From NCBI RefSeq assembly GCF_000337135.1, contig NZ_AOIN01000092.1:53084-89055 (forward strand): DNA of 35,972 bases, read 5' to 3'. The stretch's first letter is position 1; every line of letters starts with the position of its first letter. The translations under genes and the position numbers were made by a program. Positions 1-35,972 of this stretch are shown one piece after another. This stretch comes from Natrialba chahannaoensis JCM 10990. Its GTDB lineage: Archaea > Halobacteriota > Halobacteria > Halobacteriales > Natrialbaceae. The notes under the pieces are model-generated. The model was not told where the DNA came from. It saw only the letters and a list, made by a program, of their open reading frames with translations, and did not search any database.

Positions 1-104
1 CTGCGCACCTGATCGCACGACGGCAGCGCGGTTCGGAGCGAGTGAACTGAGCGAGAACCGCGAACGTGCGATCAGTGTGTAACTAGTTGGAGTTGTTACT
101 ATAG
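1..104. repeat. Palindromic repeat element, copy A (cut by window edge)
   Basis: These 104 bases match 23122-23225 with only four substitutions (positions 16, 32, 71 and 90). Inside are nested inverted repeats: the 10-mer at 10-19 pairs perfectly with 65-74, and CGCGGTTC pairs with GAACCGCG around a roughly 20-base loop. The right end reads GTTGTTACTATAG, the terminal inverted repeat of the complete copy. The left 22 bases of the element lie outside the window. It sits just past the 3' end of the lipoprotein gene. A non-autonomous mobile element or a structured RNA is my inference. Confidence 0.8.
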
Positions 105-165
105 CTGCCTGCCCGGAACAGCGCGTCCAACTGTCCACCGATCGACCTCAGTTCTCTCGACGACG

Positions 166-1332
166 CTACGGACAGCCCACTGACGCTGCGACCTCGGCAA
201 TCGTTTCCTCGTCAGTCGCACTCGATACCTCGTAGCTCAGCTCCGAACACGTCCAGAACAGACTATCGATCCGCCCCTCTCGTCGGTAGGCCGTGTGGCC
301 GTTCACTGTGGTCTCTTCGAGTGTATCCGTACTGAATCGCGGGTCGGTTCGGACGGCGACATAGAGTTCGTGTTCTGGACGCGTCTGGTCTGCGTACCAC
401 AGCATCGTCGTCGGGCCGGTCTGTCGCTCCTTCTCGACGAGGGTGACCCGGTCGAGTTCGTACGGCGCTGGTACGTCCGGCTCAGGGAGATCGTACGGAG
501 CGTCCGCCGCAGCCGTCTCGATCGAGTCGTAGATCCCGCTCGGTTCGAGCCCGATCGTAACGACCTCGGCGTCCTCGGGTGGTTCGTAAACGAACGTTTC
601 CGGATCGAGACCAGCGTCGATCTCGAGGTCCTCGTAGGTCACCGTTAGCCGATGGAGCAACTCGTCGTTAGTGTGTACGTAATCGCGCTCCTTGACCGGA
701 TACCGGTGTTCGTCGTCGATCCAGATCGTCCGCGAGACAGTGGCCTCGTCCAACTCCGACTCAGAGACCATCTCGAGTGGAATCCGATACACGGTTTCGC
801 CGACCAGCAAGTCGATAGACCGGCCAGCATTGTCGCCCGCGGGATCGACCGGCGTCGCCTCGATTCGGTGGGCCTCGCGGCCGTCGACGGTATCGAGGCC
901 GTTGTAGCTGAGGTCGTAGTTCGCACGGAGGCTCTCGAGTGCGAGCCGCGGCCCGTCGGCGACGACCCGGTTCGGGTGGTGGCGCTTCATCACGAGGTGT
1001 TCGTCGGGGTAGTAGTCCCAGGTCATCTCGCGGTTCGTGACCGACACCGATCCTGCGGCTGGATCATCGTCGTCCGACCGGCGGACCGCGCGTCGCTTCT
1101 CGGCCGGCGGCTTGCGATAGATCTCCTCGACCTGTGTCGTCGTCTCATCGGGAGTCTCCACGGTCAACCGTCGTTGTGCCTGGATATCGGTAAGCGCGAC
1201 GCGAGTTTCGATTGCGTCTGCGATGTAATCCTCGCCGGTCTTCCCGTCGGTTTCGTCTTCGTCCGCAGGGAGTGAGACACAGCCCGCGAGCGCGACAACA
1301 ATACTCGTCGAAAGGAGCCGGCGGCGGCGCAT
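166..1332 (-). CDS. LolA/MucB-like outer-membrane-lipoprotein-sorting family lipoprotein
   Basis: A 388-residue secreted lipoprotein. The N-terminus is a short basic stretch (MRRRR), a hydrophobic segment and a lipobox ending ALAGC at about residue 18, so it should be lipid-anchored on the outside of the membrane. Residues about 35-265 resemble the LolA/LppX/MucB fold: an 'I..R..L.DI..Q..LTVET' opening, alternating strands such as 'MTWDYYPDEHLVMK', and a 'DGREAHRIEATP' turn. The last 120 residues look like the DUF4367-type domain often fused behind it. The function in haloarchaea is unknown; binding of a hydrophobic ligand or a role in envelope sensing is inference. The start is the ATG at 1332, since the signal peptide begins there. 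It is divergent from the peptidase gene. Confidence 0.8.
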   Translation of the reverse strand: MRRRRLLSTSIVVALAGCVSLPADEDETDGKTGEDYIADAIETRVALTDIQAQRRLTVETPDETTTQVEEIYRKPPAEKRRAVRRSDDDDPAAGSVSVTNREMTWDYYPDEHLVMKRHHPNRVVADGPRLALESLRANYDLSYNGLDTVDGREAHRIEATPVDPAGDNAGRSIDLLVGETVYRIPLEMVSESELDEATVSRTIWIDDEHRYPVKERDYVHTNDELLHRLTVTYEDLEIDAGLDPETFVYEPPEDAEVVTIGLEPSGIYDSIETAAADAPYDLPEPDVPAPYELDRVTLVEKERQTGPTTMLWYADQTRPEHELYVAVRTDPRFSTDTLEETTVNGHTAYRREGRIDSLFWTCSELSYEVSSATDEETIAEVAASVGCP

Positions 1333-1469
1333 ACTCGTGGGTTGGAATCGCCGGTCATAAGTCTATGGTTCCGCGAACGCGTTCGCTGAATATATCAGTG
1401 AACCGCCAGTCAGTGGCGACCCCAGCCGAGACCCGCGCCATTATGTACGGGCCGGCCACACGAGGACGT

Positions 1470-2657
1470 ATGAACGACCCCGTCGACCTCACCCCGCTTC
1501 GGACGGCACTCGAGACCGACGACCTGGACGGCTACCTCATCGACGCCGACGCGTCAGATTCGGACCAGCGCTACGTTTCCGGCTTTACCGCACCGGATCC
1601 CTACCAGACGCTCGTCACCCAGGACGGCGTCCACCTGCTGGTGTCGGGACTCGAGTACGGCCGGGCGGAGTCGGAGGCCGCCGCGGACTCGGTGTCTCGG
1701 CTGTCGGGGTACGACTATCACGAGCATCGCGCAAAGCACGGCCCGTACGGCGGAAAGCTGCACACGCTCGCGGCGTTTCTGGCGGACCACGATGTCGAGT
1801 TCGTCGCCGTTCCGCGCTCGTTCCCGACCGGAACTGCGGACGGGCTGCGCGAGCAGGGACTGACTGTGACGGTCGAGAGCGAGGGGATCATTGAGGAGAT
1901 TCGCGCGACGAAGACGCCCTGGGAAGTCAATCAGATTCGGGCGACTCAGCAGGCGAACGAGGCCGCGATGGCGACCGCGGAGCGACTCATCGCGAGCGCA
2001 GAGATCAATGACGATGGACTCGTCCTGGACGGCACGCCGCTCACCAGCGAACGCGTTAAAGAGGAGATCGAAGTAACGCTGCTGCGACACGGCTGCGGAC
2101 TCGACGAGACGATCGTGGCCTGCGCCGCAGATGGTGCAGATCCTCACGACCGCGGCAGCGGACAGCTCACGGCAAACGACCTCATCGTAATCGACATTTT
2201 CCCGCAGGACAAGGAGACAGGCTACTTTGGCGACATGACTCGCACGTTCGTCCGCGGCGAGCCGAGCGAGGAAATGACGCGACGCTACGAGGTTACTCAA
2301 GAGGCCTACGAGGCCGGACTCGAGGCGGTCGAGCCCGGTGTCACCGGCGAGGCCGTCCACGACGTGGTTTGTGACGTGATCGAGGACGCGGGCTATGAGA
2401 CGCTGCGTAGCGATCCAACCGCCGAGACCGGTTTCATCCACAGCACCGGCCACGGCGTCGGACTGGCTGTTCACGAGGAGCCACGGGTTTCCCCGAGCGG
2501 CGGGGAACTCGAGCCGGGTCACGTTATCTCGATCGAACCGGGTCTCTACGACCCTGCCGTCGGTGGCGTCCGTATCGAAGACCTCGTCGTGGTCACCGAG
2601 GACGGCTACGAGAACCTGACTGAGTATCGGGTTGGACTCGAGCCGGTTGCCGAGTAG
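1470..2657 (+). CDS. M24 family metallopeptidase (Xaa-Pro dipeptidase/aminopeptidase type)
   Basis: A 395-residue cytoplasmic peptidase of the creatinase/prolidase fold. An N-terminal creatinase-like domain (about 1-135) precedes the pita-bread catalytic domain. All five metal ligands can be seen: Asp in VIDIFPQ, Asp in GDMTRTF, His in HSTGHGVGL, Glu in SIEPGLY and Glu in RIEDLVVV. The family uses two metal ions to remove residues next to proline, or to hydrolyse Xaa-Pro dipeptides; the exact specificity cannot be read. I chose the ATG at 1470 (MNDPVDL) because the protein starts there as in its relatives; an in-frame ATG at 1443 would add nine residues. The gene stands alone, divergent from the lipoprotein gene. 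Confidence 0.9.
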   Translation: MNDPVDLTPLRTALETDDLDGYLIDADASDSDQRYVSGFTAPDPYQTLVTQDGVHLLVSGLEYGRAESEAAADSVSRLSGYDYHEHRAKHGPYGGKLHTLAAFLADHDVEFVAVPRSFPTGTADGLREQGLTVTVESEGIIEEIRATKTPWEVNQIRATQQANEAAMATAERLIASAEINDDGLVLDGTPLTSERVKEEIEVTLLRHGCGLDETIVACAADGADPHDRGSGQLTANDLIVIDIFPQDKETGYFGDMTRTFVRGEPSEEMTRRYEVTQEAYEAGLEAVEPGVTGEAVHDVVCDVIEDAGYETLRSDPTAETGFIHSTGHGVGLAVHEEPRVSPSGGELEPGHVISIEPGLYDPAVGGVRIEDLVVVTEDGYENLTEYRVGLEPVAE

Positions 2658-2768
2658 TCCTGGTGGACGGCGGTGGCGGCGGTGAGAGCAGAGCTGCTGG
2701 CGTACGTGACGCTCACGCGAACTGATCGATCGAACGGCTTTTGCAACGGCAGGCGGTAGGAGCCACCG

Positions 2769-3629
2769 ATGAACGTCTTGATCGTCGGCGCTGGCTCGAT
2801 GGGACGCTGGTTCGGCACTGCCATCGGGAGCGAGGCGACGATCACCTACGCCGATGTCGACCGGGAGGCCGCGGCTGCAGCGGCGGAGGCGACTGGGGGC
2901 TCTGTAACGACACTCGACGCTAACAGCGGCCGCGATGGCGACGACAATAGCAACGACACCGACGTCCAGGCTGGACAGGACACCTACGATGCTGTCTGTC
3001 TCGCCGTCCCGATGGCCCACATCACCGATGCAATCGCCGAGCAGTTCTCACGAACGGACCACGCCGTCATCGACGTCTCCGGCGTCATGGCCCCACCGCT
3101 CGCAGCAATGCGCGAGCACGCACCCGACCACGAGCGCGTGAGCCTCCACCCGCTGTTCGCCCCCGAGCGCGCCCCCGGCTCGATCGCCGTCGTTCGCGAC
3201 GCCACGGGGCCGATTACCGACGACCTGCTCGCAGCGCTCGCCGCCCGCGGGAACGATCTCGTCGACACGACGGCGGCGGAGCACGACGACGCCATGGAAA
3301 CCGTCCAGGCGATGACCCACGCAACCGTGCTCTCGTTCGCCCTCGCGGCAGAATCCGTTCCCGACGGCTTCGAGACTCCAATCTACGAGCAGCTGCAAAC
3401 GCTCGCCGAACAGGTAACCGGCGGCACGCCCCGCGTCTACGCCGATATTCAGTCCACCTTCGACGGTGCCGAGGCGATCGCCGACGCCGCACGTACGATT
3501 GCCGACGCCGACGCGACCGAACTCGAGTCCCTCTACCAGAAAGCGGGGGCACGGTGGCACGACGATAGCGAGACCGCGGCCGACAGCCCGGCGACTACCG
3601 ACCAGCCAGCGGAGGGAGCAGACCAATGA
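2769..3629 (+). CDS. tyrA: Prephenate dehydrogenase
   Basis: A 286-residue NAD(P)-dependent enzyme of tyrosine biosynthesis, converting prephenate to 4-hydroxyphenylpyruvate. The Rossmann fingerprint GAGSMG is at residues 7-12. It is followed by 'CLAVPM', 'VIDVSGVM', the conserved 'SLHPLFAPE' and a helical second domain containing 'AMTHATVLSFAL'. Residues about 50-70 and the last 20 are acidic low-complexity sequence, common in haloarchaea. The ATG at 2769 begins directly with the beta strand of the nucleotide fold. Its stop overlaps the next start in an ATGA, so it is translationally coupled to the methyltransferase. Confidence 0.9.
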   Translation: MNVLIVGAGSMGRWFGTAIGSEATITYADVDREAAAAAAEATGGSVTTLDANSGRDGDDNSNDTDVQAGQDTYDAVCLAVPMAHITDAIAEQFSRTDHAVIDVSGVMAPPLAAMREHAPDHERVSLHPLFAPERAPGSIAVVRDATGPITDDLLAALAARGNDLVDTTAAEHDDAMETVQAMTHATVLSFALAAESVPDGFETPIYEQLQTLAEQVTGGTPRVYADIQSTFDGAEAIADAARTIADADATELESLYQKAGARWHDDSETAADSPATTDQPAEGADQ

Positions 3630-5230
3630 CTGACCAACGAGAAGCCATCCGATCCAACGCGAAGTATCTGCGCAACGTCCGGCCGATCGACCCCGACGAG
3701 ATTTCCGACTACGTTACTGGCACGCCACATCCGGCCGTCGTTCGCCAGCACCTCCGCGAGGAGGCACTGGATCTCGGACTGATCGAACGCGATGACGGCA
3801 CGTTCGTCCCCGTCTCTGGCGAGCCGGTTCCCCCGAATCGGGGGCCAGTCCAGGCGTTTCCGGACCGCTACGCGCGAGCACTCGAGGACCTCCTCGTCGA
3901 GCGCTACGGCGTGAACTGGCACACGGACAGCGTTGGCGACCTCCTCCGGTCGACGATCCGCCGATTCAAAGCCCAGTACCTCGAGCGCCGGGCAGTGACG
4001 TACGACGAAGACGTGGCATCGGGCTACGCGATCTACCACCTGCCGGGCTACTACGCCGCGATTCAGTACGCCCTCGACGACCTGGCAGAACGCGGGCTGC
4101 TCGACCGCACCCTTCGCGTCCTCGACGTTGGCGCAGGCGTCGGCGGCCCTGCGCTCGGACTCTGTGAGTACCTCCCCGACGACGCGCTCGTCGAGTACCA
4201 CGCCGTCGAACCGAGCGCCGCCGCCGATGTACTCGAGTCCCTGCTCGCGGAGACGGGCCAGAACATCCATACGACGATTCACCGCGAAGCAATCGAGGAC
4301 GTAGAACCGGCAACGCTCAGCACTACTGCGCAGGGCGACGATGGACCGTTCGACCTCATCCTCGCTTGCAACGTCCTCAACGAACTCGCAGATCCCACGG
4401 CCGTCGCTCGTTCGCTGCTCGACGCACTCGCATCCGATGGCACCCTCCTCGCGATGGAACCCGCCGACAAGAACACGAGCGTCGGGCTGCGCGAACTCGA
4501 GCGGACACTCGAGGACGAACGGGTTCGAGACGCGAGCGAGTTCTCGGCGGAGTCGGCTGCGGGCGATAGCAGGGGTGACGACGGCGACGACGATGGTGTC
4601 GATGACGATGGCGATAGCGATGACAGCGTGAACGTCGATAGCAGAGACGACCGCCGCGGGCGCGTCACCGTCTACGGGCCGACAGTTCGTCTCTGGCCCG
4701 ACGAACGGCCCACGGACCGCGGCTGGTCGTTCGACGTTCGCCCGGATCTCGAGGTCCTCGAGTTCCAGCGCCAACTCGACGAGGTGACACCCGAAGACGA
4801 CGAGGAGCACGCACCCGGCGAGTTCGTCAACGTCGACGTGCAGTTCTCACACTCGCTGTTGCGCCTGGACGGCACTCGGCGGATCGATCTCGAACTCGAC
4901 GACGGTGACTGGGCAAAGATGGCTGATATGGAGCACCACGTTCCGAACCGGATCGACCTCGTCGCGGCGAAACTGAGCCACTCGCTGAGTTCGGATGACG
5001 ACGCCGAGTACGGCGGCTCGTCGAACCCACTGTTCAAGATCAGCGACGGTAGTGAGGCGATCGACCACTACGCCGTCCTCACGAAGGAGACCTCGCTCAA
5101 CCGGCCCCTACTCGAGGCCGAGTACGGCGAGGTCTGTTCGTTCGAGCAGATTCTCGCGCTCTGGAACGACGACGAGGAGGCGTACAATCTGGTGGTCGAC
5201 GAGGAGACGATCGTCGACCGAATCGGTTGA
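3626..5230 (+). CDS. Rsm22-like SAM-dependent methyltransferase
   Basis: A 534-residue protein whose middle holds a class I methyltransferase: motif I VLDVGAGVGG (about 166-175), an acidic 'YHAVEPS' for the ribose, and 'DLILACNVLNELAD' as motif IV. The long helical N-terminus ('SNAKYLRNVRPIDPDEI') and overall layout match haloarchaeal proteins annotated as Rsm22 family, which is linked to methylation or assembly of the small ribosomal subunit. An acidic insert (GDDGDDDGVDDDGDSDD) splits the catalytic domain from a C-terminal domain. I see no cysteine cluster of the mitochondrial Rsm22 type. It overlaps tyrA by four bases. The methyltransferase call is firm; the Rsm22 assignment and substrate are tentative. 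Confidence 0.75.
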   Translation: MTDQREAIRSNAKYLRNVRPIDPDEISDYVTGTPHPAVVRQHLREEALDLGLIERDDGTFVPVSGEPVPPNRGPVQAFPDRYARALEDLLVERYGVNWHTDSVGDLLRSTIRRFKAQYLERRAVTYDEDVASGYAIYHLPGYYAAIQYALDDLAERGLLDRTLRVLDVGAGVGGPALGLCEYLPDDALVEYHAVEPSAAADVLESLLAETGQNIHTTIHREAIEDVEPATLSTTAQGDDGPFDLILACNVLNELADPTAVARSLLDALASDGTLLAMEPADKNTSVGLRELERTLEDERVRDASEFSAESAAGDSRGDDGDDDGVDDDGDSDDSVNVDSRDDRRGRVTVYGPTVRLWPDERPTDRGWSFDVRPDLEVLEFQRQLDEVTPEDDEEHAPGEFVNVDVQFSHSLLRLDGTRRIDLELDDGDWAKMADMEHHVPNRIDLVAAKLSHSLSSDDDAEYGGSSNPLFKISDGSEAIDHYAVLTKETSLNRPLLEAEYGEVCSFEQILALWNDDEEAYNLVVDEETIVDRIG

Positions 5231-5332
5231 GCGGCCGGAATACAGGCTCTCGTCGCTGGTGCACAACCGGAACTGGGCGAGCAGATCGCCGAAACCAGAG
5301 TGCTTTTCGCGTCGGACCCCAAGCCAACCGAT

Positions 5333-6157
5333 ATGAGTGACTCTCTCGAGATTTTGCTGACCAACGACGACGGGATCGACAGCGTTGGTATCCGCGCAAT
5401 TCACGACGCGTTGGTTGATCATGCGAACGCGAACGTCACCGTCGTCGCGCCCGCAAGCGATCAGAGCGCCTGTGGCCGCTCGCTCTCGCACAACGGCGAG
5501 ATCGGCCTCGTCGACCACGAACTCGGCTACGCTGTCGAGGGCACCCCTGCAGACTGCGTCGTCGCCGGCCTCGCGGAACTCGGTCCCGAACCGGATCTCG
5601 TCGTCGCTGGTTGCAACCGTGGTGCGAACCTCGGTGAATACGTTCTCGGCCGGTCGGGAACGATTAGCGCCGCTGTTGAAGCCGCGTTTTTCGACGTTCC
5701 CGCCATCGCAACCTCGATGTACGTCCCGGTCGACGACGTTCCACTTGGCGAAATCGACCTCACGGTCGACGATTTCCGCGAGGCCCAGCGCGTGACGACC
5801 TACCTCGCCGAGCACGCCCTCGCTGCTGGTGCGTTCGAGCACGCAGCGTATCTCAACGTCAACGTCCCGATGGCAGACGCAAACGACCGTCCCGCGCCGA
5901 TCGAAATTACGCGTCCCTCGAAACGCTACGAGATGGACGCCAAATCGGACGGCGACCAGGTCACTCTCTACGACCGCATCTGGGAGTCCATGGACCCAGA
6001 GACGATTCCGGATCCTGAAGGAACCGACCGTCGAACGGTTGCCGAAGGTCGTATCAGCATCTCGCCACTCACCGCACCACACTCGACGAACCACCACGAG
6101 GTGCTTACCGACCTTGCAGAGACTTATCACGACCGTGTCGCGACGGCTGGTGACTGA
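5333..6157 (+). CDS. surE: 5'/3'-nucleotidase SurE
   Basis: A 274-residue metal-dependent phosphatase acting on nucleoside monophosphates. The signature LLTNDDGIDSVGI is at the N-terminus (Asp-Asp of the metal site), followed by 'VVAPASDQSACGRSLS', 'GTPADCV' and 'VAGCNRGANLGEYVLGRSGTISAAVEAA', all diagnostic of SurE. The start is the ATG at 5333; the frame opens at a GTG 33 bases earlier, which would put extra residues before the first strand. The C-terminus carries 'ISISPL', where the family has its C-terminal strands. It is in a rightward run, 102 bases after the methyltransferase gene. Confidence 0.95.
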   Translation: MSDSLEILLTNDDGIDSVGIRAIHDALVDHANANVTVVAPASDQSACGRSLSHNGEIGLVDHELGYAVEGTPADCVVAGLAELGPEPDLVVAGCNRGANLGEYVLGRSGTISAAVEAAFFDVPAIATSMYVPVDDVPLGEIDLTVDDFREAQRVTTYLAEHALAAGAFEHAAYLNVNVPMADANDRPAPIEITRPSKRYEMDAKSDGDQVTLYDRIWESMDPETIPDPEGTDRRTVAEGRISISPLTAPHSTNHHEVLTDLAETYHDRVATAGD

Positions 6158-6345
6158 CACAGCGTGTGAGCTCACTCGCGATTTCCCGTGGCAGCACGTC
6201 ACTCACGAGCCGAGGTCTGTCACCAATCGTATCAGGAACAATACTTGTCGCGGCGATGTTGCGACTGTTCGGCCACAGCGACGACCGAAACCACGGGACG
6301 CCACACGCTATCCACACACATCCGCATTGCTCGGGCAGAGCACAG

Positions 6346-6353
6346 ATATATAA
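6346..6353 (+). promoter_or_regulatory. Probable TATA box upstream of winged-helix gene
   Basis: ATATATAA lies about 80 bases before the ATG at 6432, in the 274-base gap after surE. It is the only clear archaeal TATA-like sequence there. A TSS about 25 bases downstream would leave a roughly 50-base leader. Confidence 0.4.
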
Positions 6354-6431
6354 CCGATAGGACAGAAGAAGAGAGTACCGACAACGGTGCGCGACACGCA
6401 GCTCCGAAACCTACGAAACGGGTGATCGACA

Positions 6432-6836
6432 ATGGTATTCAGTACACTTTGGGCTCGCCTCTCGTCTCTCTGGCAGGGGGACTCAACGGACGAGAGCGAC
6501 GCACACGAGTCCACATCGACATCGGATGCGACCGGCGAATCGACCGACGAGAGCGACAACGAGACACTCAGTTACGCCGAGGAGATCGAGTACGGCGTCG
6601 ACGAACACGATCTGCCTGACGAGGACAAAGTGCTTCGACTCCTCGTCAAACGCGGCGGACGCGTCGACGAGTCAACCGTCCGCGAGGAAACCGGCTGGTC
6701 CGCCGACCGACTCGAGTCGGTGATCGATCGCATGGAAGACGACGACCAGATCAGCGCGATCACGGTCGGCCGAAAACGCGTCATCTGCCGGCGCGGCTTC
6801 GAGCCGAAAGGCTATCGGTCGCACCTCGGTGAGTAA
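6432..6836 (+). CDS. Winged helix-turn-helix protein, membrane- or DNA-associated
   Basis: 134 residues. The first 14 are moderately hydrophobic (MVFSTLWARLSSLW), then comes an acidic Ser/Thr/Asp linker to about residue 50, then a winged-helix fold: 'DEDKVLRLLVKRGGRV' (helix 1), 'DESTVREETGWSADRLESVIDRMEDD' (helix-turn-helix) and the wing 'QISAITVGRKRVICRRGF'. Families of this shape in haloarchaea are annotated as HTH transcriptional regulators. The target is unknown; the gene stands alone with its own leader. Confidence 0.7.
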   Translation: MVFSTLWARLSSLWQGDSTDESDAHESTSTSDATGESTDESDNETLSYAEEIEYGVDEHDLPDEDKVLRLLVKRGGRVDESTVREETGWSADRLESVIDRMEDDDQISAITVGRKRVICRRGFEPKGYRSHLGE

Positions 6837-7173
6837 GCTGCTAGCGAACACAACGTGCAGAACGCCCTGAATTACTCGAGCGGGTACCACAATACACAGC
6901 GCAGCATGACTCGTCTGCGAACGTTCTCTTCGATCTTTCGTGTTGGTGCGTGACACCGCCCACTACCACGCGTAAACGATCACGGGTCGGGTGACCCGTG
7001 GCTTTTAGACGTGTTTCGCTCTGGTCCGCTTTCTTGCTCTTGAAAGTCGTCCACTCAGGAGCGTTCCTCTCGAGTACCCCTCAGTACGTAAGAGAACGTC
7101 GCTCGAGGACGAAACAGCAGTGATATGCAGCGGTTTGGCGTATGCATGCCGAATTCATATCCACGCTTCAGGC
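6837..7173. other. Gene-free interval with one strong hairpin at 6981-7000
   Basis: No convincing coding sequence. CACGGGTC (6981-6988) pairs perfectly with GACCCGTG (6993-7000) around four bases and is followed by GCTTTTAG. Hairpins of this kind next to short T runs can be the ends of IS200/IS605-type elements or terminators; no element body adjoins it. Confidence 0.45.
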
Positions 7174-7332
7174 ATGACTCTACCCATGCTAGAACTTGCA
7201 CTCCTGTTCTTCGTCATCGCAATCATCGCCGCCGCACTCGGCGCGGGTGGCGTCGCCGGACTCACGATGTCCATCGCGAAGTGGCTCGTGTTGCTATTCC
7301 TAGTGCTCGCCGTCGTGTCACTGCTGCTCTGA
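7174..7332 (+). CDS. DUF1328 small membrane protein
   Basis: A 52-residue protein that is almost entirely two transmembrane segments: '[18 protein letters not shown]' and '[21 protein letters not shown]', joined by GAGGVAGLT. This layout, including a Gly-Gly turn and an AKxL start of helix two, is that of the DUF1328/YtjA family of unknown function. The start is either ATG 7174 (MTLPMLEL) or ATG 7186 (MLEL); the latter fits the family better. Confidence 0.8.
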
Positions 7333-7628
7333 CGGGACACTCACACCATCGTGCTCTCATACCCCACAGCGACTGCTTTTGTCAGGTTCCGCAGTTGCTT
7401 CGGTAGCCAGTAGTGAACTAATGATGAACCGATAGCCGCGATACAAAACGCACCTTCTCGCGTCCATGCTATCGAGACCGCAGGCAGCAGCATCCGGAAC
7501 CACAGTTGGTAGCACCGGCGTTGACGCTGTTGAATCTTTGAACACGAGTCCCAGTCCGCCGTGACGTTCTCCCGAATCAATAAGTACCCGCCAACCGACC
7601 GTCCGGACGAATACGATTTCGTCCCCAC
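7333..7628. other. Intergenic region before the AddAB-like operon
   Basis: 296 bases with overlapping open frames on both strands but none with family-like content or typical acidic composition. It must hold the promoter of the three-gene operon starting at 7629; GAATCAATAAGTA (7573-7585) is the most TATA-like stretch. Confidence 0.35.
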
Positions 7629-10190
7629 ATGTCTCAGTCTCAACCACCCGCTTCAGATACAGCAGCCCCTCTCCTCACCGGCACGCTCCACGTCCTCCCC
7701 TTCGGCGGCGGCTCGCTCGCCGCGCGTGTCGCAAGAATCTACTCGAGTACCCTCGAACACGAACCAGTAGATGGCGACCCGCGGAACGTGCTGGTGCTCA
7801 AGCGGTTGCCGACGGCGATCGACGAGTTTGCGGCGTCGTTGCGCGACGAAGTCGGGCTTGAAGGGCGACCGAACGTGAAGTCGCTGCCCCGGCATGCGAC
7901 GGCGGTTGTGGAGGAGGCCGAGCCGGAGTTGACGCGCCTGTCCTACGAGGAGCGGATCGAGTTTCTCGCGCGGGTGCTCGACGGCTACGACTGGTCGTCG
8001 TACTTCGAGCGGGCGAGCGAGCACGATTCGTTCGGTCGGGACGTGGGGCAGTTGTTGTTGGATGCGACGTGGAACGGTGGGTTCGGTGTGGATGTAGATG
8101 CGGATACAGATACAGATGCAGATGCGGATCTGGGTGCCGATGGGGCTGTGGACACCGAGAGTGATGAGACCAGTGAAAGCGACGGCTCCGCCACAGACGA
8201 CGATCACGACTACGACGACTACCTCCGGGAACTGGCCGACGTCAACGCCTCCTTCCACGACCATCTCGCGGAGCGCAACCTGGCGGAGCAGGCCCAGACG
8301 ATCGAACGCGCAATCGCGGCACTCGAACGCGAGGCGATTCGTGAGCGGATCGAGCGCGAGTTCGACGCGGTGCTCGTCGTCGAGTACGAGGAGTGTGGCG
8401 ATCTCGACCGGGAGTACCTGCGTGCGCTCACCCGGAACGTCGACCTGATCTGCGTCGCCGAGGAGCACGCGAGCATCGAGCGGACGAAGACTGAGGTGGG
8501 ATCGGTTCGGCGATTTGCAGACGGACTCGAGATCGTCGATCACACCGCCGACGGCGCGCAGAAAGGGGAAACCGACGCGATACTCGGTGTTGTCTCGGAC
8601 GGCGGAACGGCAGCAACACAGCCGGACACGGTGTCCGAACCGGGACGAGTCGGTCAGCCGTTCGGCGCGTTTCTTGCGACTGGACGGCCGACTCGCCGGG
8701 GAGAGAACGGCGAGCTTGCAGAAACCGAAGGTCACGCTTCGGCCACCGCTGCGCGCGTAATCAGTGAACCGACGCTCGACCAGCAGGTCGAGACCGTCGC
8801 GAACGAAATCGAGTACCTTCGACAGAAACAGGGCCTCGAATACGAGGACGTGGCCGTCCTGCTCCGTTCCATCGGGAACCCCGCGCCGCGCGTTCGCAGA
8901 GTGCTCCAGCACGCCGGGGTGCCGACGGCCTCGGCCGGCGTCAACGGCCTCGAACAGGACCTCGCCGTCCGGGAACTGCACGCACTCGCCCAGTACCACA
9001 TCGATGACCGCGAGCGGGCCTACGACCTGCTCGCGGCACGAGTGCCGGATCTCACCGAAGACCTCGTGCAGCGCTGTGTCGTCAGGAACTCGGTTTCCAA
9101 GAGCCTGAAACGCTGGATCGTCACGACGGACCTCAAACGCCGGATCGCCGAGGACGCCGACCCGATCGACGCCAGAGAACAGTTTCGAAACGTCTCCCGG
9201 CTCCTCTCGATCGCCGAATTCGTCGACGAGCAGGACATCCTCGCGGGCGACTGGATCCAGTTCGTCACCATGCTCGAGCGGGCGATCACCTACGACGCGC
9301 CCTACGCCCACACCGCCGAGGTCGCCGTCCCCGAAGGCGGCGTCACCGTCGGTGACGTGGGGCTCGTAAAACACGATAGCCGGCGCGCCGTCTTCCTGCT
9401 CAACGTCGTCGACGGCGAGTACCCGGGCAGTGAACCGCTCTCGCCGCTCTTTCCGACCGCCTGGATTAAACGGATGGACGGCTACCCGGCCGTCACGAAT
9501 CCGAGTCCGGAGGCCGTCGCGGAGACGTACGCCACCGTCAACGTCGAGGAGATTACGGACAACGCGTTCGAGCGCTATCACGCCGAACGGACGCGCCGCC
9601 AGCTCGCGATCGGTGCCCGCGCCGCCGAGGAGTACCTTTACTTCTGTACCTACCGGCAGACGGACGGCTCGGTTGGCCGCCTGCAACACCGCTCACGGTA
9701 TCTGCACGCAATCGACGAACACCCACATCCCGCGCTCTCGCTCGCTGACCTCGGCGGTGGCGGAGCGGACGGCTGCGAGGGCGAGAGTGATGGCGATGGC
9801 GACGGCGAGAACGAGACCATCCCGTCGCGCGACCTTTACACCCTCGGCAGCGCCTCCGCCGAAATCCTGTCCCAGCCCTGGAACGCCCTCGAAACGGTCC
9901 AGGCCGAAGCCAGCACCGGCGGCGAGGTCGCACTCGAGTCCACTGAAAAAACACTGGCTGCGATCCAGCGGGTACTCGAGGAGAGCGAGGATGTGGACCC
10001 GCGATTCGAGCGGGCGGTCGAGACGCAGTTCGATCTGGCGAGAGGGGCGATTCGGCCGGAGAGTGGTGAGGTCGGTGAGAGTAGTGAGAGTGGTGGTGGT
10101 AGTGGGAGTGATAGGAGTGAGCGAGTAGATGGCGGTGGACGAAGAGATGACGACAGACTGGGCGGAAACGACGGAGGTGAGACGCGATGA
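7629..10190 (+). CDS. AddB/RecC-like subunit with degenerate helicase domain
   Basis: 853 residues, first gene of an overlapping three-gene operon. The fold order follows AddB/RecC: an opening strand and loop 'LHVLPFGGGSLAARV' at about 20-35 where AddB has its Walker A, here without GKT; a Walker B-like strand 'FDAVLVVEYEECGDLD' near 245-260; 'EDVAVLLRS' near 405; 'VGLVKHDSRRAVFLLNVVDGEYPG' near 575-600; and 'RTRRQLAIGARAAEEYLYF' near 655, matching helicase motifs V and VI. So it probably does not hydrolyse ATP and acts, like RecC, as a scaffold or DNA-scanning subunit. An acidic repeat (DADTDTDADAD) interrupts residues about 155-195. The C-terminal nuclease of bacterial AddB is absent and is encoded by the next gene. 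The specific AddB link is inference from layout. Confidence 0.7.
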   Translation: MSQSQPPASDTAAPLLTGTLHVLPFGGGSLAARVARIYSSTLEHEPVDGDPRNVLVLKRLPTAIDEFAASLRDEVGLEGRPNVKSLPRHATAVVEEAEPELTRLSYEERIEFLARVLDGYDWSSYFERASEHDSFGRDVGQLLLDATWNGGFGVDVDADTDTDADADLGADGAVDTESDETSESDGSATDDDHDYDDYLRELADVNASFHDHLAERNLAEQAQTIERAIAALEREAIRERIEREFDAVLVVEYEECGDLDREYLRALTRNVDLICVAEEHASIERTKTEVGSVRRFADGLEIVDHTADGAQKGETDAILGVVSDGGTAATQPDTVSEPGRVGQPFGAFLATGRPTRRGENGELAETEGHASATAARVISEPTLDQQVETVANEIEYLRQKQGLEYEDVAVLLRSIGNPAPRVRRVLQHAGVPTASAGVNGLEQDLAVRELHALAQYHIDDRERAYDLLAARVPDLTEDLVQRCVVRNSVSKSLKRWIVTTDLKRRIAEDADPIDAREQFRNVSRLLSIAEFVDEQDILAGDWIQFVTMLERAITYDAPYAHTAEVAVPEGGVTVGDVGLVKHDSRRAVFLLNVVDGEYPGSEPLSPLFPTAWIKRMDGYPAVTNPSPEAVAETYATVNVEEITDNAFERYHAERTRRQLAIGARAAEEYLYFCTYRQTDGSVGRLQHRSRYLHAIDEHPHPALSLADLGGGGADGCEGESDGDGDGENETIPSRDLYTLGSASAEILSQPWNALETVQAEASTGGEVALESTEKTLAAIQRVLEESEDVDPRFERAVETQFDLARGAIRPESGEVGESSESGGGSGSDRSERVDGGGRRDDDRLGGNDGGETR

Positions 10191-11197
10191 CGCCACCATC
10201 GTCTGTTGAAAGTGAGGCAGACGACGAGTCGGCTGCGCAAGCGGGCCAGCCCGTCGTCACCGCTGACGCGCTCGCGACACACCTTGTCTGCCCGCGCCAG
10301 TACGAGTTCGCGTTCGAACGCCCACTCTCGGCGCGCAAAACGAGTACCGACCGGGTTCGCGACCGTCGTCGGCAACTCCTCCGGCGGTCGATCATCGCCG
10401 GGCTGCGCTCGGAGGCGGATTCAGATGAGGGTCGTGTCGAGGCCGCACTCGAGTGGCTCAATCACGAGTGGCGACAGGCCAGCGCCGGCGACCGGCAGCC
10501 GTACATCGCAGACGCACAGGAGCAGTACGATGCGAACGCGCTGGCGGCTGCGGTGGAGGCGTACTTCGAGAACGGCGGGCACGGACACGCCGAGCGGCTA
10601 GTCGAGGCGGACACTGTGGTCAGCTACGAGCGCGACGGTATCCGGTACGAGGCGACCGTCGATGCTGTAGTCGAGCGCGACAGGGGCTATCTCGGCATCA
10701 GGTACGTCCCGACGCTACACGGCGTGTTGCAGGTCAGCTGGTCTGACACGCACGTCCGGGAGTTCGTGGACGGCCAGTCGTACTATCCGCGCCAGATCGG
10801 TAGCTTCGTCAGGGCCGGTGTCGCAATTCGGGGCCTGAAGGCCGAGTACGGCTTCGATCTGCCCTGTGACTTCGCCTACGTCGCGCCGCTGGCTGAGAGT
10901 CGGCCGGCCTACGAGTCCGAGTCGGGCGTGCGCGTCGACGTGGAGCAACGGCACTTCGAGGACGCCTTCGAGGAGGAGACGCGGGATCTCGTGGACCTGA
11001 TCGAGGAGCGAGCCGCAGCAATTGGCGACGGGAAGACCGACCCGCGGGCGTGGCGGTTTGAGAACATTACCAATTCGGCCTGCCAGTACTGCGCCTATCG
11101 GGACGCCTGTCCCGATCGGATGGGTGCCGAACTCGCGTTTATCGACCGGGAGCCGACTCGCGGTGAGCGTGGTGAACGAGGTGAGATCGATGACTGA
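10187..11197 (+). CDS. Cas4/AddB-type Fe-S PD-(D/E)XK-fold protein, probably catalytically inactive
   Basis: 336 residues, overlapping the AddB-like stop by four bases (ATGA) and the AddA-like start by eight. Cys35 (LVCPRQYEF) and Cys299, Cys302 and Cys308 (C-x2-C-x5-C) have the spacing of the Fe-S clasp of AddB, Cas4 and Dna2. Between them, ATVDAVV supplies the first active-site Asp (about 158). The strand that should carry D/E-x-K reads YLGIRYVPT, with neither the acid nor the Lys. The helix after it, 'QIGSFVRAGVAIRGLKAEYG', matches the post-catalytic Q-xxx-Y helix. I infer a structural, DNA-binding nuclease-fold subunit: the detached C-terminal domain of AddB. A PD-(D/E)XK family call is secure; loss of activity is inference. 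Confidence 0.75.
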   Translation: MTPPSSVESEADDESAAQAGQPVVTADALATHLVCPRQYEFAFERPLSARKTSTDRVRDRRRQLLRRSIIAGLRSEADSDEGRVEAALEWLNHEWRQASAGDRQPYIADAQEQYDANALAAAVEAYFENGGHGHAERLVEADTVVSYERDGIRYEATVDAVVERDRGYLGIRYVPTLHGVLQVSWSDTHVREFVDGQSYYPRQIGSFVRAGVAIRGLKAEYGFDLPCDFAYVAPLAESRPAYESESGVRVDVEQRHFEDAFEEETRDLVDLIEERAAAIGDGKTDPRAWRFENITNSACQYCAYRDACPDRMGAELAFIDREPTRGERGERGEIDD

Positions 11198-14100
11198 GCG
11201 TGAGACGACGACTGATACCGCGGACGCTGTCGCACCGACCAGTGAGACGGACGGCGAACCCGACGCCGCGGCGCTCGAGCCAAAGGGCAACCAGCCAGCC
11301 GTTATCGACGCAAGCGGTGGCGCACACACCGTCGAAGCTGTCGCCGGCTCCGGCAAGACGACGACGATGGTCAAGCGCCTGCAAGCCGAAATCGAGGAGC
11401 GCGACGTTGCGCCCAACCGGCTGCTGGTGCTCACCTTCGCGAACGAGGCCGCTCACACGATTCAGGAGAAACTCCGCGAGGCGCTCGGCCCGCAGGTCGC
11501 CTTCGATATCGATGTCTACACCTACCACTCGTTTAGCTCGAAACTTCTAACGGAGTACGCCTACCACGTCGGCGTCTCGCCCGAGTTCGACCTCGTCACC
11601 GAGGAAGACCGTCCGCAACTGATCGAGTCCGTCTACGGCGACGTCGACTTCTCGTTCGTCGCAGCCGGCTCGCCCTCTGCCGGCGGCACGAGCGACCAGA
11701 CGCTCTCCGCGCTCACCTCGTTCATCGAGGCGATGCGCCGCGAGGCCGTCACCCCGGCCGATATTCGATCGTACCTCCCCAGTGACGAGGACCTGCGGGA
11801 TCTGCTCGGGCTCGTCACCGATCTCGAGGAGATGGCCCATCAGGTCATCAACGTCGACGCGAACGACCTCTTCGGAAACGCGGACAACCTCGCCGACCGC
11901 TGTGACCGCCTCCCCCGAGTCTACCGCGCGAAAGCCCGCCAGTTCGACGGCGAGGGTCGGGTTCACTCCGCCGTCAGCGACCACCTCGAGGCGATGGCCG
12001 AAACGGCAGAGAACATGGCCGACCACCTCCGAACTGAATCCGACCTCGAGTGGCAGGCGTTTCGGCTCCCCGAGGCGATGTTCGAGGGCGAGCGGGGGCC
12101 ACTGACCTCGATCACGCAGACGCCGATGGGACGGTTGTCGAACTACGTTCACATGCTCCGGCGGGCGCGGGCGTTCGTCGGCGCGTACGAGGCCTATCTC
12201 GGTGCGCTCGACGAGCGCAACGCCTTCGACTACGACGAACTCATCCACCGGACCGTCGACCTGCTTCGTGACGAGCAGGTCCGTGACGACATCCTCGCCG
12301 AGTGGGACGCCGTTTACTGCGACGAGTTTCAGGATACGGACGAGTCCCAACTCGAGCTGGTCGAGGAACTGCGCGACGGGCTCGACATCATGGTCGTCGG
12401 CGACAGCGACCAGGCCATCCACGAGTGGCGCGGGCAGGACCCCGAGAATATGTCGAAATTGCCCGAGTCGTTCGAGGAGATCGGACTGGATCTGAACTTC
12501 CGGTCGCGCCAGCCGATCCTCGATCTCGCGACGAATCTCGATCCTGAAAAGGACGAGATCGAGGCCGACAAGGAGCCGAACCCACCGAACGTTTTCAAAG
12601 TCGACAGCGAGGGCGAGCGCACACCGGCGCAGGTGAGCACGACAATTTCACACCTCCTCACGGGTCGGTTTGAGGATGTTCCCGAGCGCAAACTCGAGGA
12701 TATCGCAGTGCTCGTCCGCCGAAACCAGAACGCTCGCGATATCGCAGCCCAGCTAGATCGGGACAGCATTCCCTACACCCTCTCGAGTGACGCCGCTGGC
12801 GAACTCGGCCACGGCGTGCGGACGGTACTGTCGTACTTCCGGGTTCTCGTGGAGCCCGGCGACGACGTGAGCTGGCAGCGCGTCCTCTTGCACCTCTATC
12901 GCGTTCCCGAGGGCGACGTGGATACGCTGTTGCGAGCCGGCGAGACCGTTCCGGCGGGGTACGACGCGCTTCCAGATCCGGTCGCCGAACTCTGCTGTCC
13001 CGACCGTGTCCGCGAGGCGCTCACGGACTACGACACGCTTCGATCGGTCTCGGACACCCACTCGATCTCCGAGCTCTACCGGCATTTCAAGCGCGAGACG
13101 CGCATCGACTGGTTCCTCCGCGAGCACGACCGGGACGCCCTCGCCAACGTCGAGCGCCTGATCGAGGCGTTCAACGACAGTCCCGTCCAGTCCGAACTAA
13201 CACCGGCGTTCGTCGACTACCTGGAGCGCCAAGCCCACCTGCTCTCGGCCGACGACGAGACGGCGACTAGCCCCGGTTCACAGTCCGAAAATGCCGTCGA
13301 CGTCATGACGATCCACCAGGCGAAGGGCCTCGACTTCGATACCGTTCTGCTCCCCTTCCTCACCGAATCCGAATTCGGCCACATCACTCTCGCGAACTAC
13401 CAGCGAGACCTCTACCGCTACGACGTGCTCGTCGACGACGTGCAGGGCGAGCTGGCCGACCCGCTGCGGGCCGACTGCAGCGACGACCAGATCGCAGAAG
13501 AGTGGCGCGTCCTCCACGTCGCACTCACCCGAGCGAAGGAGCACCTGTTCCTCTTCGGCAACGACGTCGAGGAGCAGGGACCCGGTGCGGACATGCTGGA
13601 CGAGCACCTGCCCAAGGGGGCCGGCGGAACCGACGAAAACGGCGGCACCGGCGGAACGAGCGAGACCCCGATCCACTGGGCTGCCGAGGGACCACGTTTC
13701 CCCGTCTGGGACGCACTCATGGACAGCTACGACGAGATTGCGGCCGACACACCCGACGCCGTCCGGGACTACACAGACGCCGTCAACCGCGGCGTCGACG
13801 AGGACCCGGGGACGATCACGTACTACCAGACCGAGGTCTCGACCGACGAAGCACTCGAGACGGTACTCGAGTTCGCCGACGAGGTTGTCGCCGGGACGCT
13901 CGCTGATGGCGACAGCGCCTCAAATCCGAACACCGCCCGCTTCGCCGACGCCCCCCTCGGCACCAGCGTCGACGTCGAACTCGCCCGCCAGCACAGCCAC
14001 ACCGCACTCGAATCCGTTCGCAACTGCGAGCGAAAGCACGTCCTCGATCACGTGGTCGATGCGTTCCCCGACCCAACCCCAGCTACCGGGGGGTCAGCAG

Positions 14101-14789
14101 AGGTGACCCAGGCCGACGTTGGCTCGCTCTTCCACGATGTTGCCGAACTCGCCTACTGGCGCGGCTACGACAGCAAAGCCGAGTGGCGTGAGGCCTGCGA
14201 ATGGGTCGCACGCAGCCGCGACCTGACGAACGCGCTGGGGCCAGCACTCGAGTGTATCGACCGCTACTTCGAGACCGACGTGCCGGAGTGGCCGGCGGTC
14301 GGGTCCGAGGTGCCGATCGCCGTCGACGGCGACGAAATCGCGGACGTGGACGGCGACATCGCGGCTATAGACGACCTTGCAGCCATCGAAGGCGACATAA
14401 CCGGCTACGTCGACAGCGTTCGCCGCCACCCAGACGGCGGTCTCGTCGTGCTCGACTACAAAACGAGCCAAGCGCAGAAGGAACTGGAGACGAGCCACCA
14501 ACTTGAGCTCTACGTCCGCGCCTGTCAGGACCGCTTCGACGACCCGATCAACCACGCTGGCTACGTCTACGTCGGCGACGCCGGGCCAGCAGTCCAGGTT
14601 TTCTCGGTCGACGAACTGGCCACGCTGTGGGAGTCGGTACTCGAGGATCTGGCGACGGCGGACGGCTCGTCGTTCGCGAACGCGACGCCGGGGCCACACT
14701 GTCAGTTCTGTCCGCACCGGTCGCTTGGCTGTTCCGAGGGCAAAGACGAGTCACCGTCTCTGGATGCGTTCCAGATCGATGGCCAGTGA
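11190..14789 (+). CDS. AddA-like UvrD/REP helicase-nuclease
   Basis: 1199 residues from the ATG at 11190 (MTERETT); the frame runs further upstream inside the previous gene, so the overlap decides the start. All superfamily 1A helicase motifs are present: Walker A EAVAGSGKTTT (about 49-59), TFANEAA, YCDEFQDTDESQ (Walker B), VVGDSDQAIHEWRG (III), 'VMTIHQAKGLDFD' (V) and 'VALTRAKEHLFLF' (VI). The C-terminal PD-(D/E)XK nuclease is complete: His982, Asp1075 (GYVDSV), Asp1089-Tyr-Lys1091 and QLELY. Unlike bacterial AddA it also has an Fe-S set: Cys946 and Cys1171, Cys1174, Cys1181. It should unwind and resect double-strand ends; with the two genes before it, it forms the operon's only complete motor and nuclease. 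Confidence 0.9.
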   Translation: MTERETTTDTADAVAPTSETDGEPDAAALEPKGNQPAVIDASGGAHTVEAVAGSGKTTTMVKRLQAEIEERDVAPNRLLVLTFANEAAHTIQEKLREALGPQVAFDIDVYTYHSFSSKLLTEYAYHVGVSPEFDLVTEEDRPQLIESVYGDVDFSFVAAGSPSAGGTSDQTLSALTSFIEAMRREAVTPADIRSYLPSDEDLRDLLGLVTDLEEMAHQVINVDANDLFGNADNLADRCDRLPRVYRAKARQFDGEGRVHSAVSDHLEAMAETAENMADHLRTESDLEWQAFRLPEAMFEGERGPLTSITQTPMGRLSNYVHMLRRARAFVGAYEAYLGALDERNAFDYDELIHRTVDLLRDEQVRDDILAEWDAVYCDEFQDTDESQLELVEELRDGLDIMVVGDSDQAIHEWRGQDPENMSKLPESFEEIGLDLNFRSRQPILDLATNLDPEKDEIEADKEPNPPNVFKVDSEGERTPAQVSTTISHLLTGRFEDVPERKLEDIAVLVRRNQNARDIAAQLDRDSIPYTLSSDAAGELGHGVRTVLSYFRVLVEPGDDVSWQRVLLHLYRVPEGDVDTLLRAGETVPAGYDALPDPVAELCCPDRVREALTDYDTLRSVSDTHSISELYRHFKRETRIDWFLREHDRDALANVERLIEAFNDSPVQSELTPAFVDYLERQAHLLSADDETATSPGSQSENAVDVMTIHQAKGLDFDTVLLPFLTESEFGHITLANYQRDLYRYDVLVDDVQGELADPLRADCSDDQIAEEWRVLHVALTRAKEHLFLFGNDVEEQGPGADMLDEHLPKGAGGTDENGGTGGTSETPIHWAAEGPRFPVWDALMDSYDEIAADTPDAVRDYTDAVNRGVDEDPGTITYYQTEVSTDEALETVLEFADEVVAGTLADGDSASNPNTARFADAPLGTSVDVELARQHSHTALESVRNCERKHVLDHVVDAFPDPTPATGGSAEVTQADVGSLFHDVAELAYWRGYDSKAEWREACEWVARSRDLTNALGPALECIDRYFETDVPEWPAVGSEVPIAVDGDEIADVDGDIAAIDDLAAIEGDITGYVDSVRRHPDGGLVVLDYKTSQAQKELETSHQLELYVRACQDRFDDPINHAGYVYVGDAGPAVQVFSVDELATLWESVLEDLATADGSSFANATPGPHCQFCPHRSLGCSEGKDESPSLDAFQIDGQ

Positions 14790-15025
14790 GTTTCGGACCG
14801 AGTGCATTCGTTCGTGCGGACTCCCCCGTCCGTGTTCGGTCGAGTTACCCGCGGCTCTGTCCGTGTCAACTCGAGTTGGTCTCAGCGGACTTGAGGGCGT
14901 CATTCGACCCGATGCCGTCTGAACCGTGATGCGGTGGTCGACTAAATCTCACCTGGTGGCTCTATCGAAGACTATTCGGCTGCGAACGCCACCTGACGAA
15001 ACGACTTAGAATGTGCATACACTAG
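14790..15025. other. Gene-free start of the accessory island
   Basis: No coding sequence I can support. It is the transition from the GC-rich operon to the decayed, more AT-rich island. Confidence 0.4.
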
Positions 15026-15031
15026 TCCAAT

Positions 15032-15222
15032 GAGCAAATTGCACTTGAAGCCGCCCGGTACAGGATGAATTGCTCGCCGACGGTGAGCGACTGGCCGTTC
15101 GCGACCTCATGATGGCAGCGACCGCGCGCTCAACCGGTGGCCAACTCGTCGTTGCTGACTCGGATTTTCAGACGGGTGTACTCGAGGACACAATGGACGT
15201 GACGAATCTTCGGGACGACTGA
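15032..15222 (+). pseudogene. VapC/PIN-domain toxin remnant
   Basis: The C-terminal quarter of a PIN-domain ribonuclease survives: a short stretch EQIALEAAR, then after a one-base frameshift VQDELLADGERLAVRD, then LMMAATARSTGGQLVVADSDF and a terminal LRDD. 'RDLMIAATA..TG..LVVADSDF' is the usual end of haloarchaeal VapC, including the late acidic active-site residue. The N-terminal half and any VapB antitoxin are missing, and a stop codon lies just upstream in frame (15023-15025). It is not expected to be active. Confidence 0.7.
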
Positions 15223-15374
15223 TCACTTCCGTCCCATCGGTATTTAGGTAGAGTGCGAGTGGATGACTGGTACGAAGTAAAGTGAGCAAAACGAGCGGAA
15301 GTTGCCGGCCGTTGCTTTCGATCTGAACTCGATAGGCTCCGTCACCAGTAGCTTCCGGTGATGTAGCGCGCGGG

Positions 15375-15668
15375 TCAACAACTCTTGAGTGTCTGCTCCT
15401 GGCTGTCGTAACCTCCTGGTGGGTTGATCTGGTGGAGTGACGACCACTCGAGGACATCCTCAAGGTCAGAGGTGACGTACCAGGACTTCTGGCCGGCCGA
15501 CATCTCGGCCCAGATCACCGGCCAGCCGTCGTGCCAGTACCAGCCTGCAGTGTTCGGTCCCTAGGTGAGCAGGATCACCCTCACGAAGGCGATCGCGAGC
15601 AGATTTCGGTCGTGATAGACCTCGTCGATAGATTTGCTGTTGTCAAGTGGCGGGTCAATAGAATCCAT
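15375..15668 (-). pseudogene. Small haloarchaeal hypothetical protein interrupted by an in-frame TAG
   Basis: Reading leftward from the ATG at 15668 gives MDSIDPPLDNSKSIDEVY, then HDRNLLAIAFVRVILLT, then TAG at 15561-15563 (codon 36), then in the same frame GPNTAGWYWHDGWPVIWAEM, continuing 'SAGQKSWYVTS' to a TGA at 15375. The two halves read as one 97-residue protein of a type common near haloarchaeal plasmid and virus genes: an N-terminal 'DRNLLA.AF' helix and a Trp-rich 'GWPVIWAE...GQ.SW' sheet. The simplest reading is a nonsense mutation. Function is unknown. Confidence 0.65.
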
Positions 15669-15737
15669 ACCAGAAGAGGCTCGAGGAAGGTGATAGCAGT
15701 CCGGAATATCATAGCGTCGTGATAATGAAATTAATGT

Positions 15738-15744
15738 TTAAACG
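15738..15744 (+). promoter_or_regulatory. TATA-like box for the AbrB-like gene
   Basis: TTTAAAC lies about 29 bases before the ATG at 15770, the spacing expected for a leaderless or near-leaderless haloarchaeal transcript. Confidence 0.5.
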
Positions 15745-15769
15745 GTCCGGCACCAGGTAGAAATGTACC

Positions 15770-15967
15770 ATGCCGATCCACCAGTTGACACAAGTTGCTC
15801 GTACGTCGGGCGGTATTGTGCTTCCGAAGAGCGAGCTTCGGGCGCTTGGATTGGTTAATGAAGAGGATAATGTGAAAGATCAGCCAGTATGGGTGACGCG
15901 AACTGATACTGGGACATGGGAAGTTTCCGTTATTGGTCCGGAAGAATATCCGGAGTCAAATAGCTAA
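15770..15967 (+). CDS. AbrB/SpoVT-like small protein
   Basis: 65 residues. 'VARTSGGIVLPKSELRALGL' is the swapped-hairpin motif (basic residue, then 'LPK.LR..LGL') of AbrB/MazE-type DNA-binding proteins, here followed by 'DQPVWVTRTDTGTWEVSVIG', as in short haloarchaeal relatives of this class. Such proteins often act as antitoxins or as regulators in plasmid-derived DNA, but no cognate toxin gene adjoins it on the same strand. Its codons are more AT-rich than those of the core genes. A TATA box sits at the right distance. Confidence 0.6.
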   Translation: MPIHQLTQVARTSGGIVLPKSELRALGLVNEEDNVKDQPVWVTRTDTGTWEVSVIGPEEYPESNS

Positions 15968-16087
15968 ACCACTGCTACTGTCCCTCAATCTCGAAAGCAG
16001 CAGTGAATTACAGAGATAAGCCACTACAATTTTCCTGATTTTCCAACGCATATCTTAGTCACAGAAAGCAGGGATTTGTTGGGAAGT

Positions 16088-16097
16088 TTTATTTATA
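16088..16097 (+). promoter_or_regulatory. TATA box for the 34-residue ORF
   Basis: TTTATTTATA ends 27 bases before the ATG at 16125. This spacing supports transcription starting at or just before that codon. Confidence 0.5.
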
Positions 16098-16124
16098 GCA
16101 ATCCCATAGGCATTCACAGTAACA

Positions 16125-16229
16125 ATGACCCTTCAAGAAGCTGTTCGTGATGTCCGTGAACAGTACGATATCCCGGACAACGAGCGTCTCCGGGAGTTGG
16201 CGCAATCGAATGCGCATCTCCGTGATTAA
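16125..16229 (+). CDS. 34-residue small protein
   Basis: A 35-codon frame reading MTLQEAVRDVREQYDIPDN and ERLRELAQSNAHLRD. It is predicted to be two amphipathic helices split by IPDN, a shape typical of small antitoxins or DNA-binding helices. It has its own TATA box 27-37 bases upstream, so expression is plausible. It ends three bases short of the stop of the oppositely oriented Fic-like gene, so the two are convergent rather than an operon. I do not recognise a family. Confidence 0.45.
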   Translation: MTLQEAVRDVREQYDIPDNERLRELAQSNAHLRD

Positions 16230-16232
16230 TTC

Positions 16233-17126
16233 TTATTCCGTTTCAGAACTACTGTTTTCGGTACGCAGGAAGTCGATGAATCCCTCTTCCGATAGTGCCG
16301 GCTCCTGAACGAGATTTCCTACTCCACCTCGAGTGGCCAACTCCTCCGCGAACTCAATGCAGTGTGCCTCGTGCAACTCGGCGTATTTCTCCCACGCCTC
16401 GTGGTAGTGCATATCGAGGTCGTAGTCATCGAGCGGAATCTCGATATCGTGTTTTCGGCGGACGGTTTCACACCCGATCCGTTTCAGCGTGAGAAAATAC
16501 AGGTTATGTCGTCGTACAGTTAGCAGCCGCTTTGATTCGATGATATAGGGATCGACCCATTCACGCCATTCGTACTCTTCGGTATGGGTTTTCGGTGTTT
16601 CAAAATTCGCTCCAGCAGCCTCGAGATAGGTCTGTGCCATCGTGATCCCAGTTCGGTGATTCGCGTTCGGTAGCGAGTGTCTCAGGATTAGATTTGACAT
16701 CAAACTTCCAGCAACGTCCGTCGCCGATCCGTTCCACGAAACGTGATTGATCGCTTCGGGGACTCGCTTAATCTCGAGATTCTTGTAGATCGCAAGTTCA
16801 CTACCGTTCTCCTGTTCTTCCTGTTGCATCTCGGTGAAGAACTGGAGTAACCAGATAGCGATGACCCGGCTCGTCGGATCCATTGGCTCTAAGTCTTCCT
16901 CCAACTGAGCGGGGCTAATTTCCCGATCGAGATCGTCAGCCGTTCCCGACACACCCGGCGTATAGAGGACACGCACGTCTCCGTCCGGAAGCGGGTAGTC
17001 CATCACCTTGACATCGGCCGTTGGGTCGCTGAGTTTGTCCTCGAACGCATCCGGATCCGTACTGACATCCTCGAGCGAATAGTTGATATCATCCGGATGG
17101 TGCTGCTGGACAACTCGAGTCGTCAT
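16233..17126 (-). CDS. Fic/Doc-like protein with variant active-site motif
   Basis: 297 residues. HSLPNANHRTG at 150-160 aligns with the Fic/Doc core H-x-F-x-(D/E/N)-(G/A)-N-(K/G)-R, and is nearest to Doc (H-x-F-x-D-A-N-K-R). It is followed by a helix ITMAQTYLEAAG, as in Fic folds, and preceded by 'VSWNGSATDVAGSLMSNLILR'. Fic enzymes AMPylate and Doc phosphorylates target proteins. Here Asn replaces the metal-binding acid, His replaces Lys and Leu replaces Phe, so activity is uncertain. The N-terminal 80 residues and C-terminal 120 are unlike short Doc proteins. Codon use is AT-rich, consistent with transfer. A TATA-like GATATATCC lies just upstream, near 17154-17162. Confidence 0.6.
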   Translation of the reverse strand: MTTRVVQQHHPDDINYSLEDVSTDPDAFEDKLSDPTADVKVMDYPLPDGDVRVLYTPGVSGTADDLDREISPAQLEEDLEPMDPTSRVIAIWLLQFFTEMQQEEQENGSELAIYKNLEIKRVPEAINHVSWNGSATDVAGSLMSNLILRHSLPNANHRTGITMAQTYLEAAGANFETPKTHTEEYEWREWVDPYIIESKRLLTVRRHNLYFLTLKRIGCETVRRKHDIEIPLDDYDLDMHYHEAWEKYAELHEAHCIEFAEELATRGGVGNLVQEPALSEEGFIDFLRTENSSSETE

Positions 17127-17338
17127 CTGATTAACTTACTACGAGGAAGGGAGACGGATATATCCATTGCCCTCAGCGTCTCATAGTGTCCGCAAAGCCT
17201 GTCCTCGAGGGCATTGTGATCGAGATCGTGGCCAACTCGAGTACCAACAACCATATTCTTCACCGACTGTCAGGACACAACTGAGTATCGAGGATACTGA
17301 GGTGATTTAAGCCGCTTCCTCGTCGTGAGTGGGCGGCG

Positions 17339-17722
17339 ATGTCCGAGAAGTACGACAGGTCTCGGACAGAATCACCCCGATTCGGCCCTCGAGGACCACC
17401 GAAAAAACTAGATTACTTGCGGTTTGTGTTCGGGATGCAGACATCACGGACACATGAATTTTCAACAGCACGAGAAGCGCGACGACATGAAAGTATGGCC
17501 CAGTTAGGACGAAAGATGGCACTTCTCGAGGCTGCCGACGGAACCCAGCAGCGAATCGCCTTCGCGCTCGGGGCGCGCTGCGGGCTCCGATCACACGAAG
17601 TGCTCGACATTGCTCCTGCGGACATCGTAGATACCGACGCCGGCACGATGCTACGTGTCCGGCATGGGAAAGGAGGCCAGTTTCGCGAGATACCTGTTTC
17701 ACGAGGGCTGGCAAACATATGA
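17339..17722 (+). pseudogene. Truncated tyrosine recombinase/integrase
   Basis: 127 residues in the open frame. 'IAFALGARCGLRSHEVLDIAPADI' carries the first catalytic Arg (GLRSHE) of phage-type integrases and 'MLRVRHGKGGQFREIPV' the catalytic Lys strand. The frame then stops, before the H-x-x-R and Tyr boxes that make up the rest of the active site. The upstream part ('ESPRFGPRGPPKKLDY') is not a usual SAM-like core domain, so the 5' end may also be a fusion. It lies about 1.2 kb from the tRNA-derived attachment repeat and is probably the dead integrase of the element. Confidence 0.7.
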
Positions 17723-17827
17723 TGGGATGGGAGATTTTGAGAAAGACACTGAATAGTAGGTAGAGTATTTCTCTCTAAGTGCTCGAGCCAACGGCAATGG
17801 TTGATACACCGGATCGATCTCCCTTTC

Positions 17828-17962
17828 TCAATTCAGTATCCTCCATATCGTGATCTCGTACATGTCGTGGTGAATCGGAGCGATCAGTCCGGCAGAAACG
17901 AGCATCTGATACTGCTCACAAATCCAGGATTTGAAACCTGATACTTCCAGTCTCGAGGTCAT
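17828..17962 (-). pseudogene. Remnant of PhiH1-repressor-like winged-helix protein
   Basis: A 44-codon frame including CEQYQMLVSAGLIAPIHHDM followed by YEIT, then a stop. This matches the second half of the neighbouring intact gene ('CRTLAEKGLLTHLGNGVYVIT'): recognition helix, then wing. The first helix and C-terminus are missing. It is probably a decayed paralogue or an earlier element's repressor. Confidence 0.5.
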
Positions 17963-18047
17963 CACTGATACTGACGACCGCAACCGTAGCACAGGTACTC
18001 GAGGAACCGGTCGTCGAACGAGTCAATTCACCCCGTCGACCGGTGAT

Positions 18048-18356
18048 TCACGTTGAATCGGATTCGTTTCCAGAACCCGTCTCAGTTTCGGTCCCATCTA
18101 CTTGAGCCCAGGTTTCCGTATCCAACTCGCCATTGAGATATGCTGCTCCGTCGTCCGTGATCACGTAGACGCCGTTTCCGAGGTGCGTGAGTAAGCCCTT
18201 CTCGGCGAGTGTTCGACACCGGCGAGCGATATGCTGACGAGAATAGCGAATCCGCCCCTCCTCTTTCATCTTCTTTGGAGAGCCAGAACCGTGCTCATGG
18301 ATGTACTCCAGGATACGATCGTCCACGAGTGACATCCAGTCTCCTGAGTAGCGCAT
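18048..18356 (-). CDS. PhiH1 repressor-like winged-helix regulator
   Basis: 102 residues from the ATG at 18356. 'DWMSLVDDRILEYIHEHGSGSPKKMKEEG' then 'RYSRQHIARRCRTLAEKGLL' (recognition helix) then 'HLGNGVYVITDDGAAYLNGELD' (wing) is the layout of small repressors of the halophage PhiH1 type, widespread in proviruses and integrated plasmids. The frame extends 32 codons upstream, but that part crosses the promoter, so I take the later start. It probably represses element genes or itself; a 17-bp palindrome sits upstream of its TATA boxes. Confidence 0.8.
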   Translation of the reverse strand: MRYSGDWMSLVDDRILEYIHEHGSGSPKKMKEEGRIRYSRQHIARRCRTLAEKGLLTHLGNGVYVITDDGAAYLNGELDTETWAQVDGTETETGSGNESDST

Positions 18357-18392
18357 ACTCGCGGATACGGCACATTGGAATCTAAACGTCCG

Positions 18393-18420
18393 CAATATAA
18401 TACCTACAGACCAATATAAT
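18393..18420 (-). promoter_or_regulatory. Tandem identical TATA boxes of the repressor gene
   Basis: ATTATATTG on the minus strand occurs twice exactly (18393-18401 and 18412-18420), 19 bases apart. The nearer copy is 37 bases before the ATG at 18356, a normal distance. Two start sites or a duplicated promoter are possible. Confidence 0.5.
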
Positions 18421-18443
18421 TTCAGCACACCTGCGTAACATTC

Positions 18444-18460
18444 ATGTTCCAAAGGAACAT
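18444..18460. promoter_or_regulatory. 17-bp palindrome, candidate operator
   Basis: ATGTTCC, AAA, GGAACAT: a perfect 7-bp inverted repeat, 24 bases upstream of the distal TATA box of the winged-helix gene. It is the size expected for a dimeric regulator. Use as an operator is inference. Confidence 0.4.
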
Positions 18461-18914
18461 AAGAGAGGGTGGAGTCGCTGAGAGGCGGCTCCTAATCACG
18501 TGCGGCCGACGCGTACGTCCACACTGCTGCCCCGCTGTGGGGCTATCAGTGATCGGGTGCACGCGTCAACCCCGCATCCGTCGGCGGACACTGGCTTCCA
18601 CCACCCGAACGCTCACGGAACTACCTACGCCGACGCTGACGGTCGACGGTAGCTAACCACCCTATCGTGGCCGTCCCGTCGCCGCGCGGCCGCTCGGCCG
18701 TTGAAACTCTCGAGAAACAGTCACAGAACGGTTCGAACCTACTTCTCTCTTCTTGCTGTACGGAGTCAATCGTAGTTGTTCGCAGAAGCCGACGACTCGA
18801 GACTCAATCACGGTACTCACACGAAGGGCGGTGGTTTCGCTGGGATTGAGCAAACCTGAAGGGTGTGCGATGTTCGTTGAGTCCACAACTGAAGAGTGAA
18901 ACGACGTAAAGAAA
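18461..18914. other. Gene-free stretch between repressor promoter and att repeat
   Basis: Open frames exist on both strands, but their translations are Arg/Ser-rich shadow-type sequence and I recognise no family. It may contain the degraded end of the integrated element. Confidence 0.35.
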
Positions 18915-18938
18915 TGGACTCGCCGGGATTTGAACCCG
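18915..18938. repeat. Attachment-site repeat: duplicate of tRNA-Ala 3' end
   Basis: The 24 bases starting TGGACTCGCCGGGATT are identical to 19045-19068, the 3' end of the intact tRNA-Ala (T arm and acceptor strand), in the same orientation and 130 bp apart. Integrases that target tRNA genes leave such a direct repeat at the far end of the insert. The body of the island lies on this side. Confidence 0.75.
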
Positions 18939-19044
18939 AAGGAAGACGGTCGTTCGCTTCGCTCACGCTGCGACTTCCAGGGCTTCAAATCCGCCATCGA
19001 CGACGATTCGCGGCGCTCACGAATTTGTTCTCGCCGCAGAATAG

Positions 19045-19116
19045 TGGACTCGCCGGGATTTGAACCCGGGGCCTCTCCCATGCCAAGGGAGTGATCTACC
19101 TCTGATCTACGAGCCC
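19045..19116 (-). tRNA. tRNA-Ala (anticodon GGC)
   Basis: On the minus strand the 72-nt gene starts GGGCTCG and ends CGAGTCC plus discriminator A. The 7-bp acceptor stem has one G-U pair. The anticodon arm is CTCCC-TTGGCAT-GGGAG, with anticodon GGC. The T arm is CCGGG-TTCAAAT-CCCGG. CCA is not encoded. A TATA-like GGTTTATCTA lies about 35-45 bases upstream. It decodes GCC/GCU alanine codons. Confidence 0.93.
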
Positions 19117-19479
19117 GCTTCGCAATACGCACTTTCCCACGGGAATAGATAAACCCCTCGAAATCGTCGGGTCGGCCCTGTGGTTGTCACACAGGGGTAC
19201 TCGAGTACACCGCCGTTTCCCACATCCCAATCACGCCCACGACGGTGTCCGGTTCACGACGTGCACCGACTGTGACCGCTGTCTAGAAACCCTTTAGTCC
19301 GTGCCGCGGGAAGCGACGATGGGAAGCGCACGGCCGCAAATCTGACAGTGCCACTCACTTGGGTGGCTTGGGATTGCGGAAGTGCATCTTGCACGGAGCC
19401 GGATTGCGGTCGACTGGGTCATGCGATCCAGTGCGAGCGCTATCCATCCGAGCGGTCAGTGCGGTTCCTATCCTCACCA

Positions 19480-19950
19480 ATGGCACGAATGCATACCCGC
19501 CGTCGTGGCTCGTCCGGTTCGGACAAGCCAACGGCAGACGAACCACCGGAGTGGAGCGACGTCGACCCAGCAGATGTCGAAGAACGGGTCGTCGAACTGG
19601 CAGCACAGGGTCACGACCCAAGTCAGATCGGCATCAAGCTGCGTGACGAAGGCGTCACCGGCACGCCCGTCCCTGACGTGAAGCTGGTGACCGACAAGAA
19701 GATCACCGAGATTCTCGAGGAGAACGACGCCAAGGCGGACGTTCCCGAGGATCTTCGGAACCTGATGAAGCGCGCAGTTCGACTGCGCGAGCACGTCCAG
19801 GAGAACCCACAGGACTACCAGAACAAGCGCTCCCTGCAGAACACGGAGTCGAAGGTTCGACGCCTCGTCGACTACTACCGAGGTAACGAGCTTGAGCCGG
19901 ACTTCACGTACTCCTACGAGGTTGCGGTCGACCTCCTCGAGGAGCACTGA
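19480..19950 (+). CDS. rps15: 30S ribosomal protein S15
   Basis: 156 residues beginning MARMHTRRRGSSGSDKP, the universal archaeal/eukaryotic S15 (S13e) start, followed by the archaeal N-terminal domain 'SDVDPADVEERVVELAAQG', 'SQIGIKLRDE' and the rRNA-binding S15 core 'DLRNLMKRAVRLREHV', 'NKRSLQNTESKVRRLVDYY'. It binds the central domain of 16S rRNA. The ATG at 19480 is set by the conserved N-terminus; the open frame runs further upstream without meaning. It heads a cluster with the RecJ-like gene, pcc1 and rps3ae. Confidence 0.97.
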   Translation: MARMHTRRRGSSGSDKPTADEPPEWSDVDPADVEERVVELAAQGHDPSQIGIKLRDEGVTGTPVPDVKLVTDKKITEILEENDAKADVPEDLRNLMKRAVRLREHVQENPQDYQNKRSLQNTESKVRRLVDYYRGNELEPDFTYSYEVAVDLLEEH

Positions 19951-20050
19951 GTTCTGAGCTGGGAGCGACGGCAGACAGGAGGAGCTGGAACCTAGACGCT
20001 GCGTCCGTAGCGTCCGCAGGTGACCCGCGACCGCGAACACGACACCCACA

Positions 20051-21442
20051 ATGTCCACGAACGGCCACCCGGATCAGGAATCGGAAACCGAGTTCGGTTC
20101 CGACGCCGACACCGCTGTGACAGCCGCCACCGCCATCGAGAGCGCCGGCTTCGTCCGCGTCATTACGCGGGCCGACGGCGACGCCCTCGCGGCCAGCGGC
20201 CTGCTTACGGCGGCACTCTCGGCGACGAACACGCCGTTCCAGGTGACCGTCGGTCGGACAATCGCCGACCGAACCGAGCGCGCAACGCGCCACGCTGACA
20301 CTGGCGACGCCAGTGACGAACTGGCCGTCGTCTTCGGCACGGTCGACGAACCGGCGCGCGAGCACGCCATCCGCCTCGATTCCGACGAGCGGCCGGCCAC
20401 ACTCGCCGCAGCGGATACCGTTCGTGAACTCGGTTCGAGGGACTCGGACGACTCGAGTACCCCGGCCGAGACACGGACCCAGACACCGACCCGGACACCG
20501 ACCGACGAACCAACCAGAACCGAGCCCACACTCGATCCGGTGCTCGCACTCGCAGGCCTCGTCGCCGCCGGGGTCGATCCCGGTGCTGGCGAGAGCGAGT
20601 GGGTACTTGAGTCCGCACGCGAGCGCGGCCTCGTCGAACGCCGACCGGGTGTCGCGGTGCCGACCGCGGACCCGGTAGACGGGCTGGCACACTCGACCCA
20701 CCTGTGTGCGCCGTGGTCTGGCGACCTCGAGGCGATCCGGGAGGCACTCTCGCCGACCGGACTCGACCTCGACCAGCCCGAGACGTTCGACGGGGACGAC
20801 CACCGGACGCTCGGCTCACTCGTCGCGCTCGATGTCGTCGGCGCGGACGACGCAACGGAGACGGCGGCGACGTCGATCCAGCGCGTCCTCCGGCCGTACG
20901 CGATCACGAGCGACGAGTACGCGTTCGCAACTGTCGGCGGCTACGCCGCCGTCCTCGAGGCGACCGCCCGCGCGGAGCCCGGCACGGGAGCCGCGCTGGC
21001 GATGGGTCTCGACGCTCGGGAGCCAGCGCTCGCCGCCTGGCGGGCATACGGCTCGCGCGCACACGCCGCACTCAAGTCGGCCTCGATGGGGCGCTACGAC
21101 GGGCTGTTGGTTGTCGACATCGACGGCGGGCCGGTCGAAGCGGTCGCACAGATCGCACTCGCGTACCGCTCGCCGGAGCCGACGGTGCTCGCCGTGGGTT
21201 CGGGCGAAGCGTCGCTTGCGACTCGCGAAACTGGGCCGAGTTCGGGCTCGATCGCAGCCACCGTGGAAGCGATCGTTCGCGACCTCGCCGACGATGGCGT
21301 CCAGGCGACGTACGACGTGGGTCACCGACGTGGCTATCTGCGCTTCGGTGCGGACGAGGCGGCGTCGGAGCAGGAGTCACAGGCGCAGGACGCAGTGGCG
21401 GACGACTCGACGATCATCGCAGCAGTGAGAGGACACTACTGA
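20051..21442 (+). CDS. RecJ/Cdc45-like protein, DHH phosphoesterase-related
   Basis: 463 residues. The opening 'FVRVITRADGDALAASGLL' resembles motif I of RecJ nucleases, keeping two Asp (42 and 44) but with Arg in place of the usual His. I find no DHH motif. The C-terminal part ('SMGRYDGLLVVDIDGGP', 'TVLAVGSG', 'ATYDVGHRRGYLRFGADEA') resembles a DHHA1 domain but lacks the GGHxxAAG signature. A Thr/Pro/Arg-rich spacer lies around 137-160. In other archaea a RecJ-family gene in this position, beside rps15, has been linked to the replicative CMG/GINS complex. An inactive Cdc45-like role is inference. The stop is two bases before pcc1. Confidence 0.65.
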   Translation: MSTNGHPDQESETEFGSDADTAVTAATAIESAGFVRVITRADGDALAASGLLTAALSATNTPFQVTVGRTIADRTERATRHADTGDASDELAVVFGTVDEPAREHAIRLDSDERPATLAAADTVRELGSRDSDDSSTPAETRTQTPTRTPTDEPTRTEPTLDPVLALAGLVAAGVDPGAGESEWVLESARERGLVERRPGVAVPTADPVDGLAHSTHLCAPWSGDLEAIREALSPTGLDLDQPETFDGDDHRTLGSLVALDVVGADDATETAATSIQRVLRPYAITSDEYAFATVGGYAAVLEATARAEPGTGAALAMGLDAREPALAAWRAYGSRAHAALKSASMGRYDGLLVVDIDGGPVEAVAQIALAYRSPEPTVLAVGSGEASLATRETGPSSGSIAATVEAIVRDLADDGVQATYDVGHRRGYLRFGADEAASEQESQAQDAVADDSTIIAAVRGHY

Positions 21443-21444
21443 CC

Positions 21445-21870
21445 ATGCCGGCACACACGAACACGAACGACTCGCTCGAACACGCGACGGCGACGATCCG
21501 CACGTCCCACGACGATCCCGATCTCGTTGCGCGGGCGCTACGCCCGGACAACACTGACGAGATGGAGACCGTCACGGACGGTGACAGCGTCGTCACGCGG
21601 ATCGAGCGCGAGTCGACGAGTGGGCTGCACTCGACGGTCGACGACTACGTCGTCAATCTCGAGGTTGCAGTCGACGTTGTTCGCACGGCACGCGAGGCCG
21701 GCGTGGCTACTGACGCGACTGCGCAGTCTCCAGCACCATCCGTTTCACCCGCTTCATCCACTTCATCCACTTCGGATGCAGACGCAGCCGACGAACAGCG
21801 CGATAACCCGACGGACACGGGTACTGTGTCCGACACAGACACCGACAACACACACGATACCAATGAGTGA
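21445..21870 (+). CDS. pcc1: KEOPS complex subunit Pcc1
   Basis: 141 residues. The first 85 are the Pcc1 fold: 'HATATIRTSHDDPDLVARALRPDN', then 'VVTRIERES', then 'LHSTVDDYVVNLEVAVDVV'. Pcc1 dimerises within KEOPS, which makes the t6A modification at position 37 of ANN-decoding tRNAs. The last 55 residues are a Ser/Thr/Pro/Asp low-complexity tail absent from typical Pcc1. It starts two bases after the RecJ-like stop and overlaps rps3ae by eight bases, so the four genes probably form one transcript. The ATG at 21445 is chosen because it directly follows the preceding stop. Confidence 0.88.
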   Translation: MPAHTNTNDSLEHATATIRTSHDDPDLVARALRPDNTDEMETVTDGDSVVTRIERESTSGLHSTVDDYVVNLEVAVDVVRTAREAGVATDATAQSPAPSVSPASSTSSTSDADAADEQRDNPTDTGTVSDTDTDNTHDTNE

Positions 21871-22504
21871 ACGTTCAGTCTCACGTGCGAAACAGGAAAA
21901 GCGGTGGTACACCGTGCTCGCTCCGGAGCAGTTCGACCGGACGGAGCTCGGCGAGACCCCCGCCGACGAACCGGAAAAGGTCTACGACCGAACCATCGAA
22001 ACGACGCTTGGCGAACTCAACAACAACGCCAGCGAGAACAATACGAAGCTGACCTTCAAGATCACTGACGTGGGCAGCGACGCCGCATACACGGAGTTCA
22101 TGGAGCACTCCCTGACCCGTGACTACCTGCGCTCGCTCGTCCGCCGCGGTGCCTCGAAGATCGAGGCCTACGTCACCGTCCTCACGACGGACGACTACCG
22201 TGTCCAGATCCAGCCCGTTGCCTTCACGACGAAGAAGGCCGACGCGAGTCAGGAGAAGGCCATCCGCAACCAGATGGTGCAGATGATCGAAGCGGCGGCC
22301 GAAGAGCGCACCTTCGAGGAACTGATCGACAGCGTCGTCGAAGGCCGACTCTCCTCGGCAATCTACGGTGAAGCCAAGACGATCTACCCGCTTCGCCGCG
22401 TCGAGATCCAGAAGGCAACGCTCGAGGCCCGTCCCGAGGAAGTCGCCGAAGAGGAAGCGACCTCCGTCGACGTCGACGACGAAGACGTCACGGCCGACGA
22501 CTAA
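21863..22504 (+). CDS. rps3ae: 30S ribosomal protein S3Ae
   Basis: 213 residues starting MSERSVSRAKQEKRWYTVLA, diagnostic of archaeal S3Ae (eukaryotic eS1). Then come 'TTLGELNNNASENNTKLTFKI', 'HSLTRDYLRSLVRRGASKIEA' and 'LRRVEIQKATLEARP'. The tail is acidic. It binds near the mRNA exit of the small subunit. The ATG at 21863 overlaps the end of pcc1 by eight bases, indicating coupled translation. Confidence 0.97.
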   Translation: MSERSVSRAKQEKRWYTVLAPEQFDRTELGETPADEPEKVYDRTIETTLGELNNNASENNTKLTFKITDVGSDAAYTEFMEHSLTRDYLRSLVRRGASKIEAYVTVLTTDDYRVQIQPVAFTTKKADASQEKAIRNQMVQMIEAAAEERTFEELIDSVVEGRLSSAIYGEAKTIYPLRRVEIQKATLEARPEEVAEEEATSVDVDDEDVTADD

Positions 22505-22641
22505 CTGCTCGAGTACCGTTTCGAGACGATTTCGTTTTTTCGCGGGCAGTGCTGTGGCTAGTAGCGACGTTCTGTATTCAGGACGACACCTGAAACTGAA
22601 ACTGAAACCGACGGTTCGGTACCTACGTCTGCGAATGGGAC

Positions 22642-22651
22642 TTCGAAAATA
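22642..22651 (+). promoter_or_regulatory. TATA-like box for the gene at 22680
   Basis: The AT-only stretch GAAAATATTATT lies about 30-35 bases before the ATG at 22680, a typical position for a leaderless haloarchaeal gene. Confidence 0.45.
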
Positions 22652-22679
22652 TTATTCGCTTCATTGACGCGAATACCGT

Positions 22680-22970
22680 ATGACAGACGATATCTCACTG
22701 GATGGGCGGACACTTGTTGGCGTTGCAAATGATGAAGGCGGAGAAGTGGGTGCAGAGACTGTCTTTCACTTCGAACAGAACGGCCAACGAATATACGCGA
22801 ATTATTCCGGTGGCAGTGTCGTCGACGGACATTTGGTTGGTACCTTCGATGGGGAACAGTGGGATATCCGATACGTCCAAATAAACACAGCAAACGAAAC
22901 CGCTACCGGCCACTCCATTGGTGATGTCGAACTTCTCGACGATGGTCGTATCAGAGTTGAAGATGAGTGA
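22680..22970 (+). CDS. Small conserved haloarchaeal protein ('n-acetylglutamate synthase'-labelled family), truncated by TGA
   Basis: 96 residues to the first stop: 'SLDGRTLVGVANDEGGEVGAETVFHFEQ', 'YANYSGGSVVDGHLVGTFDGEQWDIRYVQI', 'TATGHSIGDVELLDDGRIRVEDE'. The family is a small beta barrel often labelled n-acetylglutamate synthase in databases, without good functional support. After TGA at 22968-22970 the same frame continues EWESKPGSGESVHEEVDQ to TAG at 23025-23027, which is the usual C-terminus of this family as I remember it. So the gene has lost about 18 residues by a nonsense change, probably TGG to TGA. The truncated barrel may still fold. Confidence 0.7.
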   Translation: MTDDISLDGRTLVGVANDEGGEVGAETVFHFEQNGQRIYANYSGGSVVDGHLVGTFDGEQWDIRYVQINTANETATGHSIGDVELLDDGRIRVEDE

Positions 22971-23099
22971 GAATGGGAATCGAAGCCTGGATCGGGTGAG
23001 TCGGTGCACGAAGAAGTTGACCAGTAGATGATTGCTGGATAATCTGCCTTCGACTGTTCACTACTTGGTCTATACTGAACGGTAGTTTCACTACTGGCA

Positions 23100-23225
23100 C
23101 TATAGTAGCCACTGCAAGTCACTGCGCACCTGATCGTACGACGGCAGCGCGGGTCGGAGCGAGTGAACTGAGCGAGAACCGCGAACGTGCGGTCAGTGTG
23201 TAACTAGTTGCAGTTGTTACTATAG
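23100..23225. repeat. Palindromic repeat element, copy B (complete)
   Basis: 126 bp bounded by imperfect terminal inverted repeats, CTATAGTAGCCACTGCAAGT on the left against the complement of the right end (17 of 20 match). Further in are a second 10-bp arm pair (TGATCGTACG with CGTGCGGTCA, two G-T pairs) and an 8-bp inner arm. So most of the element folds into one long hairpin. It lies between the convergent 3' ends of the truncated gene at 22680 and truD. Copy A is at 1-104. There is no coding capacity. Confidence 0.8.
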
Positions 23226-23303
23226 AAAAACCAGCTCTCCACTACTGGTACTGTCGCAGCGTCCGGACTGCGCGTCCGTCGAACAACTCAATCGCAGCGG
23301 TTC

Positions 23304-24737
23304 TTACCCAAGGTGGATCGGATCGACCTTCATGAACTCCCGGAGGACGACAGTCGCGTACGACCCCTTCGGCAGCGCGAACGAGAGGGTGAGCGAGTCT
23401 GCTGCAGCCTCGGACTGCTCATCCCCGGCCGTCTCGACCCCGAGTTCAGTCTGCACGAGGACTGCCCGCCGCGTGCCAGTCGAGTGGAACTCACCGGGCA
23501 GGTCGAAGTCCTCGGGTGCAAGATCGAGGTCATCAAGCACGGCGCGTTCGATCTCACCCTGTTCACCGTCGGCGAGTTCTGTTTCGGTGCCGACCAGCGG
23601 CGCGGTGACGAACGCGCGCCCGCGCTCACAGTGGCGCGTCACAGACCGGACACGTCGCTCGTCGACGCGCTGGAGGCGGTCCGTATCCGGAAGCACGAGC
23701 TCCTCGGGCACGTCGTTGCCGGTGTCGGCGAAACACACAACGTCGCCCGCTATCGGGCGGTCGAACGGTAGCCCGCGCTCGAGTCGCTCTGAGAGCATCA
23801 GATTGAACGCGTACGACTGCGCGGCGTGGACGAACAGCCGCTGGAGGTTCGAGGGCATGCGCTCGAGTGCAGCGCGGAAGTCGGCGGGGTCGGGCTCGCT
23901 GCTTCCGTCGCCATTGGCGGTACACTCTGCGAGTTCGTGGAGCATCGAGCGCTCGTAGCGCAGTCGGTTCGGGAACCGATTGAGCGCTTCCTGCCAATCT
24001 CGTGTCTCCTCGATAAATCGGCGAGCCTCCTGTGTGCTCTCGGGTTCGGCATCTGCCGGCGCGCCAAGATAGGCCATCACTGCACCCTCCCAGTTCCCGC
24101 GGACGATTTCGAGACCGACCTCGTGGGTGACCGGCCGACGGCTGCCGAAGCGCTGCTGGCCGAAGAAGTTGGGGACGCCGACGGGTGTTGATTCCGTCTC
24201 TGACACATCACCGGTCGCAGCAACGTCGAGGCCACCGAACTCATACAGTTCGCCCGCGATCTGTGAGGCAGTTTCTGGTTGGTCGGCATCACTCACCACG
24301 ATTTCGAACTGATTCCCTGCGAGGTCACCGAACTCGAGTGACCGGCCGGCGCGTCCGAGGACCTCGAGGTCGGCACCGTCGATGTCGGGAAGTTCGGTGG
24401 CGTCGGTACCGCTGGAGGTATCGTAGACGGAGAAGAGCTGGGTCGTGACGGCGTACTTGTCCTTGGTGCCGGCCCAGTTGACGCGTTCGCGTGAGATGCC
24501 GAGTGCGTTCGAGAGACGGGTTGCGAAGTCGTTGGTATCCCAGCCGCGCAGGGTTGCGCGGAAGACGAGGTGTGGGTAGGCGTCGGTTGAGGCGTCGATC
24601 GGTTCAGTCGTGAAGCGCTCGCGTTCGCGAACGCGAAAGTGGTCGTCGGCCGCGCGGAGGCGGCCACCGACGCCGTCGGTGTCGCTGACGTAGGCCTGCA
24701 TTCCAACGGCCTGTTCCGTGGGGTGTGCCGGGCGCAT
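23304..24737 (-). CDS. truD: tRNA pseudouridine(13) synthase TruD
   Basis: 477 residues from the ATG at 24737 (MRPAHP). The catalytic motif [14 protein letters not shown] holds the nucleophilic Asp. '[11 protein letters not shown]' precedes it, and '[21 protein letters not shown]' and '[22 protein letters not shown]' are TruD/Pus7 signatures, the latter flanking the TruD insertion domain. The enzyme isomerises U13 (and related sites) in tRNA. The open frame extends far upstream of 24737 without conserved content. Pth2 lies upstream on the same strand, beyond three opposite-strand small genes. Confidence 0.95.
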
Positions 24738-24906
24738 GCTGATGACGTGGTTTTGGGTGCCGGCGGTAAATCGGTTCGTTCTTGCCGGTCGTTCGATTTG
24801 CCCGCCCTGTCTTCCTCTACGGGATCGAATCGTCGATATGGTTATTGCTGCTGGTAGCCTCACAGCGACAGGCGATCGACTGCCGATCTGTCTTGGAAAC
24901 CCCATC

Positions 24907-25125
24907 ATGGATGCAAACCACTCTCCGGAAGACCGGGCTGATGCGACTGATGCGTTTGAGTCTGAACTGAAGACGCTCGTCACGACTGGATTCGCGCGTG
25001 GAGCGGCTATCGAGGCGACGTGGGTGATCAAAACGCCAATCGGGGACGCACCCGATTGGATAGTTACCATCAAACGAGAGAATTCGACGCCCGACCCGCC
25101 ACACGACAGCTTTCCGGTCGAGTGA
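24907..25125 (+). CDS. Small conserved haloarchaeal hypothetical protein
   Basis: 72 residues from the ATG at 24907. '[40 protein letters not shown]' is one amphipathic helix followed by a two-stranded '[16 protein letters not shown]' sheet; I recall the same pattern in other haloarchaea as a hypothetical of about 70 residues. No motif suggests chemistry. It is divergent from truD; the upstream part of the frame overlaps the truD start and is not coding. Confidence 0.6.
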
Positions 25126-25284
25126 TGGGTGAACGTTTCATTCGCCGTGATTGTTTCTTTCGGATGTAAGAATAGACAATAAAAGCTATAATGGCTCTCG
25201 CCTAGAGACACATGTACTCTGCTGAAGTCGGCTAGCGAGAATTGTCGGTGATCGGGAGCAGTGTAGGTGAAGTACGGAGCGAGT

Positions 25285-25719
25285 ATGAAGTCCCAGACAC
25301 ACAATCCTACCGATGAAGCGACAGAGACACGCCTGATCGATACGACTGAACTGTTCGACGCGTTCGCCGTCCAACGGCGACAGTACGCACTCGCATATCT
25401 CATACACCACCCATCACCGGTTCCAATCACGGACCTCGCCGTGTTCATCGCCCGCCAAGAACGCGATGCTGCAACCAGACCGTACTCAACGGATGACCAG
25501 TACGAGCGCGTACTGGTCGACCTCTGCCACGTTCACCTCCCAAAGCTAGCCGATATCGGCCTGCTTCAATACGACACGAACACCGAGCTCGTCGAACTTC
25601 TCGTCGACTCACAGATCCTCGTTCCGTACCTCGAACTAACGGATATCGACCACTTGGCCATCGATGTTAGCGTTGACAGTGACACTGACACAGACACCGA
25701 CGCACCACCCTCAGCGTGA
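25285..25719 (+). CDS. DUF7344-type winged-helix protein
   Basis: 144 residues from the ATG at 25285. '[21 protein letters not shown]', '[15 protein letters not shown]' and '[25 protein letters not shown]' form the winged-helix pattern (R-R-x-x-L..L, then 'L.H.HLPKL...G...YD') of the haloarchaeal DUF7344 group, putative transcription factors. A short Asp/Thr repeat tail ([10 protein letters not shown]) follows. The upstream region has a TATA-like AAAGCTATAAT near 25181-25191, about 100 bases before the start, so there is a leader. Target unknown. Confidence 0.75.
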
Positions 25720-25855
25720 GCCACAGCGCGCGGTTGCGAGCCGCGGACTCACTTCTATCGCCTGCACGCCGTCTCCGTGCCGTGCGCCGTCGTCGTGGAC
25801 GGACGTGCTGACGCAGGAACGACCACTTTTCAGGACGGACCGCGACCGACACCGT

Positions 25856-26107
25856 ATGGTTACGCCCGTGAATCCCCCAGTGAGCCAGACGACGGTTCTC
25901 CCAGGTATCCCTGTCATTGCGACCCTGCTTCCTACCAGTGCCGTCGGCACCACCTCTGCTGTCATTGTGCTCGCCGCAGGCGTGTACACACTTGCGTTGC
26001 TCGTCGGCCTCGTATACGTCGACGAACCCCTCTCGAGACGAACGGCCTGGTGGGCGGGCCTGTCGCTCTCGGTACTTCTCGTCGCCGCCGCGGTGTGGCA
26101 ACTGTAG
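25856..26107 (+). CDS. Small two- to three-helix membrane protein
   Basis: 83 residues from the ATG at 25856. Hydrophobic segments are at about 25-55 ('SAVIVLAAGVYTLALLVGLVY') and 63-82 ('AWWAGLSLSVLLVAAAVWQ'), joined by a charged DEPLSRR loop; the N-terminal segment (VLPGIPVIATLLP) may be a third. I do not recognise a family. It converges on pth2 with 32 bases between the stops. Confidence 0.6.
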   Translation: MVTPVNPPVSQTTVLPGIPVIATLLPTSAVGTTSAVIVLAAGVYTLALLVGLVYVDEPLSRRTAWWAGLSLSVLLVAAAVWQL

Positions 26108-26139
26108 GGCAGGTCGCCGCTAAAACTGGAACTGAACCC

Positions 26140-26478
26140 CTAGAACAGCGAGAGTTCGCCCGTAATGCTATCGACCCGATCGTCACCCGCCGGTCCGACT
26201 GCGAGCGCCGTCACCGTCCCGGGCTCGAGTTGGGTGTGACCAGCGTCACGGACAACCGCGTTCGGCACGCCGTCGCGCTCGGCGATTTCAGCGAGTTCGT
26301 GCAACTGCCGCTCGCTCTCGCCCTTGAGCACGACCTTCTTCTGCCCGTTTCGCTTCCACTGGTCGCGCAGTTGCGAATCCGCCTTCTCGTAGGCCGACAG
26401 CGATGCGTGTGCGACCTGCGCGGCGAGCTTTCCCTGTCCCATGCCGATATCCGTGCGGGCGACGATGGCCTGCTTCAT
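26140..26478 (-). CDS. pth2: Peptidyl-tRNA hydrolase Pth2
   Basis: 112 residues starting [21 protein letters not shown], then [12 protein letters not shown] and '[20 protein letters not shown]', '[25 protein letters not shown]': the complete archaeal/eukaryotic Pth2 signature, including the active-site 'GKLAAQ.AHA' and 'DAG.T'. It releases peptides from prematurely dropped peptidyl-tRNA. The start at 26478 fits the family; the 21 upstream codons in frame do not. In many haloarchaea it neighbours truD; here they are separated. Confidence 0.96.
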
Positions 26479-26626
26479 GTCTCCGTACTCGAGTGCGACC
26501 GATAAAGCAGCGACGATCGAACGATAGCCATCTCCGACCACGCCGTGCCGGTGTCAGTGTGAGTGGCGTCCCGGTGCCATCGTGCGAGACGATACACATT
26601 TGGGGGCAGCATCGCTAGTCGCGAGC

Positions 26627-27247
26627 ATGAACCAGACGCGCCGTGCCTTCCTCGGGACGACGACCGTCGTCGGTCTCGGGGTCGTTGCCGGCTGTCTCGG
26701 CAGTGAGGATCCACCCGAGCCACCGGTCGCCGGCAATCCGGACGCCGACGTCACCGTGACGGTGTACGAAGACTTCTCCTGTCCGTTCTGTCGGGACTTC
26801 AAACTCGGCGTCTTTCCCGACCTCGAGGAGCAGTACCTCGAACCGGGCGACGTTCGATACGAGCATCGGGACTTCCCCGTCATCAACAGTCCGTGGTCCT
26901 GGGAGATTCCGAGCGCGGCCCGGGAGGTCTTCGAGAGTGCGGGCAACGACGCGTTCTGGGAGTTTACGACCGAGATCTACGCCTACCAGGGATCGTACAA
27001 CTACGGTGCCATCGAGGGCGTCGCCGACGAGGTCGGAGCCGACGGCGCGGCGATCCGCGACGCTGCCGAAGACGAGAGTCACCGCTCGACGGTCGAGGAC
27101 GACAAGTCCTACGGCGAATCCAACGGCGTCAGCGTAACCCCCACCATTCTCGTCAACGGCGACGCCGTCGAACTCTACGAATCCGAGGACTTCGAAGCGA
27201 GGGCACTCGAGGAGACGTCCGCCGCAATTGACGCGGCACTCGAGTAA
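26627..27247 (+). CDS. DsbA-family thioredoxin-fold lipoprotein (Tat-exported)
   Basis: 206 residues. The N-terminus has a twin-arginine signal (TRRAFLG) and lipobox VAGC at about residue 24, so it is exported folded and lipid-anchored outside, as usual in haloarchaea. Then come '[23 protein letters not shown]' with the active-site C-P-F-C, a helical insertion and '[13 protein letters not shown]' carrying the cis-proline. This is the DsbA/DSBA-like thioredoxin_4 type; it probably oxidises or isomerises disulfides of secreted proteins. The ATG at 26627 gives a proper signal peptide; an earlier in-frame start does not. Confidence 0.9.
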
Positions 27248-27453
27248 CTCTCTGCGCTCGTCTGTTGCGTGCATCCGCAATCTGTTCCTGTAGTCTGTTA
27301 CTGCAATCTGTTCCTCGTCAGTCGTACCCAGCCGTCCGTACGCTGCCACTGTCACCTGATCTCACGAAGCAGCTACTCGAGTACCGCCAACTCTCACCCC
27401 TATCCAAACGCTGGATCGAACAGTTTACACACCCGCCGTTCGACTCGTCGGAT

Positions 27454-28056
27454 ATGATCCTCTCCGATGCGGATATTCTCCGACGACTGGAGGAAGGCGA
27501 CCTCGTTGTCGATCCACTCGACGACCCCGAATTACAGATTCAGCCGGCAAGTGTTGACCTCCGACTGGGACGGGAGTTTCTTGAGTTCCAGCGGACGAAT
27601 ATCCCGTGTATCCACCCGACCTCGGAGCGAGAGGTCGACGAGTACGTGACCGAGACGGTTGTCGAGGACGGCGACGACTTCATTCTCCACCCGGGCGACT
27701 TCGTGCTCGGAACGACCTACGAGCGCGTCGAGATTCCGGCAGACCTGATCGCCCACGTCGAGGGTCGGTCTTCGCTCGGCCGACTTGCTGTTGTCGTTCA
27801 CGCCACTGCGGGGCTCTGCGACCCGGGATACCGTGGGCAGATCACGCTTGAACTCTCGAATCTCGGCAGTGCGCCGGTCGCGCTCACGCCGGGGATGCGA
27901 ATCTCACAGCTCACGTTTACGGAACTCAAAACGAAGGCAGAGCGACCCTACGGCAGCGAGCGCGGCTCGAAATATCAGGATCAAGACGGACCCCAGGCCT
28001 CGCGCATTCAGAGCGATCACGAGTTCGGTGGTGACCAACTGGACCGAGACGACTGA
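27454..28056 (+). CDS. dcd: dCTP deaminase
   Basis: 200 residues from the ATG at 27454. '[22 protein letters not shown]' opens the family; then '[12 protein letters not shown]', '[17 protein letters not shown]', '[19 protein letters not shown]' and '[16 protein letters not shown]' with the catalytic Glu of ITLEL. It converts dCTP to dUTP for dTMP synthesis; some archaeal members also hydrolyse dUTP, and the sequence read by eye does not separate the two types. The frame runs upstream to 27265, but the family starts at MILSD. Confidence 0.93.
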
Positions 28057-28141
28057 TCGAGGGCCTCTCGGTTACGATTGCAACGATTCGACAGTGCTCA
28101 AAGCGGTGTCGTGTGGACAACTATTTGTTTGGCAGTGGCGG

Positions 28142-28513
28142 CTACAGCTTTGACGAGAGCCACGTGCCGAGCACAATCCCGAACCCGATTCCGATCAAGA
28201 CTCCGGAAGTGAGCCCAAGATTCAGGAGTTCGGTTCCAGCAACGATGCCGATCAGGAAGCCGATGCTGAATCCAGCGTAGCTGCCGGCACCGCGGCGCTG
28301 GCTCTGTGAGACCTCGCCCGTGAGTCCGGCGACGACGCCAGCGACTGCAAGCGCACCCGCCAGCGCACCGATCGGCAGGGCGAACAGCATCGAGAACGCG
28401 ATCATATGCGTGATCAGCCCCTCGATGGAAGCGCTGACGACGATGAACGTTGCAAAGCCGGATGCAATGGCGAGTACGGGCGCGGGCACAGGCGCAGAAG
28501 TAGTGTCAGTCAT
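28142..28513 (-). CDS. Small integral membrane protein, unknown function
   Basis: 123 residues with about four transmembrane segments: 'PAPVLAIASGFATFIVVSA', 'MIAFSMLFALPIGALAGALAVAGVVAGL', 'GFSIGFLIGIVAGTELL' and 'GVLIGIGFGIVLGTWL'. It is Gly/Ala-rich and ends in a short basic SSKL. A short cytoplasmic or outside loop, SQSQRRGAGS, separates the middle segments. I do not recognise a named family. It converges with dcd. Confidence 0.65.
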   Translation of the reverse strand: MTDTTSAPVPAPVLAIASGFATFIVVSASIEGLITHMIAFSMLFALPIGALAGALAVAGVVAGLTGEVSQSQRRGAGSYAGFSIGFLIGIVAGTELLNLGLTSGVLIGIGFGIVLGTWLSSKL

Positions 28514-28660
28514 CCGTTTTTCCTAGGTTTCGCCGACGACCGTATAAATGATCCGTCGTATCGCTATGGTTCGATAGCATCTGTGAGACGTTGTCACCGC
28601 CAGCGAGTTCACGAGGTCTACAGCCACCGCACAACGGGACCCACAACAACAGCAACAACA

Positions 28661-28671
28661 AGACCCATAAG
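28661..28671 (+). promoter_or_regulatory. TATA-like region of thiR
   Basis: CCATAAGTTATT lies about 35-45 bases before the ATG at 28706. A self-regulatory site could be near it, but I see no clear symmetric operator. Confidence 0.4.
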
Positions 28672-28705
28672 TTATTCCCCAGGCACTCATACGGAGAACT
28701 AACAG

Positions 28706-29605
28706 ATGCAATTCGTCGAAGAGATTGTCGTCGACGAGTTCCTGCCGACGATCCGGTCACTGTTGGCAGGCGAACTCCGCGAGCGTGGCCTCACCCAGAG
28801 CGACGTCGCGGATGTCCTCGGGATCAGCCAAAGTGCCGTCTCGAAGTACGCCCACGGTGACGTCACGATCAACGAACGCATCGCCGACGACGAGCGCGTC
28901 AGCGCCACCATCGAGGAACTCGCCGACGGCCTCTCGACAGGCGACGTGACGCCCGTCCAGGCGCTCATCGAACTCGAAGTCCTCGTGCGCGAACTTGAGA
29001 CGGGAGGCGATCTGCTCGCACAACTCCACGAGGAGGCGGTGCCCGAACTCGCAGATCACGGCGCGAGCTTCCGGGTGCACGACCCCGAGAGCGACCTGCG
29101 GACCAGTGAGCGTGTCGTTTCGTCGCTGCGCCGCGGATTGCGGATTCTCGAAAACGCAAGCGGCTTCGCGGGACTCATCCCGGCAGTTGGGTCGAACCTC
29201 GTCGCCTGCACGCCGGATGCGGAGGGTATCGACGACGTGGCCGGTGTCCCCGGTCGCATCTTCGACGTAAAAGGACGAACGACGGTCCCCGCCGCTCCCG
29301 AGTTCGGTGTCTCCGAACACGTTGCAACCGTATTGCTCGCCGCGCGTCGTCACGGCGCGGATGCCTCGGCGGCGATCAACATTGCCTATGATGACGACCT
29401 GCTCGCCGCCCTCACGGAGCGTGGCCACGTGACCGCCGAATTCGACGAAGTCGACGACATTACCTCGAGCGTCGGTGCAGCGATCGACGACGAACCAGAG
29501 GCGACCGTGCTGTATCAGACCGGCGGTACCGGTATCGAACCGCTGATTTACGTCCTCGGTGCCGATGCGGAGTCCGTCGCGGACGACGTGCGGTCGTTGC
29601 TCTAA
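28706..29605 (+). CDS. thiR: Thiamine regulator ThiR (HTH + ThiN)
   Basis: 299 residues. An XRE-type helix-turn-helix lies at about 20-50 ('LRERGLTQSDVADVLGISQSAVSKYAHGDV'). After a helical linker, residues about 125-299 form a ThiN domain ('RVVSSLRRGLRILENASGFAGLIPAVGSNLVACTPDA', 'VPGRIFDVKGRTTVP', 'FGVSEHVATVLLAARR', 'VLYQTGGTGIEPLIYVLG'). The HTH-ThiN fusion is the archaeal ThiR family, a repressor of thiamine biosynthesis and uptake genes that senses a thiamine phosphate through the ThiN domain. No thiamine pathway genes adjoin it here. A tnpB element has inserted just downstream. Confidence 0.85.
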   Translation: MQFVEEIVVDEFLPTIRSLLAGELRERGLTQSDVADVLGISQSAVSKYAHGDVTINERIADDERVSATIEELADGLSTGDVTPVQALIELEVLVRELETGGDLLAQLHEEAVPELADHGASFRVHDPESDLRTSERVVSSLRRGLRILENASGFAGLIPAVGSNLVACTPDAEGIDDVAGVPGRIFDVKGRTTVPAAPEFGVSEHVATVLLAARRHGADASAAINIAYDDDLLAALTERGHVTAEFDEVDDITSSVGAAIDDEPEATVLYQTGGTGIEPLIYVLGADAESVADDVRSLL

Positions 29606-29660
29606 CTTCTGCGGTTTCGCAGAGCCACGGTAACAGACGACGATTTATACTGGTTTGCTA

Positions 29661-29704
29661 GGCGAATACCCCGACCCACCGTGGTCAGGGATGAAGCCGA
29701 CAGC
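29661..29704 (+). repeat. Left end of tnpB element 1
   Basis: CCCGACCC, a four-base gap, then GTGGTCAGGG form a foldable arm pair followed by ATGAAGCCGACAGC. The same order occurs inverted at 34814-34856 before the second tnpB, so it marks the shared left end recognised by TnpA. Confidence 0.6.
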
Positions 29705-29750
29705 CACCGAACAAACCATTAAGTAGACACAATCCAACCAGTAGGAAGCG

Positions 29751-30992
29751 ATGGAATATAGTCACCGCTACTACGTTTATCCGACACAAGAGGTAGCGGT
29801 TCGACTGGAGCACCACATCGACGTTCATCGCCAACTCTACAACCACATCCGCTGGGACTACGAAAACAGCCCAGAGGATGACAAGCCCAGTGAGTACGAC
29901 CAAAACAACAAACTCCCCGAGTGGAAACAACGGTGGCCGGTGTTCAGCGAACTCCACTCAAAAGCCGCCCAAGCCACCGTCGCACGCTTCCACCGCAACC
30001 TCTCGAACCTTTGTAAGAAGAAAGAGAAGGGACACAAAGTTGGACGGCTCAAACGGCAAGCACCCACCGAGTATCGGAGCGTGACGTACAATCAGTCCGG
30101 TTTCGACCTTGATGAAAAGAGGGGCCACGACAAGTACGCGCACGTCCGATTCAGCAAAATTGGATGGGTCAAAATCCGATACTCTCGCCCGATTCCCGAC
30201 CACGCCACGATCAAAGAAGCCACGTTCAAAAAGGAGACAACTGGCGAGTGGTTCGTCTCCTACGGGTTGGAAACCGACGATGCTGACCTGCCGGCGAAAC
30301 CCGACGTGGGCTCGCTGAACGCGAGCAACAGCGTGGGTATCGACCTCGGTATCCTCAACTACATCCACACCAGCGACGGCAAAACCGTGGATTGGCTCAA
30401 CCTCGAAAACGACTACGAGCGATTGCGCCGCGAGCAACGCAAGCTCTCGCGGAAAGAACATGGGTCGAACAACTGGGAGAAGCAACGCCGAGAAGTTGCG
30501 AAGGTCACGCGTCGTATCCAGCGGAAGGTGCTGGACTACCAGCACAAGTTGACGACGTGGCTCGTCCACGAATACGATGTCGTGTTCGTGGAAGACCTCA
30601 ACGTATCGGGAATGTTCCAAGGGGATGGGAACGCTCGGAACAAGCAGGATGCGGCGTGGCGACAGTTCATCACGCTCCTCGAATACAAAGCCGATCTGTA
30701 CGGCACGCACGTCAAGCAGGTTGAACCTGAGGGAACAACGAAGGAGTGTGCATCGTGTGGCGTGGAGACAGCGAAACCCATCTGGGTGAGAGAACACTCC
30801 TGCCCGTCGTGCGGTTTCGAGACGGACAGAGATGCAAACGCGGCGATGAACGTCCTCAAGCGCGGCTTTTCTGAACTAGGGAAGGGATGGCCCGAAGACA
30901 CGCCTGTGGAGACTGTGACCGCTACGGACACGACTCAGTTCGAGTCTGTGTCTGCAAGTCACGTCGTGAAAACAGGAAGCCTGCCCTCGTGA
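29751..30992 (+). CDS. tnpB: RNA-guided endonuclease TnpB, element 1
   Basis: 413 residues. The split RuvC active site is complete: Asp in VGIDLGILN, Glu in VFVEDLNVSG and Asp in ETDRDANAAMNV. The zinc finger lies between the last two (CASCG ... CPSCG). The N-terminus 'YYVYPTQEVAVRLEHHIDVHRQLYNH' is the standard helical opening. TnpB proteins cut DNA guided by an RNA made from the element's right end, which favours retention of the element. The stop codon lies in the loop of the right-end hairpin. The ATG at 29751 is the first in frame after the left end. Confidence 0.93.
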   Translation: MEYSHRYYVYPTQEVAVRLEHHIDVHRQLYNHIRWDYENSPEDDKPSEYDQNNKLPEWKQRWPVFSELHSKAAQATVARFHRNLSNLCKKKEKGHKVGRLKRQAPTEYRSVTYNQSGFDLDEKRGHDKYAHVRFSKIGWVKIRYSRPIPDHATIKEATFKKETTGEWFVSYGLETDDADLPAKPDVGSLNASNSVGIDLGILNYIHTSDGKTVDWLNLENDYERLRREQRKLSRKEHGSNNWEKQRREVAKVTRRIQRKVLDYQHKLTTWLVHEYDVVFVEDLNVSGMFQGDGNARNKQDAAWRQFITLLEYKADLYGTHVKQVEPEGTTKECASCGVETAKPIWVREHSCPSCGFETDRDANAAMNVLKRGFSELGKGWPEDTPVETVTATDTTQFESVSASHVVKTGSLPS

Positions 30993-31004
30993 GAGCAGGA
31001 TTCC
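30975..31004 (+). ncRNA. Right-end hairpin / probable 3' part of guide RNA of TnpB 1
   Basis: GGAA (30975-30978) and CCTGC (30980-30984) pair with GCAGG (30995-30999) and TTCC (31001-31004), with one mismatch. The tnpB stop TGA (30990-30992) lies in the loop. In this family a sense RNA overlapping the tnpB 3' end serves as the guide scaffold. Its 5' end cannot be set by eye, and the guide would begin at the element edge just downstream. Confidence 0.45.
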
Positions 31005-31074
31005 CCGCACCACCGTGTGCGGAGTAACATTCAATTGTCCGGTCGTGGAACTCCGCGAGCAGAGCACCAATAGC

Positions 31075-31938
31075 ATGTCGATGGTTTCTGATTCCGATTC
31101 TAATACTAGCTCTGACTCCGACTCCACATCCACATCCCAGTCCAGACTCGGACTCGAGTCCGAATCCGCACAGGAGTTCTACGGCCGCTGGGCACGACTG
31201 TACGACCTGATCGCCCGCCAGACGCCCGGAATCGCCCGACTCAGACGCCGAGCAGCCGCCGCCTGTCGACTCGAGCGCGGCGACACCGTCGTCGAAATGG
31301 GTTGTGGAACCGGGGCGAACCTGCCGTATCTCCGAGAGCAGGTCGGCCCCGAGGGAACCGTTATCGGGATCGACTTCACGCGACCGGTACTCGAGCGGGC
31401 GCGTGTGATGATCGCCGACCGCGGCTACGAGAACGTACACGTCGTCCGCGGCGATGCGACAGAGCCGCCGTTTGCAGCCGTCGCTGATGTTGGGTTGGGT
31501 TCCAGTATTAGTGCCGGTTCCGGTACTGGTACCGATACCGATACCGATACCGGTACCAGTGACGACGAAAACGGCGACGGGACCGACATCGACGCACTCC
31601 TCGCGACGTTCGTCGTCGGGATGCTCGACGATCCTGCTGGTGCGGTCGACCACTGGTGTGACCTCGTTGGTCCCGGCGGTCACGTCGTCCTCGCAAACGC
31701 TGCTCGCTGCGACGACGATCGCTGGTATTCGTTCCCGGTCAACGCCGTCTTCCGCGCGATCGTCGTCCTCTCGACACCGCCGACGACCAAACTGCGCTAC
31801 GAACGCGAACCACACCTGCGACTCGACGACCGGATCGACGCGGCACACACCCAACTCAGAGAGAACTCACGCGCTGTCGCCGACGAAACGCTCGTCTTCG
31901 GCGTGGTCAAACTGACTGGCGGCGAACTTCCGACCTAA
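31075..31938 (+). CDS. Class I SAM-dependent methyltransferase (UbiE/COQ5-like)
   Basis: 287 residues from the ATG at 31075. After a Ser/Asp/Thr-rich start of about 25 residues come 'FYGRWARLYDLIARQTPG', motif I 'VVEMGCGTGANLPYL', 'VIGIDFTRPVLERARV', 'VHVVRGDATEPPF', then 'LLATFVVGMLDDPAGAV', 'GGHVVLANAA'. This is the Methyltransf_11/25 layout; the substrate is unknown. A tandem repeat-encoded insert (GTGTDTDTDTGT) splits the fold between the GDATEPPF and LLATFVVGM strands. tnpB element 1 ends about 70 bases upstream and may supply or disrupt the promoter. An alternative start is ATG 31081. Confidence 0.82.
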   Translation: MSMVSDSDSNTSSDSDSTSTSQSRLGLESESAQEFYGRWARLYDLIARQTPGIARLRRRAAAACRLERGDTVVEMGCGTGANLPYLREQVGPEGTVIGIDFTRPVLERARVMIADRGYENVHVVRGDATEPPFAAVADVGLGSSISAGSGTGTDTDTDTGTSDDENGDGTDIDALLATFVVGMLDDPAGAVDHWCDLVGPGGHVVLANAARCDDDRWYSFPVNAVFRAIVVLSTPPTTKLRYEREPHLRLDDRIDAAHTQLRENSRAVADETLVFGVVKLTGGELPT

Positions 31939-31988
31939 CGCAGAATAGCTGCTTTTGTCGGTTCTCGGTTCGTGCTCGTTACCTCTCG

Positions 31989-32399
31989 TTACGCCGGAAC
32001 GTCAAACCCCTCGAACTCCCGTACCTGCTCGCGGATTGTTTCCGGAATCGGCGCTGGGCGTCCGGTCTCAGGATCGATCTGGACCATCGTCGTCTCCGCC
32101 GTCGTTGCTACCTCCTCACCCGTCCAGATCTCGTACTCCATCGTGCAACTGCTCTCACCGAGGTCGGTCACCTCGAGTCTCACGACTGGCTCGTCGTTGA
32201 TCGTGATCGGCCGCTTGTAGGTAAGTTCGAGATTCGCGATCACGAAGGAGACCTCGTCCTGTGGAATGTCGAGCACCGTCTCCAGGTACTCCGTTCGCGC
32301 CGTCTCGATGTAGGTCGCGTGCACCGCGTTGTTCACGTGATCCAGCGGATCGAGGTCGCGAAATCGCACGGGAACCTCGGTCGTAAACTTCTCACTCAT
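31989..32399 (-). CDS. Acyl-CoA thioesterase, 4-hydroxybenzoyl-CoA thioesterase/YbgC family
   Basis: 136 residues, a single hotdog fold. 'VRFRDLDPLDHVNNAVHATYIETARTEYL' holds the D-x-x-x-H-V-N-N active-site motif (catalytic Asp), followed by 'LTYKRPITINDEPVVRLEVTDLG' and 'VATTAETTMVQID'. It hydrolyses acyl-CoA; the acyl group is not evident. The start at 32399 fits the family. The gene stands alone, convergent with the methyltransferase. Confidence 0.9.
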   Translation of the reverse strand: MSEKFTTEVPVRFRDLDPLDHVNNAVHATYIETARTEYLETVLDIPQDEVSFVIANLELTYKRPITINDEPVVRLEVTDLGESSCTMEYEIWTGEEVATTAETTMVQIDPETGRPAPIPETIREQVREFEGFDVPA

Positions 32400-32488
32400 T
32401 GTGTGTTTTGAGGGCTGCCCGACAAAAGTACACGTCGATTCCGGCGATGACTGTCGGCTGTTCTCATTCCCAAGACGGTGCCAGACGG

Positions 32489-33277
32489 TCAGTGAGACGC
32501 TGCCACGTCGTACAATGAAGCGTGGTCCTCACAGAACACTGGTTCCCCAAGCTGGGCCTCGACCAGGTCCTCGTGGTAGTGTGCGTTGAAGAGCCGACAG
32601 CCCTCCTGTTCGCAGAAGGCGTCCCCGGTTTGCAAGTAGTGCACCGCCTGCAACACGTACCCCTTCAGCGCGTCCGTCGTCCGCGGATCGTCCTCGATCA
32701 GGAACTCACCCTCGACCTGGTTCTCGAGTACCTCTCGTGGCGGCGAGTCTCCCGACAGGAGTGCATGGCGTTGTTTTTCCTTGTAGTACGCCTCCGGCTT
32801 CGCCGGTGCCTCGTAGAGCCCCGGCACCGACACAAGCGCGGGCTGGCCGAGGACGTTTACGCGTTTGTGCCACCGGCCATCGTGCTCGCCCCAGGTTCCA
32901 AGAACGCGATCGAGCACCGGCACGTGAAGCGTCTCGAGGTCGCGCTCTGTCGGTGGGAGCGCCCCGTTCAGCGCCCGCTGGACACCAACTCCGTCGTAGA
33001 GCACTCCGCCCGCGCGCTCGGGTGACTCGAGTGTCTGCTCCTCGTAGCGGATCGTACCGAGCATCGTGTTGCCCGTGTCTCGGTCGTAGGGGGATTTTAC
33101 GCGCGCCTCGGCGAACTGTTCGGCGAGGCCATCGCCATCGTCGTCGCTGTGGTGTACATCGAGGAATCGGTCCCGGACTGTGACCGCTGCGTCGACCCGG
33201 GGTGCGAGCCAGTCGCCGATGGCGTCGACGTCGGCGACGGTCGTCGGCGCTCGGTAGAGAACGATCTGATCGACCAT
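32489..33277 (-). CDS. DUF6775-like haloarchaeal protein, possible metal-binding
   Basis: 262 residues. 'VLYRAPTTVADVDAIGDWLAPRV' opens it, then a long mixed region ('RYEEQTLESPERAGGVLYDGVGVQRALN', 'LHVPVLDRVLGTWGEHDGRWHKRVNVLGQPALVSVPGLYEAP'). Near the C-terminus, Cys and His are concentrated: 'AFCEQEGCRLFNAHYHEDLVEAQ', then 'VFCEDH'. That pattern (C-x4-C, H-x-H, C-x2-H) looks like a metal site. I associate it with the family labelled DUF6775 putative metallopeptidase, but see no HExxH. The family name is from memory and should be treated as tentative. Confidence 0.6.
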   Translation of the reverse strand: MVDQIVLYRAPTTVADVDAIGDWLAPRVDAAVTVRDRFLDVHHSDDDGDGLAEQFAEARVKSPYDRDTGNTMLGTIRYEEQTLESPERAGGVLYDGVGVQRALNGALPPTERDLETLHVPVLDRVLGTWGEHDGRWHKRVNVLGQPALVSVPGLYEAPAKPEAYYKEKQRHALLSGDSPPREVLENQVEGEFLIEDDPRTTDALKGYVLQAVHYLQTGDAFCEQEGCRLFNAHYHEDLVEAQLGEPVFCEDHASLYDVAASH

Positions 33278-33327
33278 ATATTCTCTAGTTGTACCACGCC
33301 GTAAATCACCTCGGGAATCAAGTGGTT

Positions 33328-33424
33328 CGAGACGCGGAGCGTCTCGTCATCAAGCGAGACCTTTGGTCTCGCGGACATCGCGGAGCTTCGCTCCGCTCAG
33401 TCACGGAAGATTGAAGATCTTCCG
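33328..33424. repeat. Array of four perfect hairpins at regular spacing
   Basis: The arms are CGAGACGC/GCGTCTCG (33328-33346), GCGAGACC/GGTCTCGC (33354-33372), GCGGAGC/GCTCCGC (33380-33396) and CGGAAGAT/ATCTTCCG (33404-33424). All are perfect, with loops of 3, 3, 3 and 5 bases. The three spacers are each exactly 7 bases. The arms differ between hairpins. The array sits immediately 3' of tnpB element 2 in its sense direction and 51 bases upstream of the gene starting at 33277. Confidence 0.8.
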
Positions 33425-33457
33425 AACGACCCCGAGGCTTTCGCGTGGACTCCCGTT

Positions 33458-34768
33458 CTATGCCTCAATCGAGGCAGGGGGCACGTACTCCCCGCTCACG
33501 TTCAGCGTCCCGCGATTCAAGCGCACATCTACGGATGCGCCTCCATCGCCTGCGTTCTGCCTGCGACGGAGATACTGCAAACCGATGTTCTTCGCTGCGT
33601 TGTAGTCGGCGTGGTTCCCGTACCCGCACTTTTGGCACTCGAACGATTCTTGATGGCGATTGTCGTCGTGGGTAAATCCACACGTCGAGCAACGCTTCGA
33701 CGTATTTCGAGGGTCAACCTGTACGGTTTCGATACCGTGTTCTTCGGCCTTGTATTCGACGTACTCGTAGAGGCGTCGGAATGCCCAAACGTGTTGCCAC
33801 GTCGCCTCGGGGATGTTCTCTCGAATGTGGGTCAAGTCCTCGAACACGATGTGCGAACAGTCGTTCTCGACGGCTTCTTCGATGAGTTCGTTCGCCACCG
33901 TGTGCAGGTAGATTTCGAACCGCCCGTACTCTTTCTGTCCAACTGACTCGATGTTCTCGTGGGCGTGGCGAGAACCACACTGCTGAAGCGAGGCACGACG
34001 CTTCTCGTACTCTCGTCGCCAGTGGTTGAACTCGTCTGCCGACCAGAATCGTCCCGTCGAAGCGACGGCGAGGTTGTTCACGCCCAAGTCCACACCAAGG
34101 ACTGTTCTGTGCTTGGACTCGGATTCAGACGTTCCCTCGCGTGCTTCGACTTTCCGCATCGAAGCGTGGAGATACCAGTCACCGTCCCGGTGTTGTAAGT
34201 GCGCCATTCGGAACTCGAAATCCTCGTCGGAGATGTATTTGGTCGGCGGTGTCTCCGAGTCGTCGGGAAGGATGTAGTCGCACTCGACTCGCCCATCCAC
34301 GGTCGAAAGGGAAACGTGGTCGCGGTGGAACGTCGCACTCCGTTTGTCGTAGACCGCGCTGTCAGCGGAAAAGTGCGGTTGTGACGTGTTTTCGCCACGT
34401 TTGAGGCGTTCGACGCCGCTTTTGACGGCTTCGACTGCCCGGCGAATCCCTTTCTGGACGAGATTTGCAGTCAAGTCGGTTTCATCGCGGAGTCGGTCGT
34501 AGAGGGCGCGTTCTGCTTTGGCTTTTGAGGTGACGTGGTATCCGTCGTCGTCACCAGAAACGCGTCGCGTTTCTGGTTGGCAGCCAGATTCCTGCGGAAT
34601 CTGGCGACGCCCGTGCCAGCACCATTCGCTCGCGGTGTTGGCACAGTGTTTGAACTCCTCGACTGTCTCCCGAAGGGATTTGTCGGCTCCTTCGGGAGTG
34701 TCGAGTTTGATGACGGCGGTACGACAGTATTCCACTGTGTTCTCACATATACTGTATGTGTTACTCAC
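33458..34768 (-). CDS. tnpB: RNA-guided endonuclease TnpB, element 2
   Basis: 436 residues. RuvC motifs are intact: GVDLGVNNLA (Asp), IVFEDLTHI (Glu) and HADYNAAKNI (Asp). The zinc finger is CSTCG ... CQKCG. The N-terminal part ('VIKLDTPEGADKSLRETVEEFKHCAN', 'LTANLVQKGIRRAVEAVKSGVERLKRGE') follows the longer haloarchaeal TnpB subgroup and has little in common with element 1's TnpB. The C-terminus 'RGTLNVSGEYVPPASIEA' ends next to a palindrome (33461-33476) just inside the stop. It should be an active nuclease if its guide RNA is made. Confidence 0.93.
   Translation of the reverse strand: MSNTYSICENTVEYCRTAVIKLDTPEGADKSLRETVEEFKHCANTASEWCWHGRRQIPQESGCQPETRRVSGDDDGYHVTSKAKAERALYDRLRDETDLTANLVQKGIRRAVEAVKSGVERLKRGENTSQPHFSADSAVYDKRSATFHRDHVSLSTVDGRVECDYILPDDSETPPTKYISDEDFEFRMAHLQHRDGDWYLHASMRKVEAREGTSESESKHRTVLGVDLGVNNLAVASTGRFWSADEFNHWRREYEKRRASLQQCGSRHAHENIESVGQKEYGRFEIYLHTVANELIEEAVENDCSHIVFEDLTHIRENIPEATWQHVWAFRRLYEYVEYKAEEHGIETVQVDPRNTSKRCSTCGFTHDDNRHQESFECQKCGYGNHADYNAAKNIGLQYLRRRQNAGDGGASVDVRLNRGTLNVSGEYVPPASIEA
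33461..33476 (-). ncRNA. Hairpin at the 3' end of tnpB 2, probable part of its guide RNA
   Basis: TGCCTC-GATT-GAGGCA, a perfect 6-bp stem immediately before the TAG. Downstream in the sense direction, GCCTC (within AAAGCCTCGGGG) could pair alternatively with GAGGC of this stem, a pseudoknot-like arrangement. The full RNA extent is not determinable by eye. Confidence 0.35.
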
Positions 34769-34813
34769 ATGTTTGGAAGTCGGTCTGCCATCGTAGCGTG
34801 GTTTGTGTCATCT

Positions 34814-34856
34814 GCTGTCGGCTTCCTCCCTGACCTCAAGGGTCGGGACATCCGCC
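34814..34856 (-). repeat. Left end of tnpB element 2
   Basis: On the minus strand it reads GGCGGATGT, then CCCGACCC, TTGA, GGTCAGGG, then AGGAAGCCGACAGC. It matches the left end of element 1 in arms, loop size and trailing motif. Confidence 0.6.
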
Positions 34857-34942
34857 TCGTACCGCCTGTGAATCAGTTACGATCGCCGCGCTGATCGAGA
34901 CCCCGTACGCTTATTCTGCCTCGCAGTCACAGTTCCAATGAC

Positions 34943-35254
34943 ATGTTCCCGCCGCCCTTCTCGCGCGAACCGATTGTTTCCGACGACGCGAACCCGCTTA
35001 CACATGCGTATCAGGACGTTATCGTCTACGAGAGTTCCGATCCGGACGACGTGCTCTATGAGGGGCCGATTGTCGTCCACGCGAACGGCTGGCTCGAGCT
35101 CGAGGGCAACCGACTGCTCTCGCCGAGTGCCGTCCATCACATCGATATCTACGACGACGAGATCGACCCCGCGGCTCACTCAGACGAGCGACCCGAGCAA
35201 GATCACGGAGTGGGTTCCGACGACGCTGACGGAACCGACGAGTACGGCTTCTAA
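34943..35254 (+). CDS. Small acidic haloarchaeal hypothetical protein
   Basis: 103 residues from the ATG at 34943. The core 'DVIVYESSDPDDVLYEGPIVVHANGWLELEGNRLLSPSAVHHIDIYD' looks like a small beta-barrel similar to other short haloarchaeal hypotheticals; the last 30 residues are a disordered acidic tail. No catalytic residues stand out. It starts about 87 bases from the left end of tnpB element 2. Function unknown. Confidence 0.65.
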   Translation: MFPPPFSREPIVSDDANPLTHAYQDVIVYESSDPDDVLYEGPIVVHANGWLELEGNRLLSPSAVHHIDIYDDEIDPAAHSDERPEQDHGVGSDDADGTDEYGF

Positions 35255-35280
35255 CGCCACCCCCACATCCACCGTTCTAC

Positions 35281-35627
35281 TTACTCTTTCTCGTCGACGA
35301 ACGACGGCTCCGTCCGCGCGGTCGACGGCGTCTCGCCAGAAGTGAGCCGGTTCCCACCCCAACTCTGCTCGCGCCTTCGCCGTTGAGAACGCAGCGTCGT
35401 CACCCTCGGATACACACTCATCTGGGAGGTCGCCGAAGACGGTCTCGATCGTCCCGGCAGTGGGCTGATCAAGGAAGTTCCCCTGTGGCAACTGCGAGGT
35501 TAGTTTCGTGGCCGACGCTTGCGTTCTCGAGTGGTGCGTCTATGATCGAACGGCATTGCGCACCCGCGAATTTAGTCGCGAGCCAGCTTCCGACACCGCC
35601 GGTCGCACCGGTGACGCCACTCTCCAT
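35281..35627 (-). pseudogene. NAD-dependent epimerase/dehydratase pseudogene (internal deletion)
   Basis: From the ATG at 35627 the frame reads a Rossmann start, VTGATGGVGSWLATKFA, and stops at 35469. In another frame, DDAAFSTAKARAELGWEP follows, the usual C-terminal 'F.TAKAR.ELGWEP' of haloarchaeal sugar-nucleotide epimerases. A further shift gives the end TEPSFVDEKE and TAA at 35281. About 200 central residues, including the catalytic Y-x-x-x-K, are missing. It is not functional. Confidence 0.7.
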
Positions 35628-35881
35628 ATCGCCACCCTGACCCCACCGTCGCAACAGTGTGACTTCGTCGTTCTGTGTCTGTTTTGGTGTTCGCTGCTCC
35701 GTACGGATGGATTCGTTGTGCGGATCAATACGATTGTATGTAATCGTACTCGAGTCCCACCAAGACCACGTCGCGGCACGCGCTGCTAGTCGAGAGCGAA
35801 CAGTAGCAGTTGCTCTGGGCCTCGAAAACCGGTGGGCGAACCCACCGAAAACATGACTGAGAGTGACTATGGGGGAGTCGT
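35628..35881. other. Gene-free interval at the right end
   Basis: No coding frame with protein-like content. It holds a short inverted repeat, ACGATTGTATGTAATCGT (35728-35745; ACGATT/AATCGT), which may be a regulator site or part of a promoter. Confidence 0.35.
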
Positions 35882-35972
35882 CTAGTCGTCTGCTGGTGCA
35901 GCGCGAGAGGTCAACTCAACTGGCTCAGCGTCGACCTCGAGCTCGTCGAGTGCAACCTGGGCGGCGCGCTTG
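35882..35972 (-). CDS. C-terminal end of an unidentified gene (runs off the window)
   Basis: On the minus strand the frame entering from the right edge reads KRAAQVALDELEVDAEP and then VELTSRAAPADD before TAG at 35882-35884. Codon use is typical GC-rich haloarchaeal coding. Too little is present to name it. Confidence 0.55.
   Translation of the reverse strand, partial: KRAAQVALDELEVDAEPVELTSRAAPADD

Follow-up and report, generated by a model that had tools for sequence, protein, structure and literature searches.

Gene layout and conservation

The window (the whole 35,972-nucleotide stretch of Natrialba chahannaoensis JCM 10990 DNA that was analysed) carries three genes on the forward strand that were noted from the sequence to overlap by 4 and 8 bases. 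Both overlaps, ATGA and ATGACTGA, and the three open reading frames can be read directly, and the observation stands. The genes and their features are as follows.

7629..10190, + strand: gene 1, 853 aa, predicted ATPase-dead SF1-helicase-fold subunit, AddB/RecC-like
10176..10181, + strand: GGTGAG, Shine-Dalgarno-like, before gene 2 (sequence)
10187..10190, + strand: gene 1/gene 2 overlap, 4 bases, ATGA (sequence)
10187..11197, + strand: gene 2, 336 aa, stand-alone PD-(D/E)XK/Cas4-type Fe-S domain, predicted pseudonuclease
10289-10291, + strand: gene 2, fourth Fe-S cysteine C35, invariant (75/75)
10694..10711, + strand: gene 2, GIRYVP, residues 170-175 (DYK in the sister clade), lost catalytic motif (alignments)
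11081..11110, + strand: gene 2, Fe-S cysteines C299-x2-C302-x5-C308, invariant (75/75)
11180..11185, + strand: GGTGAG, Shine-Dalgarno-like, before gene 3 (sequence)
11190..11197, + strand: gene 2/gene 3 overlap, 8 bases, ATGACTGA (sequence)
11190..14789, + strand: gene 3, 1199 aa, SF1A motor and intact Fe-S PD-(D/E)XK nuclease in one chain, predicted active from its motifs
11337..11360, + strand: gene 3, Walker A AVAGSGKT, residues 50-57 (motif in sequence)
12321..12335, + strand: gene 3, helicase motif II DEFQD, residues 378-382 (motif in sequence)
14025-14027, + strand: gene 3, fourth Fe-S cysteine C946, invariant
14454..14462, + strand: gene 3, nuclease DYK, residues 1089-1091, invariant
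14700..14732, + strand: gene 3, Fe-S cysteines C1171-x2-C1174-x6-C1181, invariant

A promoter scan used a bacterial model, which is not informative for archaea.

Gene 1 was matched in 20 of 41 genomes searched, and genes 2 and 3 followed it at all 22 relative loci that were fetched. The three genes are adjacent and in the same order at 77 named haloarchaeal loci, and the arrangement recurred at a further 40 loci, many of them picked from weaker matches. With about 60 whole-genome loci added to the 77, the order was the same at every haloarchaeal locus examined; the exceptions are contig ends, cut contigs and fragments. The gene starts overlap or abut in nearly all relatives, as in the window, and the few apparent gaps are artefacts of choosing a later methionine. 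Across the class, gene 1 is present in 140 of 391 genomes, and the presence of gene 3 tracks it, single fragments aside; by a count from the genome listing, gene 1 occurs in 89 of the 101 genomes of Natrialbaceae. In Natrialba, the set is single-copy and chromosomal, with no bacterial-type AddB beside it, and the Gram-positive AddB model (TIGR02773) found no match in the window's genome, in a search whose control worked. Comparison of the window with five Natrialba relatives gave dN/dS values of 0.17-0.25 for gene 1, 0.11-0.27 for gene 2 and 0.09-0.19 for gene 3. Given the conserved order at the 77 named loci and dN/dS values of 0.09-0.27 overall, the operon is not a chance arrangement.

Gene 1 resembles AddB and RecC

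Single-sequence searches with gene 1 were nearly blind, single-protein sequence searches of the PDB (P0001, P0002) returned nothing useful, and individual family members matched ADDB_N/addB_Gpos weakly. The family profile was more telling: its best PDB chain was Bacillus subtilis AddB (E = 2.4e-6), followed by UvrD1, and HMM-HMM comparison by hhalign aligned gene 1 to unsplit archaeal AddB with a probability of 96% (E = 3.5e-9) versus 21% for AddA. An AlphaFold2 (AF2) model (pLDDT 72.8, pTM 0.73) matched UvrD/PcrA and AddB folds at E values of approximately 1e-16 to 1e-18, and its highest query-normalised TM-scores, 0.50-0.53, were to AddB chains. Profile and fold thus agree with the original prediction that the 853-residue protein is AddB/RecC-like; the similarity to AddB is remote, and in the model UvrD-type helicases are matched at similar E values. 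The Walker A P-loop is absent from all 72 aligned relatives, in which motif II reads [VA]-V-E-[FY]-E-E. On these motifs, gene 1 is predicted to encode an inactivated SF1 helicase fold, that is, an ATPase-dead subunit of the AddB/RecC kind.

Gene 3 encodes the motor and a nuclease

Gene 3 matches the UvrD-helicase (7e-53), UvrD_C (1.8e-30) and PDDEXK_1 (2.3e-20) domains. The motor residues, the catalytic residues of the nuclease and the four cysteines are conserved almost without exception, the ATPase and catalytic residues in all full-length relatives apart from one in which E986 is replaced by A. As judged from its motifs, gene 3 is the sole motor and sole intact nuclease of the set.

Gene 3 had been described as a complete AddA-type helicase-nuclease. 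The completeness holds, since the motor and nuclease motifs are intact, but the assignment to AddA does not. Cysteines of the gene 3 type are absent from archaeal AddA and Escherichia coli RecB, and are present in one Deinococcus AddA homologue. On gene 3, unlike on real AddA, the AddA model scores below PcrA-type models, and the gene 3 profile scores best on UvrD-Cas4 fusions. In a quick motor tree with long branches, AddA and RecB group together with a support of 95 and gene 3 lies outside them on its own branch; the same tree supports neither joining gene 3 with the known UvrD-Cas4 fusions nor separating it from them. The Fe-S nuclease, the model scores and the tree position together indicate that gene 3 is not a plain AddA.

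Gene 2 retains a nuclease fold and, in the window's clade, has lost the catalytic motif

PDDEXK_1 was matched by gene 2 in 23 of 23 relatives, and an AF2 model (pLDDT 81) matched the nuclease folds of Cas4, AddB, AdnA and RecC; the gene 2 profile aligns to the start of the C-terminal nuclease of AddB. All 75 sequences have the four cysteines (C35, C299, C302 and C308) and D159, and the cysteines predict an Fe-S cluster. In the window, residues 171-174 read IRYV where D-x-K is expected. The window's clade lacks the motif in every one of its 50 members (IRYV and VRFV are examples of what stands there), whereas all 25 members of a sister clade keep it as DYK. On a 73-locus gene 3 tree, built quickly and with several long branches, loss versus retention maps to one change; a single loss event is the simplest reading of that tree, not proof.

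The description of gene 2 as a detached Cas4-like Fe-S subunit therefore survives in its fold and its four cysteines, but not as an active Cas4-like nuclease, a role that was rejected for this clade because D-x-K is lost in 50 of 50 members. The missing motif indicates that gene 2 in this clade probably encodes a pseudonuclease, and its dN/dS of 0.11-0.27 shows that the gene is still under constraint. A nuclease-domain tree favours neither an AddB nor a UvrD-Cas4 origin of gene 2.

Genomic neighbourhoods

Upstream of the three genes in the window lie genes for an M24 peptidase, a prephenate-dehydrogenase-like protein, a methyltransferase and SurE; downstream are a decayed element, a tRNA-Ala gene and ribosomal protein genes. 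In other genera of the family, uvrA, NUDIX or FolCP genes lie close by. No conserved flanking genes were found across Natrialbaceae, where flanks differ by genus; many clusters in that comparison are antisense ORFs and carry no meaning. The window's clade sits among housekeeping chromosomal genes.

Loci of the sister clade that keeps DYK are often on plasmids. A prokaryotic Argonaute (pAgo) gene is present at 10 of 27 named loci of this clade; the pAgo and PLD genes immediately precede gene 1, and several relatives have them 5 bases upstream of it. Other neighbours are an Mre11-like exonuclease with an SMC (Rad50-like) ATPase, and BREX-5 pglZ or restriction-modification (R-M) genes; among plasmid loci, some adjoin BREX-5 pglZ or R-M genes and others a pair of genes for a DNA repair exonuclease and an AAA ATPase. 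No pAgo or PLD neighbour is present at the window locus. The ago-PLD pair is reported to be a haloarchaeal defence system, APAP (pAgo-AgaP), in a description that mentions nearby only "a helicase-encoding gene" (PMC11442185), and UvrD-type proteins bearing PD-(D/E)XK motifs had been recorded in a survey of pAgo operons (PMC6299218). Assignment to Gabija, suggested by GajB matches in PADLOC, was rejected: the similarity is generic to UvrD, and no GajA-type gene lies in the operon.

Discussion

We consider it probable that the three genes encode one AddAB/RecBCD-like heterotrimer, with a single motor and a single nuclease, that processes double-stranded DNA ends; its assembly and activity, strand polarity, role in end resection and biological function are what we infer from gene content, folds, motifs and linkage. 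The gene 3 protein would be the only ATP-driven SF1A motor and the only working nuclease, translocating 3'-5' and cutting. The gene 1 protein would serve, like AddB and RecC, as a motor-dead helicase-fold scaffold that holds and sorts the second strand, and the gene 2 protein, a detached Fe-S nuclease-fold subunit, may dock at the position of the AddB C-terminal domain, retained in this clade as a pseudonuclease for structure or DNA binding. AddAB has two nucleases, one for each strand, and RecB has a single nuclease for both strands. If gene 2 is dead, gene 3 would have to do all of the cutting, a one-nuclease state that we propose is RecBCD-like.

The set resembles bacterial AddAB in that a motor-dead helicase-fold subunit, a domain with the Fe-S nuclease fold and an SF1A motor-nuclease, predicted to be active, are encoded together. 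It differs in that the AddB part is two proteins, the second nuclease is catalytically lost in the window's clade, gene 3 carries an Fe-S nuclease of its own and lies outside the AddA/RecB branch, and gene 1 lacks Walker A. Plain AddAB membership was rejected on three of these grounds: AddB in two pieces, the loss of D-x-K and the tree position of gene 3. With RecBCD, the set shares a predicted single active nuclease and a RecC-like combination of dead helicase and dead nuclease fold; unlike RecBCD, the dead nuclease is a separate protein that keeps its Fe-S cysteines, and there is no RecD-type second motor, no further helicase gene for a 5'-3' motor being found within the window's operon. Mycobacterial AdnAB is comparable in its paired SF1 helicase-nuclease chains and in the AdnA nuclease onto which gene 2 folds; it differs in that both of its chains are fused helicase-nucleases. 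UvrD-Cas4-like fusions (PMC5704561) share the domain order and Fe-S pattern of gene 3, but gene 3 is tied to dead helicase-like and stand-alone nuclease-like partners. The haloarchaeal APAP operons (PMC11442185) offer a further parallel, as the sister clade's three genes stand directly after ago and the PLD gene, a context from which the window locus differs.

Break repair or the removal of linear DNA is most likely the function of the Natrialba set. The window's genome also encodes NurA, so the heterotrimer need not be the main resection enzyme. A search of that genome for a Rad50 zinc hook had no match, from which nothing is concluded. The defence contexts of the sister clade allow a role other than repair, and the system could be primarily directed against invaders, its partners cutting or sensing foreign DNA that the trimer then degrades, with the Natrialba copy domesticated or acting alone. 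The pAgo-PLD, Mre11/Rad50-like SMC and BREX-5 neighbours of the sister clade, together with the defence and repair genes beside the plasmid loci, fit this reading, but we regard it as rather doubtful, because the window's clade lies among ordinary chromosomal genes (SurE and methyltransferase here; uvrA, NUDIX and FolCP in other genera) and the set is near-universal in Natrialbaceae.

The original prediction also held that AddB had been split in two. Genes 1 and 2 do match the helicase-like and nuclease parts, but descent from bacterial AddB is not established. Under true AddAB descent, a bacterial-type addBA pair would have been acquired, its AddB split between helicase and nuclease, and its AddA furnished with an Fe-S cluster. 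In its favour, the N-terminal part of unsplit archaeal AddB aligns with gene 1 and the C-terminal part with gene 2. A two-gene AddB-AddA pair, its AddB unsplit and approximately 1030-1070 aa long, is found in further archaeal genomes of the phylum, presumably of methanogens, and another two-gene AddAB occurs on haloarchaeal plasmids such as Halobacterium salinarum pHS3; the presence of unsplit AddAB in the same class of organisms marks the three-gene form as distinct from it. We nevertheless find such descent unlikely. The gene 3 motor falls outside the AddA-RecB group with 95% support, the profiles of genes 1, 2 and 3 all give UvrD-Cas4 fusions better scores than they give AddA or AddB, and no fused gene 1-2 intermediate was seen, the helicase-like and nuclease parts being separate at every locus.

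An independent origin can be envisioned, and we offer it tentatively as a possible history, less likely than not: a UvrD-Cas4-type fusion was duplicated, and one copy lost its motor and was broken into two proteins, giving a haloarchaeal machine that arose apart from bacterial AddAB. It would have served as a portable end-processing core behind varied DNA-cutting or DNA-sensing partners (pAgo-PLD or Mre11/Rad50-like), and one lineage would have gone from two nucleases to one and become near-core. That the three proteins act separately, with gene 3 working alone like the UvrD-Cas4 fusions that elsewhere occur as genes on their own (PMC5704561) and with genes 1 and 2 as regulators or remnants, is improbable, for although gene 3 has by its motifs everything needed, the strict co-occurrence, the overlapping starts and the purifying selection on genes 1 and 2 argue otherwise.

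The haloarchaeal end-resection enzyme beyond Mre11-Rad50 is poorly defined (PMC7776575), and the literature searched contained no paper that treats these genes as a single system. In conclusion, the set looks, from its sequences, like a conserved haloarchaeal AddAB-like trimer in which AddB is cut in two and the detached nuclease, probably dead in the window's clade, keeps a predicted Fe-S cluster. That clade offers a natural experiment on the difference between one-nuclease and two-nuclease enzymes, and a predicted trimer that is near-universal in one large family, and whose second nuclease is retained in some relatives and lost in others, provides a direct test of the part that each nuclease plays in machines of the AddAB/RecBCD type. 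The three-gene set also links repair enzymes to archaeal Argonaute defence.

Operons with pAgo and PLD-family genes

L049:1465-12747 (locus in another genome, identical to L121): five-gene operon of a long pAgo, a PLD-family protein and three AddAB-like genes

The genes lie in the order long pAgo, PLD-family protein and then genes 1, 2 and 3 of the AddAB-like set, with 5 bases between the PLD stop and the gene 1 start. The same operon was found at L101, L102, L103, L108, L111, L116, L117, L122, and L124, and the gene 2 nuclease is intact in these operons.

Variation in the split family and unsplit pairs

L182:5204-6856: gene 3, shortened to 550 aa, in a plasmid copy of the three-gene set
L216:2931-9615: genuine two-gene AddB-AddA pair, Halobacterium salinarum pHS3
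L215:4968-8252: AddA homologue given in the annotation as three ORFs in a row, Deinococcus deserti plasmid 2

In the divergent members L169, L170, L172, L176, and L193, the gene 2 motif reads VRLT, YDYV, IRYR, or LQYQ; these are additional forms of the lost D-x-K. Gene 3 of the L182 copy, which lies on a replicon of 315592 bases, as in Halobacterium sp. DL1, is apparently broken.

Genuine two-gene AddB-AddA pairs were found at L216, L222, L205, L206, L207, and L211; some are on plasmids of haloarchaea, and others belong to archaea elsewhere in the phylum, probably methanogens. On the Deinococcus plasmid, an intact AddB homologue precedes the three-ORF AddA homologue.

Other features of the window

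15771-17722 and 18913-19116: degraded integrated element
19348-22504: S15-like gene, 463-aa protein gene, and S3Ae ribosomal protein gene

The element comprises an AbrB-like ORF and a fragment of a tyrosine recombinase. Part of the 3' end of tRNA-Ala is also duplicated in it, at about 18914, next to the tRNA gene itself (19044-19116). The S15-like, 463-aa protein, and S3Ae genes form a single cluster. The 463-aa protein had no Pfam match; it is possibly RecJ/DHH-like.

Mre11-like and SMC neighbors

L209:5263-16387: DNA repair exonuclease (Mre11-like), AAA/SMC ATPase, and the three genes, Natrinema zhouii plasmid

The exonuclease and ATPase genes lie directly upstream of the three-gene set on this plasmid and likewise precede it at L050; it is possible that together they constitute a five-gene set for end-processing or defense.
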